A stretch of 64,000 nt of DNA from Halococcoides cellulosivorans. Its GTDB lineage: Archaea; Halobacteriota; Halobacteria; Halobacteriales; Haloarculaceae. The position numbers were made by a program, and so were the translations under genes. Numbering within the stretch: position 1 is the stretch's first letter; the number at the start of each line of letters is the position of its first letter. The DNA lies in contig NZ_CP028858.1 of the NCBI RefSeq assembly GCF_003058365.1, forward strand, positions 1,674,001 through 1,738,000, read 5' to 3'. Below, one piece after another: positions 1 through 64,000 of the stretch. A model generated the notes under the pieces. It was not told the DNA's origin, did not search any database, and saw only the letters and a list, made by a program, of their open reading frames with translations.

Positions 1-146
1 ACGGGATCGAGGCCGCCGCCGACGCCGGCATCGAGGCCGTGATTCAGCCGGGTGGGAGCGTCAACGACGACGACGTGATCGCCGCGGCCGACGCCCACGA
101 CATGGCGATGGTGTTCACCGGGACGCGGGCGTTCCGGCACGACTAG
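1..146 (+). CDS. purH: Bifunctional PurH C-terminal fragment (AICAR formyltransferase / IMP cyclohydrolase)
   Basis: The window opens inside a gene whose last 47 codons can be read before the TAG at 144-146. The translation contains [17 protein letters not shown] followed by [14 protein letters not shown], which matches the conserved C-terminus of PurH (PGGSxxDxxVIxAAD...MxFTGxRxFRH). PurH carries out the last two steps of de novo IMP synthesis in the cytoplasm. Only the very end of the formyltransferase domain is visible, so a monofunctional version cannot be excluded. The stop lies inside the convergent downstream gene, giving a 32-nt tail-to-tail overlap. Confidence 0.85.
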
Positions 147-750
147 CGCGCCGGAGGTCGGGGTCGAGGTCGTCACCGCGGGTCATCCTGGGAACGAGGC
201 GATCGACGTGCGTGATCTCCTCGTCCCACCAGCGCACGGAGAGACATTCCTCACAGGGGCCTCGCCGCACGGCGAGATAGGTGTCCTCGGTGCCAAACTG
301 GTCGTCGACGCCGCGCACGAGTCCCGCCTCCAGCACCCGCGGATACGGCGTCTTGAACGTGATCTTGCCCGTGCCCTGTTGGTCGCTCTCCAGTGTGATC
401 GCCCACGATTCGGTCCCGCGGTGATACCGGTCGTACTGGTCGGCCAGCAGTGGGAGTGCGTCGTCGATCGTCGCTATCTCGGGCGGCCAGTCCATCGAGC
501 GAGCGAGGCCACGTCCGATCCGAAACAGCGTGTACCGACCCACGTCTGCCTCGATACGGTCGTACACCGCGAGTCCGTCCGCCAGTGGGTACCAGTCCGT
601 CGATACGGGATCGGCGACCGCCTCGGCGGCGAGAATCGACGAGACGACGGTATGACAGGACCCACAGGCCCGGTCGAGCGTCGTCGGGATCGCATCCAGA
701 AACACGCCCGACACTTCGGCGGTCCGTGTGCTATCGTGACCCGAGGGCAT
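115..750 (-). CDS. Cytoplasmic protein of unknown function with CGSCH and CEEC cysteine motifs
   Basis: A 211-aa acidic protein without signal peptide or membrane segments. I do not recognise a characterised family with confidence. It has an N-terminal CGSCH (residues 29-33), formally a CxxCH motif, and a second cysteine pair CEEC near residues 166-169. The two pairs together suggest a bound metal or Fe-S centre more than c-type heme, since the protein does not look exported. The middle ([19 protein letters not shown]) faintly recalls small sensory domains of the heme-NO-binding/V4R kind, but this is only an impression. The start is the ATG at 750, because an A/T-rich box lies 23-33 nt upstream, which fits a leaderless transcript; the longer open frame has no better start. 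It overlaps the end of purH tail to tail and lies downstream of elp3 on the same strand. Confidence 0.7.
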
Positions 751-772
751 GGTGACCCAACAGTTATTGCCG

Positions 773-783
773 ATAAATAATAA
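773..783 (-). promoter_or_regulatory. TATA box for the Cys-motif protein
   Basis: An unusually A/T-rich stretch (ATAAATAATAA on the plus strand) sits 23-33 nt upstream of the ATG at 750 in otherwise GC-rich DNA. This is the expected place for a haloarchaeal TATA box serving a leaderless transcript. Confidence 0.5.
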
Positions 784-823
784 ACAACTACGGCCAGTAT
801 TCGCGAGCGATATTCGGGACGAA

Positions 824-2452
824 CTACGTATCGATAACACAATACGGGCCGTCCTGGCGGTAGCCCCGGTCGCGGTAGTACTCGCGAGCACCGATGCCCG
901 CGAGGACCGCGAGGCGGTCGTAGCCGACCTCGCCAGCGATGCGTTCGGCCCGGTCGAGCAGGCGCCCGCCCCAGCCCCGGTGTTGCCAGCCCGAGCTTTC
1001 GGTCTCGATGCCGACCTGTGAGCCGTAGACGTGGAGTTCGCGCAGGACCGCGGCGTCGTCGAGTTCGGGGCGGGCGACGGTGCCGGGTTCGCGCAGGCGG
1101 GCGAAGCCGATCAACGCGTCGCGATCCACGCCCGCGGCCTGGAGGAAGTGTTCGGTCCCGCCCGCCACGTCGTAGGTCGTCGTTCGAAGTTCGACGGCGT
1201 CTGGCTCCTCGTCGGCCATGCCGACCTCGCGACACCGGATGCAGTCACACGAGCGCCCGCTGGCGTCCAGACGCTGGCGGGCCAGTTGTCGCAGATTCGA
1301 CTTCTGGACGCCCGCGTCGATCAGGCCCGCGGGAATGTCGCGTTGCACCCGCGAGAGGCGGGTGTATTCGGGAATCCGGGCTTTCGCGTCCGCGACCAAC
1401 TCGGCCGCGCGCTCGCTGGTCAACGGATCGAACTCGTCGCGTTGCCACTGATCGTACAGCACCGTGCCCTCGACGACGAGCGTCGGATAGATCTTCAGGT
1501 AATCGGGCCGCCACCGCTCCGATTCGAAGATCCGTCGGAAGTCCGTCGCGATCGCCCTCTCGTCGTGGCCAGGGAGGCCGGGCATCATGTGGAATCCGAC
1601 CTTGAACCCGGCGTCGCGCAGGCGTCGGTTCGCGGCGATCGAATCGTCGAGGTCGTGGCCGCGCCCGACCCGGTCGAGCACCTCGGGATGGGTCGTCTGG
1701 ACCCCGACCTCGACTTTCGTGACGCCGAGTTCGAGCATCCGATCGATCTGAGTGGGGCCACACCAGTCGGGTTTGGTCTCGAAGGTCGTCGTCACGTTCC
1801 GGACGCGCCCGGTCTCGTTTTTCGCGATCGTCGCCTCGATCGGTTCGAAGTCGTACTCGTCGAACGACTGGGCGAACGATCGATCCTCGGCGGGTCGGGG
1901 ATCGGCGTCGGGGTCGAACTCGTTCATCGCCTGGAGCGCGCGCTTGACGAACCAGGACTGGTAGTCGTGGCTCCGCGCGGTCATCGTCCCGCCCATGACG
2001 ATCAACTCGACTTTCTCGACCGGATGGCCGATGTGGCGCAACTGATTGAGTCGGAGTGTGACCTGGCCGTAGGGGTCGTACTCGTTCTGTTCGGCGCGGG
2101 CCGCCGCTGGCTCCTCGCCGGTGTAGGACTGTGCGGAGGAAAACTCCGAATCGGGGCCGCCCGGGCAGTACACACACTGGCCGTGCGGGCAGTTTTCGGG
2201 CGAGGTCATGATCGCGACCGGCGCGACCCCGGAGGCCGTCCGAACGGGTTTCCGGCGGACGACCTCCGCGAGTTCGTCGCGCCGCCCGTCGGGCGCGTGA
2301 TCCAGCAGATCGGCGTTTTTCGGGACTTGTGCGGCACCGTGCTCGCTACACGCGTCGAGTTTCGCGCCCTCCAATTCGGAGCGCTCCAGCTCACCGTCGA
2401 GGATGCGCTCGACCAGATCGCGACAGACGGCCGCGAACGACTCGCTACTCAC
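824..2452 (-). CDS. elp3: Elp3-type tRNA uridine(34) modification enzyme (radical SAM / GNAT)
   Basis: A 542-aa homologue of Elp3, which adds the acetyl-derived carboxymethyl group to C5 of wobble uridine in tRNA. The radical SAM domain carries the cysteine cluster CPHGQCVYCPGG (Cys 88, 93, 96, spacing C-x4-C-x2-C), preceded by the Elp3 signature VAIMTSPENCPHG. A GNAT acetyltransferase domain occupies the last ~90 residues (QHRGWGGRLLDRAE as acetyl-CoA loop, EYYRDRGYR near the end). This matches archaeal stand-alone Elp3. The open frame continues to a TTG seven codons upstream; I prefer the GTG at 2452. It lies 44 nt behind the RecJ-like gene on the same strand and may be cotranscribed. Confidence 0.93.
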   Translation of the reverse strand: MSSESFAAVCRDLVERILDGELERSELEGAKLDACSEHGAAQVPKNADLLDHAPDGRRDELAEVVRRKPVRTASGVAPVAIMTSPENCPHGQCVYCPGGPDSEFSSAQSYTGEEPAAARAEQNEYDPYGQVTLRLNQLRHIGHPVEKVELIVMGGTMTARSHDYQSWFVKRALQAMNEFDPDADPRPAEDRSFAQSFDEYDFEPIEATIAKNETGRVRNVTTTFETKPDWCGPTQIDRMLELGVTKVEVGVQTTHPEVLDRVGRGHDLDDSIAANRRLRDAGFKVGFHMMPGLPGHDERAIATDFRRIFESERWRPDYLKIYPTLVVEGTVLYDQWQRDEFDPLTSERAAELVADAKARIPEYTRLSRVQRDIPAGLIDAGVQKSNLRQLARQRLDASGRSCDCIRCREVGMADEEPDAVELRTTTYDVAGGTEHFLQAAGVDRDALIGFARLREPGTVARPELDDAAVLRELHVYGSQVGIETESSGWQHRGWGGRLLDRAERIAGEVGYDRLAVLAGIGAREYYRDRGYRQDGPYCVIDT

Positions 2453-2496
2453 GGACGGGGCTACGGGAAGCAATCGTTTGGGCGTGACGGTCGCGG

Positions 2497-4671
2497 CTAG
2501 CCGAGTTGTTCACCGATCGCCGCGAGCGTCGCCTCGCGGACCTCGTCGCGCTCGCCAGCGAGGAACTCGACGCGCTGGGCGCGCGCACTCGCGGTCTCGA
2601 CGCCGGCGTCGGGACAGTGTTCGGTGACGCGCTCGGCAACGGTCCGGACGTCGAGTGCGGCCTCGGTCCGCAGGTGGAGACTGTCGCGGTCGATGCCCAG
2701 CACGACGTCGGTGTCGTCGCGCTCACGATACAGTTCGTCGAGCAGGATCTCGACGGGCGGGAACTCGAAGCGGTGGGTAAAGGCCTCGACGTCGAGGACG
2801 GTCACCGCGACGCCCGCGACGCTGGTCTCGGTGAGGTGAGCGCGCGCGGTGTCGAGTGCGCGGTCGACTTTCTCGCGGTACTGTTCGCTGACGTGACTCG
2901 CCAGCCCACCGTCGGCCTCGAACAGGAGGTCTGCGACGAGTTCACGTTTGTCCTCGTAGACCTGGTAGTTCGCGACCAGCGTGACCGCCTCGTTGATCTC
3001 TCGGACCGTCCGTTCGTCGTAGCCCGCCGCGGTCGCGGCGTCGAGCGCGGCCCCGGGCACCGATCGACCGATCGCGACCGCGGGGAGGTGCTGGAGATCC
3101 GCGCGAACCGAGTCGTCGACGTGGGCCGCGACGGTCGCCGCGAGCGTCGTCGCCGTCGGTTCGCCACGCGGGAGCGCGGGCGTCTCCAAGTCCGCCGCGG
3201 ACCGATCCGGCGTCAGCGTCGTCGTCACGGCGTCGGCAACACTGTCGTCAGCGACCGAGTCGATCACGATCGCTTCGGCGTCGTAGACGTCGAGCAGGCC
3301 GAACCCGTCGACCGATTCGTCGGTGCCGCCCGCGCCGACGAACACGAACAGTGGGTACGGTTCGTCGTGGCGGTCGGCGTCTTCGAGCATGCGCGTCAGG
3401 TCGGTCGTCGCGTCGTCCATCGAGTAGACGGTCCCGTCGATCGGGCGGCGGTCGAAGTTGTGATAGACGGCGTCGGCGGCCTCGTGGTGCTCGTCGATCA
3501 GGCCGAGTGCGGCGCGCTCGATCGCCGCCGCGCCGACGTAGCCGTCGGCGGTCGCGCTGTGGCGAACGATCACCGGGCGAGCCTCGATGATCGCGCGACG
3601 GATCGCGCCCGCGACTTCGGCGGTCGGGTCGGGATCGACGTCCAGGCCCTCGACGAGCGGTTCGACCGCGTCGGGTTCGGCGCGCTCAGCGATCGCGCGC
3701 TCGATGCGCTCGGTGGTCGCCTCGCGGAGATCGCCGTCGAGGACGGCCAGCGCTTCGGTCTCGACCTGCAGATCCCCGCGCCGTTCCCGGACTTCGCCGT
3801 CGATCCGGACCAGATCGCCCGCTTCGACACTGGGGTAGGCGCGGACCCCCGCCGACTCGAACGCCGCACACTCGACGGTGCCCGTCCCGTCAGCGAGTTC
3901 GAACACGGTCGGGCCCGCGGTCTGGCGCGCGGACTCGATCTCGCCTTCGATGCGAACGGTCGACCCGAGGCGATCGCGGAGGTCGGCGATCGGCACGCGC
4001 TGGAGGGCTGGCTCGGCGGTGTCGCTGTCGACGTGTTTGACCTCGTCGGTCGTCTCAGACGCCGACTCGCTGGTGTCTGCGGCCGCGGACTCGTCGGCGG
4101 CGGTCGCGTCGGAGTCTCGGGATCGGACCGCGCCGGTGACGGCGGTCCCCTCGGCGTCGGCCGACCCGGTCGCGCCGACGTCGCGGTCGCCGCCGTCGCT
4201 GCTGGGTTCGGTCGTCGTCTCGTCCGTGTCGCCGGACTCGTCCGTCGCGTCCGAGGCGTCGTCGGTGGCGGCCTCATCGTCGGTGTCCTCGGGCAACAGC
4301 GGCGTGTCGGCCGCGGGGTCGTCGATCAGGACGCCACGGAAACTCGACTCGGCCTGTCTGATCGACCAGCCCAGATCGACGTTCCCGTTGTCGCGGACGT
4401 TTTTGACCTCGACGAACACCGTCTGGCCGGGGTCCCAGTCGAGCGTTTCGAGGCGCTGATCCAGTTCGCTCTGGTGAAGCAGTCCCGTCACCGTGTCACC
4501 GACGTCGACGAACACGCCGAACTCCGCGAACCCGTCGACCGTGCCGCGGTAAAATCGTCCGGGTGTCAGCTGTCCGGGTCGTGTGCCCTCGAAGATGAAC
4601 GCGACGTCTTGCTCGTGGAGCTCACAGATCGGACCGTCGGTAGACGTACCGCAAATGATACACTGGCTCAT
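2497..4671 (-). CDS. RecJ-like DHH/OB-fold protein with N-terminal Zn finger and S1 domain, catalytic motif degenerate
   Basis: A 724-aa haloarchaeal RecJ-family protein. In order: a short zinc-finger-like N-terminus (CIICG...CELH), an S1 RNA-binding-like domain at ~35-104, a long acidic Ser/Thr/Asp-rich linker at ~119-212, an OB-fold at ~225-313, then a DHH-type domain from ~335 on. Family members are 5'-3' single-strand nucleases or Cdc45-like partners of the replicative helicase. Here the motifs are altered: the usual DxDG region reads HSATADGY (~371-378) and the defining DHH reads IDSV (~470-473), so metal-dependent catalysis is doubtful. The start is the second Met (MSQ), which directly precedes the zinc finger. 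It is followed closely by elp3 and preceded by aMBF1, all on one strand. Confidence 0.85.
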   Translation of the reverse strand: MSQCIICGTSTDGPICELHEQDVAFIFEGTRPGQLTPGRFYRGTVDGFAEFGVFVDVGDTVTGLLHQSELDQRLETLDWDPGQTVFVEVKNVRDNGNVDLGWSIRQAESSFRGVLIDDPAADTPLLPEDTDDEAATDDASDATDESGDTDETTTEPSSDGGDRDVGATGSADAEGTAVTGAVRSRDSDATAADESAAADTSESASETTDEVKHVDSDTAEPALQRVPIADLRDRLGSTVRIEGEIESARQTAGPTVFELADGTGTVECAAFESAGVRAYPSVEAGDLVRIDGEVRERRGDLQVETEALAVLDGDLREATTERIERAIAERAEPDAVEPLVEGLDVDPDPTAEVAGAIRRAIIEARPVIVRHSATADGYVGAAAIERAALGLIDEHHEAADAVYHNFDRRPIDGTVYSMDDATTDLTRMLEDADRHDEPYPLFVFVGAGGTDESVDGFGLLDVYDAEAIVIDSVADDSVADAVTTTLTPDRSAADLETPALPRGEPTATTLAATVAAHVDDSVRADLQHLPAVAIGRSVPGAALDAATAAGYDERTVREINEAVTLVANYQVYEDKRELVADLLFEADGGLASHVSEQYREKVDRALDTARAHLTETSVAGVAVTVLDVEAFTHRFEFPPVEILLDELYRERDDTDVVLGIDRDSLHLRTEAALDVRTVAERVTEHCPDAGVETASARAQRVEFLAGERDEVREATLAAIGEQLG

Positions 4672-4742
4672 TTGTTCGAGCAAACGGTCCGGGCCTAAAA
4701 CGGTTGTCGAATCGACGCCGCCCGGAAATCCGGCGGGCGGTC

Positions 4743-5234
4743 TCAGTCGTCGTCGACGAGCGAGACGTCGAGCCGTCTTTCGATCCCCTCGATGAGCGAC
4801 CCGGGGACGCCGGCCTGGTTCGCCCGGTCTTGCTCGACGGCAATGATGTCGGATTCGTCGACGCCGAGTTCACCCGCGAGTTCCGCGCGCTGGAGGCCCG
4901 CGTCCTGGCGCGCCTCGGTGACGACGGCGCCGTAGCCGCTGACCAGATACGGGAGTTGGTCGTCGTCGTACTCGGCGTCGTCTTGCCAGCCGTCGTCGCC
5001 ACTCGCGCCGTCCATCGCGCGAGCGGCATTGCGGGCGGCCTCACGCCGGCGTTCGTCCTGGTGGCTCTGTCCGCCACGCCCGGTGGCCTGTTCGCGATTC
5101 GCCGCACAGTCACCACAGACTTGCAGGTCAGCCCCGGCGATACGCACCGGCTGGAGCGCCGCGTCCGTCGCTCCGCAGAGCTCACAGCTCTCGTCGCTTC
5201 CGGCACCCCCGTCGCCGGTGGTGTACTTCGCCAT
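4743..5234 (-). CDS. mbf1: Archaeal multiprotein bridging factor 1 (aMBF1), Zn ribbon plus HTH
   Basis: A 163-aa protein with an N-terminal zinc-ribbon-like module (Cys 17, 20, 40, 43: CELC and CGDC), a charged low-complexity linker, and a C-terminal Xre/Cro-type helix-turn-helix (VVTEARQDAGLQRAELAGEL...). This is the archaeal MBF1 architecture; the family is linked to basal transcription and to the ribosome. The start chosen is MAKYTT at 5234, the usual N-terminus of the family, in preference to two ATGs 2 and 6 codons upstream. The gene lies 71 nt upstream of the RecJ-like gene. Confidence 0.88.
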   Translation of the reverse strand: MAKYTTGDGGAGSDESCELCGATDAALQPVRIAGADLQVCGDCAANREQATGRGGQSHQDERRREAARNAARAMDGASGDDGWQDDAEYDDDQLPYLVSGYGAVVTEARQDAGLQRAELAGELGVDESDIIAVEQDRANQAGVPGSLIEGIERRLDVSLVDDD

Positions 5235-5453
5235 GGACATCGGTAGAGGCACGATGGTATTTCAACTGCGCGCTTCGCTCCGTCACGACGGCCCGCCGTC
5301 GGGCCGAGACCGATGCGATTCGCGGTGGCCAGCGGTTTTCACGTCTCCCGCCACCACGTCACCTGTCCCCACGACCCAGCCCCGTTCGCCGGACTGCGAA
5401 CCGACAGCCATTTTAGGTCGCCTCGGATATCCCCGAGTGCAGTCATTCACCGC

Positions 5454-5538
5454 GCGTGGGTAGCCAAGCCAGGCCAACGGCGCAGCGTTGAGGGCGCTGT
5501 CCTGTAGAGGTCCGCCGGTTCGAATCCGGTCCCACGCA
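5454..5538 (+). tRNA. tRNA-Leu (anticodon GAG)
   Basis: An 85-nt cloverleaf. The acceptor 5' strand GCGTGGG pairs with CCCACGC at 5531-5537, with discriminator A at 5538. The anticodon arm is CAGCG-TTGAGGG-CGCTG, giving anticodon GAG (Leu, CUC/CUU codons). A variable arm expected of a class II tRNA follows, then the T arm (CCGG-TTCGAAT-CCGG). CCA is not encoded. No intron is seen. The 3' half, from the anticodon stem outward, is duplicated at 10333-10396, so this gene is the integration site of the following island. Confidence 0.96.
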
Positions 5539-5548
5539 CTACCACCTT
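5485..5548 (+). repeat. Left attachment-site-like direct repeat inside tRNA-Leu
   Basis: A 64-bp block running from the 5' side of the anticodon stem to 10 nt past the tRNA end. It matches 10333-10396 at 60 of 64 positions with no gaps. It lies within the tRNA 3' half, as is typical of tRNA-targeting archaeal integrases, and leaves the tRNA intact. Confidence 0.8.
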
Positions 5549-8500
5549 TTTACTGCGGGGGGTTTCCTCGCGAGCCTCTGGCTCGCTGCGGGAACCCCCA
5601 CTTGCAAAAATCTGGACCAAAAAGACCTGCTCGCGGGCCGCAGGCCCGCTCGCAGTGAACCGCGTCGCGCCTACGGCGCTCCGCGGATGCGTATGGACCA
5701 CTGACGAACCTCCAGGCCCGATCCGCCAATGGCGTCACGTATTTGTGGACACGCACGCGGAATGTGAGTAACTCAGATGAGTCAGGCGACACTCCCGGAT
5801 CGTCCATACGTCAACTCGAACCTGTTTACAGGACACTACCTAGACAATCGAGTACGCGACCGTGACGACTGGGATTGTGACGAGGCGGCCCGAGCAGCGA
5901 TGGAGGAGCTTCAAGCACTCCACGAACGCGAGGGTTCAATCGTCGAAGGATTCAACGAATCCGAACTAATCGACAACTGGATCGACGAGGTCCTCGAAGT
6001 TCTTGGGTTCGGAACCAAAGAGGAAGTGACACTCCCGGACGGAGCAGGGCACGTCGACAAATCACTGTTCGAAGACGAATCAACACGACGAGACGCCGCT
6101 GAACTCTACCTCCAAACCGAATCGATGGCCGACGTGTTCGAGCGCGGGATTGGCATCCTCGAAGCAAAGCAATGGGACGCCGACTTCACGGCAGAGTTCA
6201 GCGAGCACCGGCAGTATCGCAACGCTTCCCACCAGATCAAACACTACCTGGAGAAGACGCCCTCGGCCATCCAGTGGGGCATTCTGACGAACGGTCGGAA
6301 ATGGCGGCTCTACGGAACGAAAGACTACGAGACCCAGACCTACTACGAGGTCGATTTACCCGAACTGCTCGAAAGCGGCGATCTGGAGAGGTTCAAGTAC
6401 TTCTTCGTGTTCTTCCGCCCGGCTGCGTTTCGAGAGTCCGGTGGGACGACGTTTCTGGACGAGGTGCGCTCCGAGAGCGAGACCGCGGCCCAACAATTGG
6501 GCGACGACCTGCAGGACAACGTCTTCACCGCGCTGCGCGTGCTCGGCCGCGGGTTCGTCGAGACGAACGATCTTGCGATCGATCCCGACGATGAGGCGGC
6601 CCTTGAGGAACTCAAAGAGCAGTCGCTCGTCATGCTCTATCGGTTGATGTTCGTCCTCTACGCGGAGGCCCAGGGACTTATCCATCCGGACGACGCCGAC
6701 GCCCAGTCAGATTACGAAAAGAACTTCAGCCTCGATGCACTCAGACTGCGGATTCACGAGGAGATCGGGGAGGTCGATACTGGGTTCGAAGCGGCGTACA
6801 ACGAGCACTCGACGAGAATGTGGAACCGCCTTGCCGACTTGTTCCAGTTGATCGACGAGGGACAGGCCGACCTCGGGATTCCACCGTACAACGGCGGGCT
6901 GTTCGATCACGACCAACACGACTTTCTCACCGAGCACACGGTGAGCGATCGGTATCTCGCGGAGGTGATCTACCGACTCTCGACGACCGAGAACGACGCG
7001 GGCCGGTACGTCCTCGCGGACTACGCCGATCTGGACACGCGCCACCTCGGCAGCGTCTACGAGGGACTACTCGAACACCACTTCCGGATCGCACCGGAGC
7101 AGTACGCCGCCGTCGCCGCCGACGGCGGGCAAGTCTGGGAACCCGCCAGCGAGGTGACGGTCGCCGACGCGGTCGAGACCGTCCCCCAGGGTGGGCTGTA
7201 CGTCGTCAACGACGAGGGCGAGCGCAAGGCGACGGGGGCGTACTACACGCCGGACTACGTGGTGACCTACATCGTCGAGGAGACCGTCGGGCCGCTGGTC
7301 GAGGAGATTCACGACGACCTCGAATCCCAGGGCTACGAGCGCGGGACCCAGGCGTACGTCAGCCCGTTCATCCGGCGGGTGACCGACCTCGAAATCCTTG
7401 ACCCCGCGATGGGGAGTGGGCACTTCCTCACGCGCGCGACAGAGTACCTCGCCAACGAGGTGATGGCCGAGTTGCGCGACGTCGAGACGGAGATGGGCGT
7501 CGCCATCGACGAACAGCAGATGCGCCGGGACATCGCCAAGGAGTGCATCTACGGCGTGGACATCAACGGGATGGCCGTCGAACTCGCGAAGCTGTCGATG
7601 TGGCTGGAGACGCTGGCGACCGACCGACCGCTGGCGTTCCTCGACCACCACTTCAAGCTGGGCAACTCACTTGTCGGGTCAGACATTGAGGATATCAAGG
7701 AACTGGAATCGGATGCTAACGGTGATGATGAGCAGTCGTCACTGGCTGAATTCGGCGCAACACGTGAAGGAACTATTGAGCGCCTAATGGACATCTACAG
7801 TGAGTTTGTGGCCATCGAGAGCGAGACGGTTGAGGACGTGCGGGAAATGAAACGCAAGTATGCCGAAATCGAACAGGATGAATTACGCCAAAGATTGGTG
7901 GCAATGGCTAATGTCCATTCTGCTGAGGACTTTGAATTAGATCCACCAGATGGAGCTTACGAGAGGATGGCAAAGGCCCTTGAAAACGAAGAGAAGTGGG
8001 ATAATATTGCTGAAACAGACTGGTTTAGCACAGCGCAGGAAATTGCAGATAATCATAGCTTCTTCCACTGGAGATTAGCCTTCCCAGAGGTGTTCTACAG
8101 GGAGATTACCGAAAGTTACGAGGACATAGAAAAAGAAAATCCCGGCTTTGACGTGATAATAGGGAATCCTCCGTATCTAAACGCATGGTCGATGACTGAA
8201 AAGATGCCAGAGTTACGTGATGCACTGAAACGTGGATACAGTGACTCTGGTGCCTTAGAAGGACATTGGGATATGTACCTCTCTTTCGTTGTTCGTTCGC
8301 TTGAACTCACCCGTGATCGTGGATACCACTCATTCATCCTTCCGAATACGCTATTGACAGAAAAATATGCGAAACAATTGAGGAAACTAATACTCTCAAA
8401 GCACAAAATAAAGAGCATATTGGACTTTGAGGAACGAGAAGTTTTTCCTGGGGTTGATCGACAGTGTGTCGTTTACGTTATTGAAGCACACAATAGTAGT

Positions 8501-10332
8501 TCTGGAGATCAACAGTCGCTTCGAACCTGTGTCCAACAGGAGCCATTTGAGTTTCGTGAGGAGTCTAGAGTATCTCCAAATGTTTGGCTAAATGTATATA
8601 ATTTCCAGATACGAGTGGACAAGAACTATGTTGAAAATCACCTGCCATTAATAGAAAAAGTAGACAATAATTCAGATTGGTTAGGGCAGTATTTGTATGT
8701 GAATGTTGGTGCTACGGTCTCAAGTAAGGAATCAGGAGGGTTTACAAAGTCAGATGTTGTTTCTGCTGAGCCAATCGGGAATGACAAGAAGTTCTTCGAA
8801 GGTACCGATTTACAACGATGGCATATTGATTGGCAAGATCAATGGCTCGATTATCGTGAAGACGAAATGTCGGGCGCACGCCAACCAGAGATGTTTGAGT
8901 CTGATAAAATCGTAGTTCGGAAACGGACAGACGAAGGCGGGCGACTTGCGGGTGCGTTTGATAGCACCTCGATGTACTGTGATGATACTGTGATTGTCTG
9001 CTGTGAATATGAGCCTTTAGAAGATACAGGAGCTACGACCGATTTCGAAGGATTCGATAGATTAGACGAGGGTCTTAATATGTCATTTATTTTGTCCCTT
9101 ATAAATTCCACATTTATGTCTTGGGTTTTCAAGTACAAATTCGAGACAGGTGCCCTACAAGGTTCATACTCTGACGTATGGCCCCAGTCTGTTCGTAATT
9201 TTCCAATACCATGTAGAGATGCAATCAGTTCAGAGTATAGAGAGGGAGTGGGCTACGAAGAAAAAATGATACAGCTTCGTTCCGACATAGAGGAAAGCAA
9301 ATCTGAAAAAGCGAGTCTAAATCTTAATTTGGCAGATTATCTTGGTAGTTATGATAGTGGACAATCGTTTTCAGATTTGTCTCCAACTCCGCCAGAAGGA
9401 TTTGCAGATAGTATCTTAAATGAGAGTGAAAACACCACCGACGAGTTTGAAACTCTCAGAATCTCCGGTGTAGAGATACAAGAGGAAGGAGATATTTTGA
9501 CTGTTTTTGCAATCCCATATGTTAAACCGGTTGAATCTGTTCGAGACGAATACGATACGAATAATCGAGGCTATGCAACCCTCAATCCAGAACCTGCAAT
9601 GGTATTTCAGGGGCTCGATAAAGAGATGATTGCACTAATACGAGGCTTCGTTCCGTTCGCTGTTGCCAACGAAGAAGGTGGGTTTGCAGATAACGCTACT
9701 AAGACAATATCGCTTATTGACCGGCTCGAAGACATTACTCTCCCGAAATTAGAAGACGTGAAGGAAGGACTGGATCGATACCGCGAAAAGGTAGACCGTG
9801 CTGAGGAACTGACTGAGCGCATACACGAAAAAGAGGGCACTATCGACGATATGACATATGAACTGTACGACCTGACTAATGAAGAAATCGAAATCGTTGA
9901 GGAAGCTGTCGCCACCGATTGAACGACTATAGCCTGACTACCCACTCGTGTGTGTTCGGTTCAAGATGAGCGCGACACTGCTGTCGGAACGAAATCCCGG
10001 TCGGAGCTTATCGCTCCATCCTCGGATCAGCATATTTGTAATCGTTAACTCATCCATTATGTGTTTCCTGTTACGGGTCGGTTGGTGATTTCGAGCGATG
10101 ATGATCAGCACTCGTTCCGACAGCACGCGCCCCGGGCGGGCTGACTCTGACGATTTTGTTGCCTTCGTTCACAGTCGAAGTATGTAGTTCAGCGTCTCTT
10201 TGATCAACTCAGGTTTTTCGAATAGCGGCTAACGCTGTGCCTTAGGAAAGGTTATAAATCAGCCATCAGAATGGCGGTTTATCGAGCCCGAAATGAGGTA
10301 TTTAGCGGTCAACAGCCTCACTGTATCCGTTT
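5539..10332. mobile_element. Genomic island at tRNA-Leu carrying a Type IIG restriction-modification enzyme
   Basis: The interval between the intact tRNA-Leu and the partial tRNA copy is ~4.8 kb and holds one gene, the Type IIG enzyme. Flanking repeats, a defence gene as cargo, low GC in most of the 3' half and lack of CGATCG there all point to horizontal acquisition. No integrase, relaxase or replication gene is visible, so it is either a decayed element or was mobilised in trans. The ~150 nt after each repeat also resemble each other (shared AAAAATCTGGACCAAAAAGA at 5606-5625 and 10432-10451; a 37-bp block at 5657-5693 and 10531-10567 with six mismatches), so homologous recombination between related tRNA loci is an alternative to integrase action. 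Confidence 0.65.
5777..9922 (+). CDS. Type IIG restriction-modification enzyme (Eco57I-like: nuclease, N6-adenine methyltransferase, specificity domain)
   Basis: A 1381-aa single-chain restriction-modification protein. The N-terminal nuclease shows a PD-(D/E)xK pattern: VDKSLFED (~93-100) followed by ILEAK (127-131). A helical linker follows. The N6-adenine methyltransferase has SAM motif I DPAMGSGHF (~542-550) and catalytic motif IV NPPY (797-800). The C-terminal ~450 residues form a TaqI/Eco57I-type target-recognition region, ending in a predicted coiled coil. Such enzymes methylate and cut DNA near an asymmetric site and defend against phage and plasmids. The gene is a compositional mosaic: ~6.1-7.68 kb is GC-rich like the host, while 7.69-9.92 kb is clearly AT-richer. 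It resembles PglX of BREX, but no other BREX gene is present. It is intact and alone in the island. Confidence 0.9.
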   Translation: MSQATLPDRPYVNSNLFTGHYLDNRVRDRDDWDCDEAARAAMEELQALHEREGSIVEGFNESELIDNWIDEVLEVLGFGTKEEVTLPDGAGHVDKSLFEDESTRRDAAELYLQTESMADVFERGIGILEAKQWDADFTAEFSEHRQYRNASHQIKHYLEKTPSAIQWGILTNGRKWRLYGTKDYETQTYYEVDLPELLESGDLERFKYFFVFFRPAAFRESGGTTFLDEVRSESETAAQQLGDDLQDNVFTALRVLGRGFVETNDLAIDPDDEAALEELKEQSLVMLYRLMFVLYAEAQGLIHPDDADAQSDYEKNFSLDALRLRIHEEIGEVDTGFEAAYNEHSTRMWNRLADLFQLIDEGQADLGIPPYNGGLFDHDQHDFLTEHTVSDRYLAEVIYRLSTTENDAGRYVLADYADLDTRHLGSVYEGLLEHHFRIAPEQYAAVAADGGQVWEPASEVTVADAVETVPQGGLYVVNDEGERKATGAYYTPDYVVTYIVEETVGPLVEEIHDDLESQGYERGTQAYVSPFIRRVTDLEILDPAMGSGHFLTRATEYLANEVMAELRDVETEMGVAIDEQQMRRDIAKECIYGVDINGMAVELAKLSMWLETLATDRPLAFLDHHFKLGNSLVGSDIEDIKELESDANGDDEQSSLAEFGATREGTIERLMDIYSEFVAIESETVEDVREMKRKYAEIEQDELRQRLVAMANVHSAEDFELDPPDGAYERMAKALENEEKWDNIAETDWFSTAQEIADNHSFFHWRLAFPEVFYREITESYEDIEKENPGFDVIIGNPPYLNAWSMTEKMPELRDALKRGYSDSGALEGHWDMYLSFVVRSLELTRDRGYHSFILPNTLLTEKYAKQLRKLILSKHKIKSILDFEEREVFPGVDRQCVVYVIEAHNSSSGDQQSLRTCVQQEPFEFREESRVSPNVWLNVYNFQIRVDKNYVENHLPLIEKVDNNSDWLGQYLYVNVGATVSSKESGGFTKSDVVSAEPIGNDKKFFEGTDLQRWHIDWQDQWLDYREDEMSGARQPEMFESDKIVVRKRTDEGGRLAGAFDSTSMYCDDTVIVCCEYEPLEDTGATTDFEGFDRLDEGLNMSFILSLINSTFMSWVFKYKFETGALQGSYSDVWPQSVRNFPIPCRDAISSEYREGVGYEEKMIQLRSDIEESKSEKASLNLNLADYLGSYDSGQSFSDLSPTPPEGFADSILNESENTTDEFETLRISGVEIQEEGDILTVFAIPYVKPVESVRDEYDTNNRGYATLNPEPAMVFQGLDKEMIALIRGFVPFAVANEEGGFADNATKTISLIDRLEDITLPKLEDVKEGLDRYREKVDRAEELTERIHEKEGTIDDMTYELYDLTNEEIEIVEEAVATD

Positions 10333-10716
10333 GCGTTGAGGGCTCTGTCCCGTAGGGGTCCGCCGGTTCGAATTCGGTCCCACGCACTACCACCTTATTC
10401 TGCGTCGGGTTCGCTCGCGAACCACTCCTTGAAAAATCTGGACCAAAAAGATCCGGACCCTCCCTGCCTCGCGGCGTCGCCGCTCGGCTTCCCGAGGTCG
10501 CTCCGCGACCTCGCACCGGTCGGGTCCGGCGAACCGCCTCGTGCCTTCGGCACTCGGCGGATGCATAGAGCCGAGAACACAATTCGGCAGCGACCCGAAC
10601 CCGTTTGACGCGGGGGTCGCCACCAACGTGTTCGCGAATCGAGCATGATCCCAAAAAGGTGGTAAATGGGTGGCCGACCGCGGAGGCTTTCCCTGACCAT
10701 CGGCTACCCGTCTCCA
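9923..10716. other. Gene-free stretch containing the right attachment-like repeat
   Basis: No open frame here looks real. The first ~400 nt are moderately AT-rich island sequence without recognisable genes. Then comes the partial tRNA-Leu copy (10333-10396). It is followed by ~180 nt of GC-rich, hairpin-prone sequence related to 5549-5700, and ~140 nt of unremarkable upstream sequence for the next gene. Confidence 0.6.
10333..10396 (+). repeat. Right attachment-site-like repeat: partial tRNA-Leu copy
   Basis: A direct repeat of 5485-5548, 60 of 64 identical. It contains the anticodon loop, variable arm, T arm and acceptor 3' strand of tRNA-Leu, but the acceptor 5' strand and D arm are absent upstream, so it cannot make a tRNA. 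One of the four changes breaks the T stem (CCGG to TCGG) and one alters the anticodon-stem 3' strand, fitting loss of function. Confidence 0.8.
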
Positions 10717-11196
10717 ATGACCGACGCCACCATCGACGTGCCCGACGCCATCGACAGCGTCGAAGCCCGCGCCGACGGCACGGTGACCGTCACCGCGACC
10801 CCGCTGCAGACCGCGATCCGCCGAACCCCGACCGACGAGCCGACCTGGACCGTCGAGATTCGTGTGCCCACGATCGATGCCGTCGCCACCGACCCCGTCG
10901 GGGCCGCCGTCCAGGACGACTGGTTCGAGACGTTTCGCAGGCGCGCCCGCGAGGCCAGCGGTGCGACCCGCCGGTCGATCGACCCCGAGGTGTCGATCGA
11001 TCGCACCGACGACCACGTCGTCGTGACCTACGCCTTCGAAGAGCGAGTCACCGATCGCGCACTGGAAGTCGCCCGCGATATCGCGCTGTTCGTCGAAGGC
11101 ACCTACGTCCAGGGCGCGATCCCCGGCTACGACTACGAGCCACCACTGTCGAAACTGCTGCATCGGGCGAAAGAGAGCGGCGATCCGACCGCCTGA
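10717..11196 (+). CDS. DUF5813 family protein
   Basis: A 159-aa acidic soluble protein that I recognise as a haloarchaea-specific conserved family (DUF5813) of unknown function. No signal peptide, transmembrane segment or cysteine motif is present. The start is the ATG at 10717 (MTDATIDVPDAIDSVEARADG), which gives the conserved N-terminus; the open frame extends 17 codons upstream without conserved sequence. It lies ~110 nt upstream of dnaG on the same strand, but cotranscription is unclear. Confidence 0.7.
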   Translation: MTDATIDVPDAIDSVEARADGTVTVTATPLQTAIRRTPTDEPTWTVEIRVPTIDAVATDPVGAAVQDDWFETFRRRAREASGATRRSIDPEVSIDRTDDHVVVTYAFEERVTDRALEVARDIALFVEGTYVQGAIPGYDYEPPLSKLLHRAKESGDPTA

Positions 11197-11304
11197 CGGG
11201 CGAGCGAGTCGTCAGCATTTTGCGACCCGGTCACGTATCTCGCTTTGCCATGGTGAGTGTCATGGCGGAATCATCAACACCGCCCCTCTCGGGGCAGATC
11301 ATCA

Positions 11305-12657
11305 ATGGACGATTCAGCGAAATACCTCATTCACGCCAGCATCGAAACGAGCGGGGTGGTCGAACGAAGTGACGTCGTCGGGGCCGTCTTCGGACAGACC
11401 GAGGGCCTGCTCGGTGACCAACTCGACCTCCGCGAGCTGCAGGACTCCTCGAAACTCGGCCGGATCGACGTCGAGATTTCCAGCGACGCGGGCCGATCGA
11501 TCGGGACGATCACGATCGCGAGTGGGCTCGACCGCGTCGAGACCGCAATTCTCGCCGCGGCGCTCGAATCGATCGATCGCGTCGGGCCCTGCCGGGCGAC
11601 GATCGACGTCGATCAACTCGAAGACGTTCGCTCGGCCAAGCGCCGCGCGATCGTCGACCGTGCGACCAGCCTGCTCGCGGACTTCGACGCGGAGGTACTC
11701 TCCAGTCGCGAAATCGTCGACGAAGTCCGCCAGCGCGCTCGGGTTGCCGAGATCACCGACTACGAGGGCTACCCGGCGGGCCCGCGCGTGGCCGACAGCG
11801 ACGCGATCATCGTCGTCGAGGGGCGGGCCGACGTGCAGACGCTGCTTCGATACGGCATCAAAAACGCCATCGCCGTCGAAGGCACCAATATTCCGGACGC
11901 CGTCGCCGGGTTGACCCAGGACCGGACCGTGACGGCGTTTTTCGACGGTGACCGCGGAGGCGACCTGCTCCTTCGCGAACTCGAACAGGTCGGATCGGTC
12001 GACTACGTCACGTTCGCGCCCCACGATCGCTGCGTCGAGGATCTGACACGCGACGAAGTACTCGACGCGCTTCGCGAGAAAGCCCCCATCGAACAGCTCG
12101 TCGACGTGGACGACCCGCGCCAGTTCGTCCGGGGACCCGAGGACACAGACGGGTCCGGCCCCGACACCGCGCCCGAGGGGCCCGAGCCTGCGGCCGAAAA
12201 CGGCGAGAACGGCGGAACGGTCGCCGCGAGCGACACCGCGACCGCCGACTCGGCAGTCGAGGAATCGGGCGATTCCGAGGCGGCCGCCGACGCGACCGAC
12301 GAGACAGATACCGACGTGAGTTCAATCTCCGAGGGCGTCACGGACGCCCCACCCGAAGAGACCCGCCCGCAGACCGTCGGAGACCACGTCACGGCCGTGA
12401 TCGACGGATCGAGCGGGCTGGTGCGGATGCTCGACCCCTCGAACGCCGTCCTCGACGAGCGCGAGGCCGAGGCGGCCTTCGACGCGCTCCGAGAGGTCGA
12501 CCCCGTCCCGCAGACGGTCGTCCTCGACGGGACGTTCGATCAGCGCCTGCTCGACGTCGCCGCTCAGCGCGGCGTCGATCAGGCCATCTCACGAACGATG
12601 GGCGAGTTCGTCAAACAGCCGATCGGCGTCCGCCTGCGCACCGCCGCGGAGTTCTGA
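11305..12657 (+). CDS. dnaG: Archaeal DnaG-type primase (TOPRIM)
   Basis: A 450-aa archaeal DnaG homologue. The N-terminus MDDSAKYLIHASIETSGVVE is typical. The TOPRIM domain (~165-250) carries the conserved Glu in VVEGRADV (E172) and the acidic pair in FFDGDRGGD (D214, D216). A long acidic linker (~283-375) with many Glu, Ala, Thr and Asp residues precedes a conserved C-terminal domain. In archaea DnaG associates with the exosome as an RNA-binding/poly(A) subunit and also shows primase activity in vitro, so its main role may be RNA degradation. The start at 11305 is chosen on the conserved N-terminus; the frame stays open upstream without similarity. Confidence 0.93.
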   Translation: MDDSAKYLIHASIETSGVVERSDVVGAVFGQTEGLLGDQLDLRELQDSSKLGRIDVEISSDAGRSIGTITIASGLDRVETAILAAALESIDRVGPCRATIDVDQLEDVRSAKRRAIVDRATSLLADFDAEVLSSREIVDEVRQRARVAEITDYEGYPAGPRVADSDAIIVVEGRADVQTLLRYGIKNAIAVEGTNIPDAVAGLTQDRTVTAFFDGDRGGDLLLRELEQVGSVDYVTFAPHDRCVEDLTRDEVLDALREKAPIEQLVDVDDPRQFVRGPEDTDGSGPDTAPEGPEPAAENGENGGTVAASDTATADSAVEESGDSEAAADATDETDTDVSSISEGVTDAPPEETRPQTVGDHVTAVIDGSSGLVRMLDPSNAVLDEREAEAAFDALREVDPVPQTVVLDGTFDQRLLDVAAQRGVDQAISRTMGEFVKQPIGVRLRTAAEF

Positions 12658-12698
12658 TCGATCGGCTCACTTTTCTCTGTGGCGCCCGCCCGACAGAT

Positions 12699-13307
12699 AT
12701 GGGACTGATCGACGGGATACGATCGGCGCTGGGCATCCAGGCCGAACGCTCGGCAACCCGTGCAGCCGATCCCGAGGACCTCTTCGGGATGAGCACCGCG
12801 TACCTGACGATGAGCGCCGACCTGGACTGTCCGCCGGTCGGCCAGGCCGCACTCTCCTTTGCGGACGTCGACAGCACGGAGTTCGCTGACGCCCGGCGGG
12901 CCGTCGAGCGTGTCCTCGACGCGGGCGCGAGCGAGACCGGCACGGTCGCGACCTTCCACGAGGATCGCCACGGCTACGAGTGGGTCGTCCTCGAAGACGA
13001 CGACTTCGAGGACCTGGTCACCTCGATTCACTTCGCTGCGGACACGCTGATCGAGGAGGGGTTCGGCTCGCGCTTGCTCGCCGCCCTGTTCGCGTTCGAG
13101 GCTCCGGACGAGGGGTATGCCTACTGGGTGTACTCGTTCAAACGCGGTGCGTACTACCCGTTCGCGCCCGAACCCGGGGCGAGAGAGCGTGACGCGGCCG
13201 TCGAATTCAAACTCCAGAGCGTGCTGGACGGTGAACTCGACGTCGAATCGGACGAATCGTACTGGTATCCGCTCTGGCCCGAGAACGCGGGCCACCCCTG
13301 GGAGTAG
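12699..13307 (+). CDS. pspAB: PspA-associated protein PspAB
   Basis: A 202-aa protein matching the haloarchaeal PspAB family: the MGLIDGIRSALGI start, EDLFGMSTAYLTM and YWVYSFKRGAYYPFAPE blocks are family hallmarks. The family was named for association with PspA-type (ESCRT-III-like) membrane-stress proteins; its biochemical function is unknown. No membrane segment is predicted. It starts 41 nt after dnaG. Its stop abuts the stop of the convergent 37-aa gene with no intervening base. Confidence 0.8.
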   Translation: MGLIDGIRSALGIQAERSATRAADPEDLFGMSTAYLTMSADLDCPPVGQAALSFADVDSTEFADARRAVERVLDAGASETGTVATFHEDRHGYEWVVLEDDDFEDLVTSIHFAADTLIEEGFGSRLLAALFAFEAPDEGYAYWVYSFKRGAYYPFAPEPGARERDAAVEFKLQSVLDGELDVESDESYWYPLWPENAGHPWE

Positions 13308-13421
13308 TTACTCGCGCTGGTCGCCGTCGCGCTCGTCGGTCTCTTCGACCCCGAACAGCGACGCGTACACACTCGCCCAGCCCTCCGCGCGTTTCGACCG
13401 TGGCGTCGTGGTAGCGCTCAT
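13308..13421 (-). CDS. 37-aa microprotein behind a DtxR-type palindrome
   Basis: A 37-aa reading frame (MSATTTPRSKRAEGWASVYASLFGVEETDERDGDQRE, given here only as its length and content): basic N-terminus, a central amphipathic WASVYASLFGV segment, and an acidic hydrophilic tail. No known domain. I consider it real because it has an ATG start, fills exactly the space between pspAB and its own promoter, and has a perfect palindrome (13435-13448) immediately upstream where a promoter should be. A small protein made under metal control would be a plausible regulator or adaptor, but the function is unknown. The open frame continues upstream in a GC-rich stretch that would read through the operator, so the short form is preferred. 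Confidence 0.5.
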   Translation of the reverse strand: MSATTTPRSKRAEGWASVYASLFGVEETDERDGDQRE

Positions 13422-13434
13422 GTATACAGGTATG

Positions 13435-13448
13435 TTAGGCTCGCCTAA
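13435..13448 (-). promoter_or_regulatory. DtxR/SirR/Idr-type operator palindrome
   Basis: A perfect 14-bp palindrome TTAGGCTCGCCTAA that overlaps the expected promoter of the 37-aa gene, ending 14 nt before its start codon. It resembles operators of DtxR-family iron or manganese repressors (TTAGG-n4-CCTAA form), which are present in haloarchaea. The match to a haloarchaeal consensus is from memory. Confidence 0.55.
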
Positions 13449-13579
13449 GTCGCTGTCGGTCGGGGCGGCGGGCCGCCCGCCACACGCTCCGCCCGATCGG
13501 GCCGTCCGATCGGCCCCACCGCACACTTTCACTCCGGTGTTGACGGCCCTTTATGTGACCCCGTCCGCAAGCGAGGGGT

Positions 13580-14614
13580 ATGGCAACGTCAGAAGACCTC
13601 GAAGACCTGCCGGGCGTCGGGCCCGCGACCGCCGAGAAACTGCGCGACAACGGGTTCGAGTCGTTCCAGGGCGTCGCAGTCGCGAGCCCGGGCGAACTCT
13701 CGAACACTGCGGACATCGGTGAGTCGAGCGCGTCCGACATCGTCCAGGCGGCCCGCGAGGCCGCGGACATCGGCGGGTTCGAGAGCGGTTCGACAGTCCT
13801 CGAACGGCGCGAACAGATCGGGAAGCTCTCCTGGGGTGTCGACGAAGTCGACGACCTGCTGGGCGGCGGCGTCGAGACACAGTCGATCACCGAGGTGTAC
13901 GGTGAGTTCGGCGCGGGCAAGTCCCAGGTCACCCACCAACTCGCGGTCAACGTCCAACTGCCGGCCGACCACGGCGGGCTCGAAGGCTCGGCCATCTTCG
14001 TCGACTCCGAGGACACCTTCCGGCCCGAGCGGATCGACGACATGGTCCGGGGCCTGCCAGAGGATACGATCCAGGCCCTGCTGGACCAGCGCGACATCGA
14101 GGGCTCGCCCGGCGACGACGAGACGATGGAGGCGCTGCTCGAATCGGTCCTGGACAAGATCCACGTCGCGAAGGCGTTCAACTCCAACCATCAGATCCTC
14201 CTCGCGGAGAAAGCCCAGGAACTCGCGAGCGACAGCCAGGACGACGAGTTCCCCGTCCGCTTGCTCTGTGTGGACTCGCTGACCGCCCACTTCCGCGCGG
14301 AGTACGTCGGCCGTGGCCAACTTGCCGATCGCCAGCAGAAACTCAACAAACACCTCCACGACCTGATGCGCATCGGTGACCTCTACAACACCGCCGTGCT
14401 CGTGACCAACCAGGTCGCCTCGAACCCCGACTCGTTTTTCGGTGACCCGACCCAGCCCATCGGTGGCAACATCCTCGGCCACACCTCGACGTTCCGGATG
14501 TACCTCCGCAAATCCAAAGACGAGAAACGCATCGTCCGCCTGGTCGACGCGCCGAACCTCCCCGACGGCGAGGCCGTGATGACCGTCACTCAAGACGGCC
14601 TGAAAGCCGAGTAA
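13580..14614 (+). CDS. radA: DNA repair and recombination protein RadA
   Basis: A 344-aa archaeal recombinase of the RecA/Rad51 family that forms filaments on single-stranded DNA and catalyses strand exchange. The N-terminal helix-hairpin-helix domain ([20 protein letters not shown], ~8-27) is followed by the ATPase core with Walker A GEFGAGKS (108-115), Walker B around LLCVDSLT, and the conserved [10 protein letters not shown] segment. No intein is present. The start is the ATG at 13580, with GAGGGG just upstream and a TTTAT box about 27 nt before it. The length is normal for the family. Confidence 0.97.
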
Positions 14615-14661
14615 CGGTCGCGCGCGGGAACGCGACCGATCGCTGACCGACGTGCGAGGAA

Positions 14662-14669
14662 ATATTTAT
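14662..14669 (+). promoter_or_regulatory. TATA box for the first dockerin protein
   Basis: The sequence ATATTTAT lies 33-40 nt upstream of the ATG at 14702, in a local A/T-rich patch between radA and the dockerin gene. A transcript starting ~25 nt downstream would have a 5' leader of less than ~15 nt. Confidence 0.5.
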
Positions 14670-14701
14670 TGTGCATCTTATTGAATTGTAGAACGATATC
14701 C

Positions 14702-16183
14702 ATGGCATCTCAGGGCCCACGGCGATCCGACGGCCGGGAACAGCGATACACCAGACGACGCGTCGTGGCGGGCCTCGGCACGGGCGCGCTCGTCGGCATC
14801 GGCGCGGTCGGGGCAGCGTCGGCCTCACAGTGGGCCACCCACGAGGAGTGGGTCGACCGTGCCCCGTGGGACGTCTGGACCGAAGGGATCACAGACGGCA
14901 CCGTCACCTGGAACCGATCCACGGGTGAGCCACCCGACGAGTCGCTGAGCGTCTCGTTCGACGGCGATCGAGTGACGATCGACGTGTTCGTCAAGCGGAC
15001 CGATCTGTACTGTTACGAACTCCTTCCGCGGCGGGTGATCGCTGGCGATCGACTCGGAATCGTCCTCGATCTGGCGACCGAAAGCGACGCGGAGCCGTGT
15101 CCCGGCGACGACGGTGTCCACTACAAGATCGATCTGACACCGACCAATCCGGTCGACACCGTGATCGTCGACGAGCGATTCACTGACGTCACACGCTCCG
15201 AACCGGGGCGGACCCGATTCGACCGCGCGCCACGACTGACGATCCCGGACGGAGTCACCGACTACGAGTTGACCCTCGACAACGGGTCGTTCGACTACAC
15301 GGACGACCCGACGATTACCGTGGACGGCTCGACGGTATTTGTCGAGGGCGCGCTCGTCTACGGGTCGAGTAGCTGTAATACGATCCGTCTGACTGAAATC
15401 GTGCGCGACGGCGATAGACTCGACGTCACCGTGGGCGCAACTCACGAACCGCTCTACATGCCGGGACAGGGCTGTACGGAGGATCTGGCTATATCGAACT
15501 ACACCCTCCGGCTCGACCTGGCTGAGACAGCCGGAATCGACCAGTTGACCGTCGAGGAGGTCGGTCTGGAAGGAACTCGAACCGCGACGGCGACGCTCGA
15601 CAGCGACCCCGACCCGATCGTCGACTGGACGCTGGAAGAAGACGTCGACGATGTCGCCGCCGAACGTCGCGACGATGACCCGCGCGTCTTTTTCGACGGC
15701 CCCGAGGTGATCGTCGAGGGGCTGATCGGGAGCTCCAGATGTGACGAGATCTCCGCGGCGACCGAACTCGTCGGGGAGGGCCACCTCGGAGTGGACGTCA
15801 CCGCGACGCCGTCTGCCGAAGACTGTACGCTCGAATACCGGCCGATCCCGTATCGACTCACGATCCAGACCAGTAGCGAGGCGGCCATCGACCACGTGAC
15901 AGCCGGCGAACTGGACGGCGACGAACGCAGAGATCCCCGCCAAACGACCGCCCGACGGCCGCGCGTGCTCGATCCGATCGACAGTGCCCACCCCAGCGAC
16001 CTTGACGGCGACGGCCTCCACGAGGACCTGACCGGCGACGGGACGCTCGGGTTCACCGACGTGAACTGCTTCTTCCAGCACACCGACAGTCCGGCGGTGA
16101 CCGACCACGCCGACGCCTACGACTTCGACGGCGACGGGGCCGTCGACTTGCAGGACGTGTTGACGGTGTTCGGGCAGATCTGA
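14702..16183 (+). CDS. Tat-exported protein with beta-rich repeats and C-terminal dockerin domain
   Basis: A 493-aa secreted protein. A Tat signal peptide (twin Arg at 18-20, hydrophobic VVAGLGTGALVGIGAVGAAS, likely cleavage after ~42) is followed by about three weakly similar ~110-residue units, each with a pattern like 'TVDGSTVFVEGALVY...C...GDRLDVTV...YTLRLDL', suggesting beta sandwiches with paired cysteines. The C-terminal ~60 residues are a type I dockerin: two Ca-binding loops, DLDGDGLHEDLTGDG and DFDGDGAVDLQDVLTVF, joined by a FxDVNCFFQHTDS helix. Dockerins normally bind cohesins; none is encoded here. No glycosidase motif is recognisable. It is a clear paralogue of the protein at 46008-48122. 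Start chosen at MASQGP, which gives a standard Tat leader. Confidence 0.8.
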   Translation: MASQGPRRSDGREQRYTRRRVVAGLGTGALVGIGAVGAASASQWATHEEWVDRAPWDVWTEGITDGTVTWNRSTGEPPDESLSVSFDGDRVTIDVFVKRTDLYCYELLPRRVIAGDRLGIVLDLATESDAEPCPGDDGVHYKIDLTPTNPVDTVIVDERFTDVTRSEPGRTRFDRAPRLTIPDGVTDYELTLDNGSFDYTDDPTITVDGSTVFVEGALVYGSSSCNTIRLTEIVRDGDRLDVTVGATHEPLYMPGQGCTEDLAISNYTLRLDLAETAGIDQLTVEEVGLEGTRTATATLDSDPDPIVDWTLEEDVDDVAAERRDDDPRVFFDGPEVIVEGLIGSSRCDEISAATELVGEGHLGVDVTATPSAEDCTLEYRPIPYRLTIQTSSEAAIDHVTAGELDGDERRDPRQTTARRPRVLDPIDSAHPSDLDGDGLHEDLTGDGTLGFTDVNCFFQHTDSPAVTDHADAYDFDGDGAVDLQDVLTVFGQI

Positions 16184-16306
16184 CCGTCGGAAGAGGACGG
16201 CTCGCGACCGACCGGACCGATATTCAGGTCACCACGTGCCACCGGTCGATACTGAGAGTTCACTCGTGCGGTGGGCAATTTCGACGGACTGACCCACCGT
16301 AACCCG

Positions 16307-17389
16307 TCAGTCGTCGGCCGACTCCGGGCGGATCGGCGGGCGCTCGACACCCTCCAGATCCGTTCGGCCGACCGAGGAGCGGTACTCGTCGATCGCCATG
16401 CCGTCGTCGCCCACCCCGAAGTTCTCCCGATAGGCCGACGCGACCCGATCCAGTTCCGCCTCCGACAGGGCGGGCGTGTCTGGCGCGCCAGCCCACTCGT
16501 CGATGTCGTCGGCCGAACGGAACGTGGGGGTCACGGTCGCCACGGCGTCGTTGGCGAGCAACCACTGGATCGCAGCCTGGCCCATCGTGCGCGTGCCCGC
16601 TGCGTGATCGGGGTCCTCCAGGAATCGCAACGCGTCGAGTTTCTGCCAGCCCGCCTCGTACCACGCCTCGGGGCGGTGGGCGCGGTGATCGTCGTCGGCC
16701 AGTTCGGTCTCGGGACGGACCTGCTCGTTGAGCAGCCCCGATGAGTGCGGAACGCGCGGGATCAGACTCGTCGACCCGTCGAGGCGGTCGATCTCACTCA
16801 GTGCGTGCCGGCCGGGCACCTGCTCGAACAGGTTGAAGACGAGTTGGACGGCGTCGACGCCGGCCTCGATCGCTGCGGTCGCCTCCGCGAGCCACCCGAT
16901 CGACGGGCCGAGCGCCCAGCCGACCGCGTCGACGCGCCCCGATTCCTGAAGGCGGTCGAGCGCTTCGAGTTCGGGCGCGCCCACCTCGTCGCTGTTCGCG
17001 TTGTGGAGCATGAGGAGGTCGACGTACTCGACGTCCAGGCGATCGAGCGAGCGGTCGAGCGCGGTCTCGATCCAGTCGGGGTCGATCCGTTTTGGCAGTT
17101 CGCCGTGGCCCGCTTGCGGGTTGTTGTAGAAATCGTAGCCGACCTTCGTCGAGATCGTGACGTGGTCGCGATGGTCGGCCAGCGCCTCACCGATAAGGCG
17201 TTCGCTGTCGCCGTGGCCGTAGACGTCGCCGGTGTCGAAGTACGTGATCCCGGCGTCCAGTGCCGTCTCGATCAACTCCGTCGCGTCGGCCCGCGATCGG
17301 TCACCCCACCAGTCGGTGCCGACGACCCAGCCACCGAACCCGACCGTGCTGACCTCGACGCCGGAGTCTCCGAGTGTGCGCGTCTCCAT
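16307..17389 (-). CDS. Aldo/keto reductase
   Basis: A 360-aa NAD(P)H-dependent oxidoreductase of the AKR superfamily (TIM barrel). The catalytic tetrad is visible: Asp52 and Tyr57 in YFDTGDVYGHG, Lys82 in ISTKVGYDFY, and His129 in LLMLHNAN. The N-terminal METRTLGDSGVEVSTVGFGG is typical, and the C-terminal part holds the cofactor-binding helix. The substrate cannot be deduced; haloarchaea have many such paralogues. It stands alone, between the dockerin gene (convergent, 123-nt gap) and tRNA-Ser. Confidence 0.9.
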   Translation of the reverse strand: METRTLGDSGVEVSTVGFGGWVVGTDWWGDRSRADATELIETALDAGITYFDTGDVYGHGDSERLIGEALADHRDHVTISTKVGYDFYNNPQAGHGELPKRIDPDWIETALDRSLDRLDVEYVDLLMLHNANSDEVGAPELEALDRLQESGRVDAVGWALGPSIGWLAEATAAIEAGVDAVQLVFNLFEQVPGRHALSEIDRLDGSTSLIPRVPHSSGLLNEQVRPETELADDDHRAHRPEAWYEAGWQKLDALRFLEDPDHAAGTRTMGQAAIQWLLANDAVATVTPTFRSADDIDEWAGAPDTPALSEAELDRVASAYRENFGVGDDGMAIDEYRSSVGRTDLEGVERPPIRPESADD

Positions 17390-17534
17390 AGCCGGTCAAC
17401 GGGTGGCGGACTCTTTCAGGAACGGGTACCGGCGACGATCGCCGGTCTTCGCGATCGGTCAGCCCGATCCAGGGAGACACGGCAACCCGAGAACGAAAAC
17501 GCTTAACGGCACGATGACGCAGAGACGAATGCGA

Positions 17535-17616
17535 GCCAGGATGGCCGAACGGCAAGGCGCACGCCTGGAAAGCGTGTTCCCTTTCGGGATTCAGGGTTCA
17601 AATCCCTGTCCTGGCG
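17535..17616 (+). tRNA. tRNA-Ser (anticodon GGA)
   Basis: An 82-nt class II cloverleaf. The acceptor GCCAGGA pairs with TCCTGGC (17609-17615), discriminator G. The anticodon arm CACGC-CTGGAAA-GCGTG gives anticodon GGA (Ser, UCC/UCU codons). The long variable arm TTCCCTTTCGGGAT and the T arm CAGGG-TTCAAAT-CCCTG are clear. CCA is not encoded and no intron is seen. A CGCTTAACGG box lies ~35 nt upstream. The last part of the T arm is repeated at 17757-17773. Confidence 0.96.
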
Positions 17617-17756
17617 TTTTCTGTCGCTCACCCTGCCGAGCACCCCGTGTGTTCGGCGCTGATAAACGACTGCGCGCCTTCGCAGAAATTTGAACCTCGC
17701 CCAGACGGTCCGGGTCGCTCGCTGACGCTCGCTTCCCGGGCTTCGACTGGTCTCAT

Positions 17757-17773
17757 TCAAATCCCTGTCCTGT
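17757..17773 (+). repeat. Partial copy of the tRNA-Ser 3' end
   Basis: A 17-bp exact repeat of TTCAAATCCCTGTCCTG from the T arm and acceptor of tRNA-Ser (17597-17613), 143 nt after the tRNA end. It could be the remnant of an element that once inserted at this tRNA and was lost, because only ~140 nt of non-coding DNA separates the copies. Confidence 0.5.
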
Positions 17774-17896
17774 CGTCCTCGTGAATGTGCGTAGCGATCG
17801 ATCGAGGGATCGGGAGACGAGCAAGCTCGTCTCCGAACAGGCCCGTCGCTGACGGTACGTCTCAGAGGCGGGCAGCGAGAATCGACCGACTGCCGT

Positions 17897-18490
17897 TCAG
17901 GCGTCGACGACCGCCGTGTTGGCGACCGAATCACCGAGGCGCGAGCCGTCACGAACGACGAGCACGACGGCCTCGACGATCAGCCAGGCGAGCAAGATGA
18001 ACCCCGCGAGTGGATCGATCAACAATCCGATGAACGGAATGATCGTGCCAGCGACGACCATCAGATAGACCAGCGGGAACGGCGCGACGAGCATGGCCGT
18101 TCGTTTGATCAGCTGATTTCGCGTCGCCGCCCCACCGTCGGCACTCACGACCTTGATGTCCATGAGTGACTTGCCGAGAGACTGGCCGTCGCCTCGCTGT
18201 AAGAAGACGAAGTAGCCACCGAGGACGCCAAAGATGGCGGTCCACTTGACGATACCGAGGATGGCCCGGATGGCGATGGAGACGATACTTGCGCCAGCCA
18301 ACGCCGCGTCGGAGCCTGCTGCCGATCCGGCCCCGACGGCGGCGACGCCGACGACGCCGCCGACGACGGCGGAGATGGCCCAGAAGAGAAGGTACACGAT
18401 CGCGGAGACGAATCCGAGCAGTAGGAAGTCGATCAGGAAAGCCAAGAGGCGATCTCCTGTCGAACAGTTGGACTGGTTTGCCGTTGACAT
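17897..18490 (-). CDS. RDD family membrane protein
   Basis: A 197-aa integral membrane protein of the RDD family. The N-terminal DRLLAFLIDFLLLGF carries the Arg/Asp pattern that names the family, and GQSLGKSLMDIKVVSADGG is the conserved central loop. About three to four membrane segments are predicted (~22-45, ~80-105, ~140-160, ~165-190). Proposed functions include transport or Na+/H+ exchange, but the role is unproven. Start chosen at MSTANQ, 9 codons into the open frame, because a TATA-like ACCTATAAGT lies ~26-35 nt upstream. Confidence 0.85.
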   Translation of the reverse strand: MSTANQSNCSTGDRLLAFLIDFLLLGFVSAIVYLLFWAISAVVGGVVGVAAVGAGSAAGSDAALAGASIVSIAIRAILGIVKWTAIFGVLGGYFVFLQRGDGQSLGKSLMDIKVVSADGGAATRNQLIKRTAMLVAPFPLVYLMVVAGTIIPFIGLLIDPLAGFILLAWLIVEAVVLVVRDGSRLGDSVANTAVVDA

Positions 18491-18686
18491 GCGTGCGAAG
18501 GAAACGCCACCGACCACTTATAGGTGGGTGATTTCGATCACCAGACAGCGACGGTCCGCTCCGCCCGCAGGCGGGAGGCCCAGAAGCCACCGATCGACCG
18601 CCAGCAGCGGACCGTCGTCTCGATACCACCCCCGATCTACGGAAACACACGGATTTATGGGCGTCGGAGGCGGACTGTCCGACGAT

Positions 18687-20654
18687 ATGGGACAGACACT
18701 CACCGAGAAGATTCTCGACGACCATCTGGTAGACGGCGAACTGAACGTCGGAGAGGAGATCGGCATCGAGATCGATCAGGTCCTGACACAGGACACGACG
18801 GGAACACTCGTCTGGCTCCAGTTCGAGGCGCTCGACCTGGACGAGGTCCAGACCGACCTCGCGGCCCAGTACTGTGACCACCAGACCTATCAGTTCGACT
18901 TCCGGAACACCGACGACCACCGCTTCCTGCGGTCGGCGGCGGGCACGTTCGGCGCGCACTTCTCGCGCCCGGGCAACGGCATCTGTCACAACGTCCACAA
19001 GGAGAACTTCGCGCGGCCGGGCGCGACGATGCTCGGGTCGGACAGCCACACGCCCACACCGGGCGGGCTGGGCGAGTTGGCGATCGGCGCGGGCGGACTC
19101 GACGTCTCGGTCGCGATGGGCGGCGGCGCGTACTACATCGAGATGCCCGAGATCGTCGAGATCCGTCTGGAGGGCGAACTGCCCGACTGGGCGACCGCGA
19201 AAGACGTCATCCTGGAGTTGCTCCGCCGCGAGAGCGTCAAAGGCGGCGTCGGCAAGATCTTCGAGTACACCGGCCCGGGCGTCGAGAGCCTGACCGTCCC
19301 CGAGCGGACGACGATCACGAACATGGGGACCGAACTCGGTGCGACGACGTCGCTGTTCCCCACCGACGAGCACACGAAAGACTACCTCGACCGTCTCGGT
19401 CGCGTCGAGGACTACGAGGAGCTCTCGGCCGATCCGGACGCCGAGTACGCCGACCAGATCGTCGTCGATCTCTCTGAGCTCGAACCGCTGATCGCGACGC
19501 CGTCGATGCCCGACAACGTCGTGCCCGTCCGCGAGGTCGCGGGCGAGGACGTCGAACAGGTCATGATCGGGTCGTGTACCAACGGTGGGTTCGAGGACAT
19601 CCTCCCCGCGGCGAAGATGCTCGAAGACCACGACATCGACCCGACCACCGAGATGATCGTCGCGCCCGGGTCGAAACAGGCCTCCGAGATGCTCGCCCGC
19701 GAGGGCTGGGCCTCCGAGATGATGGCCGCCGGCGTCAACTTCTCGGAATCGACGTGTGGGGCCTGCATCGGCATCGGCCACGTGCCCGCGAGCGATTCGG
19801 TGAGCCTGCGAACGTTCAACCGGAACTTCGAGGGCCGCTCGGGCATCGAAGACGACAACGTCTACCTCTGTAGCCCCGAGGTCGCCGCCGCATCCGCGAT
19901 CGCCGGTGAGATCGTCGACCCGCGCGACCTGGCCGACGATATCGGCCTGGACGTCCCGGGCTTCGAGTTGCCCGAGGAGTACTACGGCGCGGACACCGAC
20001 CTCATCCCGCCCGAGGAGGCCCCCGACGACGGGCTCATCAAGGGGCCGAACATCGCGGACGTCCCGCTCAAAGACCCCCTCGACAGCCACCTGGAGGGGC
20101 CCGCACTGCTGAAGATGGACGACAACATCACGACCGACCACATCATCCCTGCGACCCAGGACATCCTGATGTATCGGTCGAACATCCCGAAGCTCTCGGA
20201 GTTCACCCTCTCGCGAGTGGACGAAGACTTCGCCGACCGCGCGCTCGACTCGGACGGCGGCTTCCTCGTCGCCGGCGAGAACTACGGCCAGGGCTCCTCG
20301 CGTGAACACGCCGCGCTCTGTCCGATGTACCTGGGCGTCGAGGGCGTGCTCGCCCAGAGTTTCGCGCGGATCCACAAGGCCAACCTGTTCAACTTCGGTT
20401 TGATCCCCCTGGAGATCGACGAAGAGACCTACGAACAGATCGATCAGGGCGACGACGTCGAGATCGTCGACGACGTGCGCGACGCCGTCGAGAGCGGCCA
20501 AGAGGAGTTCACGATCCGGGTGAACGGTGACTGGGAGGCGACCGGACTGCTCGACGCCTCCGAGCGTGAGCGCGACCTGCTCGCCGCCGGTGGGAAGCTC
20601 TCCTACACGAAACAGCAACACGAGAGCGGCGAGACGCCCGCGACCGGCGACTGA
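18687..20654 (+). CDS. acn: Aconitate hydratase
   Basis: A 655-aa [4Fe-4S] enzyme interconverting citrate and isocitrate in the TCA cycle. Cluster ligands are Cys297 (GSCTNGG) and Cys357/Cys360 (STCGACIG). The substrate-binding GSDSHTPTPGG and the C-terminal swivel domain with GENYGQGSSREHAAL are clear. The domain order matches the single-chain archaeal/mitochondrial-like aconitase of usual length. The start at 18687 (MGQTLTEKIL) follows a GGATTTATGG box ~30 nt upstream; the frame stays open for 150 codons upstream in antisense sequence of the RDD gene, which I reject. Citrate synthase of the same pathway is elsewhere in the window. Confidence 0.96.
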   Translation: MGQTLTEKILDDHLVDGELNVGEEIGIEIDQVLTQDTTGTLVWLQFEALDLDEVQTDLAAQYCDHQTYQFDFRNTDDHRFLRSAAGTFGAHFSRPGNGICHNVHKENFARPGATMLGSDSHTPTPGGLGELAIGAGGLDVSVAMGGGAYYIEMPEIVEIRLEGELPDWATAKDVILELLRRESVKGGVGKIFEYTGPGVESLTVPERTTITNMGTELGATTSLFPTDEHTKDYLDRLGRVEDYEELSADPDAEYADQIVVDLSELEPLIATPSMPDNVVPVREVAGEDVEQVMIGSCTNGGFEDILPAAKMLEDHDIDPTTEMIVAPGSKQASEMLAREGWASEMMAAGVNFSESTCGACIGIGHVPASDSVSLRTFNRNFEGRSGIEDDNVYLCSPEVAAASAIAGEIVDPRDLADDIGLDVPGFELPEEYYGADTDLIPPEEAPDDGLIKGPNIADVPLKDPLDSHLEGPALLKMDDNITTDHIIPATQDILMYRSNIPKLSEFTLSRVDEDFADRALDSDGGFLVAGENYGQGSSREHAALCPMYLGVEGVLAQSFARIHKANLFNFGLIPLEIDEETYEQIDQGDDVEIVDDVRDAVESGQEEFTIRVNGDWEATGLLDASERERDLLAAGGKLSYTKQQHESGETPATGD

Positions 20655-20677
20655 TCGCGCGAACTGCGTCGCGACGA

Positions 20678-21283
20678 TTACCCGTTTTCGACGAGACCGC
20701 GCGCGAGCATCTCGATCGACAGATCGCGGATTTCCTCGTAGTCATCACGCGGGTGTTCCTGTTGGTCGATGACCAGCAAGACCAGCGGCTTCATCAGTCG
20801 ACAGACCGTCACGGGATCCATCTCGGTGATCGGGCCCTCGGCGCGACGCTGAATGTCCTCGACGATCGGGACCAGGTCAGCGACGACGGCCGCACGCGCC
20901 CGATCGGCCCGGTCCTGGGAGACGCTCCCGAGGACATCACGGGGATGGCCCTCGGCCAGAACCCGATGGACGTACGGATTCTCCTCCAGAAATCGAACTC
21001 GCGCGCGCACGAACTGTTCGAACTCCGCTCGTGGATCGTCCATCGTGGCGAGGTCCGCCGCCAGATCGTCGGTGAAGGTCTCGATCTCCCGTGTACAGAT
21101 TTCGAGATAGATCTCGGCCTTGCTATCGAAGAACTGGTAAAAGGTCGGCTTCGCGATGCCCACTGGCTCGGTGATGTCGACGACTCTCGTTCGATCGGGG
21201 CCGAGATCGAGGAGTTGCTGTCGACCCGCTTCGAGCAGTTCCGTTCTGATGCGCTCGCGGTCCTCGTCGCTGAATCCGCTCAC
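20678..21283 (-). CDS. TetR family transcriptional regulator
   Basis: A 201-aa regulator with an N-terminal TetR helix-turn-helix (TRVVDITEPVGIAKPTFYQFFDSKAEIYLEI) described by key elements GIAKPTFYQFF and SKAEIY, and an alpha-helical ligand-binding C-terminus. It is transcribed divergently from the PEP-synthase-like gene with a ~96-nt shared control region, so it probably regulates that gene and itself. I chose the GTG at 21283 because a TGTATAAT box lies 22-29 nt upstream; the longer frame begins at a poor TTG inside the neighbour's promoter. The ligand is unknown. Confidence 0.85.
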   Translation of the reverse strand: MSGFSDEDRERIRTELLEAGRQQLLDLGPDRTRVVDITEPVGIAKPTFYQFFDSKAEIYLEICTREIETFTDDLAADLATMDDPRAEFEQFVRARVRFLEENPYVHRVLAEGHPRDVLGSVSQDRADRARAAVVADLVPIVEDIQRRAEGPITEMDPVTVCRLMKPLVLLVIDQQEHPRDDYEEIRDLSIEMLARGLVENG

Positions 21284-21379
21284 AGCCGAATCACGAACTG
21301 GGACTGTATAATCGATCCGGTCACCCAGTATGACTCCATGACCCAAACAGTTATTGAGTTAACAGGCATACCGTTACGA

Positions 21380-24061
21380 ATGACCGGCGACCGGACGGAC
21401 CAGTACGTCGTCGCGCTCTCGGACCCCTCGGCCACCGATCGATCGATCACCGGCGGGAAGGGGGCGAATCTCGCCCGGATGCAGACCGACCTGCCCGTCC
21501 CGGAGGGGATCTGTGTCACGGCCGCCGCCAGTCGGATCCTGCTGGACGACCCCGACGTTCGAGAGGCGATCGATCGCCTCGAGGCCGATCGCGACGGTGT
21601 CGACGGAAATCGAGCGGGCGAGACATCCGACCCGAACGGCGGCGAAACGAACGGCGGAAGCGATACGGTGGGCGAATCGACCGCGTCCAAGACGAGCGAG
21701 ATCGCCGCCGAGATTCGCGACCGTATCGACGCCCAACCGTTCCCCGACGGTCTCGAGGAGACACTCGAGGCGCGTCTGGATCCCAGGGCGACCTACGCCG
21801 TCCGCTCGAGTGCGACCGCCGAGGATCGCGCCGACGCCTCGTTCGCCGGCCAGTACGACACGATCCTCGACGTCGGAGCGAGCGGTGTCCCGGATGCCGT
21901 CCGTGACTGTGTGGCCAGCCTGTTTGCTGATCGCGCGGTGCACTACCGGGAGGAAAACGACGTTCCCCACGCGGCAGTCTCGATGGCGGTCGTCGTCCAG
22001 CGACAGGTCGACGCCGACGCGGCGGGCGTGCTGTTCACGGCGGATCCGACGACAGGTCGGCGGACGGTCGCCGCGATCGATGCCGCTCCGGGGTCGGGCG
22101 AAGCGGTCGTCTCGGGCACGATCGCGACCGACGAGATCCGCGTGGATCGGACGACCGGCCAGATCGAGTACACCGTCGGCGACCGCGAGGGACCGACCGA
22201 GCACACCCTCACCGACGAGGAAGTTCGCACCCTGGTGGCGTTCGGCGACGAGATCGAGGCGCTGTTCGGGTCGCCACAGGATATCGAATGGGCGGTCGCC
22301 GACGGGACGGTGTGGATCCTCCAGGCCAGACCGATCACGACGCTGTTCCCGGTGCCGGCCCAGGGGATCGACGATGGCCTCCACGTCTACTACAGTTTCA
22401 ACCACCGGCAGGGGATGGACGCGGCCATGCCGCCGCTGGTGGCGGACTACTGGCGACGTGGGATCGAGAACAACGCCCGGCGCGTCGGGTACTCCCCATC
22501 CGGTCCGATCTGCACACCGGCCGGTGGTATCGTCTACATGGACGCGACGCCACTGCTGGGCTCCGATCGCCTCGCGGGCAGATTTTTCGGCGTCCTCGAG
22601 GAGGCCGATCGTGAGGCCATCGCGCCGCTGAACGACGTCCGCGAGCGCCGTGGCGAAGAGTTCGCCGATGGCTCCGTCCTCGGTGGGCTCTCAGCGATCA
22701 GGACCCTCTCGACGCTCGTCGGGTTCGCCGGGACCGCCGCCCGATTCCTGGGCACCGTCGTCGGCGACCTGTTGGACGACTCCCCAGCGGAGTTTCCAGC
22801 TCGGACTCGAGAGTGGGGCGACAGCGTCGCCGAGCGGTTGATCGAGGACGTGCGTACCGGCGAGACCGACCGCGAGCGGGTTCGATTGGCCCTCGAGGCC
22901 TACGAGGAGTTCACGTACGAGGTTCCCGGTCAGGCGTTCCGGATCTGGAGCAGTTACCTCTACCGTGGGGCCCTCGAGCGCCTCTGTCCCGACGCCGACG
23001 CGGCGTTCGAGGCCCTCGAGCGCGGACTCCGCGACAACGTCACGACTGCGATGATGCTCGAACTCGGCGACGCGGCCGACGTGGCTCGCGGCCATCCCGC
23101 CGTCGAACGAGCCATCCTCGAGGAGTGCGACCTCGCGACCGTTCGCGACCGCCCGGGCGGCGAGGCGTTCGCCGCGGCGTTCGAGGAGGTCCTCGACCGG
23201 TACGGATTCCGGGCGGCCGGTGAGATCGATTTCAGCCAGCCGCGGTACCGCGACGATCCCGCAGGACTGCTGGCGACGATTCGGGCCTCACTCGAGACCG
23301 GCAGCGAGGGCGACCACCGCGAGCGCATCCGACGGCTGGAACGGGAGGCCGACGACGCGATCGACCGCCTCGAATCGGTCGCCGGGCAGGGACTGCTCGG
23401 TTCGATCCGTCGCCGACTCGTCCGCCCGCTCGCCGTTCGCTATCGGGCGACGATCGCCACGCGAGAGCTCCCGAAGTACGCGCTCTCGAAGCTCCTCGCC
23501 GAGACCCGCGATCAGGTCCTCTCGGCGGGCGATGCGCTGGGTGATGCGGGCGTCCTCGACGATCGCGACGAGGTCTGGCTGCTCGAGATCGACGAATTGC
23601 TCGCGGCGCTGGACGGGGAACCGATCGGCGTCGACCTCGCGGATCGTCGGGCGGAGTACCGCCGGTGGCAGGACCTCCGCGCGCCGCGCGTGATCACCAG
23701 CGACGGCGAGATGGTCAAAGCGAGCGGTCCGGCCGATCCTGAGGCCGATCGGCTCGAGGGCACCCCGACCTCCGGTGGCGTCGTCGAGGGCCGCGCCCGG
23801 ATCGTCACCGACCCCGAGACGGCCGACCTCGCGGCGGGCGAGATACTCGTCGCCCCGCACACCGATCCCGGGTGGACGCCACTGTTTCTCAACGCGGCCG
23901 GACTCGTGTGTGACGTCGGCGGGCGGATGAGCCACGGGTCGATGGTCGCCCGCGAGTACGGCATCCCCGCGGTCGTCGTGCCCGGCGGGACCGACGCGAT
24001 CGAGACGGGCGAGCGGATCCGCGTCGACGGCACCCGTGGCGTCGTCGAGCGCCTCGAGTGA
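21380..24061 (+). CDS. PEP synthase / rifampicin phosphotransferase-like protein
   Basis: An 893-aa protein with an N-terminal ATP-grasp PEP/pyruvate-binding domain (ITGGKGANLARM near the start, YAVRSSATAEDRADASFAGQ, and WAVADGTVWILQARPIT closing the domain), a long middle region, and a C-terminal phosphohistidine domain with GGRMSHGSMVAREYGIPAVV (active His852). The order ATP-grasp, middle, His domain at the extreme C-terminus is that of rifampicin phosphotransferase and related uncharacterised dikinases, not of true PEP synthase, which has a PEP-binding barrel after the His domain. A hydrophilic insert of ~40 residues occupies ~75-120. The divergent TetR regulator suggests inducible expression. 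A leaderless start at 21380 fits a TTATTGAG box ~27 nt upstream. Confidence 0.8.
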   Translation: MTGDRTDQYVVALSDPSATDRSITGGKGANLARMQTDLPVPEGICVTAAASRILLDDPDVREAIDRLEADRDGVDGNRAGETSDPNGGETNGGSDTVGESTASKTSEIAAEIRDRIDAQPFPDGLEETLEARLDPRATYAVRSSATAEDRADASFAGQYDTILDVGASGVPDAVRDCVASLFADRAVHYREENDVPHAAVSMAVVVQRQVDADAAGVLFTADPTTGRRTVAAIDAAPGSGEAVVSGTIATDEIRVDRTTGQIEYTVGDREGPTEHTLTDEEVRTLVAFGDEIEALFGSPQDIEWAVADGTVWILQARPITTLFPVPAQGIDDGLHVYYSFNHRQGMDAAMPPLVADYWRRGIENNARRVGYSPSGPICTPAGGIVYMDATPLLGSDRLAGRFFGVLEEADREAIAPLNDVRERRGEEFADGSVLGGLSAIRTLSTLVGFAGTAARFLGTVVGDLLDDSPAEFPARTREWGDSVAERLIEDVRTGETDRERVRLALEAYEEFTYEVPGQAFRIWSSYLYRGALERLCPDADAAFEALERGLRDNVTTAMMLELGDAADVARGHPAVERAILEECDLATVRDRPGGEAFAAAFEEVLDRYGFRAAGEIDFSQPRYRDDPAGLLATIRASLETGSEGDHRERIRRLEREADDAIDRLESVAGQGLLGSIRRRLVRPLAVRYRATIATRELPKYALSKLLAETRDQVLSAGDALGDAGVLDDRDEVWLLEIDELLAALDGEPIGVDLADRRAEYRRWQDLRAPRVITSDGEMVKASGPADPEADRLEGTPTSGGVVEGRARIVTDPETADLAAGEILVAPHTDPGWTPLFLNAAGLVCDVGGRMSHGSMVAREYGIPAVVVPGGTDAIETGERIRVDGTRGVVERLE

Positions 24062-24068
24062 GGGCCAG

Positions 24069-24869
24069 TCACCGATAGATCGCCTCACCGATCGACTGCT
24101 GGACGCGCGCTATCGTCCGATGGTCGCGGTGGCGCTCGGCGATCGCATCGCGGACGGCCCCGAGGTCCTCCCGAATCCGAAAGTCGAGACCGGGATAGCA
24201 AACCTCGGCGAGTACCAGGCCCTCCGGTGGTGCGGGCGGGACGCCCTCGGGGCCGTCGATCGGGGCGGGCCCGAGGACGCGCATCACCCGATCGCGATCG
24301 GCCGTGCCCGCTGCGACCGAATCGAGTAGCGTCACCAGCCGGCGGACGAGCGAGCGGGGAAAGCCGTCGCTCGCGACCGTGACGACCAGAAAATCGTCCT
24401 CGCGCTCGACGCCGATCGAGAGGTCGCGGACCGTCCCGCGATCGTCGGGCGTGAGGTTGTGGAAATCGTGCTCGCCCGAACACCAGTCGGCCGCGCGCTG
24501 TGCGCGGTCCAGGTCGCGATCGGGGGCGTACAGGTAATAGCGGTACGTGCGCTCGGTCGCGTCGTGGGTCGCGTGAAAGGCTTCGGGTGCGTCGCTATGT
24601 GCCCACGCGTGGACCGTCTCGGGCAGGCGGCCGTCGAGCGCGGCCGCCGAACACCACTCGGGAGCCTCGAACGCGACGGTCTGGGCGATCGCAGAGACCC
24701 CCCGATCGGTCCGGCCCGCCGCGGCGTAGCCAGAGGGAACGTGGTCGGCGCCCGCAATGTCCAGATCCGCGACGGCGTCGAGAATAGCGTCCGAGACGGT
24801 CGGCACGTCGGGCTGGCGCTGAAAGCCGTAAAACGGGCGGCCGTCGTAGGCGATCCGAAAGGCGCGCAC
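24069..24869 (-). CDS. truA: tRNA pseudouridine synthase A
   Basis: A 266-aa TruA homologue that isomerises uridines in the anticodon arm (positions 38-40) of tRNAs. The catalytic Asp55 lies in AAGRTDRGVSA. YDGRPFYGFQRQP at the N-terminus and RTYRYYLYAP in the middle are family blocks. The start is a GTG at 24869, which gives the conserved N-terminus directly. It is convergent with the PEP-synthase-like gene, with only 7 nt between the stops. Confidence 0.95.
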   Translation of the reverse strand: MRAFRIAYDGRPFYGFQRQPDVPTVSDAILDAVADLDIAGADHVPSGYAAAGRTDRGVSAIAQTVAFEAPEWCSAAALDGRLPETVHAWAHSDAPEAFHATHDATERTYRYYLYAPDRDLDRAQRAADWCSGEHDFHNLTPDDRGTVRDLSIGVEREDDFLVVTVASDGFPRSLVRRLVTLLDSVAAGTADRDRVMRVLGPAPIDGPEGVPPAPPEGLVLAEVCYPGLDFRIREDLGAVRDAIAERHRDHRTIARVQQSIGEAIYR

Positions 24870-25031
24870 GAGTGGAGGTCGGTCGCTGGATGCTTGAGAC
24901 CGTCGTCCACAAATGAAACCCCTCTCTTCTCGAATGTGTTGGTGGAGACAGTCCCCGGGTACTCCACCGAACGGCGCTTTATCCCCGTCTGAAGGGAGAG
25001 GTTTTAGCGTCGTACCGAAAATGACGGGGAT

Positions 25032-25400
25032 TCATTCCATTCCCTCTGTAAACCTTATTGAATTGGATTCGATTTCAATATATAGAAACATCGAATCAGA
25101 CGTACCATCATACCATTCGTACGTATTTTCAGAACCATTTTCTACCCGGATATCCACTATGACTTCAGACCCACTAACGACCTCATCGTATCTTTTCGTT
25201 CTATTTGGTTCAATATTAATTGTTTCACTTAATAATAGACTATTATTCGATTGTTTTTGAACTTGGATTGTGATTTTTTGCAATTCATCCGTCTCATTTT
25301 CAATGTATATATCTGTCGACGTATTTGATGCAACACCCAAACATCCAGAACCGAACGTCACGAAACACGTCGCACTGACGACGAACGCTCTTCTTTCCAT
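25032..25400 (-). CDS. Small lipoprotein in AT-rich DNA, function unknown
   Basis: A 122-aa predicted lipoprotein: a short basic start (MERRAF), a hydrophobic stretch and a lipobox-like FGSGC ending at Cys20, which would anchor it outside the membrane. The mature part is rich in Asn, Ser, Thr and Glu with alternating beta-strand-like segments (DIYIENETDELQKITIQVQK), suggesting a small beta sandwich. The DNA is strikingly A/T-rich compared with both flanks and uses AT-ending codons, so it was probably acquired recently. No homologue is recognised. Confidence 0.65.
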   Translation of the reverse strand: MERRAFVVSATCFVTFGSGCLGVASNTSTDIYIENETDELQKITIQVQKQSNNSLLLSETINIEPNRTKRYDEVVSGSEVIVDIRVENGSENTYEWYDGTSDSMFLYIEIESNSIRFTEGME

Positions 25401-25442
25401 TTCGATGCAGTAATAGCCGATATTATAAAAAATATATCAGAG

Positions 25443-25931
25443 CTAGACTGGCCAGGTTGGGAGCGAGGGAGTCCCATCCGACCAGCGAATCGCCTCTATC
25501 GCCGTCGGGAACTGCTGCAATCGGTCATCGAGGACGGACAGTGGGTGCGCATCCTGGAAGGCTGCACCGTGCCGATCGACGGGTGTGTCGTCGTGATCGT
25601 GTTGGATGTGACAGGGCCCGAGGTCCGGGTGATCGGCGTCCTGATGGAAGCCGACCATTAGGTCCCGGTCCGGTTCGACCCAGTTGATGCGATAGTATTC
25701 CCGGTCGACCCCGGCCGGGTACCAGAAGCGAATCTCCAGTCGTGCGTTCTCCACGTCGGAAGGGGTACCCAGGAACGATACCGGATCGACATCCGCGATG
25801 ACGTATCGTGGTCGTCGTCGAGACGGTCGATACCGCACGTTTTCACAGCCTGCTTCCCTCGTCAGTCGGTCGTGAACGTCTCTGAGGAGGGTCCGCTGTG
25901 TGTATCGATCGCGACCGGCGAGGAAGATCAT
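25443..25931 (-). CDS. Putative TumE-like (DUF6516) toxin
   Basis: A 162-aa protein. The C-terminal two thirds has a pattern I associate with TumE/DUF6516 toxins: an FWYPAGVDREYYRINWVEPDR strand pair, a 'GFHQDADHPDLGPCHIQHDH' block with clustered His, and a 'HPLSVLDDRLQQFPTAIEAIRW' tail. TumE proteins are toxins of small toxin-antitoxin modules; the mechanism is not well established. It lies 16 nt downstream of a winged-helix gene on the same strand, the usual arrangement of antitoxin then toxin. The family call is from pattern memory and needs a profile search. Confidence 0.5.
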   Translation of the reverse strand: MIFLAGRDRYTQRTLLRDVHDRLTREAGCENVRYRPSRRRPRYVIADVDPVSFLGTPSDVENARLEIRFWYPAGVDREYYRINWVEPDRDLMVGFHQDADHPDLGPCHIQHDHDDTPVDRHGAAFQDAHPLSVLDDRLQQFPTAIEAIRWSDGTPSLPTWPV

Positions 25932-25947
25932 GCTGTATACAGAAAAA

Positions 25948-26499
25948 TTAGCTCGTGGCGCGGTCAGCCACGTCGCTCATCTGCTCGCGTGCTGCCGTGA
26001 CGTCCGAATAGAGCTCCAATGCGTGTTTGATGAGGCGGCGATCCTCCACGTTCTCGCGCCAGAACGCGATCACGTCGCGCCGCTCGCGGAGTTCGTCACT
26101 TCCGAGATCGCCGTCGGCGAGCGACTGTTCGAGATCCTCCCACGTCTCGACGTCGTAGGTCGCCTGCCACTCCTCGATCTCTGCGGTGATCGTGGCCAGT
26201 TCGTTCCGAAGCTCCTCACGCGTGTTCTCCTCGATGAGCGTACGGATTTCCTCGAAGAGCAGTCGCGTGTAGTCCGGCCGATAGCGCGTCGTCTCGCCGC
26301 CCTCGACACGGCGCAGTTGCCCCTGCTCGACGAGCGCCTGGAGTTCGTCGCTGGTCGTGCTCCATGCGGCGTCGGCCTGCTCGCTGATCCAGTTGACCGA
26401 ACGGGGTTCGCGAAGCGTCTCCGCGACCGATCGAATACGTTCGCGGGCGCTCATCGACTCGGCCCACGACTGGACACCATCTCGCGGAGACTCGGACAT
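25948..26499 (-). CDS. Winged-helix protein, putative antitoxin (DUF7342-like)
   Basis: A 183-aa protein with an N-terminal winged helix-turn-helix (~18-75: ARERIRSVAETLREPRSVNW, then WISEQADAAWSTTSDELQAL, wing GGETTRYRPDY) and a C-terminal helical coiled-coil-like region (~80-175). It resembles a haloarchaeal HTH family often seen next to small conserved proteins. Placed upstream of the TumE-like gene with a 16-nt gap, it is a likely antitoxin and autoregulator. Start taken at MSESPR (26499), with a CATATATG box ~40 nt upstream; another ATG-like start lies 6 codons upstream. Confidence 0.65.
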   Translation of the reverse strand: MSESPRDGVQSWAESMSARERIRSVAETLREPRSVNWISEQADAAWSTTSDELQALVEQGQLRRVEGGETTRYRPDYTRLLFEEIRTLIEENTREELRNELATITAEIEEWQATYDVETWEDLEQSLADGDLGSDELRERRDVIAFWRENVEDRRLIKHALELYSDVTAAREQMSDVADRATS

Positions 26500-26844
26500 A
26501 CTGGAGACCTCTCGCACTATCGTTCGCGTTCAACTCCCATATATGTTTGTCCCCTCTCGTATAGTCGAGATTCCGTTGGGGTGGCGACACCCAGATATCG
26601 AAATGCGATGGCGACAGAAGCGACGAGTCAACAGATATCCACCCGACTTCGAGGAACTGTTGCCGACTGACGCGACGCCCCCAAATCCCAGGAAGGGTGT
26701 CAAACGTAGAGAATAGCATTCTGAAAGGCGGCGAAACCGATGCGCCACGATCTGGTCGAACGGGTGGTTCTCCGAGAGGGATAGGAGTAGGAAAATGACG
26801 TCCTGCTGGCGAGCCTTTGGCGACAGTACCGCGTCCGACGGACG
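26500..26844. other. Non-coding stretch between the putative TA pair and leuS
   Basis: About 345 nt without a convincing gene. The first ~50 nt hold the promoter of the divergently oriented winged-helix gene (CATATATG at 26538-26545). The rest has several short frames but no recognisable product. It is somewhat less GC-rich than leuS and may be degraded accessory DNA. Confidence 0.5.
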
Positions 26845-29499
<2,655 letters not shown>

Positions 29500-29625
29500 G
29501 TTGTGGAGGCCTACTGGCAGGGCCCCACTAACGCTTTCCATCGGGGCCGAGGCTGGCGAGTCGCCGAGACTGAAAATCGCACAGAACAGATCCGCGCGCA
29601 GATCGCGAGTGTCAGTCGACCGGCC

Positions 29626-31284
29626 TTACATCATGCCGCCCATACCGCCCATGCCACCCATGCCGCCAGGGCCGCCGGGCGCACCGCCCTCGTCACCGTC
29701 GCCCTCGGTCGAAAGCCCCGAGGCGGTGATGATGTCGTCGATTTTCAAAACGAGGTTCGCAGCCTCGACGGCACTCGACATGGCGTGCCGTTTCGCGGAT
29801 CCGGACTCGATGACGCCGGCCTCGAAGGTGTCGACCACGTCGCCCGAATAGACGTTCAGCCCGGCGTGTTCGTCGCCGTCCTCGTGGGCCGCACGGAGGT
29901 CGACCAGCGTGTCGATCGGGTCGTAGCCCGCGTTCGCGGCGAGCGTCCGGGGCACGAGTTCGAGGGCGTCCGCGAACGCCTCGACGGCCAGCTGTTCGCG
30001 CCCGGAGACGCCATCGGCGTAGTCGCGAATGCGGCGAGCGACTTCGACTTCGACGGCGCCACCGCCGGCGATGACGCGGCCGTCGGCGACCGCCGCGCCG
30101 ACGATGTCCAGCGCGTCCATCATGCCGCGTTCGAGTTCGTCGACGACGTGCTCGGTCGTCCCGCGGAGCACGATCGTGACGTTGTGAGAGTTCTCGCTCT
30201 CGACGACGAACCAGTCGTTTTCGGCGTCGAAGGTCAGCGTCCCGTAGCCGAGCATCGACTCGTCGATGGCGTCTTTGTTCGAGACGATGCGGGCGTCGAG
30301 CACTTCCTTCATCAGCTCGATCTTCGATTTCTTGACGCGCTCGACGGCGAGGATGCCGTTTTTCGCGAAGATGTGCTGGATCAGGTCGTCGATGCCCTTC
30401 TGACAGAGCACGACGTCGGCACCGGAGTCCATGACGTGCTCTGCGAGTGCGCGAAGCTGTTCTTCCTCGCGCTCGACGAACTTCTGGAGCTGACTGGGGT
30501 CCTCGACGTTCAGCTGGGTGTTGGCCTCCGCACTCTGGACTTCCAGGGGCGTATTGAGCACGAGCACGTCGCCCTCGACGGTGGTGGGCATGTCCTCGTG
30601 AGCGGGCTCGTCGTCGATGATCGTCCCCTCCAGGAGGTGAGAGTTCGAGACGGACTTGCCCTCGTGGGTCTGGACCTCGATGTACTCCAGATCGACGACC
30701 GAGGAGCCGTCCTCGGCCTCGACGGTGACGTTTTCGACGGCCTTGACGACCAGGTCGGCCAGCAGTTCCTTGTCGATCTCCGAGCCCTTGCCGGTCATGC
30801 AGGTTTCAGCGACGTTCCGGAGGACCTCGGTGTCCTCGGGATCGATCTCGGTCGCGACGGCGTCGATCTCATCGCGGGCGCGCTCGCTCGCGAGATCGAA
30901 CCCGTTGATGATCGCCGTCGGGTGGATGTCCTGATCGAGAAGCTCCTCGGCGTTTTTCAACAGTTCGCCCGCGAGTGCGACCGCCGTCGTGGTGCCGTCA
31001 CCCGCTTCCTCTTCCTGGGTGTCGGCAACCTCGACGATCATCTCGGCGGTCGGATTGTCGATGTCCATCTCGTCGAGGATCGTGACGCCGTCGTTCGTGA
31101 TCGTCACGTCCCCGAGCGAGCTGACGAGCATCTTGTCCATGCCCTTCGGCCCGAGTGTGGACCGAACGGCCTCCGCGACGGCGCGAGCGGCAGAAATATT
31201 GTGAGACTGGGCGTCCTCGTCTTTCATGCGCTCGGCGTCGTCACCGAGCACGATCATCGGCTGGCCCTGCATTCGCTGGCTCAT
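29626..31284 (-). CDS. ths: Thermosome subunit (group II chaperonin)
   Basis: A 552-aa archaeal chaperonin subunit that assembles into double rings and folds proteins with ATP. Signatures: [19 protein letters not shown] at the start, [12 protein letters not shown], the ATP-binding [15 protein letters not shown] and the C-terminal Gly-Gly-Met tail ([13 protein letters not shown]) that projects into the cavity. Haloarchaea carry two or three paralogues (thsA/B/C); I cannot tell which this is. A textbook TATA box (31311-31319) lies 27-35 nt upstream of the ATG at 31284, giving a leaderless transcript. Confidence 0.96.
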
Positions 31285-31310
31285 GGTCGTCCGAGGATTG
31301 AATGTGATTC

Positions 31311-31319
31311 TATATAAAT
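31311..31319 (-). promoter_or_regulatory. TATA box of the thermosome gene
   Basis: TATATAAAT on the plus strand (ATTTATATA on the coding strand), 27-35 nt upstream of the start codon. It is one of the strongest TATA boxes in the window, in keeping with high or heat-induced expression. Confidence 0.7.
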
Positions 31320-31454
31320 CATGCGCACTCGGGCCGACCCGCGATCGGTCGATCGATCGCACCTTGATCGGTAATTCGGTCGTTGAGCGCCCACAGACGT
31401 CGATAATCAGACAAACTCGCTGAAAGCGTCGTCCCGGACCGTCGGGGCGGTCGA

Positions 31455-33029
31455 TCAGTGGTTTATGTTTTCGTCGGCCGAGACCGCCAGGTCTCGCACC
31501 GACCGGTGAATCTCGTCGATGCTCGCGGTCTGTTGTTCGTTCGCGGCCGCGATCCGGTCGACCTCCTGAGAGATCTGCTGGGACTGTTCGAGGAGTTCGT
31601 CGACCATCGAGGCGACCTCCTCGGTCGAGGCGGCCTGATCGTCGGTGGCCTCTGCGACCTCGCGGATACCCTGTGAGGTCTCGGTGACGGCGTCGACGAT
31701 ATCGTCGAGGTTGGCCATCGCGGCCTCGACCTGTTCGCGACCACGGTCGAGTCGGTCGGTCGTCTCTTCGAGGCTCGCGACGGTCTGGTCGGTGTCGTCG
31801 CGAATCGACTCGACCATCGACTCGATCTGGCTGGCGTGGTCCTGTGACTCGCCAGCGAGCGATTTCACCTCGTCAGCGACGACCGCGAACCCCTCGCCGG
31901 CCTCCCCAGCGCGAGCGGCCTCGATCGAGGCGTTCAGCGCGAGGATGTTGGTCTGTTCAGCGATGTCGTTGATCACGTCGACGACCTCGTCGATCTCTGC
32001 GACGCGGTCGGCCAGACGATTCACGTCCGTGGCGACCTCGGTCGCTGACTCGTCGACTTGCCCCATCACCGCGATGGCGTCCTCGGCGGCGTCACGGCCG
32101 TCCCGGGCGCGCTGCTCGGCCTCACCGCTCAGCGAGTCGACCTCCTCGGCCGTCGAGGCGATCTCCTCGATCGTCGCGGACATGTTCGAGACCTCGCCCG
32201 CCACCTCGGACATCCCCTCGGCCTGGCGATCGGAGAGGTCGCTGATCTCGGTCGCACTGCTCGCGAGGTCGTCGGCGGCGTCGCGGGTCTCCCCGAGTGC
32301 GGTTTCGATCTCGGTCGTTCGGTCCTCCCGACGTTCGAGTTCGGCTTCCAGACGCTCGTTGTAGGTGTGGATGTAGGTGTCCATCGCGACGCCCTGATCG
32401 AGCGTGAGGAGTTTCAACGCGGAGAGCGTGTCTTCCCGGAACTGATCGAGCGCCCGATCGACGCGCTCGTCGACGGCGTCTTCGACCGCTGCGGCGACCG
32501 CGGCGGGGTCGGCGTCGCCGTCGGCCATCGCGTCGTCGACGACCGCAGTGAGGTCGCGATCGGTCGTCTCGCGGGTGTGATCGGCCAGTGCCCGGGTGAT
32601 CCCTTGATAGTAGATGACGTAGGCCCCGAGGTAGAACTTCGGGCCCATGTCGAGCATGTCGTGGAGTTTGCCGATGCGAGCGCGCTGGTCGAAGTACGAT
32701 TGGTCGTAGGTGCCCTCGGTCAGCGCGCGAAGATAGCCCGACTGAGTCTGTTTGAGTTTCTCGACGCCCTTCGAGGAGCGACCCATGACCGCGAGTGATT
32801 CGTCGAACTCCTGGAGGTGATCGTAGAACCGATCTGCCAGGCCGTCAGCGATCGGATCGAGCACGTCCGAGAGGTCCGCGAGTCGGTCGGCGTCCGCATC
32901 TTTGAACTGCGTGAACGCTTTCCGCCACTCGATCTCGGTGTCGTCGATGCCGAGTGCGGCAGTCAGTTCCGGGCCATGCACCGTCGAACGCTCGGTCTCG
33001 GTGATGCGGTCTGGTCGTTCGAGAGTCAT
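31455..33029 (-). CDS. HemAT-like globin-coupled methyl-accepting transducer
   Basis: A 524-aa soluble signal transducer. The N-terminal globin-coupled sensor domain (~20-190) has the proximal heme ligand candidate His123 in [20 protein letters not shown]. The C-terminal half is a chemotaxis signalling domain with HAMP-less coiled coil and the hairpin tip [19 protein letters not shown], which contacts CheA/CheW. No transmembrane segments exist. HemAT proteins sense oxygen and drive aerophobic or aerophilic taxis in haloarchaea. Start taken at MTLERPD, with GGAG 8-11 nt upstream; an alternative ATG is 16 codons upstream. No che genes are adjacent. Confidence 0.9.
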
Positions 33030-33186
33030 GTGGAGTCTCCGACGGCGGTCCGTCGTTTCTGTGTGAACGAGTGCCATCCGGTCCAATAGGCGTTCTGGCC
33101 GACCGGTCGGTCGTCCATCAAATTCGATCCGAGAGAGCGGCCATCGAACCCAAAGACAGAACCCCAGGGCTCGTGAACGCAGATCT

Positions 33187-33690
33187 ATGTTCGCGGAGAT
33201 CATGGCGAAGTTCGCTGACAGCCCCAGTCAGCAGCGGGTGATTCGCCTGCTGCTCGAACGGGGCTTCTCGGTCAACGACGAGGGGCGGGTCGTCTCGGGG
33301 TCGATCGAGATTCCGTTCACCGAGATCGCCCGCGAAGTCGACGTCGACCGGCGGGTCGTCGACGCGACGACCGACGCGATCCTCGACGATCCGGATCTGC
33401 GGCAGATCTTTCAGAACATCTCCCAGATCCCGAGTCTGATGGATCTCGCCCCGATTCTCGAACTGTCGGTCCTCGTCGTCACCGTCGCGGACGCGGACGC
33501 GAAAGGCATCGTCGCGACCGTCACGAACATGGTCGCCGATCACGACCTGACGATCCGGCAGATCGTCAGCGACGACCCCGAGTTCTCCGATCACCCACGC
33601 CTCTATATCGTTACGGACGAGCAACTCCCGGGAGAGATGTTGACAGAACTGAAAACCCTCGATTTCGTCCGCTCGATCGAACTGCGGTGA
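33187..33690 (+). CDS. ACT-domain regulator of amino acid metabolism
   Basis: A 167-aa protein with an N-terminal helical/wHTH-like part ([39 protein letters not shown]) and a C-terminal ACT domain ([20 protein letters not shown]...). ACT domains bind amino acids. Similar archaeal proteins are annotated as regulators of amino acid metabolism; the ligand and targets are unknown. It is divergent from the HemAT-like gene and convergent with phaC (21-nt gap). No operon partner. Confidence 0.8.
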
Positions 33691-33711
33691 CGTCTGCCGA
33701 CGCGAGATGCG

Positions 33712-35226
33712 TCACTCGCCGTTGATCTGGTCGATCCAGGATCCGACCTGACCGACCGAGGCGTTCGCGATCTCCGCGACGGTCTCGCGGTCTTCGGCCA
33801 GGAGGTGGTCGACGGTGTCGATTCCCGCTTCGCGCAGGCGATCCGCGTACGTCGGACCGATGCCATCGACGGTCTCGATGTCGGTGTCGGGCGTGATCTC
33901 CTCGTCCGTCTCGGCGGTCGCCTCCGTGACCTGCTCGATGTCCTCCTCGTCGATCTCCGCGGCCTCCGTCGAGAGGTCGACGTCAGCCGTGAGATCGGCC
34001 GCTGACGCGTCCTCGGTCGCGGTATCGTCGGTCGGCGTCTCGTCAGTCCCGGTCGAGGACTCGTCGGCCGCGACCTCCTCAGCAGCGTCCTCGTCCGCGG
34101 CCTCCTCGTCGTCTTCGTCGATCTGCGAGCGCTCCGCGAACCACTCACAGACCTCCGGCCAGACGTCGGCGTGTGAGGACCGCGAGACCGCCAGGCCGAC
34201 GTGCCCGGTGGAATACTCGATGGTCTCGACGTCCTCGCTCGCGACGAGGTCGTTGAACGGTTTCGACGCACTCGGCGGGACGAGGTGGTCGTATTCGGCG
34301 ACGATCTGGAGCAGCGGCATGTCGATGTTGTCGATGTCGACGTGCTCGCCGCCGATGTACAACTCGTTGTTCGCGAGGTTGTTCTGCTGATAGATCTCTT
34401 CGAGGAACTGCGCGTAGGTCGCGCCAGCGACGTCGACGCCGTCTGCGAGCCACTTCTCCATGCGCGCGAAGTTCTCGACGAAGTTCTCGTTGTCGAGGTT
34501 GTCGAGGAAGTGGATGTACTTCGAGACGTAGTTGTCGACGGGGTCCATCAGCGCGAAGCCCTCGTCGAGGAACTCCTGGGGGACGTTCCCGAACGATTCG
34601 TGAATACGACGCGCGTCGAAAAAGGAATCGTCGCCCCACTTTTCGAGGACGCCACCCGTGTCGTCGAAATAGAGGCCGGCGGCCATCAGGCCGAGTGCGT
34701 TCACTTTCTCGGGGTGCAGGGCCGCATAGATCGTCGACATCGTCCCGCCCATGCAGTACCCGAGGACGTTGATCGCGTCCTGACCGGACTCCTCGCGGAC
34801 GACGTCCGCGCAGTTGTCGATATACCGGTTGACGTAGTCGTCGAGCGTGAGATGCTGGTCGAGCCGAGAGGGATTGTTCCACTCGATGAAATAGACGTCG
34901 TGACCGTTCTCCAGGAGGCGGCGGATGACCGACCGGTTCGGCTGGAGGTCCAGGATATAGGGGCGGTTGATCAGCGCGTACACGACGAGAATCGGGACGT
35001 CGCTTTGGTCCTCGGGATCGACGTCGATGTCGGCGGCCTCGACGTCGTAGTGCAGGAGTTCGAGTTTGTTCTCCTCGTAGACGACGTCGCTGGGAGTCTG
35101 GCCGACGTCGACGTTGTTCATCGTCTCGATGGTCTCGGGGAGCGAATCCGCGACGTCGATGGCCTGGGTCATCGCTTCGACCCCCCGGCGCTGGGCGTCG
35201 ATCGAAGCCGATAGTGGATCATTCAT
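33712..35226 (-). CDS. phaC: Class III PHA synthase subunit PhaC with C-terminal HhH extension
   Basis: A 504-aa polyhydroxyalkanoate synthase that polymerises (R)-3-hydroxyacyl-CoA at the surface of storage granules. The alpha/beta-hydrolase core shows the nucleophile Cys158 in the lipase-like box GYCMGG, with Asp313 (EYDHLVPP) and His342 ([10 protein letters not shown]) completing the triad. Beyond ~365, an acidic linker of ~75 residues leads to a helix-hairpin-helix-like module ([20 protein letters not shown], ~446-465, and following). The start is the ATG at 35226, directly after an in-frame GTG and 4 nt from a GGGTGATC Shine-Dalgarno sequence. It is the last gene of the phaRPEC operon, 11 nt behind phaE. 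Confidence 0.95.
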
Positions 35227-35237
35227 CACGGATCACC

Positions 35238-35789
35238 CTACTCGCTGGCCTCGATGATCTGATCGAGTTTGTCAGACAGTTCCTGCTGGCGACGTTCGAG
35301 TTCGACGAGGCGTTCTCCGACCTCGACGACGTCGTCGCGGGTCGCGAAACCCATCTGAGCGAGTGTGTCCTGGCCGACCGCGTCGGCCTCGTCGCGCATG
35401 TCCATCATCGCCTCGATCAACTGGCCGTTGGCCGCGGCAAAGGCCGAGGTGCCCATGACTTCCTTGAACGCCTCGTTGGCCGACTGTAGCCAGATATCAC
35501 GAAACTCGCTGGGGTCGACGTCCTCACCCTGACTGGCGTCGGCCGACCGCTCGAACATCCGCTCGGCGGCGTCCATCCACACCTCGTACGCCCGATTGTA
35601 CCCGTCGATCCCCTCCGAGAGGTCCTCGTCCTCGGGGACCGAGTCCTCGACGGCATCGGCCCACGACTCCATGAACGTGGCCTGTGCCGCCATGTTCTGT
35701 TCGATGGAGTCTGCCACCGCATCGTTGACGTCGTCCATCATATCCGCCCATTCCTCCTGCGCGTCGGTGGTAGTGTTCGTATCGCTCAT
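35238..35789 (-). CDS. phaE: PHA synthase subunit PhaE
   Basis: A 183-aa acidic, helical protein that pairs with PhaC to form the archaeal class III synthase. It has the family features: EEWADMMDD near the start, SEFRDIWLQSANEAFKEVMG in the middle, and a C-terminal coiled coil (VEVGERLVELERRQQELSDK). It sits between phaP and phaC on one strand with short gaps (48 nt and 11 nt), as in other PHA-producing haloarchaea. Confidence 0.92.
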   Translation of the reverse strand: MSDTNTTTDAQEEWADMMDDVNDAVADSIEQNMAAQATFMESWADAVEDSVPEDEDLSEGIDGYNRAYEVWMDAAERMFERSADASQGEDVDPSEFRDIWLQSANEAFKEVMGTSAFAAANGQLIEAMMDMRDEADAVGQDTLAQMGFATRDDVVEVGERLVELERRQQELSDKLDQIIEASE

Positions 35790-35837
35790 CGTTTGGGAGC
35801 GCGTCGCATGTTCAAAAAATACTATCGGTTCGGGTCG

Positions 35838-36392
35838 CTACTCTTCGACAACGTCGACGGCCTCTTCCTGCACTTCCTTGACCTGCTCCTGGACTTCTTC
35901 GAGCTGGTCCTGGAGGTTCTCGACCTGTGAGGACATCTCCTCGACGGCCTCGACGGACTGGTCTTCGACTTCCTCGTGGGCCTCGATCAGGAGGTCGACC
36001 TGATCGTCGATGGCGCTGACCCAGTCACCGCTGAGGTCGTCGAACGCCTGCGTGCCCTCGGCCCACTCGTCTTCGAACGTGTCGAAGCTCTCGGAGTGGT
36101 TCTCGATCAGGAACTCGACCTGCTCGTCGAGTGCCGAGCGGAGTTCCTCGACGGCGGCCGAGGAGCCGGGCATCGAGGACTCGACGGCGTCCAGGTAGCT
36201 GTGGACGAGCGTCTGGCTCATCTCGACACCGCGCTGCTGGGCGGATTCGGTGGAGTCGAGGCTGTCGACGATGGCATCGCTCATGCTCTGCTGGAAGTCG
36301 ATGCTCTGCTGGACGGCCTGCTGACTCTGTTTGATGGACGCGCGCTGCATTTCGAAGGCGGTCGTGATGGGGGTGGTGTATGCGTTAGTCAT
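35838..36392 (-). CDS. phaP: PHA granule-associated phasin PhaP
   Basis: A 184-aa Gln-, Ser- and Glu-rich helical protein, with an amphipathic N-terminal part (RASIKQSQQAVQQSIDFQQS) and a long C-terminal coiled coil (VENLQDQLEEVQEQVKEVQE). Phasins coat PHA granules and limit their size. Identification rests on position between phaR and phaE plus the helical composition, as in Haloferax-type phaRPEC clusters. Its start overlaps the end of phaR by 8 nt, implying translational coupling. The start MTNAYT was chosen for this overlap. Confidence 0.8.
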   Translation of the reverse strand: MTNAYTTPITTAFEMQRASIKQSQQAVQQSIDFQQSMSDAIVDSLDSTESAQQRGVEMSQTLVHSYLDAVESSMPGSSAAVEELRSALDEQVEFLIENHSESFDTFEDEWAEGTQAFDDLSGDWVSAIDDQVDLLIEAHEEVEDQSVEAVEEMSSQVENLQDQLEEVQEQVKEVQEEAVDVVEE

Positions 36393-36693
36393 CGTTATTA
36401 CCTGAACGGGTGACCGGGAGGACGACGGCCTGGACGATGTCGCCCTCGTCGATGTCGAGGGCCTCGCGTTCGGCGTCCGGAATCGAGATCCGGCCACCGC
36501 TCTGCACGCGAGTCTTGAACGTCGCCAGCTGGCTCATCGCGCCGAGCTGGTTCATGTCCATGCCCGCGCCGCCGCCAAGCATCTGCTTCATGAGCTTCTG
36601 CTGCTGAGTCAGCGCCTGCTCGCTGGCTGACTGCATCTCTTGCCACATCGCCGGCGGCCACATCATGTCCAACCCGTCTGTCTCCTCGGTCAT
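36385..36693 (-). CDS. phaR: AbrB-family regulator PhaR
   Basis: A 102-aa protein whose C-terminal half is a SpoVT/AbrB swapped-hairpin DNA-binding domain (KTRVQSGGRISIPDAEREAL, DIDEGDIVQAVVLPV), preceded by a helical, Met/Gln-rich segment (WQEMQSASEQALTQQQKLMK) that may bind granules. This matches the haloarchaeal PhaR, which represses its own operon and associates with PHA. It is the first gene of phaRPEC. A TATA-like CTTTAAG lies ~31-37 nt upstream, and a perfect inverted repeat lies 60-74 nt upstream. Confidence 0.85.
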   Translation of the reverse strand: MTEETDGLDMMWPPAMWQEMQSASEQALTQQQKLMKQMLGGGAGMDMNQLGAMSQLATFKTRVQSGGRISIPDAEREALDIDEGDIVQAVVLPVTRSGNNDD

Positions 36694-36994
36694 CGGTTCA
36701 ACCTAACATATACGCCAGGGGTACTTAAAGATTGCCCTCATTTACCACTCAGTACCATCAGATGGTATCGGTCGGCGTCAGTTCTCCGGGATCCGGTTCG
36801 GGCCGGCCAATACATACCCACGACGGCGAAAAATGGTGGCCGATCGGCCAGAGCGGGTCGAAACCCGAGGCGGTCGTCGAAGCGAGGCCCGAGTCGGTCG
36901 AAGTGCCCGTCAACCACGCGAACACGTTGGAAATTCGACGCGCAGTTGGCCGACCCGTACGTTTTACTAACTGGACGCAGTATTTACGTGTAGT
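36694..36994. other. Divergent control region between phaR and the MaoC-like gene
   Basis: About 300 nt without a gene. It holds the phaR promoter (36724-36730), the palindrome at 36753-36767, and near the other end an A/T-rich CGTTTTACTA box (~36959-36968) 27-36 nt upstream of the MaoC-like start. The middle has no recognisable feature. Confidence 0.6.
36753..36767. promoter_or_regulatory. Inverted repeat upstream of phaR, candidate PhaR operator
   Basis: TACCATC-A-GATGGTA is a perfect 7-bp inverted repeat around one central base, 60-74 nt upstream of the phaR start codon and ~230 nt from the divergent MaoC-like gene. PhaR is known in Haloferax to bind its own promoter region; that this palindrome is the site is inference. 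Confidence 0.4.
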
Positions 36995-37543
36995 ATGCCC
37001 TGTGAGTCCGGTCGGAACACGGCGCTGGAGTCCTGGGCGGCCACCTCCGCCCAGGTCGTCGACAGCGTGATGGCGGCCAACAGGGCCGCTTTCGTCGCGA
37101 TGGGCGTCGATCAGAGCGAGCGTCGCGCCGATGACCCCGACCGATCCGAATGGTCGATCGACCGCTCCGTCGAGAGCGCCCCGCTCTCGGTCGGGGATCG
37201 GGTCACAGTCTCGAAACCCCTCGAACGCCGCGATCTCGAACGGTACGCCATCTCGACGGGCGATCGGACGCCGATCGAAGCCACCGAGATCGACGGCGAA
37301 CGCCTGATCCAGGGGCCGATGCTCGACGGCATCGCCGGCGCCGCGCTCTCACGCTTGCCGGGCCAGACGGTCCCGCTCTCGATGGATCTCGCCTACCAGG
37401 CGCCCGTCCCGATCGGTGAGCGGATCGCCGCCGACTGTGAGATCGTCGAGGACCTCGGCGCCGACCAGTTCCGCCTGTCGGTCACCGTCCACGGTGACGG
37501 ATCGGTCTACGCCGACGGCGAGTCGGTCGTCCTGATGGAGTAG
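36995..37543 (+). CDS. MaoC-like hotdog protein next to the PHA operon, catalytic His absent
   Basis: A 182-aa protein. The C-terminal ~130 residues form a MaoC/R-hydratase-like hotdog domain: ERYAISTGDRTPIEATEIDG then GPMLDGIAGAALSRLPGQT, resembling the hydratase motif with Asp90 kept but the paired Asn and His replaced by Thr92 and Glu95. It may therefore bind acyl-CoA without hydrating it. The N-terminal 35 residues (ALESWAATSAQVVDSVMAAN...) look amphipathic, like a phasin segment, hinting at granule binding. It is transcribed divergently from phaRPEC, so a PHA role (ligand sensing, supply of monomer) is likely. If catalytic it would be a PhaJ-like (R)-enoyl-CoA hydratase. Confidence 0.75.
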   Translation: MPCESGRNTALESWAATSAQVVDSVMAANRAAFVAMGVDQSERRADDPDRSEWSIDRSVESAPLSVGDRVTVSKPLERRDLERYAISTGDRTPIEATEIDGERLIQGPMLDGIAGAALSRLPGQTVPLSMDLAYQAPVPIGERIAADCEIVEDLGADQFRLSVTVHGDGSVYADGESVVLME

Positions 37544-37553
37544 CGTTCTCCGG

Positions 37554-38033
37554 TTACCGATCGACGACGAGCAGCGCCACCCGTTCGAGTACGAGATCCG
37601 TGAGGTCACCGCGGGTCGCCGCGAGTTCGCTATCCGAAATCTCGAAATACGAGCGTACGCGCTCGCGATCGATCGCCTCGAAGACGGGACCGGGATCGAG
37701 CCAGTCGGCCGCCCGAAGCGTCTCGATCGCCGCCTCGGGGGCGACGACCGCGACGTCGTGGGCCTCGCTGTCCAGCCCCATCTCCAGGGCGCGATCGATC
37801 TGGCGACGCCCGGCGGCGTACAGCAGGATCTCAACCGCGGGATCGCGCGCGATCGCGTCACCGGCCGCGCGCTCGCGCTCGGCCAGTTCGACCGCGCGCG
37901 TAAGGTGCTCGCGCCCGACGAGATACCGGGCGTCGATGGCCTGTACCGGGCCGTCGTGGGCGTCGTCGATCGCCGCGATCGAATCGAGCGCCCGGTCACG
38001 ATGCCCGTCGAAGCGGCCGGTGACGATCGCCAT
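37554..38033 (-). CDS. cgi121: KEOPS complex subunit Cgi121
   Basis: A 159-aa Cgi121-family protein, a subunit of KEOPS, which makes N6-threonylcarbamoyladenosine at position 37 of ANN-decoding tRNAs. Cgi121 recruits the tRNA CCA end. Family features: QAIDARYLVGREHLTRAVEL near the start, AVEILLYAAGRRQIDRAL in the centre. Its start codon overlaps the stop of hel308 (TGATG), as in many archaea, so both are probably translated from one mRNA. Confidence 0.88.
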   Translation of the reverse strand: MAIVTGRFDGHRDRALDSIAAIDDAHDGPVQAIDARYLVGREHLTRAVELAERERAAGDAIARDPAVEILLYAAGRRQIDRALEMGLDSEAHDVAVVAPEAAIETLRAADWLDPGPVFEAIDRERVRSYFEISDSELAATRGDLTDLVLERVALLVVDR

Positions 38034-40306
38034 CAGAACTCACCCAGACTGGCCTGATCCTCGCTCGTGTCTCGATCGTCGCTGGCCGCCCCGGCGGACG
38101 TCTCGGCCCCCGAATCGCTCGATTCGATGGCCTCGCCGTCGGGCGTGACGGGTTCCACCTCGGACAGATCGGGGTCGGGGTGGCCGGCGTTTTCGAGGAT
38201 CGTCTCGGTCGTCAGGCGACGCCCCTCCAGCGCGCCGAGGACGACCCCCGGATCGGCCTCACGGACGTCTGCGGGCGATTCGAGACCGGCGTCGTGGAGG
38301 CGACGCGCGCGTTTCCGGCCGACCTCACTGATCCCCACGAGATCGAGCAGTTCCGCGCCGACCCCGTCGGCAACGCGCTGGCGAGCGCGAGCGATCGCGG
38401 GCCCGCAGTCCAGACCGGCCTCGGTCGCGAGCGATTCGGCCGCGCCGAGCAGCCACTCCGAAGTCTCGACTTTGCCCCGCAGATCGCCGGGCCCGACGTC
38501 GTACCGGTCGGTAATCTCCGATTCCTCGCACTCCTCGGCCCAGTCTTCGAGCAGGCGCGCGGTCTTGAGTGCGGACAGCCAGTCCTCGAACTGATCACCG
38601 AACTCGCTGGGTGTCGGCCCCAGGAGTTCGGCCTCGCGCTCGTAGAGTTCCTCGGTGTAGGTCTCGTCCTCGCCCGATCGGAGGTAGAGTTCGTACATAT
38701 CGGGCGTGCGCGCGACGAGGTGATAGAGGCCGAGTGCGGAGGGCTCGCCGTCGGCCGCGCGCAGGCCGTCGAGGACGACCGCCGCGCTCATCGGATCGAC
38801 ATAGAGTCGCGAGACGGTGTGGCCCAGGCCGGTCGCCGCGAGGCCGTCCGACCGGTCGAGAAAGTCCTGGCGCTCGAGATACGCGATCACGTCGTCGGTC
38901 ACGCGTTCGATCTGGGCGCGATCGGGGGTCTGAGTGGCATACAGCGTCCGATCCAGAAAGTCCAACAGTGTCGCCCGACTGTTCGCAAAGCCCGAGGCCA
39001 CGGTCGCGAGCACGTGCATCCGGAGCGCTGGCTCGGCGGCGAGTTTCGATCGGACGGGTTCGGGATCGGCCCAGACGTACCGATCGAACAGCTCTTCGAG
39101 TTCCTCGTGGCCCGAAGCGAGAAGGAGTGCTTCGCCGTAGGGATCCAGCCCGGGTCGGCCCGCCCGGCCACACATCTGGTGGACTTCGAGCACCGAGAGT
39201 GGGACCATCCCGCCCGCGGTGCCGTCGTAGCGTTGCCAGTCCCGCACGACGACCCGCCGCGCGGGAGTGTTCACGCCCGCGGCGAGCGTCGGCGTCGCGA
39301 CGACGGCCTTGCAGAGTCGCTCGCGAAAGGCGTCTTCGACGATCGCGCGGTGTTCGCTCGCCAGGCCTGCGTGATGAAACGCCGCGCCGTCTTCGAGCGC
39401 GTCGGCCAGGTCCGCGCTGGTGTCGGTGTCGCTGACCTGGCGGACCTCCTGAGCGAGCGTTTCGAGGCGGTCGCGCTCGCCGGGAGCGAGTTCCGACCCG
39501 GTCGTCCCGGCGAGACGCCGCGCGGCGGCCTCGGCGTTGCGCCTGGAGTTGACGAAGACCAGGGTCGAGCCGTCTTCCCGGATGGTCTCCCGGACGATCG
39601 CAGCAGTCTGGTTCTCGCCGGATTCGACCGCCAACTCGCGTTGGCTGCCGTCCTCGACGTGAACCGACTGGCCGTAGTGGACGCCCATCTGCAACTCGAT
39701 GGGCCGCCACTCGGAATCGACGAGTGCGGCGTCGAGCCAGTCGGCGAGTTCGCCCGCGTTCCCGATCGTCGCCGAGAGCGCGACCGTCTGGAGGTCGGGA
39801 TTGCGCTGTCTGAGCTTCGCGAGTGTGACCTCCAGCGTGGGGCCACGATTCCCGTCGTCGACCAGATGCACCTCGTCCGCGACGACGACCGAGAGGTCGT
39901 CGATCCAGGGCGCATCGTTGCGCACCAGCGAGTCCACCTTCTCCGAAGTCGCGACGACGAGATCGCAGTCCGCGAGCCACGCCCCCGACTCTTCGTAGCG
40001 CCCGGTGGCCACGCCGACGTCGATACCGTACGCTTCCAGATCGGCAAACGTATCGCGTTTCTCGCTCGCGAGCGCGCGCAAGGGGACGATATACAGTGCG
40101 GTGCCGTCGGCCAGGCGGGACGTGATCGCGAGTTCCGCGATCAGCGTCTTCCCGCTGGCGGTCGGCACGCTCGCGACCAGGTTCTCCGATTGTGTGACGC
40201 CGGCCTCGACCGCGGCGGCCTGGGGTGGGTACAACTCCTCGACGCCGCGCTCAGACAGCACCTCGGGGACCCACTCGGGCACGCCCGGGATCGCCGCGGG
40301 TTCCAT
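38033..40306 (-). CDS. hel308: ATP-dependent DNA helicase Hel308 (Hjm)
   Basis: A 757-aa Ski2-type superfamily 2 helicase that unwinds lagging-strand and forked DNA at stalled replication forks. Visible motifs: Q-motif [11 protein letters not shown], Walker [10 protein letters not shown] (~46-54), DEVH box [11 protein letters not shown], motif III LSATIGN, motif [12 protein letters not shown], and a C-terminal HhH region ([20 protein letters not shown]). The length is normal for haloarchaea, with an acidic C-terminal tail. Start taken at [13 protein letters not shown]. Its stop overlaps the start of cgi121. Confidence 0.95.
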
Positions 40307-40401
40307 AGCCGCCGTTGCGCTCGGTGGCCCTTCAGCCGTTCGTTTCGGTGGGTGTTTGATCCTGCCCAACGGCCGTGAGGAGTCGGCTCGTGAGTCAGCG
40401 C

Positions 40402-41004
40402 ATGGACCGACCGACTGCGGACCGACGCCAGTTTCTCGCGCTCGCGGGCGCGACCGCGACCACCGTCCTCGCCGGCTGTGACGGCGACGAGGGACAGACG
40501 CCGACCGAGACGACGATCCCCGACACGCTCACAAACCCGAGTTTCGAGAGCGGCCTCGACGGCTGGACGATCGGGCGAGACCTCCCCGAGGACCCGAACA
40601 ACGCCGGCGAACCGGTCGATTCGAGCGTCGCAGTGACCGATCGGGTGGCCAGCGACGGGGACCGCGCGCTGGCGTGTACGATCGACGGGAGCGCCGACGA
40701 CGGGACGGTCTGGGTCGAACAGCGGGTCGATCTGAGTGGCGTCAGCGAGGTCAGCGTCGACGGGTTCAGTGCCCAGGAGTCGTTCAACACGATCGCGAAA
40801 CTCGCGGTGTACGCGGGGCCGGACCCCGATGGCGATCTGACCGAAAGTGATTTCGACACCTCGAAAGCGACCGAGGATCACGAGGGCTGGGAGACCTACA
40901 CGTACGACGTCGATCACGACGGCCCGGGCCTGGTCGCGGTCGGCATCAGCGTCGTCTGGGAGACCGAGGTGACGCGCGTGCTCGACGACGTCCGTCTGGA
41001 CTGA
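40402..41004 (+). CDS. Tat-exported lipoprotein, carbohydrate-binding-module-like fold, function unknown
   Basis: A 200-aa predicted lipoprotein. Twin Arg ([10 protein letters not shown]) and lipobox LAGC (Cys ~26) mark Tat export and lipid anchoring, usual in haloarchaea. The mature domain begins [15 protein letters not shown], the typical opening of jelly-roll carbohydrate-binding-like (CBM4/CBM22-type or discoidin-like) domains, and ends in [21 protein letters not shown], the matching last strand. Binding partner unknown. It is divergent from hel308 with a ~95-nt shared promoter region. Confidence 0.75.
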
Positions 41005-41170
41005 TCGCCGTCGCTACTCGATCAGGAAAAAGAGGAGTGTGTGACCCACCCGATCGAAGGGGCCGATCGGATGTGAAGGTGAGCCACCCGGAGTGAAAGT
41101 GAAATCGCACGCCAGCGCGCCGGTCGATCGAGCGCGTCTGACGCGTGTCCGACGGTGGTCCGTGCGAATT

Positions 41171-42310
41171 TCAGCGGTCGTCGATCCGCGTAAAGGACTG
41201 TTCGTCGGGCCCGACGTACCGCGCCCGCGGGCGGATGAGGCGATTGTCCTCGCGGTATTCGAGGACGTTCGCGACCCACCCGCCGACGCGCGACATGGCG
41301 AAGATGGGTGTATAGATGTCGATCGGGATGCCCATCTCGTAGTACATCGACGCCGAGTAGAAATCGACGTTCGGCGCGATCCCGACCTCTTTGTCCATGA
41401 ACTCCTCGATGGCGCGACTGTACGAGTACCACTTGAGTTCGCCCGCGGCGTTGCCCAGCGCCTTCGATTTCGCGCTGAGGATCTTCGCGCGCGGGTCTTT
41501 GACGTCGTAGACGCGGTGGCCGAAGCCAGGGATGCGCCGGCCACTCTCAAGGGCCTCGCGGGCCCACTCGACTGCGGAGCGGTCGCTCTCGTCGACCTCC
41601 TGGAGCATCCGCATGACGTTCTGGTTCGCGCCGCCGTGGAGGTCGCCTTTGAGCGTCCCGATCGCACTCGTGACGCCGCTGTAGACGTCCGATTCGGTGG
41701 AGACGGTCACCATCGCGGCGAACGTCGAGGCGTTGATGCCGTGGTCGGCGTGGACCACCAGCGCCATGTCGAAGACGTCCGCGAGCGTCTGGTCGGGGAC
41801 CTCGCCGTCGAGCATGTACAGAAAGTTCGCGGCGTGATCTAAGTCTTCACGCGGCTCGACCGGTTCCGACCCGTCGCGCAGGCGCTTGTAGGCGGCGACG
41901 ATCGTCGGCATCTTTGCGGTGATGCGACGACCCATGTGGCGGGTAAGTTCGGCGTCGTCGGTCGCGCTGTCTCCGTTCTCGGGGTCGTACGCCGAGAGCA
42001 TCGAGACGGCGGTCCGCAGCGCCGCCATCGGGTTTTCCTCGCGCGCAGCGAGTTCCCGGACCGTCTCGATCACACCCGGGTCGACCGATCGCTCGGCGGC
42101 CATGCGCTCGCGAAAGGTCGCCAGTTCGCTCTCCGTAGGGAGCGACCCCTCCCAGAGGAGCGCGAGCGTCTCTTCGAAACTGGCGTTGCGCGCCAGCACG
42201 TCGATCGGATAGCCCCGGTACCGAAGCGTGCCCGCCTCGCCGTCGATGAAGGAGAGCGACGACTCCGTGACCAGCACGTCCTCGAGCCCCTTCGCGAGCT
42301 CGTCAGTCAT
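41171..42310 (-). CDS. citZ: Citrate synthase
   Basis: A 379-aa citrate synthase joining oxaloacetate and acetyl-CoA at the entry to the TCA cycle. The catalytic His is in VVHADHGINASTF, the second substrate His in IPGFGHRVYDVKDPRA, and the Asp in VDFYSASMYYEMGIP. The length fits the short archaeal/Gram-positive type. The start at MTDELAKGLEDVLV is the usual N-terminus; the frame is open further upstream. It may also function as a methylcitrate synthase, which sequence alone cannot separate. Confidence 0.95.
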   Translation of the reverse strand: MTDELAKGLEDVLVTESSLSFIDGEAGTLRYRGYPIDVLARNASFEETLALLWEGSLPTESELATFRERMAAERSVDPGVIETVRELAAREENPMAALRTAVSMLSAYDPENGDSATDDAELTRHMGRRITAKMPTIVAAYKRLRDGSEPVEPREDLDHAANFLYMLDGEVPDQTLADVFDMALVVHADHGINASTFAAMVTVSTESDVYSGVTSAIGTLKGDLHGGANQNVMRMLQEVDESDRSAVEWAREALESGRRIPGFGHRVYDVKDPRAKILSAKSKALGNAAGELKWYSYSRAIEEFMDKEVGIAPNVDFYSASMYYEMGIPIDIYTPIFAMSRVGGWVANVLEYREDNRLIRPRARYVGPDEQSFTRIDDR

Positions 42311-42416
42311 GGCGTACAGTTCCCACGCGGAAAGAAAAACATTGGCGTTTGTCGAGCCCACCACAGGAAACGAGAACATTCGGCAGTTCTTGCCGATCGG
42401 GGTGAACGCTCGCCAC

Positions 42417-42782
42417 TCACACCATCGCGACGACGTTGATCGCCGCCACCACGTTCCAGAGCACGGCCAGGCCGAGCGCGGCGGCGTACCCGAAATCGAC
42501 TCGATAGAGCCGTAAGCCGACCGCGACGGCGACGATGGGCACCTTGAGCCCCACGAGTGCCGCCGGACCCCACACCGAGATCCCCCACCGCATCAGCGGG
42601 TTCCCCTCGGTGAGCCCCGCTTCGAGTCCGACCGTCGTGGTGGCCATGTCTGCCACGAGGCCCGCCAGAACGGCCCCCCACAGCAGGAGTTCGATCCGAC
42701 CAGCCGTGACGGACTGGTCGATTCGGTGACGATACCGCTCGACGGCATTGGTTGCGCGCTCGACTGTGTACTCGGAATTCAT
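42417..42782 (-). CDS. DUF5658-like membrane protein
   Basis: A 121-aa membrane protein with about three to four hydrophobic segments (~32-50, ~68-88, ~95-120) and the pattern LVADMATTTVGLEAGLTEGN-P between the first two, which I associate with DUF5658 (conserved D..TT.....G..E.NP). Function unknown. It is 106 nt upstream of the citrate synthase start on the same strand, so possibly cotranscribed. Confidence 0.65.
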   Translation of the reverse strand: MNSEYTVERATNAVERYRHRIDQSVTAGRIELLLWGAVLAGLVADMATTTVGLEAGLTEGNPLMRWGISVWGPAALVGLKVPIVAVAVGLRLYRVDFGYAAALGLAVLWNVVAAINVVAMV

Positions 42783-42931
42783 CGATCCACCCCGGCTCGC
42801 CCGTCCCCCCGGACGAACGATCCTAAATTAACAAAGCGGATTACTGAACAAAACGTTGTCGATCGAATGTGGATGACTCGCACGGGTATGCCGGCCGCGC
42901 CACCCACCGAATTCCGAACCGAGGCCGACGG

Positions 42932-43759
42932 TCAGTCAGTCGTCGAGTCGACCCGATCGCGCCCGCCGTCGATCGCCCCGGCTTTGAGTGCGGCGGCTTT
43001 CTCGCGTACCTCCTGGGCGACCGTGTCGATCGAGCGATCCTCGCTCGCGCCCCGAGCGACGATGTCGACGAGTGCGGAGCCGACGATGATGCCGTCGGCC
43101 CCACCAGCGACGATGTCGCGGGCGTGTTCGCGCGTCTTGATCCCGAACCCGACGGCTTTCGGGACCGGCCAGTCCGCGACGCGCGCGAGTGTCGCGCCGG
43201 TCTGATCCGAGACGTCGTCGCGAGCGCCCGTCACGCCCAGTCGCGCCTGGACGTAGACGTACCCCGAGGTCACTTCGCGCATGGTCGCGAGGCGATCGTC
43301 GGTCGTCGTCGGCGCGACGATGAAGATCAGATCCAGGCCGAACTCGTCACACGCCTCACGCAACGGCCCGGCCTCCTCGGCGGGCAGATCCGGCACGACG
43401 AAGCCCGCGATCCCCGCCTCGGCCGCCCGTTCGACGAACGACCGCGGCCCGTCGCTGTCGCCGTACTGATACAGGAGGTTGTAGTAGGTCATACAGACGA
43501 CCGGCACGTCGATGTCCAACTCCTCGACAAAAGTAAAGTAGCGATCGGGCGTCATCCCCGCCTGAAGCGCGCGCACGATCGCGGACTGGATCGTCGGCCC
43601 TTCCGCGATCGGTTCCGAAAAGGGCAGGCCGAGTTCGATGACGTCCGCGCCGCCCTCGGCGAGCGCCTCGACGTAGGCTTTCGACGATTCGCGGTCGGGA
43701 TCGCCCGCGACGAGATACGGAACGAAGGCTGGCTCGTCGAACACGCCGTCGAGGCTCAT
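42932..43759 (-). CDS. trpA: Tryptophan synthase alpha chain
   Basis: A 275-aa TIM-barrel subunit that splits indole-3-glycerol phosphate to indole. The catalytic Glu is Glu42 ([10 protein letters not shown]). The substrate loop reads [12 protein letters not shown]: the canonical FSDPLADGPTIQ has Asp at both places, and the second Asp takes part in catalysis, so this is a conservative D-to-E change at Glu53. The phosphate-binding [11 protein letters not shown] and [10 protein letters not shown] are intact. Its ATG overlaps the trpB stop (ATGA), so translation is coupled. Third and last gene of trpCBA. Confidence 0.95.
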
Positions 43760-45060
43760 CGCTCGCCCTCCGCGCCCTCGGTCGGGTCGTCGAGCGCCGC
43801 CGCGGCGTCCAGATCACGGTCGCGCGTCTGCTCGATGACCGTTTCGAGGTCCTTGTCACCACGACCCGAGACGTTGACGATCGTCGTCTCACCGAGCGCG
43901 TCGGGATGTGCTTCGAGGTACGCGAACGCGTGGGCGGTCTCCAGCGCGGGGATGATCCCCTCCAGGCGGGAGACGCGATGGAACGCTTCGAGCGCGTCGT
44001 CGTCGTCGACGTTCGCAGCCTGCACCCGCCCGGTGTCGACGAGGTGGGCGAGTTCCGGGCCGACCCCCGAGTAGTCCAGGCCGGCCGAGACGCTGTGGGA
44101 TTCGAGGATCTGGCCGTCCGCGTCCTGCAGGAGTTTCGTGCGCGCGCCGTGGAGGACGCCCTCGTCGCCGGTCGACAGCGTCGCGGAGTTGGGCGCGACG
44201 CCGCGCTCCTCGTCGACCTCCAGCGACGAGCCGCCGGCTTCGACGGCGATCAGGTCCACGTGGTCTCGCGGGCGCTGCCCGCTCGAATCGTCCGCGGAAC
44301 GTGGTTCCGCGCAGTCGTCTCGGAACTCGTGGAACGCGCCCATCGTGTTCGACCCGCCGCCCGCACACGCGACGACCGAGTCGGGCAGCCCCCCAGTCTT
44401 CTCGCGGATCTGTTCGCGGGCCTCCTCGCCGATGATCGACTGGAAGTCCCGGACCATCTCGGGGAACGGGTCCGGCCCGACGATCGATCCGATGACGTAG
44501 TGGGTGTCCTCGACGTTACTCGCCCAGTCGCGCATCGTCTCGGAGATGGCCTCCTTGAGCGTCCCCCGCCCGGTCGTCACGGGCGTGACGGTCGCACCGT
44601 TGAGACGCATCCGCTGGACGTTGGGCCGCTGACGTTCCATGTCGGTCTCGCCCATGTACACCTCACAGGGCATGCCCAGATGGGCGGCCGCCATCGCCGT
44701 CGCAGTGCCGTGCTGGCCTGCCCCGGTCTCGGCGATGATCCGGTCTTTGCCCATGTACTTCGCGAGCAAGACCTGTCCGAGCGCGTTGTTCAGTTTGTGC
44801 GCACCGCCGTGCAGCAGGTCCTCGCGTTTGAGATAGACGTTCGTGTCGTATCGGTCGCTCAGCGCCTCGGCGTACTGCAACGGCGTCGGTCGGCCCCCGA
44901 AGTCCGCGAGTCGATCGCGAAGTTCCGTCGGAAAGTCGTCGGCCCCGTCCAGAACGTATCGTTCGTAGGCCTCACGCAGTTCTTCGATGGCCGGCATGAG
45001 CGCCTCCGGCACGTACTGGCCGCCGTATCGTCCGAATTTGCCGTCGTGTGAGTCTGTCAT
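43756..45060 (-). CDS. trpB: Tryptophan synthase beta chain
   Basis: A 434-aa PLP enzyme that condenses indole and serine to tryptophan. The PLP lysine is Lys89 in [15 protein letters not shown]. The phosphate loop [15 protein letters not shown] and N-terminal [17 protein letters not shown] are typical of the main TrpB1 type that pairs with TrpA. A short acidic insert follows the GGGSN loop (~245-270), and the C-terminus is an acidic tail, both common in halophiles. It lies 10 nt downstream of trpC. Confidence 0.97.
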
Positions 45061-45070
45061 GAATGTATGC

Positions 45071-45871
45071 TCAGTGTGTTCGCTCGGTCTCAGCGTCGGG
45101 ACAGGTTGCCCCGACGAGTCGTTCGGTCGTCGCCTCGATGGGCCCGCTCATGATCGCTGACCCGACGAGCAGGCCGTCTGCCCCCGCCTCGCACATCCGT
45201 GTCACGTCGTCGGGCGTCGCGATCCCGCTCTCTGCGATCGACGTGACGTCCTCGGGAATCGCGGGCGCGACCCGTTCGACGGTGCCCAGATCGACCGTGA
45301 GTTCGGCCAGATCGCGGTTGTTCACACCGACGATCGTGGCTCCGGCGTCGAGTGCCTCGTCGAGTTCCGCCCGGGAATGGGTTTCGACGAGCACCTGAAA
45401 CCCGCGCTCGCGGGCCGCGTCGATCAGGTCGGCCAGGTCGTCGGTGCCCGTTTCGTCCAGAAAGCGCACGATCAGCAGGACGACATCGGCCGCGACGGCG
45501 TCGAGTTGGGCCTCCCTGACGACGAAGTCCTTCCGGAGGACCGGGACGTCGACCGCCGCGCGCACCCGGTCGAGTGTCTCGGGAGACCCCCCGAAGTGCT
45601 CGGGTTCGGTCAGCACCGACAGGGCGGCCGCGCCGCCCGCGACCATCGCCTCCGCCGCGGCGACCGGATCGGTCTCGCGAACGCCGTCGGTCGTCGGACT
45701 CGTCGGCTTCACCTCTGCAATCACGGGGACGCGACCGTCGGCGCGGGCCGCCGCGAACGCGTCCGGAAGCGATCGTGCGTCGGCGGCGATCCGATCGGCC
45801 TCGACGGTCCGCTCGCGTGCGGCGTCGAGGATCGACCGGACGGCCGGATCGATCTCGTCATCAGCCACCAT
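45071..45871 (-). CDS. trpC: Indole-3-glycerol phosphate synthase
   Basis: A 266-aa TIM-barrel enzyme converting CdRP to indole-3-glycerol phosphate. The N-terminal part [16 protein letters not shown] corresponds to the catalytic Lys/Ser-Pro region (KxxSP), [15 protein letters not shown] contains the general acid Lys, and [11 protein letters not shown] and [10 protein letters not shown] are later barrel motifs. It is the first gene of trpCBA; the other trp genes are not in this window. Its promoter is covered by three phased GTACA repeats. Confidence 0.95.
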
Positions 45872-45875
45872 TGTA

Positions 45876-45900
45876 GTACACTAACGTACACTCCTGTACA
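45876..45900 (-). promoter_or_regulatory. TRP-box-like operator: three GTACA boxes at 10-bp spacing
   Basis: GTACA occurs at 45876-45880, 45886-45890 and 45896-45900, exactly 10 bp apart, so all face the same side of the helix. The distal copy is a full TGTACA. The array starts 5 nt upstream of the trpC ATG and reaches a TTTTGTA promoter element ~26-32 nt upstream. TGTACA is the TRP box bound by TrpY in Methanothermobacter. The binding protein in this organism is unknown. Confidence 0.6.
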
Positions 45901-46007
45901 AAAGAGTTGCGGGTCGTTCGCGATTCCGATGCAGGCACACATTCCAAGTCGTCGATTCACGGCAAATATTGACTAATTTTATGCTGATAGCAGTAGAATA
46001 CGATGCT

Positions 46008-48122
46008 ATGGTCGAAGAGCCCGACAACGACGACCGGGTGTTCGATTCGATCGACAGCGGGTTCGATTCGATCGACAGACGGTCCGTACTGTACGCGCTG
46101 GGGGCGACCGGTGGCGCTGGCGTCTTTGGGTCGGGGCTGGCCACGGCGGCGAGTGACGACTCCACGACGACCCCGACACCCGACTTCGAGGTCGTCGAGA
46201 CGTCGCTGGACGTGGGAACTGAGGGCCTCATCGGAAGCCACTACCGCAACGAGGTGTCGATCACCGTCGACGGGACGACGGTCCATCTGGAGGGCCGGAT
46301 CGTCTACGATCGCACCGACGAGCCAACACTCGACGTGACCGTCATCGGCGGAACCCTGCTCGTGACCGTCGGGAGTACCCCCGGCGACGAGGATGAGACG
46401 GTCATCATGACCAGGTATACCGCCGAGATCGAACTCACGGGCGAACCGGAGACGGTCTACGTCGAACACGACCCGGCCGCCCCCGAGGTTTCCTATGCGA
46501 ACAGCTGGCACGCCGATTCGGTGATCGTCTCCGACTCGATCGAGACCGTCGATCGCTCGGAAACGGATCTCGTCGGATCGACCGGCGTGACCGTCGAGGA
46601 CACGCGCGTCCGGATCGACGGCCGACTGCTCGCGACCGCCGCCGACGATCCAACACTCGCCACGGCGTATCACGACGGTGATCTCGCGGTGACGATCGGA
46701 ATCGACGGCGGGATGACCGCCGAGAGCCAGATCGACGAATCGATCCGATACGTCGCGACGATCGATCTCTCCGAGGCCCCCGACTCGGTCGACGTGGCCC
46801 ACGATCGATCGCTCGTCGACCCCAAGCAGTCCCGCGTTCGCGTTCACTGGCCGGGCCCCGGCATCGTCGACCACTCGATCGAACGCACGGGCGTCGACGC
46901 GTCGAATCCGACGGATCGCGCTGCGATCACAGTCTCGGGGACGGACGTCACGATACGGGGCGAGATCGTCAGCGACGGGAAAAACGACCGACCGAAAGCG
47001 ACGGCCCAATTCTCCGATGGAACACTCTCGGTCGACGTCGCGACCGCAGACGGTGTCGCGGTCTCAGACGACCTCGACGGCGACAGAGACGCCTGGGGAA
47101 TCGAGTATCGCCAGGAGATCGCACTCGACTCGATGCCCGAGCAGGTCTACGTCGACCACGCCAACACTGCTGGACTCCGGTCGTGGCGGTCGGCGGGTGT
47201 CGAGGATACGACGATCGAAAAGACCGGCGAGACGATGCCCGGCCCGAACCAGGTCGAAGACGACGCGACGATCACCTGTAACGGTTCGACGGTCGAGATC
47301 ACCGGCCAGATCGTCGCACCGGGTGGCGAGTGCTTCGAACCGTCGATCGAGGCGGCCACGAACGCAGATGGATCGCGCGCGTTCGTCCAGATCGGGACGG
47401 TCGCTCCTGTGGGTGCCGTCTGCGTCGAGAATCCCAGCGAAGTGGAATACGCGGCCAGCGTCGAACTGGCAGAGCCACCACAGACGGTGGCCGTCGTCCA
47501 CGGCGATCGATCGAGCACGGACGGGACGCGAGGCTGGCGATTTCTCGAACGCTGGTGGGTCGATCCGATCGAGACGGTGACGACGACCTGGTTCGATGAG
47601 AGAGGCTGTACGCCCGACACGCCACCCGCGAGCGCGTCGATCACCGTCACCGACGCGACCGTTCGCATCGACGGGACGACGAGTTACGCACGGCAGTATC
47701 CACCACTCGCGGACGTGGCCGTCGACGACGGGCGAGTCGACGTTGGCTTCGCCCCGAAAGAGCCCGGGGCGAAAAATCTCCATACCGACTGTATCTACGC
47801 CGCGGACTACGCCATCGAGATCGAACTCGCGGACGCACTCTCGACCCTCAAACTCGCGTATTCGAGCCCCAACGGATCCGTCGAGAAACGGTGGCCCTCG
47901 ACCGACCTCGATCCGGTCGACGGAACGGTGCCGGGCGATATCGACGGCGACGGCCTCCACGAAGATTTCTCGGGCGACGGCGAACTGAACTTCCCGGACG
48001 TGAACGCGTTCTTCCAGCACACCGAGACTGCGGCGGTCCAGGACCACCCCGACGCCTACGATTTCACCGGTGACGGCACGGTCGACTCACAGGACGTCCT
48101 CGCGCTGTTCGAGATGGTCTGA
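46008..48122 (+). CDS. Tat-exported multi-repeat protein with C-terminal dockerin domain
   Basis: A 704-aa secreted protein. The Tat signal is DRRSVLYALGATGGAGVFGS with cleavage near ATAAS. Then come about five divergent repeats of ~115 residues, each with a core like 'VSITVDGTTVHLEGRIVYD...PTLDVTVIGGTLLVTV...YTAEIELTGEPETVYVEHD' (described here in parts), pointing to a string of beta sandwiches. The C-terminal ~60 residues are a dockerin: DIDGDGLHEDFSGDG, FPDVNAFFQHTET, and DFTGDGTVDSQDVLALF. It is a longer paralogue of the 14702-16183 protein; the repeat unit is unknown to me. An AATTTTAT box lies 26-33 nt upstream of the chosen ATG; an in-frame ATG also exists nine codons earlier. Confidence 0.8.
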   Translation: MVEEPDNDDRVFDSIDSGFDSIDRRSVLYALGATGGAGVFGSGLATAASDDSTTTPTPDFEVVETSLDVGTEGLIGSHYRNEVSITVDGTTVHLEGRIVYDRTDEPTLDVTVIGGTLLVTVGSTPGDEDETVIMTRYTAEIELTGEPETVYVEHDPAAPEVSYANSWHADSVIVSDSIETVDRSETDLVGSTGVTVEDTRVRIDGRLLATAADDPTLATAYHDGDLAVTIGIDGGMTAESQIDESIRYVATIDLSEAPDSVDVAHDRSLVDPKQSRVRVHWPGPGIVDHSIERTGVDASNPTDRAAITVSGTDVTIRGEIVSDGKNDRPKATAQFSDGTLSVDVATADGVAVSDDLDGDRDAWGIEYRQEIALDSMPEQVYVDHANTAGLRSWRSAGVEDTTIEKTGETMPGPNQVEDDATITCNGSTVEITGQIVAPGGECFEPSIEAATNADGSRAFVQIGTVAPVGAVCVENPSEVEYAASVELAEPPQTVAVVHGDRSSTDGTRGWRFLERWWVDPIETVTTTWFDERGCTPDTPPASASITVTDATVRIDGTTSYARQYPPLADVAVDDGRVDVGFAPKEPGAKNLHTDCIYAADYAIEIELADALSTLKLAYSSPNGSVEKRWPSTDLDPVDGTVPGDIDGDGLHEDFSGDGELNFPDVNAFFQHTETAAVQDHPDAYDFTGDGTVDSQDVLALFEMV

Positions 48123-48170
48123 CCGCCCACGACCGGAACGGATTTGCCCGCGCCCGCCGCTGAATCGAGC

Positions 48171-49913
48171 GTGAGGCTGCCCGAACGCGTCACCGGTCTG
48201 TGGACGCAAATTCGGCGGGCCGACGTCCGCGCCCTCGTCGGCGTGATCGTCGCGCTCGCACTCGTCGTTCGGCTGGTCGATCTGGGGACGCGGATGGCCC
48301 ACTGGGACGAGGCTCGCGTGGCGTACTGGACGCTCCGAACGGTCGAGACCAGCGCGTGGGCGTACCGCCCGATCATCCACGGACCGCTGCTCCAGCACGT
48401 CGGCGGCGTCCTGTTCGAGGTCGTCGAACCGACCGATTTCGTCATACGCCTCCCGGTCGCGGTCGTCGGCGGTCTCCTCCCCGCGGTCGCGTTGCTGGTC
48501 CGGTCCAGACTCGACCGCCGGGAAGTCCTCGCGCTCGCGATGGTCCTCGCCGCCGATCCCGTTCTGGTGTACTACGGCCGATTCTTCCGGAGTGACGTGC
48601 CCCTCGCGGCGTTCGCCTTGCTCGCACTCGGCGCGGCGATCCGAGCGATCGACACCGACGACGCGCGCTGGTGGCCCGTCGTCGGCCTCGCGGCGGGACT
48701 TGCACTCGCGACCAAAGAGAACGCGATTCTCTACCCCGTCGCGTGGGCGGGCGCGGTGGTCGTAACGGTCGCACTCGCCCACCCCGCGATCGACCGGGCC
48801 GATACCGATCTCGGGCGCGCGCGAGACGGGATCGCAACGGTCGTCGACCACGCCCGGCGCGGGTGGCCCTGGCTCGTCGGCGGCCTCGCCCTCGCGGTCG
48901 GCGTCGTCGTGATCACGTACGCGCCCCGGACGGCGGGTCCGACCGGCGGGATCGAAGACCTGCTCGCCCACCCCGCATCGCTCGGGGCGATCCTCGACGC
49001 CGTTCTCGTCGACGCGCCCACAGACCTGATCGACCTCTGGGTCACCGGCGACGTTCGCGGCCACAGCGTCCCACTCTACCTTGGCTATGGCGTCGCGGTG
49101 CTGGTGGCTGGCTCGCTCGGGACGGTGCTGGCCGCGGCGGTCGGCGCGGCGCGCGACCGGCGACCGCTGGTCGTCTTCGCGACGGTCTGGGGCGTGGCGA
49201 GCGTCGTAGGCTACGCGGTCGCGGCCGACGTGCGCGCACCCTGGCTGGCGGTTCACGCGATCGTCGCGCTCGCGATTCCCGCCGCCGTCGGTCTCGCGAA
49301 GCTTTCGGAGCGTGTGTCCGATCGCGTCCGCAAAGCGACCGTGAGTGGCTGGCCCGAACTCCCCGACCGCACGACCGGCATCGACCGGCGATCCACACTC
49401 GCGGTGGCCCTCCTCACCGTCATCGCGGTCCACACCGCCGTCGTCGGGGGCGTCCTGGCCTACCAGCACCCCGAACCGCGCCTGAATTTCATCGCCCAGG
49501 GCGCCCAGCCTGGCGAGAACGCGAAACCGACGCTGGATCGGGTCGCGAGCGTCTCGGTCGACGGTCCCGAGGTAGCCTGGGTCGGCGGGTACGCGGTCCG
49601 CGACGAGCGCGCGACCCTGACCGCGCCCCCGCCGAGCGCGTGGTTCGAGCGCCTCCCGTTGCCGTGGTACGTCGAGCGCGCGGGCCTCGAACAGATCAGC
49701 GTCGCCGATCCCGCCGATCTGGACGACCCGCCGCCGGTCGTGATCGGCCCCGCCGCGGATCGCGACCGGTTCGCCCCCCTCCTCGACGGCTACGAGGTGA
49801 CCACATTCGCGCGCTTCCGACACGGCAGCCCCCACACCTACCGGGTCGGGCCCTGGTCGTACACCGTCGAGGGCGAGTCCGCGGTGATCTGGATGGATCG
49901 CGACGTCGGGTGA
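48171..49913 (+). CDS. Agl23-like membrane protein (TIGR03663, flippase-associated / GT39-like)
   Basis: A 580-aa polytopic membrane protein, with ~10-11 hydrophobic segments in the first 430 residues and a soluble C-terminal domain. It matches the haloarchaeal TIGR03663 family: the N-terminal MAHWDEARVAYWTLRT block (DE in the first outer loop, as in dolichol-phosphate-mannose mannosyltransferases), YGRFFRSDVPL, and ATKENAILYPVAW. One member, Agl23, has been linked to flippase activity in N-glycosylation in Haloferax; the reaction is not clear. GTG start at 48171 preferred over a TTG nine codons upstream. It follows the dockerin gene by 48 nt and may be cotranscribed. Confidence 0.8.
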   Translation: MRLPERVTGLWTQIRRADVRALVGVIVALALVVRLVDLGTRMAHWDEARVAYWTLRTVETSAWAYRPIIHGPLLQHVGGVLFEVVEPTDFVIRLPVAVVGGLLPAVALLVRSRLDRREVLALAMVLAADPVLVYYGRFFRSDVPLAAFALLALGAAIRAIDTDDARWWPVVGLAAGLALATKENAILYPVAWAGAVVVTVALAHPAIDRADTDLGRARDGIATVVDHARRGWPWLVGGLALAVGVVVITYAPRTAGPTGGIEDLLAHPASLGAILDAVLVDAPTDLIDLWVTGDVRGHSVPLYLGYGVAVLVAGSLGTVLAAAVGAARDRRPLVVFATVWGVASVVGYAVAADVRAPWLAVHAIVALAIPAAVGLAKLSERVSDRVRKATVSGWPELPDRTTGIDRRSTLAVALLTVIAVHTAVVGGVLAYQHPEPRLNFIAQGAQPGENAKPTLDRVASVSVDGPEVAWVGGYAVRDERATLTAPPPSAWFERLPLPWYVERAGLEQISVADPADLDDPPPVVIGPAADRDRFAPLLDGYEVTTFARFRHGSPHTYRVGPWSYTVEGESAVIWMDRDVG

Positions 49914-49996
49914 TCCGACGGGATCACCCGCCGACCGCGGGAAGGGTTGACATTCGATTTTCGAAATTCGCTTGCGAGGATCGTAACCTTTCGCCG

Positions 49997-50005
49997 GATT
50001 TATTA
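49997..50005 (+). promoter_or_regulatory. TATA box of carB
   Basis: GATTTATTA lies 25-33 nt upstream of the carB ATG, so the transcript is expected to be leaderless. No operator repeat is obvious around it. Confidence 0.55.
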
Positions 50006-50029
50006 CGATCAACGGGTTGAGAGCGGACA

Positions 50030-53000
50030 ATGACAGCCGACAGTCGGCCCACAATATTGCTCATCGGCAGCGGACCGATCCAGATCGGACAGGCGGCGGA
50101 GTTCGACTACTCGGGCGCACAGGCCTGCCGGGCGCTCCAGGAAGAGGGCGCGCGCGTCGTCCTCGTCAACTCGAACCCCGCGACGATCATGACCGACCCC
50201 GAGATGGCCGACGCGGTCTATCTCGAACCGATCACGCCCGAGGCGATCGCAGAGATCATTCGCAACGAAGAGCCCGACGGCGTGATCGCCGGCCTGGGGG
50301 GCCAGACCGGCCTCAACGTCACCGCCGAGTTGGCCGAACAGGGCGTCCTCGAGGAACATAGCGTCGACGTGATGGGCACGCCCCTGGAGACCATCTACGC
50401 CACCGAGGACCGCGACGAGTTCCGCCAGCGCATGAAGAACCTCGATCAGCCGATCCCGCGCTCGGAGACCATCAAATCGATCGACGAGGTCGAAGACGCC
50501 GTCGATTCGGTCGGCGGACTCCCGGTGATCATGCGGACGACCTACACGCTCGGCGGGCAGGGCTCGGGCGTCATCAGTGAGATGGACGAACTCGAAGAGG
50601 CCACCCGGAAGGGCCTGCGCCTCTCGCGGGACGATCGCGTGATGATCACCGAGTCGATCGACGGCTGGGTCGAACTCGAATACGAGGTGATGCGCGACGC
50701 CGACGACTCGTGTATCATCATCTGCAACATGGAGAACATCGACCCGATGGGGATCCACACTGGGGAGTCCACCGTCGTGACGCCCTCGCAGGTCATCCCC
50801 GACGAGGGCCACCAGGAGATGCGCGACGTCGCGCTGGAAGTCATCCGCGATCTGGAGATCCACGGCGGCTGTAACATCCAGTTCGCGTGGCGCGACGACG
50901 GCACGCCCGCCGGGGAGTATCGCGTCGTCGAGGTCAACCCCCGCGTCTCCCGATCCTCCGCACTGGCCTCGAAGGCGACGGGCTACCCGATCGCGCGTGT
51001 CACCGCGAAGGTCGCGATGGGCAAACGCCTCCACGAGATCGACAACGAGATCACCGGCGAGACGACCGCGGCGTTCGAACCCGCGATCGACTACATCGTC
51101 ACGAAAGTCCCGCGGTGGCCGATCGACAAGTTCCGCGACGTCGACTTCGAACTCGGTCCAGCAATGAAATCGACGGGTGAGGCGATGTCGATCGGGCGGA
51201 CCTTCGAGGAGTCGCTGTTGAAGGCGCTCCGCTCCTCGGAGTACGACCCCGCAGTGGACTTCGACGAAGTCGACGACGAGACGCTTCGCGAACACTACCT
51301 CGAACGCCCGAGTCCCGACCGGCCCTATGCCCTCTTCGAGGCGTTCGATCGCGGCTTCACGATCGAGGAGGTCAACGCGCTCACGGACATCCGCGAGTGG
51401 TATCTCGAACGGTTCCAGCGGATCGCCGACGCCGCCCGCGCGGCCCAGGCCGGCGAGTTCCAGGAGGCTGCCGAACACGGCTTCACCGATCAGGAGATCA
51501 CCGCCATCGCGGGCGGGGAGTTCCGCGATACGCACGCCTCCTGGCTGCCCGAGTTCGAGGAGAGCGACGAAGTCGACGCCGCGGTCGAGACCGACGGTGG
51601 CGCGGTCGATGACGCGACGGCGGACGACGGATCGCTGCTCGACACCGTCGACGACGCGACGATCGAACGCGACTACAAACTGGTCGACACCTGTGCGGGC
51701 GAGTTCGAGGCGACGACGCCGTATTACTACTCCTCGCGAGACCCCTATACCCCGCTCGAACGCGACGAGTTGCTCGTGAATCGTGATCTGGAGAGCGTCG
51801 TGGTCGTCGGCGGCGGTCCGATCCGCATCGGCCAGGGCGTCGAGTTCGACTACTGTTCGGTCCACGCCGTCCGCGCGCTCGAAGCAATGGGCATCGAGGC
51901 CCACGTCGTCAACAACAATCCCGAGACGGTCTCGACGGACTACGACACCTCGGACGGCCTCTTTTTCGAGCCGATCACCGCCGAGGAGGTCGCGGACGTC
52001 ATCGAATCGACCGAGGCCGACGGCGTGATGGTCCAGTTCGGCGGTCAAACGTCCGTGGACATCGGCAAGCCCCTCGAACGCGAGTTGGAGCGTCGCGACC
52101 TCGACTGTGAGATCCTCGGGACGTCGGCGGACGCGATGGACCTCGCGGAGGATCGCGATCGGTTCAACCGCCTGATGGACGAGTTGGGCATCGATCAGGC
52201 CGAGGGTGGGACCGCGACGAGCGAATCGGAGGCGCTCGACCTCGCCAGCGAGATCGGCTATCCCGTGCTCGTCCGGCCCTCCTACGTGCTGGGTGGCCGT
52301 GCGATGGACGTCGTCTACAACGACGACGACCTGAAAACGTACATCGAGGAGGCCGTCCGGGTCAGCCCGGACAAGCCGATCCTCGTCGACGACTTCCTCG
52401 CGGACGCGGTCGAACTCGACGTCGACGCCGTCGCCGACGCCGCCGGCGAGGGTGGCGACGTGATCATCGGCGGCGTGATGGAACACGTCGAGACCGCCGG
52501 CGTCCACTCGGGCGACTCGGCGTGTATGATCCCGCCGCGCAGCCAGGAGATCAAATCGGTCATGCCGCGTATTCGCGAGGTCACCGAGGAGATCGCGCGC
52601 GAACTCGACGCCGAGGGCCTGCTCAACGTCCAGTTGGCGGTGCGTGACGGCACGGTGTACGTCCTCGAAGCGAATCCGCGCTCCTCGCGGACCGTCCCCT
52701 TTATCTCGAAGACGACGGGCGTCCCGATCGCGAAACTCGCCGCACGCGTCATGGCCGGCGCGGATCTCGCGGATCTCGACGTCGACGAGCGCATCCCCGA
52801 TCAGGTCTCGATCAAGGAGGTCGTCCTGCCGTTCGACCGCCTGCCCGGCAGCGATCCCCGCCTCGGCCCGGAGATGAAATCCACCGGCGAGGTCATGGGC
52901 ACCGCCGGAAGCTTCGGGAAGGCCTACCAGAAAGCCCAGATGGCCGTCGGGAAAGCGATTCCGCTGGAGGGCCGGGCGATCGTCGACCTGCCGGTCATCG

Positions 53001-53269
53001 GCTTCGAAGCACATTACGAGACCCTCGCCGTCGACGACTTCGAGTCGGTGGACGCGGCCGTCGAGGCGATCCGCGACGAGGAGATCGACGCGGTGTTCTC
53101 GCGGAACCGCGCGTTGCTCGAAGCGTGTGTCGAGGAGTCGGTCACCTACTTCTCGACGCGAGAGAGCGCCGAGGCCGCGCTCGAAGCGATCGAGTCCGCG
53201 GACGAACCGATGAACGTCCAGCCCATCGGTGACCGCCCGACCGATCGCCGCGAGTGGGGTCGGGAGTAA
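50030..53269 (+). CDS. carB: Carbamoyl-phosphate synthase large subunit
   Basis: A 1079-aa enzyme making carbamoyl phosphate for pyrimidines and arginine from bicarbonate, ammonia (from CarA) and two ATP. It has the duplicated ATP-grasp halves: first half starts LLIGSGPIQIGQAAEFDYSG, second half VVVGGGPIRIGQGVEFDYCS. The C-terminal MGS-like allosteric domain is much reduced. A ~60-residue acidic, Asp-rich segment (~510-560, ESDEVDAAVETDGG...) lies between the halves, probably a halophilic insert. carA is not in the window. carB is followed one base later by the DUF1405 gene. Confidence 0.97.
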   Translation: MTADSRPTILLIGSGPIQIGQAAEFDYSGAQACRALQEEGARVVLVNSNPATIMTDPEMADAVYLEPITPEAIAEIIRNEEPDGVIAGLGGQTGLNVTAELAEQGVLEEHSVDVMGTPLETIYATEDRDEFRQRMKNLDQPIPRSETIKSIDEVEDAVDSVGGLPVIMRTTYTLGGQGSGVISEMDELEEATRKGLRLSRDDRVMITESIDGWVELEYEVMRDADDSCIIICNMENIDPMGIHTGESTVVTPSQVIPDEGHQEMRDVALEVIRDLEIHGGCNIQFAWRDDGTPAGEYRVVEVNPRVSRSSALASKATGYPIARVTAKVAMGKRLHEIDNEITGETTAAFEPAIDYIVTKVPRWPIDKFRDVDFELGPAMKSTGEAMSIGRTFEESLLKALRSSEYDPAVDFDEVDDETLREHYLERPSPDRPYALFEAFDRGFTIEEVNALTDIREWYLERFQRIADAARAAQAGEFQEAAEHGFTDQEITAIAGGEFRDTHASWLPEFEESDEVDAAVETDGGAVDDATADDGSLLDTVDDATIERDYKLVDTCAGEFEATTPYYYSSRDPYTPLERDELLVNRDLESVVVVGGGPIRIGQGVEFDYCSVHAVRALEAMGIEAHVVNNNPETVSTDYDTSDGLFFEPITAEEVADVIESTEADGVMVQFGGQTSVDIGKPLERELERRDLDCEILGTSADAMDLAEDRDRFNRLMDELGIDQAEGGTATSESEALDLASEIGYPVLVRPSYVLGGRAMDVVYNDDDLKTYIEEAVRVSPDKPILVDDFLADAVELDVDAVADAAGEGGDVIIGGVMEHVETAGVHSGDSACMIPPRSQEIKSVMPRIREVTEEIARELDAEGLLNVQLAVRDGTVYVLEANPRSSRTVPFISKTTGVPIAKLAARVMAGADLADLDVDERIPDQVSIKEVVLPFDRLPGSDPRLGPEMKSTGEVMGTAGSFGKAYQKAQMAVGKAIPLEGRAIVDLPVIGFEAHYETLAVDDFESVDAAVEAIRDEEIDAVFSRNRALLEACVEESVTYFSTRESAEAALEAIESADEPMNVQPIGDRPTDRREWGRE

Positions 53270-53270
53270 G

Positions 53271-53942
53271 ATGACGGCGCGCGGGCGCGTGCGGTCGACG
53301 ATCGAGCGGACGCGCGGATCGCCGTTGCCCGCCGCCGCGGTCCGGCCGTATCTGGAGGGCCAGTTCGAACTCGCTGGCCTCCTGGCCGCCAACGGGATCG
53401 CCTTCCTCGTCGGGTTGCAGTACTACGCCGCCTCGTTCGACCAGGTGCATTTCCTCACGTGGTGGCTCTTTGCCGACTCGCCGGTCGCGCTCGCACTCGG
53501 GACGGTCGCGCTCGCGACGATGATCCCGAGCGCGGGTTCGCGCGCAAAGCGCCAGACCGGACAGCTGTCGGCGGTGATCCACACGCTCGCCGTCGTCGCG
53601 CTCGTGTTCACGGGGGTCTGGACGACGATCGTCGTCGGGTGGGGATGGGCGACGACCACGACGTACGCGCCCAGTGAGGCGCTGTTTTTGATCCTCACGC
53701 ACCTCGGGTTCGTCGTCGAGGCCGCACTTTTGGCGCACGTGGGCACGACCGATCGGATCGCACTCGGGATTGGCGGACTGTTCGTCGGCGTGACGCTCTA
53801 CTTCGACTACGTCCTCGGCCATCACCCACCGATTCCGTACCCCGACGGCGGATCGGTCGCGCTGATCGGTGCGCTGATCGTCGCCCCGCTCGCGCTCGGT
53901 GCGGCGTGGTGGTGGCTGCCCCGCAGGACGCAAGCGGTTTGA
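53271..53942 (+). CDS. DUF1405 family membrane protein
   Basis: A 223-aa membrane protein with ~6 hydrophobic segments. [15 protein letters not shown] and [20 protein letters not shown] are typical of the DUF1405 family, found in archaea and Bacillus; the function is unknown. The ATG at 53271 lies one base after the carB stop, so the genes are probably cotranscribed. The last segment ends with a basic tail [11 protein letters not shown]. Confidence 0.8.
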
Positions 53943-53964
53943 TCGTCGCGTGCCGAGCGCAGGT

Positions 53965-54828
53965 ATGCAGACCGAAGCCGTCGTACTCGACATCGACGGC
54001 GTGTTGATCGACGTCGAGAACTCCTACCGGCGGGCGATCGTCGAGACCGTCGACATCGTCCTCGGTGAGTCACCGCCCACCGATCTCATCCAGGGGCTCA
54101 AAGACGCGGGCGGGTTCAACAACGACTGGCTCGTCACCGACGGGCTGGCACTGTACGTCCGCTCGCGACGGGCGGGCCTCGATCTCGATCCCGAGGCGTT
54201 CGCCGAACGCGTCGCGGCCGCTGGTGGTGGCATCGAGGGCGTCGAGTCGGCCCTGCGCGAGACCTGTGACGACGCCGAGACGGTTCTCGACGCCTGGGAT
54301 CCCGACCGCCTGCGCGAGGTCTTCCAGCAGTTGTATCTCGGGCCCGAGCGCTATCGCGAGATCGAAGGGCGTGAGCCCGATCTCGACCGCGCGGGTGGGT
54401 TCATCGAAGACGAACCACTGCTGGTCGACCCGGCGACGATCGATAATCTACAGTCGCGATTCGCGGTCGGCGTCGTCACCGGTCGGCCCGCCGCCGAAGC
54501 ACAGATCGCGCTCGATCGGGTCGGCCTCGACCTGCCTGCAGAGCTGGTCTACACGATGGACGACTGGGCGGGCAAGCCCGACCCCACGGCGTTGATCGCG
54601 ATCGCCAAGGCCACCGACAGCGCGTCGGTCGCGTTCGCGGGCGACACTCTCGACGACGTGCGCACCGCCCGGAACGCCGACCGTGCCGACGCACGCACCT
54701 ACCACGGGATCGGCGTCCTCACCGGCGGGCTGACCGGCCAGTCGGGCCGCGAGAAATTCGAGGACTGTGGGGCGGACGCCGTCGTGGACGACGTGAACGC
54801 ACTGCCCGGCCTGCTCGACCGGCCGTGA
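53965..54828 (+). CDS. HAD-superfamily phosphatase (TIGR01548-like), next to hisB
   Basis: A 287-aa HAD-IA hydrolase. Motif I is [11 protein letters not shown] (nucleophile Asp9, Asp11), motif II is [11 protein letters not shown], the conserved Lys lies in [13 protein letters not shown], and motif IV in [15 protein letters not shown] helical cap separates motifs I and II. It sits tail to tail with hisB, 9 nt apart. This subfamily has been linked to histidine synthesis by context, so a histidinol-phosphate phosphatase role is plausible, but substrate specificity cannot be read from sequence. It starts 22 nt after the DUF1405 gene. Confidence 0.85.
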
Positions 54829-54837
54829 GCGGTCGGC

Positions 54838-55425
54838 CTACAACTCGCCTTTCGTCGAGGCGACCGCGCTGCGACGCTCGTCGATCCGCGTCGCGTCGTC
54901 GAGGGCGCGCGCGAGGCCCTTGAAGATCGCCTCGGCCTCGTGGTGGGCGTTCTCGCCATCGACCGTGACGTGCAGCGTGAGGCCCGCGTTGGTCGCGAGC
55001 GACCGACAGAAGTGGGCGATCAACTGGCTGTCCATCCCGCCGACGGTCGCCGCCGAGAACGACCCCTCGAACGACGCGTAGGGCCGACCCGAGACGTCGA
55101 GGACGACGCTGGCGACGGCCTCGTCTAAGGGCACCCGTCGGTCCGCGAACCGCTCGATGGCGCGTTTCTCACCCAGCGCGTCGTCGATGGCCTCACCGAG
55201 GACGATCGCGACGTCCTCGACGGTGTGGTGGGCGTCGACGCCCAGATCGCCGTCCGCGTGGACCGTCAGATCGAACAGCGCGTGTGTCGCCAACGCGTCG
55301 AGCATGTGATCGAAAAAGGCGTTTCCAGTCTCGACGGTCGAATCGCCCGCCCCGTCCAGATCGATCGTCGCCTCGATCGACGTTTCCGCCGTCTCGCGTG
55401 TGATCGCCGCCGTGCGGTCGGTCAT
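54838..55425 (-). CDS. hisB: Imidazoleglycerol-phosphate dehydratase
   Basis: A 195-aa HisB that dehydrates imidazoleglycerol phosphate to imidazoleacetol phosphate. It has the typical metal-binding histidine pairs: [17 protein letters not shown] with [13 protein letters not shown], and LIAHFCRSL with [12 protein letters not shown]. It is monofunctional; the phosphatase domain fused in some bacteria is missing, and a HAD phosphatase gene is convergent 9 nt away. The start at [12 protein letters not shown] is the family N-terminus. Confidence 0.96.
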
Positions 55426-55484
55426 ACCGGGGCCACACGAGGCGCGTACAAACAGATTGTGGTCGGCCCGCGGAGGCGTCCTGC

Positions 55485-55670
55485 TCAGGCCTCGGGTGTC
55501 GGGCGAACGCGCGATCGCCAGTACAGCAGGCCAGCACCGACCAGGCCGACGGCCAGTGCGGCCACGCCGCCCGCGACCGGCCGGCCAGCCAAGACGCCGA
55601 GACCGTTCACGAGCGCTGCGAGGACGACGAGGGCGACGAGCGCTCGCCCGTCGGCCGGCGGCGGATCCAT
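55485..55670 (-). CDS. 61-aa membrane microprotein
   Basis: A small protein with two hydrophobic segments ([17 protein letters not shown], ~11-27, and [18 protein letters not shown], ~34-51) and a basic C-terminus ([10 protein letters not shown]). It begins with an ATG at 55670 that has GGAGGT nearby upstream on the plus strand only. No family is recognised, but two clean membrane helices in the right frame and its position alone between hisB and rps19e support a real gene. Confidence 0.6.
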
Positions 55671-55794
55671 ACGTGGAGGTATCGGAGCAGGAGTGAAAAG
55701 AGTCGACCAAGCGGCCAGACTGGCCGACTCGGATCGGCCGACGACGGCCGATCGAAGCGATATCGGTCGACTGAAAGCGACGGGGAAAACCGCG

Positions 55795-56256
55795 TTAGGC
55801 GTAGCGTTCGAGTTCGGGGCGATCGAGGTCCTCGATGACCTCGGTCGCGGTCTCGTCGAGCAGTTCCTGCCCGTCGGCGGTGATGCGGCGGCCACTCGAT
55901 TCGGTCGTCTCGACCAGCCCAGCGTCTTCGAGTTGCTGGCAGATCGTCCGAATGACGTTGCGACTGCCGTCGGTCGAACTCGCCGGGCGGACCTGGTATC
56001 GGTTCGAGCCACCCTTGGAGTCGCCGTAGTACGTCGAGAGCGATCCGATGCCGACCGGGCCGTCCATGCCGACCTTGCGGATGATGCTCGCCGCACGGCG
56101 CGTCCAGAAGTCGTCCTGTTCGGGCGGGAGTTCCCGACCGACGCCGCTCTTTGCGAACTCGATCCACTCGGGCGCGTCGATGTCGTCGACCGTCGCGAGG
56201 TGGTCCGCGACCGCCTCGATGACGGGTTCGGCGGGTGCGTCGTAGACTGTCGCCAT
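55795..56256 (-). CDS. rps19e: Ribosomal protein S19e
   Basis: A 153-aa S19e, a small-subunit ribosomal protein shared by archaea and eukaryotes and needed for 40S/30S head maturation. Recognisable blocks are MATVYDAPAEPVIEAVADHL, DDFWTRRAASIIRKVGMDGP and GSLSTYYGDSKGGSNRYQV, plus the C-terminal helix-strand unit RTICQQLEDAGLVET. Length is normal. It is divergent from nothing; upstream lies the UPF0104 gene on the same strand, 60 nt away. Confidence 0.96.
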   Translation of the reverse strand: MATVYDAPAEPVIEAVADHLATVDDIDAPEWIEFAKSGVGRELPPEQDDFWTRRAASIIRKVGMDGPVGIGSLSTYYGDSKGGSNRYQVRPASSTDGSRNVIRTICQQLEDAGLVETTESSGRRITADGQELLDETATEVIEDLDRPELERYA

Positions 56257-56316
56257 TGGGGTCGAATATCCGACGCCGTCATTTAAGCGCGTCGTTCGGG
56301 TGTTCGAACGAGGCGG

Positions 56317-57345
56317 TCACGCGATGCCGCGTCGGACGCCCACCAGCGTCGTGATCGTCCAGCCAGCGAGTGTCGTCCCCCAGTAGGTGATCCCGCGGTG
56401 GATCACGACCGCAGCGGTCGCAGCGGCCGGACTCGCCGCCGTCAAGGAGAGAATCAACCCGACGGTCCCACTCTCGACGGGGCCCGTCCCGCCGGGGAAC
56501 GGCGTCATCCCGAGGATACTCGCCAGCGGGATCACGACGAGCACCGCAACCACGGGCACGGTCGTCCCGATCGCGACCAGGGAGAGCCACAGCGACATCG
56601 ACAGCGCGAACCACCCGATCGCAGAGAGGACGCTGGCGCGCACGAGCGTCGCGGGATCCGAGGCCACCCGGTCGATCGAGTCGAAAAAGCGGCCGATCCG
56701 CCGGCGGACGTTCGCGCGACTCGGCGGGGTGACCCGGGGGACGATCCCGACGATCCGCCGGACGACGCCCGGAACGACCCGCTCGGCCTGTCGCTCGATC
56801 TCGTAGCGATACCGCCAGCCAGCGACCGCCGCGAGGACGAACCCGAGACAGAGCACCGTCACCGCGACGAGCCCCGCGACGAGGTTCTGATCGCCCGCCA
56901 CGACGCGCGTCCCGAACACGCCCAGCCCGACGATCGCGAACCCGATCGAGGGCATGAAGTGCAACACGTCGATGCTCGCGATGGCGGCCAGCCCGGTCTC
57001 GTACTCGCAGTCGGTCGCCTTCGAAATGAGGAGGGCCGAGACCGGTTCGCCGCCGGCCTGGCCGAAGGGCGTGACGTTGTTCGCAAACATCGCCCCGGTG
57101 AACACGCCGATCGCCCGGAGCGGCCCGATCCGGACGCCCATCGCGCCGAGGACGGCCTGCAGCGCCAGGCCCCACGCCGACAGCCACACCGTCGCGGCGA
57201 CGACCACCGCGAGCACGACCGATGGGCGAGCCTTCTGGAACTCGGTGATGACGTCCTCGGCCCCGACGAGGGCGAGCAGCGCAGCGAGCACGAGGACGGC
57301 AGCCCCGAACCCGACGAGGGTGGGCCAGCGCTCGGAATCGCTCAC
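56317..57345 (-). CDS. UPF0104 / lysylphosphatidylglycerol-synthase-type flippase-like membrane protein
   Basis: A 342-aa membrane protein with about eight hydrophobic segments. TGAMFANNVTPFGQAGGEPV and FPGGTGPVESGTVGL are the paired conserved loops of the UPF0104/LPG-synthase-TM family, members of which act as lipid flippases or unknown transporters. No soluble synthase domain is fused. The start is a GTG at 57345 (VSDSERWPTLVGF), because the long frame upstream is antisense to thiL. It shares a ~115-nt divergent promoter region with thiL. Confidence 0.85.
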   Translation of the reverse strand: MSDSERWPTLVGFGAAVLVLAALLALVGAEDVITEFQKARPSVVLAVVVAATVWLSAWGLALQAVLGAMGVRIGPLRAIGVFTGAMFANNVTPFGQAGGEPVSALLISKATDCEYETGLAAIASIDVLHFMPSIGFAIVGLGVFGTRVVAGDQNLVAGLVAVTVLCLGFVLAAVAGWRYRYEIERQAERVVPGVVRRIVGIVPRVTPPSRANVRRRIGRFFDSIDRVASDPATLVRASVLSAIGWFALSMSLWLSLVAIGTTVPVVAVLVVIPLASILGMTPFPGGTGPVESGTVGLILSLTAASPAAATAAVVIHRGITYWGTTLAGWTITTLVGVRRGIA

Positions 57346-57459
57346 GACGGTCGAAGGCCCGAGACGGGCTTGAATGCACCGGTGGGCCACCGTGACTCGA
57401 CGGTCGCAACGAACGGCGACGACCGGTGGGGCCAAGTGGCGACGCGTCCACCGCCCGAT

Positions 57460-58323
57460 ATGGACGAACGGGCGGCGCTCGCGATGATCACCGACCAGAT
57501 CGACGAGGCCGGCGACGACGCCGCGATCGTCGACGGGACGGCGATCACCATCGACATGCTCCACGACAGCGCGGACTTCCCCGCGGGCGTCACCGACCGG
57601 ACGATGGGGTGGCGATCGGTCGCCGTCTCGCTGTCCGATCTCGCCGCCGTCGGGGCCGATCCCGTCGGGGCCGTCGCGGCCTACGGCGCACCGACGTTCT
57701 CCGAGGGCGCACTCACGGCGTTCGTCACGGGCGCACGCGAGGTCTGTGACGCGGTCGGCACCGAGTACGTCGGTGGCGACCTCGACTGTCACGACGAGCG
57801 GACGATCGCGACCGCCGCCGTCGGCCGCGTCGACCATCGCGTCGGACGCGCGGGCGCGACGCCCGGCGACGCGGTCTGTGTCACGGGGTGCCTCGGCACG
57901 GGCGCGGCCGCGTTCAAACTGTTCGAGACCGGCAAAATCGAGCGCGCGAACCAGTTGTATCGATTCTCCCCCCGTATCGCGGCCGGGCGCGCACTCGCGC
58001 CCGTCGCGACCGCGATGATGGACAGTAGCGACGGTCTCGCTCGATCGCTCCACCAGATCGCCGCCGCGAGCGACTGTGGGATCACGATCGAGGGGGACCT
58101 CCCGATCGATCCCGCACTGAGGGAGTTCGCAGACACCGACCGTCTCGCGACCACGTTCGGCGAAGACTTCGAGTTGATCGTGACCCTGCCCGAAGACGCC
58201 ATCGACGACGCCAGAGCACGCGTCCCCGTCGATCTCACGCGGATCGGGACGGTCACCGAATCAGGCGTCACCCGCGACGGCGACCCGCTCCCCGACGAGG
58301 GCTACGTCCACGACCCAGACTGA
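57460..58323 (+). CDS. thiL: Thiamine-monophosphate kinase
   Basis: A 287-aa ThiL, which phosphorylates thiamine monophosphate to the active diphosphate. Mg/ATP motifs: GDDAAIVDGTAITIDMLHDS near the start, GWRSVAVSLSDLAAVGADP, GGDLDCHDERTIATAAVG, and MMDSSDGLARSLHQIA. It belongs to the AIR-synthase-like fold. It is divergent from the UPF0104 gene and convergent with the site-2 protease gene, 25 nt away. The start at 57460 gives the standard N-terminus. Confidence 0.94.
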   Translation: MDERAALAMITDQIDEAGDDAAIVDGTAITIDMLHDSADFPAGVTDRTMGWRSVAVSLSDLAAVGADPVGAVAAYGAPTFSEGALTAFVTGAREVCDAVGTEYVGGDLDCHDERTIATAAVGRVDHRVGRAGATPGDAVCVTGCLGTGAAAFKLFETGKIERANQLYRFSPRIAAGRALAPVATAMMDSSDGLARSLHQIAAASDCGITIEGDLPIDPALREFADTDRLATTFGEDFELIVTLPEDAIDDARARVPVDLTRIGTVTESGVTRDGDPLPDEGYVHDPD

Positions 58324-58348
58324 TTCGCCAGGTACGACCGGAGACGAG

Positions 58349-59473
58349 TCAGGGGCCGACGATCGTCATCGGCACGGGCATCACACACGCGATCCCGACC
58401 AGCAAGACCGCGACGGCGACCGCCTGACGTCGCGGATCGAGATCCCGATCGCGGATCGGCGTCGCGGGCCCGACCGCACCGACGAGGATCGTGAGCACGC
58501 CCCAGATGATCCAGACGCTCACGCCACTCAGGCCGACCTCGGTCGTCGAATAGACCGTCGCGGCGAGCCCAAAGAGGGCCGCCGGGACGAGTGCGCCGAC
58601 GGTCTCCTGGCGCGGGCCGAACACCGCCCGCGAGACGTGCCCGCCGTCGAGTTGGCCCACCGGGAGGAGATTGAGCATCGTCACGAGCGCGCCGACCCAG
58701 CTGGCGAGCAAGATCGGGTGGTGTTGGCGATCGAGGAAGACGCCAGTCTGGTCGGCCCCGAACCCGAGCGCGAGGAGGTGATGCAAGAGGGGGTAGCCCA
58801 GGTCGATTTCGATCGAATTCGACGCCTCCGCGACCGACTGGGGGACCGTGATCGGATCCATCGCCAGCCCGATGACCGCGACGACGACGGTTGCGACGAA
58901 GCCAGCGAGCGGCCCCGACGCGCCGATATCGAACAGCGCATCCCGGTCGGGGATCGGCCCGCGAATCCGAATGACCGCGCCGAGCGTACCGATGAAACTC
59001 GGCACTGGAATGAAGTAGGGCAGACTCGCGTCGACGCCGTGGTATCGACTCGCGAGGTAGTGCCCGAACTCGTGAACGCCGAGGATGCCGAGCAAGGCGA
59101 CGGTAAACGGCCACGCCGCGAGCAGATCCAGCGGGGACTGGAGGTCGGTGTAGTACCACTGACTCCCCGCGAACAGCGTCGAGACGACCGTCAGCACGAA
59201 CAAGAGGAGATTGAGCCAGGGGATCCCGTCGAGTCCGGCTTCGCTCGGACGCGCTTCGAGGGCAACACGCGGGGGCGTCCCGCTGGAGACCCGCCGGACG
59301 GTCACGTCGTATCCGCGGAAGGCGTCCTGAGCGGCGGACTCAAGGCGGTCAAGGGGCACGGCGGGCCGACCGTAGTACCGGACGACCCGGCCCTCGCGCT
59401 CGATGGTCTCGACTCGGAGGATCGACCCGATCCGGCCGGGCGTGGGCGCGCCGTCCGGCAACCGCTCGTCCAT
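58349..59473 (-). CDS. Site-2 protease family membrane metalloprotease (M50)
   Basis: A 374-aa intramembrane zinc protease. The metal-binding HEFGH (134-138, in LGVHEFGHYLASR) and the second motif NLLPVGQLDGGH (~267-278) are both intact, so it should be active. A soluble N-terminal domain of ~85 residues precedes ~6-7 membrane segments. Such proteases cleave membrane-bound regulators; the substrate is unknown here. Start at MDERLPDGAPTP, six codons into the open frame. Confidence 0.92.
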   Translation of the reverse strand: MDERLPDGAPTPGRIGSILRVETIEREGRVVRYYGRPAVPLDRLESAAQDAFRGYDVTVRRVSSGTPPRVALEARPSEAGLDGIPWLNLLLFVLTVVSTLFAGSQWYYTDLQSPLDLLAAWPFTVALLGILGVHEFGHYLASRYHGVDASLPYFIPVPSFIGTLGAVIRIRGPIPDRDALFDIGASGPLAGFVATVVVAVIGLAMDPITVPQSVAEASNSIEIDLGYPLLHHLLALGFGADQTGVFLDRQHHPILLASWVGALVTMLNLLPVGQLDGGHVSRAVFGPRQETVGALVPAALFGLAATVYSTTEVGLSGVSVWIIWGVLTILVGAVGPATPIRDRDLDPRRQAVAVAVLLVGIACVMPVPMTIVGP

Positions 59474-59640
59474 ACAGCCGACTCGCCCCACGCCGTAAAA
59501 ACGTCGGCGGTGGTCAGAGGCCCCCAGGGGACGGGGCCACCACTCGGGAGTCAGGCGAATCGAAAATTTGACCGTTACGCGTGCCGGGCACGAAAGCGCA
59601 CTCGCCGTCGCCAGCGGGGGATTCGCTGTCGATCAGCGGG

Positions 59641-59892
59641 TCAGTTCGGTTCGACACGCCACGTCGTCGCGGACGTATACGACCACTTTTCGATTTCGAG
59701 GGTCGTCGCTGAATCACTGAGTTTGACCATCAACGCCCCGATTTCCTTCGGAGAGAGCCCGACCTCGTCCGCGATGAACTTGCTTTTGAAGTAGAGTTCC
59801 CCGTCGCGCGCCTTGCGTTCGAGGTAGTCTTTGAGCCGCCGTTCCTTGCTCGCGGGTCGGTCGTCGCCGTTCGCAGCGGTGGTCGTGCTCAT
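59641..59892 (-). CDS. DUF7123-like small HTH protein
   Basis: An 83-aa protein consisting of a charged N-terminus and one winged-helix-like domain (KERRLKDYLERKARDGELYF, FIADEVGLSPKEIGALMVKL, then a wing ending TTWRVEPN). It resembles a conserved haloarchaeal family of unknown function (DUF7123). It is probably a DNA-binding regulator. A GGTATATG box lies ~32-40 nt upstream on its strand. Confidence 0.7.
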   Translation of the reverse strand: MSTTTAANGDDRPASKERRLKDYLERKARDGELYFKSKFIADEVGLSPKEIGALMVKLSDSATTLEIEKWSYTSATTWRVEPN

Positions 59893-59996
59893 CTGTTCTC
59901 GTCCAATCCATACCGCTTCACCCCCATATACCGAGCCGATGCTTCGGGCCCTTTCGGCTCACGATCGAGAAAAACGGGGTGAAAGCGGACCTCCAG

Positions 59997-60047
59997 GACG
60001 TTTTATTGGGGCCCGAGACGTTTTATAGAGTCCTCTAAGCGTTTCTT
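59997..60047. repeat. Phased short direct repeats (GACGTTTTAT) in the DUF7123-pyrH gap
   Basis: GACGTTTTAT occurs at 59997-60006 and 60017-60026, exactly 20 bp apart, and a degenerate AGCGTTTCTT follows at ~60038. A further A/T-rich TGTATAAT lies at ~60048. The 269-nt gap (59893-60161) also holds the DUF7123 promoter at its left end and a CTTAAGG promoter element (~60131-60137) of pyrH at its right end. I see no gene in it. Confidence 0.55.
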
Positions 60048-60161
60048 TTGTATAATTCTACTCCGAAATGATGTAGTCGCGACACTGGCGGGCATCCTGA
60101 GCGGCCGACCGCAATCCCGGTGAAACAACGCTTAAGGGACGGCTACCGTTACTCGGATCCG

Positions 60162-60836
60162 ATGAACACCGTCATATCGCTCGGCGGAAGCGTGCTCGCC
60201 GCGGATCTCGATCCAGAGCGGTTCCGGACCTACGGCGACCTCGTCGCGGATCTGGCCGCCGATCACCGCCTCGCGGTCGTGACCGGCGGCGGCCCGACCG
60301 CGCGGGAGTACATCGGGACCGCGCGCGAGTTGGGCGCCAACGAGACCGATCTCGACGCGTTGGGCGTGGCCGTCACGCGACTGAACGCCCGATTGTTGAT
60401 CGCCGCCGTCGGATCGCCGGCCCATCCGACGGTCCCGACGGGGATCGATCGCGCCCGCGAGATCCACCGGACCGGTGACGTCCCGATCATGGGTGGGACC
60501 GTCGCCGGCCACACGACCGACGCCGTGGCGGCGAGTCTCGCAGAATCGGTCGACGCCGACCGCCTCGTGCTCGGGACGAGTGTCGACGGCGTCTACTCGG
60601 GCGATCCAAACGTCGAAGAAGACGTCGAGAAGTTCGACCGGATCGATGCAGGCGATCTCGTGGGGCTGATCGCAGAGATCGACCTCGACGCCGGAAGTAA
60701 CGCCCCGGTCGACCTGCTGGCCGCGAAGATGATCCAGCGGTCGGGCATCGAGACGGTCGTCTGTGACGGGTCAGACCCCGCGATCGTGCGCGCGGCGGCG
60801 ACCGGCGACGCACCCGGGACGGTCGTCGAGCCATGA
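60162..60836 (+). CDS. pyrH: UMP kinase (archaeal PyrH)
   Basis: A 224-aa amino-acid-kinase-fold enzyme phosphorylating UMP to UDP. The N-terminal MNTVISLGGSVLAADLDPER, the VTGGGPTAREYI glycine loop and TDAVAASLAESVDADRLVLG / TSVDGVYSGDP are typical of the archaeal type. The start ATG at 60162 is 25-30 nt behind a CTTAAGG element. Its stop overlaps the lysS start (ATGA), so both are probably cotranslated. Confidence 0.93.
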   Translation: MNTVISLGGSVLAADLDPERFRTYGDLVADLAADHRLAVVTGGGPTAREYIGTARELGANETDLDALGVAVTRLNARLLIAAVGSPAHPTVPTGIDRAREIHRTGDVPIMGGTVAGHTTDAVAASLAESVDADRLVLGTSVDGVYSGDPNVEEDVEKFDRIDAGDLVGLIAEIDLDAGSNAPVDLLAAKMIQRSGIETVVCDGSDPAIVRAAATGDAPGTVVEP

Positions 60837-62467
60837 CGGACCCGTTCGCCGTCTTCGACGATCACGATCGAACACTGTGGGTCGACGCCGTCGCGGACGC
60901 CATCGAAGCGCGCGATCCCGACGAGCCGATCGTCATCAAAGGCGGCGTCTCGCCGTCGGGCGTCCCCCACATCGGCCACGCCAACGAGATCCTCCGCGGC
61001 GCGTTCGTCGCCGAGCGGTTGCGCGAGCGCGGCCACGACGTTCGACAGCTGTTCACGACCGACGATCGCGACCGCTTGCGGGCCGTCCCGCGGACGCTCG
61101 CGACGCTCGACGGTGAGATCGTCGGCCTCGACGCCGTCGACGCGGGCGCGCTCGGGCGGAATCTCGGGCGGCCCTACACCGACGTGCCAGATCCGTTCGG
61201 CTGCTGTGACTCGTATGGCGCACACTTCACGCAGATCCTCGAATCGATCGCCGACCGGTTGGGCGTCTCGATGGAGGTGGTCTCGAACACCGCGAGCTAC
61301 GAAGCGGGCGATTTCGACGACGCCATCGAGACGGTGCTGGGCGATCTCGACCGGGCGCGATCGGTGCTCGGCGAGTACCAGGACGGCGTCGGCGAGGAGA
61401 CGATCCCGTTTCAGGCGCTGTGTGAGTCCTGTGGGATCCTGACCGACGGGATCGAGTCAGTCGATCTCGATGCTGGGACGGTCACGTACACCTGCGAGGA
61501 CCTCACCGTCGGCGATCAGACGATCGAGGGGTGTGGCCACGAGGGTCAGGCCGCGCTCTCGGAGGGGAAGTTACCCTGGCGATTCGAGTGGCCCGCCCAG
61601 TGGGCGCTGTACGGCGTCGATTTCGAGCCGTTCGGCAAGGATCACGCCGAAGGGTCCTGGCCCAGCGGGGAGCACGTCGCACGCGATGTCTTCGACATCG
61701 ATCCGCCCGTGCCGATGGTCTACGAGTGGTTCACCGTCGACGGCGACGCGCTGTCCTCCTCCAGCGGGACGATCGTCACCGTCGACGAAGTGCTCGACGT
61801 GCTCGAACCCGAGGTCGTCCGGTATTTCTTCCTCAAAGACCCCACGACCCAGCGGGACTTCTCGATCGCACATCTCGACCAGTTGGTCGACGAATTCGAC
61901 CGCCTGGAAGCCGTCTACCACGGAGCGGCGGAGGCCGACGAGGACGAACGGGCGTACGCCGAGCAGGCCTATCCCCTCCTGGTCGAGGATCCGGACGCCG
62001 AACGCGTGCGGATCCCGTATACGTTCGCCGCTGTGCTCGCGATGACCGACGATCCCGAACTCAGAGAGACGATCGCGCGCCGCGAGGGCCACATTCCCGA
62101 CGACGCCAGCGACGCGGTCGTCGACGACGCGCTCGCGCGGGTCGAACGCGCTCGCGAATGGACCCGCCGGACCGACAACGCGTTCAACTACGATCTCAAG
62201 CGCCAGGAGCGCCCGGCGGTCGATCTCACGCCCGGCGTCGGTGCCGCGCTCGACCGGATCGCTGACGCCGTCGCGAGCGAGGCCGACGGTGAGCACATCC
62301 AGGAAGAGATCTACGAGGCCGCCGACAGCGAGGGCGTCGAGGTCCAGGCCGTCTTCGAGGCCGCCTACCGCCTGCTGTTCGACAAACCCGAGGGCCCGCG
62401 ACTCGGGCCCTTCCTCGCGGCGCTCGACCGGGCGTTCGTCGTCGACCGATTGCGACGCGAGGCCTGA
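60833..62467 (+). CDS. lysS: Lysyl-tRNA synthetase, class I
   Basis: A 544-aa class I LysRS, the archaeal type unrelated to the bacterial class II enzyme. The HIGH motif is HIGH at 46-49 (PSGVPHIGHANE), and the KMSKS-equivalent is ALSSSSGTIVTV, with Ser-rich spacing as in this family. Zinc-like Cys pairs lie in CESCG...CGHEG. The C-terminal anticodon-binding cage is helical. ATGA overlap with pyrH. Confidence 0.95.
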   Translation: MTDPFAVFDDHDRTLWVDAVADAIEARDPDEPIVIKGGVSPSGVPHIGHANEILRGAFVAERLRERGHDVRQLFTTDDRDRLRAVPRTLATLDGEIVGLDAVDAGALGRNLGRPYTDVPDPFGCCDSYGAHFTQILESIADRLGVSMEVVSNTASYEAGDFDDAIETVLGDLDRARSVLGEYQDGVGEETIPFQALCESCGILTDGIESVDLDAGTVTYTCEDLTVGDQTIEGCGHEGQAALSEGKLPWRFEWPAQWALYGVDFEPFGKDHAEGSWPSGEHVARDVFDIDPPVPMVYEWFTVDGDALSSSSGTIVTVDEVLDVLEPEVVRYFFLKDPTTQRDFSIAHLDQLVDEFDRLEAVYHGAAEADEDERAYAEQAYPLLVEDPDAERVRIPYTFAAVLAMTDDPELRETIARREGHIPDDASDAVVDDALARVERAREWTRRTDNAFNYDLKRQERPAVDLTPGVGAALDRIADAVASEADGEHIQEEIYEAADSEGVEVQAVFEAAYRLLFDKPEGPRLGPFLAALDRAFVVDRLRREA

Positions 62468-62487
62468 ACCCACCCCCGATCGAACGG

Positions 62488-62493
62488 TTTAAT
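62488..62493 (+). promoter_or_regulatory. TATA-like box for the 41-aa membrane protein
   Basis: TTTAAT at 25-30 nt upstream of the ATG at 62518, in the short gap after lysS; consistent with a separate leaderless transcript. Confidence 0.45.
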
Positions 62494-62517
62494 CCGGTGA
62501 GGCCGTGACGTACTGAC

Positions 62518-62643
62518 ATGGTCGATTTCAATCCGGTGCTGTGGGGGATCGTGGCGGTCCTTCTCGGATTCATCTTTTTCGTGTATCTGTTTATCCGACG
62601 TATCGTCACGAGTTTCTTCGAGGGGATGCGCGGCGGGAAGTAG
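62518..62643 (+). CDS. 41-aa single-span membrane microprotein
   Basis: A 41-aa frame reading MVDFNPVLWGIVAVLLGF then a continued hydrophobic IFFVYLFI segment and a basic RRIVTSFFEGMRGGK tail. One transmembrane helix (~8-26) with positive-inside tail. It has its own promoter-like box and an ATG start. Similar ~40-aa membrane proteins are conserved in haloarchaea without known function. The stop lies inside the first unit of a tandem hairpin repeat. Confidence 0.7.
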   Translation: MVDFNPVLWGIVAVLLGFIFFVYLFIRRIVTSFFEGMRGGK

Positions 62644-62730
62644 CGTCGCCCTTGCGACGGGAAGTAGCGTCGCCCTTGCGACGGGAAGTAGCGTCGTCTC
62701 TGCGCGACAGCGCGAAGTAGCGTCGCCCGG
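62635..62730. repeat. Tandem 24-bp hairpin repeats after the microprotein gene
   Basis: GGGAAGTAGCGTCGCCCTTG plus GCGAC forms a 24-bp unit repeated exactly at 62635-62658 and 62659-62682, followed by two diverged copies (from ~62683 and ~62711). Each unit contains a stem-loop CGTCGC-CCTT-GCGACG. The array covers the microprotein's stop codon and ends before the M29 gene. It could be a string of transcription or mRNA-processing signals. Confidence 0.7.
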
Positions 62731-62786
62731 GGAACCAGTCGCCCGCGCGGCGAAACTCGTTTGAGCGTGCCGGCAGTGGCGGCGGT

Positions 62787-63881
62787 ATGGACCCCCGGAT
62801 TCGCGAACACGCACAGATCGTCGTCGATCACTCCGTCGGGATCGAGGCGGGCGACGAGGTCGTCATCGACGCTCACCCCGTCGCCGACGACCTCGTCACG
62901 GCGCTCGTCGAGGCCTGCGCCGAGCGCGGGGCCCACCCGCTCGTGATCCAGGAACGCCTCGGCAAGCGCTTTCTGCGATCGTATCTCCGGAACTTCGAGG
63001 GCGCATTCGAGACGCCCGAGCACGTTCGGGCGCTCTACGAGGCGATGGACGCCTACATCGCGATCCGCGGTGGGGCGAACGCCACCGAGACCGCAGACGT
63101 CGATCCCGACCGCCGGAGTGCCTACGACCGGGCGATGCAGCCACTCCTCGAAGAGCGTCTGGGCAAACAGTGGTGTCTCACGCAGTACCCCTCGGACTCG
63201 CAGGCCCAACTCGCGGGCATGAGCACCGAAGCCTACGAGACGTTCGTCTGGGACGCCGTCCAGCAGGACTGGGCCGCCGTCCACGAGCGCCAGGAGCAAC
63301 TGGTCGACGTGCTCGAAGCGGGCGACGAGGTCCACCTCCAGGTCGGCGAGGAGACCGATCTCCGCCTGTCGATCACGGACAATCCCGCTCAGAACGACTC
63401 GGGCGAGCACAACCTCCCCGGCGGCGAGGTGTTCACGGCCCCGATTCCGGACAGCGTCGAGGGCCGCGTGCACTTCGACAAGCCGCTCTACCACCAGGGG
63501 CGAGAGGTCACCGACGTCCGCCTCGAATTCGAAGACGGCGAGGTCGTCGAGCATTCCGCCGGCAAGAACGAGAGCGTGCTCACCGAGGTGCTGGAAACCG
63601 ATCCGGGCGCGCGCCGGATCGGTGAACTCGGGATCGGGACGAACCGCGACATCGACCGCTTTACGTACAACATGCTGTTCGACGAGAAGATGGGCGAGAC
63701 GGTCCACCTCGCGGTCGGGCGGGCGTACGCGGACTGTGTCGCTGAGGCGAACGAGCGCAACGATTCGGCGGTCCACGTCGATATGATCGCCGACACGAGC
63801 GAGGACGCACTCATCGAGGTCGACGGCGACGTGATCCAGCGCGACGGGACCTTCTGGTACGAGGACGGGTTCGAGGGCTAG
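62787..63881 (+). CDS. M29 family aminopeptidase
   Basis: A 364-aa metalloaminopeptidase of the thermophilic M29 family (AmpS/AmpT-like), removing N-terminal residues with two metal ions. Family blocks with likely metal ligands: GEHNLPGGEVFTAPI, RIGELGIGTN, DEKMGETVHLAVGRAY and SAVHVDMIAD. Cytoplasmic, no signal peptide. It begins ~55 nt after the tandem hairpins. The stop at 63881 is followed by ~120 nt of AT-richer DNA to the window's end without visible gene. Confidence 0.9.
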   Translation: MDPRIREHAQIVVDHSVGIEAGDEVVIDAHPVADDLVTALVEACAERGAHPLVIQERLGKRFLRSYLRNFEGAFETPEHVRALYEAMDAYIAIRGGANATETADVDPDRRSAYDRAMQPLLEERLGKQWCLTQYPSDSQAQLAGMSTEAYETFVWDAVQQDWAAVHERQEQLVDVLEAGDEVHLQVGEETDLRLSITDNPAQNDSGEHNLPGGEVFTAPIPDSVEGRVHFDKPLYHQGREVTDVRLEFEDGEVVEHSAGKNESVLTEVLETDPGARRIGELGIGTNRDIDRFTYNMLFDEKMGETVHLAVGRAYADCVAEANERNDSAVHVDMIADTSEDALIEVDGDVIQRDGTFWYEDGFEG

Positions 63882-64000
63882 CGCGGGTGCGGTGGTGGTG
63901 GGGTTGTTTGGTCGGCATACGGTGAGCGAAGCAAGACTTGATCGGTGCGAGACGCGAAAGAAGTTTCAATACCAAACATAACCCATTTTATGCTCTCGGC

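What the first reader, a model, noticed from the sequence alone, without database searches (positions are those of the whole stretch)
13308..13448. 37-aa gene under a perfect TTAGG-n4-CCTAA palindrome between pspAB and radA
A DtxR-family-like operator sits on the promoter of a tiny open frame. Iron- or manganese-controlled microproteins are known regulators in bacteria but little described in haloarchaea. The neat packing between pspAB and its promoter supports a real gene.
Basis: partly seen in the sequence, partly recalled or inferred. Interest (0 to 1): 0.6.

Follow-up and report, generated by a model that had tools for sequence, protein, structure and literature searches.

The report
Iron-box microprotein family of haloarchaea
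A 37-residue protein gene, missed by family databases, sits behind a perfect iron-type switch in a salt-loving archaeon and belongs to a widespread family of tiny iron-regulon proteins that often neighbour a DtxR-type regulator gene.

Summary
An ORF of 37 aa (13421-13308, minus strand) starts 13 nt after a perfect TTAGGCGAGCCTAA. The frame is a real, conserved gene: a profile of the core PRRxRAxxWAxVYAxLFG finds relatives in 73 of 391 haloarchaeal genomes (33 of 86 genera), with purifying selection in four groups. Pfam and NCBIfam have no model for it. The operator reading also holds. This genome has 9 perfect boxes (0.85 expected), including feoAB and an iron-type ABC transporter. Of 78 relatives, 35 have a perfect box within 400 bp upstream (chance about 0.1% each), and 40 lie directly before a DtxR-family gene. 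The window copy is a stand-alone form: 20 of 29 relatives have pspAB next to radA, but none of these has a box or this gene there. Best reading: an iron-starvation-induced microprotein, one helix with a conserved face and an acidic tail, that binds a partner. The partner is most likely a DtxR-family regulator, or otherwise the iron-uptake machinery. Iron response, translation and partner are not shown. Gene, family and box are firm (about 0.93); the regulator-partner mechanism is a lead (about 0.3).

The parts
13308..13421 (-). microprotein gene, 37 codons plus stop
   Evidence: ORF and translation; family in 73 of 391 genomes; best of six frames by codon use
13350..13403 (-). conserved core PRSKRAEGWASVYASLFG (residues 7-24), predicted helix residues 7-23
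   Evidence: alignments; AlphaFold2 helix 7-23, block pLDDT 90 for residues 11-20
13311..13349 (-). acidic variable tail (residues 25-37)
   Evidence: not conserved in A3; tail net charge median -6 over 35 members
13435..13448 (.). perfect palindromic DtxR-type box TTAGG-n4-CCTAA, 13 nt upstream of the ATG
   Evidence: iron-regulon context of the other boxes in this genome
13422..13434 (-). 13-nt spacer between box and start codon; promoter and start of transcription not identified
   Evidence: sequence; the gap is 2-39 nt in the 11 stand-alone genes

Best explanation
The window holds a real gene of a haloarchaeal iron-regulon microprotein family. SHOWN by sequence: conserved coding frame; perfect box at the promoter position; same box at iron-uptake genes of this genome; frequent adjacency to a DtxR-family gene in relatives. 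INFERRED: a metal-loaded DtxR-family repressor (this genome has four DtxR-family genes) sits on the box when iron is sufficient and blocks transcription; iron starvation lifts it and the peptide is made. The peptide folds as one basic, aromatic helix whose conserved face (R, R, W, A, V/L, Y, L, F) docks on a partner, while the acidic tail keeps it soluble in high salt. The most likely partner is a DtxR-family regulator, tuning the iron response as a small anti- or co-repressor. In operonic relatives that would be the adjacent DtxR paralog, which lacks the usual metal ligands; in this genome it would be a regulator encoded elsewhere.
For: Family: 73 of 391 class genomes, 33 of 86 genera, 78 matches. 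Selection: pN/pS 0.25 (9 rows), 0.49 (7), 0.34 (6), 0.46 (5). Box within 400 bp upstream 35 of 78; DtxR gene within 600 nt downstream on the same strand 40 of 78; either 58 of 78; even in the weakest bin (E 0.001-0.01) 5 of 10 have the box. Perfect boxes number 181 against 16 for the reversed pattern in 20 genomes, about 0.12% chance per 400 bp. Box plus R...WA pattern: 37 matches in 36 of 391 genomes against 3 control matches; of the 30 matches read, 11 are in-frame family members with ATG 2-39 nt after the box. Own-genome boxes lie at feoAB, an ABC substrate-binding protein and permease, and an ABC ATPase near dpsA (labels read from the sequences, not run through Pfam). Overlapping stop and start with the DtxR gene, for example L094, L095, L102, L126. 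Helix 7-23; one-sided conservation at 100 degrees, P 0.001, and 0.003 without the anchor columns.
Against: No expression or binding data. 20 of 78 matches have neither a box within 400 bp nor a DtxR gene within 600 nt. The linked DtxR paralog also occurs without a detectable microprotein: 3 of 8 named plasmid loci have a clear one, 1 a doubtful hit, 4 none. The window genome has no DtxR gene beside the microgene, so a regulator partner there is only assumed. One-sided conservation is not significant in the 14 stand-alone rows alone (P 0.18). Hydrophobic moment is not above shuffles. No clear TATA element was seen upstream of the window box. Two relatives have an in-frame stop (G132, G415).
Confidence: 0.5

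Rival explanations
1. Iron-regulon microprotein that acts on the transport side: the basic, aromatic helix lies at the membrane or on an ABC transporter subunit and tunes iron uptake, as recalled for MntS of E. coli on the manganese side.
For: Box control shared with transporter genes; a Peripla_BP_2 substrate-binding protein gene directly upstream in L048 and a similar-looking one divergent in L045; W/Y/F-rich helix with positive N-part.
Against: The core hydrophobic stretch is short for a membrane span; hydrophobic moment not above shuffles; the commonest neighbour is a regulator, not a transporter; the stand-alone copies lie beside unrelated genes.
Confidence: 0.25
2. Iron-starvation peptide that binds RNA or ribosomes to spare iron, in the manner recalled for the FbpA/B/C proteins of Bacillus subtilis.
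For: Basic N-part, median net charge +4 over 35 members, in organisms whose proteins are mostly acidic (recalled).
Against: No similarity to a known family in Pfam or NCBIfam; conserved aromatic face suggests protein docking; no small RNA partner was sought.
Confidence: 0.12
3. The box is real but the transcript, not the peptide, matters: an iron-controlled RNA that runs antisense into the 3' end of pspAB.
For: Microgene stop abuts the pspAB stop on the opposite strand.
Against: The reading frame is conserved and under purifying selection in relatives at other places; none of the 20 relatives with pspAB next to radA has box or frame there.
Confidence: 0.05
4. Chance ORF next to a chance palindrome.
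For: Short frame in GC-rich DNA; boxes with 2 mismatches are not enriched in the window.
Against: Family conservation, selection and box association.
Confidence: 0.03

Closest known systems
MntS (E. coli, 42 aa, repressed by MntR of the DtxR family; recalled)
   Same: tiny protein under a DtxR-family metal regulator, induced when the metal is scarce
   Different: bacterial, manganese, different sequence as far as recalled; no comparison was run here; target of the haloarchaeal protein unknown
FbpA/FbpB/FbpC (Bacillus subtilis, Fur-controlled small basic proteins; recalled)
   Same: small, basic, iron-starvation peptide in the proposed regulon
   Different: Fur not DtxR control; no homology tested or known; an RNA partner is not indicated here
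DtxR-family regulons of haloarchaea (Idr, SirR, TroR)
   Same: the box and the genes it marks look like the iron regulon these proteins govern
   Different: the report seen (PMC11349517, passages) does not mention a microprotein of this kind in the passages read; the two main regulon papers were not held
C(P)XCG zinc-finger micro-proteins of Haloferax volcanii (PMC11241148, abstract start seen)
   Same: haloarchaeal proteins under 70 aa
   Different: they have paired Cys motifs; the window protein has no Cys and the family no conserved Cys or His across all members

Membership tests
DtxR-family operator (TTAGG-n4-CCTAA iron box of haloarchaea) | perfect inverted repeat TTAGG/CCTAA with 4-nt centre | tested here: met
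   13435-13448, 0 mismatches
DtxR-family operator (TTAGG-n4-CCTAA iron box of haloarchaea) | same motif at iron-uptake genes of the genome | tested here: met
   feoAB, ABC substrate-binding protein, permease and ATPase among the genes at 9 perfect sites; function names read from sequence by me
DtxR-family operator (TTAGG-n4-CCTAA iron box of haloarchaea) | bound by a DtxR-family protein in a metal-dependent way | not testable with these tools
   needs ChIP or gel shift; the genome has four DtxR-family genes
Haloarchaeal iron-box microprotein family described here | core P-R-R-x-R-A-x-x-W-A-x-V-Y-x-x-L-F-G | tested here: met
   PRSKRAEGWASVYASLFG; profile E 3.3e-15 for the window copy, which is one of the 8 seed rows; single-sequence search found relatives at E 1.5e-5 to 7.8e-4
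Haloarchaeal iron-box microprotein family described here | perfect box close upstream or DtxR gene downstream | tested here: met
   box ends 13 nt before the ATG; no DtxR gene beside it
Known Pfam or NCBIfam family | match over the curated cut-off | tested here: not met
   best Pfam DUF2970 E 0.32, 11.3 bits against a cut-off of 27; no NCBIfam match
C(P)XCG zinc-finger micro-protein | two Cys pairs | tested here: not met
   no Cys in the window protein
MntS-like (works like) | acts on a metal transporter when metal is scarce | not testable with these tools
   needs uptake assays and interaction tests

The most novel reading that the evidence does not exclude
A family of iron-starvation microproteins across Halobacteria works as a small anti-repressor of DtxR-family proteins: made from iron-box promoters, often translated together with a DtxR paralog that has lost its metal ligands, the two forming a metal-blind module that sets the threshold of the iron response, with stand-alone peptide genes such as the window's hooking into regulators encoded elsewhere.
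Probability: 0.2. Interest if true: 0.8.

Novelty: new variant of a known kind. Interest (0 to 1): 0.58.

Why it matters
Metal-controlled small proteins are known in bacteria but, as far as recalled, hardly described in archaea. This gives a defined family, found in 73 of 391 haloarchaeal genomes sampled, with an operator, a gene neighbourhood and a helix face to mutate, and it makes the question of archaeal iron-regulon peptides directly testable in tractable strains. It also shows a gene unit, box plus microgene, that turns up in different chromosomal places.

Tried and rejected
Box counts with mismatches: no enrichment in the window at up to 2 mismatches, and at up to 1 mismatch in the genome the reversed control exceeds the real pattern (21 against 32); only perfect boxes were used afterwards. 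The single-sequence search at E up to 1 gives 55 of 146 genomes, but most of these are noise; only the top matches were used.

Profile A1 could not be used to scan named genomes. A box-plus-core pattern over genome contigs gave 20 stretches, of which I read only the one haloarchaeal record: no family member was found in it. The other 19 bear bacterial titles and were not read.

Profile A2 at E up to 0.1 found 91 of 391 genomes; the weak tail looked like noise and was not tallied.

A chance ORF was rejected. A conserved pspAB-microgene-radA unit was rejected: of 29 relatives read, 20 have radA downstream within reach and none of these has a box or the frame. A membrane-spanning or amphipathic helix by hydrophobic moment was not supported.

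Selection effects to keep in mind: alignments A1 (8 rows), A2 (26) and A3 (35) were picked by me from hits that show the core, and rows are anchored on W, so invariance of R and W is partly by construction; one search repeats the helix-face test without these columns. For the metal-ligand comparison I asked for 17 linked DtxR genes and my filter returned 15. The first pN/pS run had misaligned rows and was replaced; there the third group was asked for 7 loci and 6 matched. An earlier count gave 38 matches; the listing holds 37.

Full report
The feature. On the minus strand of the window, 13421 to 13308, an ATG opens a frame of 37 codons, MSATTTPRSKRAEGWASVYASLFGVEETDERDGDQRE, ending at a TAA that abuts the stop of pspAB. 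Thirteen nucleotides upstream of the ATG lies TTAGGCTCGCCTAA (plus-strand reading), a perfect inverted repeat (13435-13448). pspAB and radA are confirmed by Pfam (PF22742 E 3.5e-73; PF08423 E 3.3e-76). At this base composition 0.02 perfect boxes are expected in 64 kb. In a codon model trained on this window the frame scores 9.0, the best of the six frames over the stretch, and 0.24 per codon, near the low end of the 46 genes called.

The box. The genome (G000, 2.72 Mb) has 9 perfect boxes where 0.85 are expected. They lie at feoAB, at genes that read as an ABC iron substrate-binding protein and permease, at an ABC ATPase gene near dpsA, and at a few others (my readings of the translated genes). 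Over 20 genomes (this one and 19 relatives) there are 181 perfect boxes against 16 for the reversed pattern. With mismatches allowed the excess disappears. This genome holds four DtxR-family genes, none beside the microgene. The reading as a DtxR-type iron box is therefore well supported by context, but binding was not tested. A TATA element was not evident upstream of the window box.

The family. A search with the 37-aa sequence in 146 genomes of the family gave a few clear relatives (E 1.5e-5 to 7.8e-4) among much noise. Their alignment (A1) showed the core PRRxRAxxWAxVYAxLFG followed by a variable acidic tail. A profile of it matches 73 of 391 genomes of the class, 33 of 86 genera, 78 places, at E up to 0.01. 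Pfam and NCBIfam have no model. In four groups of related copies the core changes mainly at third codon positions, with pN/pS 0.25 (9 rows), 0.49 (7), 0.34 (6) and 0.46 (5). This is a protein-coding gene family.

The neighbourhood. I fetched DNA around all 78 places and tallied them. A perfect box lies within 400 bp upstream in 35 of 78, within 2.5 kb in 52 of 78; a DtxR-family gene begins within 600 nt downstream on the same strand in 40 of 78; 58 of 78 have the near box or the DtxR gene. At the box density a 400-bp stretch holds a box by chance about 0.12% of the time. In the weakest bin, E 0.001 to 0.01, 5 of 10 still have the box, so the profile probably misses members. The other 20 of 78 have neither near feature.

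Two arrangements recur. In the operonic form the microgene follows genes of DUF7551/7552 and DUF7260 or, in L048, a Peripla_BP_2 substrate-binding protein, and precedes a DtxR-family gene (PF01325), sometimes overlapping it by four bases. In the stand-alone form the gene has its own box just before the ATG. A pattern of box plus R...WA gave 37 matches in 36 of 391 genomes against 3 for the control; of the 30 matches with DNA at hand, 11, the window's among them, are family members with the ATG 2 to 39 nt after the box. They lie beside different genes in different genera. Between pspAB and radA the gene is special to this lineage: of 29 relatives read, 20 have radA downstream of pspAB and none of these has box or frame there; the gap is 117-158 bp in 11 of the 20 and 272 bp in the window.

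The adjacent DtxR protein. Fifteen of these proteins were aligned with the four of this genome. All 15 have AG, TG or VG where two of this genome's proteins have the Glu-His pair (CELEH, DALEH), and none has the C-terminal CPDC...C motif of two of them. That the Glu-His pair and its neighbours bind metal is recalled, not tested. The nearest solved relatives are metal-dependent regulators (5zr4, E 7.6e-9; MntR entries). So the linked protein may be metal-blind. It does not need the microprotein: among 8 named plasmid loci with it, a clear microprotein is found in 3, a doubtful one in 1 and none in 4. In Haladaptatus halobius the microgene is annotated as a hypothetical protein; in Halobaculum sp. 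CBA1158 no gene is listed there, though the gene table of that collection is incomplete.

The protein. AlphaFold2 gives one helix, residues 7-23, block pLDDT 90 for residues 11-20, and an unstructured tail (mean pLDDT 73.1, pTM 0.39). Over 35 members the N-part has median net charge +4 and the tail -6. Conserved positions lie on one side of the helix: the periodicity of conservation peaks near 96-100 degrees, P 0.001, and 0.003 without the anchoring R and W columns; it is significant in the 21 mainly operonic rows (P 0.0009) and not in the 14 stand-alone rows (P 0.18). There is no Cys or His conserved across the family (one stand-alone branch has Cys in place of Tyr), so metal binding by the peptide is unlikely. 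A conserved face on a single helix points to docking on a partner.

Mechanism. I commit to an iron-starvation microprotein, repressed through the box by a DtxR-family protein and acting by docking its helix on a partner, most likely a DtxR-family regulator. Shown: gene, family, box, neighbourhood. Inferred: iron response, repressor identity, partner, effect. A transporter target is the strongest rival, since the regulon is about uptake.

Literature. Searches for haloarchaeal DtxR and iron, Idr1 and SirR, small proteins and iron, microprotein and Haloferax, DUF7260, small proteome, TroR and DtxR regulons listed nothing on this gene. I saw listings and abstract starts, and passages of PMC11349517. 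The regulon papers PMC4285986 and PMC10783522 were not held, so I cannot say that these genes were never noticed as regulon members.

Noticed in passing
L040, L041, L043, L044, L046, L048, L094, L103, L104, L106, L108, L124, L126, L127, L128: Small DtxR-family paralog (121-140 aa) next to the microgene lacks the Glu-His pair and the C-terminal CPDC...C motif in all 15 aligned; possibly a metal-blind DtxR.
   Followed up: partly
L229 (G406) and L230 (G333): Box-fronted small frames SQPRTTRSRAAVGLF(R/C)G(I/L)FGTPE: weak profile hits without the core Trp, box ending 20 nt before the match; perhaps a further branch of the family.
   Followed up: no
L222 (G132) and L227 (G415): Copies of the microprotein frame with an in-frame stop, so the gene seems to decay in some lineages.
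   Followed up: no
L114-L120, L046, L049: Two perfect boxes 35-36 bp apart ahead of the microgene-DtxR operon, next to a RIO2 kinase gene; stand-alone copies in another genus (L185-L190) lie by lplA, and in L187, L188 and L190 also near the RIO2 kinase gene.
   Followed up: partly
window 13489-13514: Two 13-nt tandem copies (CCGCCCGATCGGG / CCGTCCGATCGGC) between the box and radA.
   Followed up: no
window 14669-16183: Predicted exported protein whose C-terminus reads like dockerin-type calcium repeats (DLDGDGLHEDLTGDG); not searched.
   Followed up: no
L035 (G000:C1:248797-248810): A perfect iron-type box ahead of genes that read like NuoE/NuoF-type or formate-dehydrogenase subunits, a possible iron-sparing target.
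   Followed up: no

Follow-up and report, generated by a model that had tools for sequence, protein, structure and literature searches.

The DNA analyzed here, referred to as the window, is a 64,000-nucleotide stretch of Halococcoides cellulosivorans (genome C1:1674001-1738000). It carries on its reverse strand the tryptophan operon trpCBA, with an array of short repeats in the promoter, and on its forward strand a gene for a TrpY-family protein. The features considered, in window positions, are:

33187 to 33690, forward strand: trpY candidate, 167 amino acids, with a putative N-terminal HTH and a C-terminal ACT domain (NCBIfam NF053754).
42932 to 43759, reverse strand: trpA, tryptophan synthase alpha, trpCBA operon; as a tblastn query it recovers trpA in other trp operons.
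43756 to 45060, reverse strand: trpB, tryptophan synthase beta, trpCBA operon; as a tblastn query it recovers trpB in other trp operons.
45071 to 45871, reverse strand: trpC, indole-3-glycerol phosphate synthase, leading gene of trpCBA (PF00218, 7.5e-70).
45876 to 45900, reverse strand: TRP-box-like array, three TGTAC boxes with a 10-bp period; position and spacing are kept in 65 aligned trpC promoters.
45876 to 45880, reverse strand: array box 3, TGTAC, from sequence reading.
45886 to 45890, reverse strand: array box 2, TGTAC, from sequence reading.
45896 to 45900, reverse strand: array box 1, TGTAC, from sequence reading.
45900 to 45903, reverse strand: TATA-like TTTT (TTAT in most relatives), sharing one base with box 1.
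45906 to 45911, reverse strand: BRE-like CGCAAC (CGCAAG in most relatives), 72-99% conserved per position.

Read on the forward strand, positions 45876-45900 are GTACACTAACGTACACTCCTGTACA. Copies of GTACA start at 45876, 45886 and 45896, the third lying within TGTACA at 45895-45900, and the window letters thereby confirm the three boxes at exact 10-bp spacing, one of them TGTACA, that had been described in an earlier note on this DNA. On the trpC strand the region reads CTCTTTTGTACAGGAGTGTACGTTAGTGTACTACA-ATG, with TGTAC boxes beginning at -29, -19 and -9 (the A of the ATG being 45871), and the pattern TGTAC-N5-TGTAC-N5-TGTAC begins at the TATA box and stops 4 bp short of the trpC ATG. Since box 1 overlaps the TATA-like TTTT, the array occupies the whole stretch from TATA box to start codon, in agreement with the same note, which had placed it over the promoter and start region. 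Spaced at one helical turn, the boxes present the same face of the DNA. Chance alone would give 0.01 matches per 64 kb to this pattern at two or fewer mismatches, and the only other such match in the 2.72-Mb genome is an imperfect site at 2,587,378; the three-box pattern is essentially unique within the genome. The haloarchaeal TATA consensus is TTWT, with CGAAA proposed as the BRE (PMC4983044), and the TATA box is positioned at about -26 (PMC10817205). With TTAT or TTTT at -32 to -29 from the ATG, the trpC transcript would be expected to start at or beside the ATG, so that box 1 would lie on the TATA box and boxes 2 and 3 over the initiation region. The transcript is probably leaderless, as box 3 ends so close to the start codon. 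Divergent from trpC lies a gene (45969-48122, forward strand) for a large secreted protein with a Tat-like signal, repeated domains and a C-terminus resembling a dockerin (DGDG, DFTGDG); the TATA-like stretch of this gene is more than 70 bp away from the array.

Of 79 genomes from the same family and order, 77 have a TrpC match, and 65 trpC upstream regions align on the ATG with zero indels, giving the consensus CGCAAGCCTTATGTACAAATCTGTCCGTTAGTGTACAATA-ATG. Each box keeps its G (at -28, -18 and -8) and its C (at -25, -15 and -5) in 96-99% of these promoters; the middle box is mostly nGTCC in the relatives and a perfect TGTAC in H. cellulosivorans. Mean pairwise identity among the 65 genomes is 71% at -41 to -1 of trpC versus 30% at -70 to -42, and 28% in the matching stretch before trpY. 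The column similarity of the alignment peaks at a lag of 10 (permutation p 0.006). A sequence-only promoter model of 44 columns (41 bp plus the ATG) was searched against 245 Halobacteriales genomes at least 90% complete, some of which had supplied training sequences while most had not, and it matched 244 of them. The array is conserved upstream of trpC in relatives, one of the points on which the earlier note had said that its proposal could fail. The best 30 model matches all end exactly at the trpC start. The single genome that lacks a match keeps box 3 and has degenerate boxes 1 and 2. The element is absent before trpC itself in a few distant Halobacteriales (G054, G056 and G069, the last outside the model search set); two of these genomes, G054 and G056, nevertheless have a model match at another place, which suggests that the operator may precede another leading trp gene there.

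The array also occurs before a second trp operon. In H. cellulosivorans the trpD operon bears TGTACTTACTTGTAC; the first base of TGTACTTACTTGTACAC lies 27 bp upstream of the trpD start, and trpE follows 1.7 kb further. A related array was present at trpD in all 30 relatives read, so that the search before other trp genes proposed in the earlier note was productive. There a TATA box of CTTAAG type precedes a TGTAC-N5-TGTAC-like pair, and a third box, GTNCA, usually stands 20 bp beyond the pair; relative to the ATG the array is placed differently than at trpC. In Halobacterium salinarum the two corresponding operons, trpCBA and trpD1FE1G1, are both induced without aromatic amino acids (PMC4162585). 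A two-box search of the genome at one or fewer mismatches gave 41 matches, versus 19 in a reversed control; none of the 41 beyond those at trpC and trpD marks a convincing promoter, and no wider regulon is therefore claimed.

A genome-wide scan for ACT domains led to the trpY candidate, which is located 12 kb from the array. It scores 230.2 bits against the TrpY family model NF053754 (cut-off 180) over residues 2-164 of 167. All 56 complete relatives have TrpY, nearly always as one copy, and it exceeds the cut-off in 287 of 296 Halobacteriota. The TrpY-like or ACT-domain regulator that the earlier note had wished to see sought thus has a candidate inside the window, near-universal in relatives. 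The C-terminal half shows the order beta-alpha-beta-beta-alpha-beta, and its Foldseek matches are the ACT domains of IlvN, Rel and aspartate kinase; the Pfam ACT match is weak (E 0.013). The AlphaFold model, built from the single sequence, has a pLDDT of 58, lowest at residues 47-83, and is usable for the ACT half alone. The N-terminus has a helix pattern and a conserved VDRR segment, in a low-confidence part of the model and with no Pfam HTH match. This helix region with VDRR is common to haloarchaea and Methanobacteriaceae (LARAINVDRRSIKSTVEVIL in the methanobacterial locus L305), the overall identity between the two groups of TrpY being about 29-36%.

In the genome, trpY (at 1707187) and trpE (at 1922207) are about 215 kb apart, and no phased boxes were found upstream of trpY in H. 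cellulosivorans or in 29 relatives; in haloarchaea trpY stands apart from the trp genes and shows no visible autoregulation. The neighbors of trpY in H. cellulosivorans are a globin-coupled transducer-like ORF (31455-33203, reverse strand) and a PHA synthase-like ORF (33712-35229, reverse strand). In many relatives the gene immediately before trpY has a product ending in ...STKGEL and looks hisB-like by eye, so that trpY seems to sit by his genes. Another ACT protein, L120, encoded beside a homoserine dehydrogenase-like gene, has no TrpY match and was rejected as the regulator. One member of the Halobacteriota, G267, 99% complete, is without TrpY and without TrpE, possibly a joint loss of the tryptophan pathway and its regulator. 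No paper on the function of haloarchaeal TrpY was found in the open-access literature, and the haloarchaeal members of the family have been listed as unexamined (PMC6737238).

Outside the haloarchaea, phased TGTAC boxes precede trp operons in many Halobacteriota methanogens, with three-box arrays upstream of the first trp gene at six loci (L362, L363, L364, L368, L372 and L376). In TrpY-positive genomes, 14 of 21 trp operons have an array at p≤0.04 versus dinucleotide shuffles, and L376 is a fifteenth, its array located beyond the 350 bp tested. Four of six TrpY-negative loci of sufficient length for the test are without an array, including both f26 genomes and trpD of the haloarchaeon G060 (f15); the other TrpY-negative loci that score for one, L384 (p 0.03) and L386 (p<0.01), are both in draft assemblies. 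As TrpY is found almost everywhere, its co-occurrence with the array is a weak test of their pairing. At L362-L364 and L368, where the operon begins with trpD, up to four phased boxes occur, some of them TGTAT or TATAC, so that box degeneracy varies by lineage. In the Methanobacteriaceae, five loci have trpY and trpE in divergent orientation and, between the two genes, a pair of TGTAC-type boxes at 10-bp spacing, with one mismatch (p 0.01-0.02). Methanobrevibacter-type trpY promoters (L307, L311, L313, L316) have TGTAC, TGTAT or TATAC boxes at about 0, 12 and 20 bp, a spacing unlike the strict 10-bp pattern, and no trpE within the locus.

In Methanothermobacter thermautotrophicus the TRP box consensus is reportedly TGTACA, and trp repression is said to work by exclusion of TBP from the TATA box. 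The haloarchaeal system resembles the TrpY/TRP-box control of trpEGCFBAD in that organism in its TrpY-family regulator, putative in haloarchaea, and in TGTACA-type boxes that lie on a trp promoter and its TATA box (box 1 at trpC); the 10-bp box pair is shared with related Methanobacteriaceae. It differs in that the trp genes are split over two operons, that trpY is neither adjacent to nor divergent from trpE, that the trpY promoter is free of TRP boxes, and that trpC has three boxes with a strict 10-bp period at a fixed distance to the ATG. Bacterial TrpR is also a tryptophan-dependent repressor of trp operons, as the haloarchaeal protein would be. TrpR belongs to a different protein family and uses a different operator; the haloarchaeal protein has an ACT domain and a putative HTH, and its presumed operator is made of repeated hexamers. 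TrpY of M. thermautotrophicus, a member of the Methanobacteriaceae, binds TRP boxes in the trpY-trpE region and represses trp (PMC6737238, citing the original work). Tar (TK0271) of Thermococcus kodakarensis is likewise an archaeal regulator of aromatic amino acid operons, although it is an activator encoded in the aro operon, and the TrpY homologue of T. kodakarensis neither binds nor regulates trp (PMC6737238). Membership of the TrpY family is therefore no proof of function by itself. The earlier idea of a haloarchaeal system matching TrpY is supported by the conserved array and the TrpY-family candidate, whereas calling it a new regulatory circuit overstated the case: haloarchaea seem to have their own version of the known TrpY/TRP-box circuit, up to now demonstrated only in a methanogen, with the genes arranged differently.

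The array is probably, judged from sequence, the operator of a TrpY-family tryptophan repressor that acts cooperatively and blocks the promoters of both trp operons when tryptophan is present. We infer TrpY as the array-binding protein, its cooperativity, tryptophan as the co-repressor, and repression by a block of TBP or RNA polymerase. Haloarchaeal TrpY (33187-33690) would bind the three TGTAC boxes along one face of the DNA, probably cooperatively, with tryptophan occupying the ACT domain. The tryptophan-loaded protein would, through box 1, lie over the TATA box of trpC and, through boxes 2 and 3, over its initiation region, and likewise over the equivalent region of the trpD-led operon. 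TBP/TFB and polymerase would be blocked, and tryptophan synthesis would be off when tryptophan is plentiful. A wider proposal, to which we give slightly less than even chances, is that TrpY and the 10-bp-phased TGTAC operator are a pair predating the split of Halobacteriota and Methanobacteriota, and that haloarchaeal TrpY covers the promoter cooperatively and in helical phase, forming a short filament in place of isolated dimers.

The array could be a true operator that is read by another amino-acid regulator, for instance the Lrp/AsnC protein LrpA2, with TrpY having some other role. This is unlikely, though LrpA2 (OE2776F) stays in consideration because its induction in H. salinarum reaches 14.9-fold when aromatic amino acids are missing (PMC4162585); the failure of the T. 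kodakarensis TrpY to regulate trp (PMC6737238) and the position of haloarchaeal trpY away from trp, often after the hisB-like gene, point the same way. Against it, the box, its spacing and the target genes match those of the Methanobacteriaceae in which trpY is divergent from trpE, the groups that lack TrpY (f26, and trpD of G060 in f15) lack arrays, and the putative recognition helix of TrpY is conserved. H. salinarum has seven Lrp-like regulators (PMC4162585), versus the single TrpY in nearly all haloarchaeal genomes.

Very improbable is a reading of the array by a TrmB-family regulator, which would tie glucose status to tryptophan synthesis. Two trp operons of Haloarcula hispanica do depend on TrmB, but no TrmB site or motif was found near them and an additional factor was called for; TrmB acts in that organism chiefly by activation, from sites that mostly lie upstream of the promoter and not over the TATA box and start (PMC10817205). 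The operator and TrpY described here are candidates for that factor. The least probable explanation is that the pattern is nothing more than the basal promoter of a leaderless gene plus its translation start, the TGTAC repeats being due to chance or shared ancestry. The trpC element does contain parts resembling a BRE and a TATA box, and it adjoins the ATG. The haloarchaeal basal elements TTWT, CGAAA and WW, however, contain no TGTAC (PMC4983044), the three-box pattern has its one proper occurrence in the genome at trpC, and the boxes recur at trpD, with another placement relative to the ATG, and in distant methanogens.

Haloarchaeal trp operons respond to aromatic amino acids (PMC4162585) and to TrmB status (PMC10817205), and neither of these two studies names a direct trp regulator in haloarchaea. 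An operator and a single-copy candidate regulator are now given for this control and, since this group includes the genetically well-accessible Haloferax, a few experiments would suffice to test the circuit. Regulation by TrpY, if true, would give a function to a near-universal family of regulators and would represent an archaeal operator kept across a very deep divergence.
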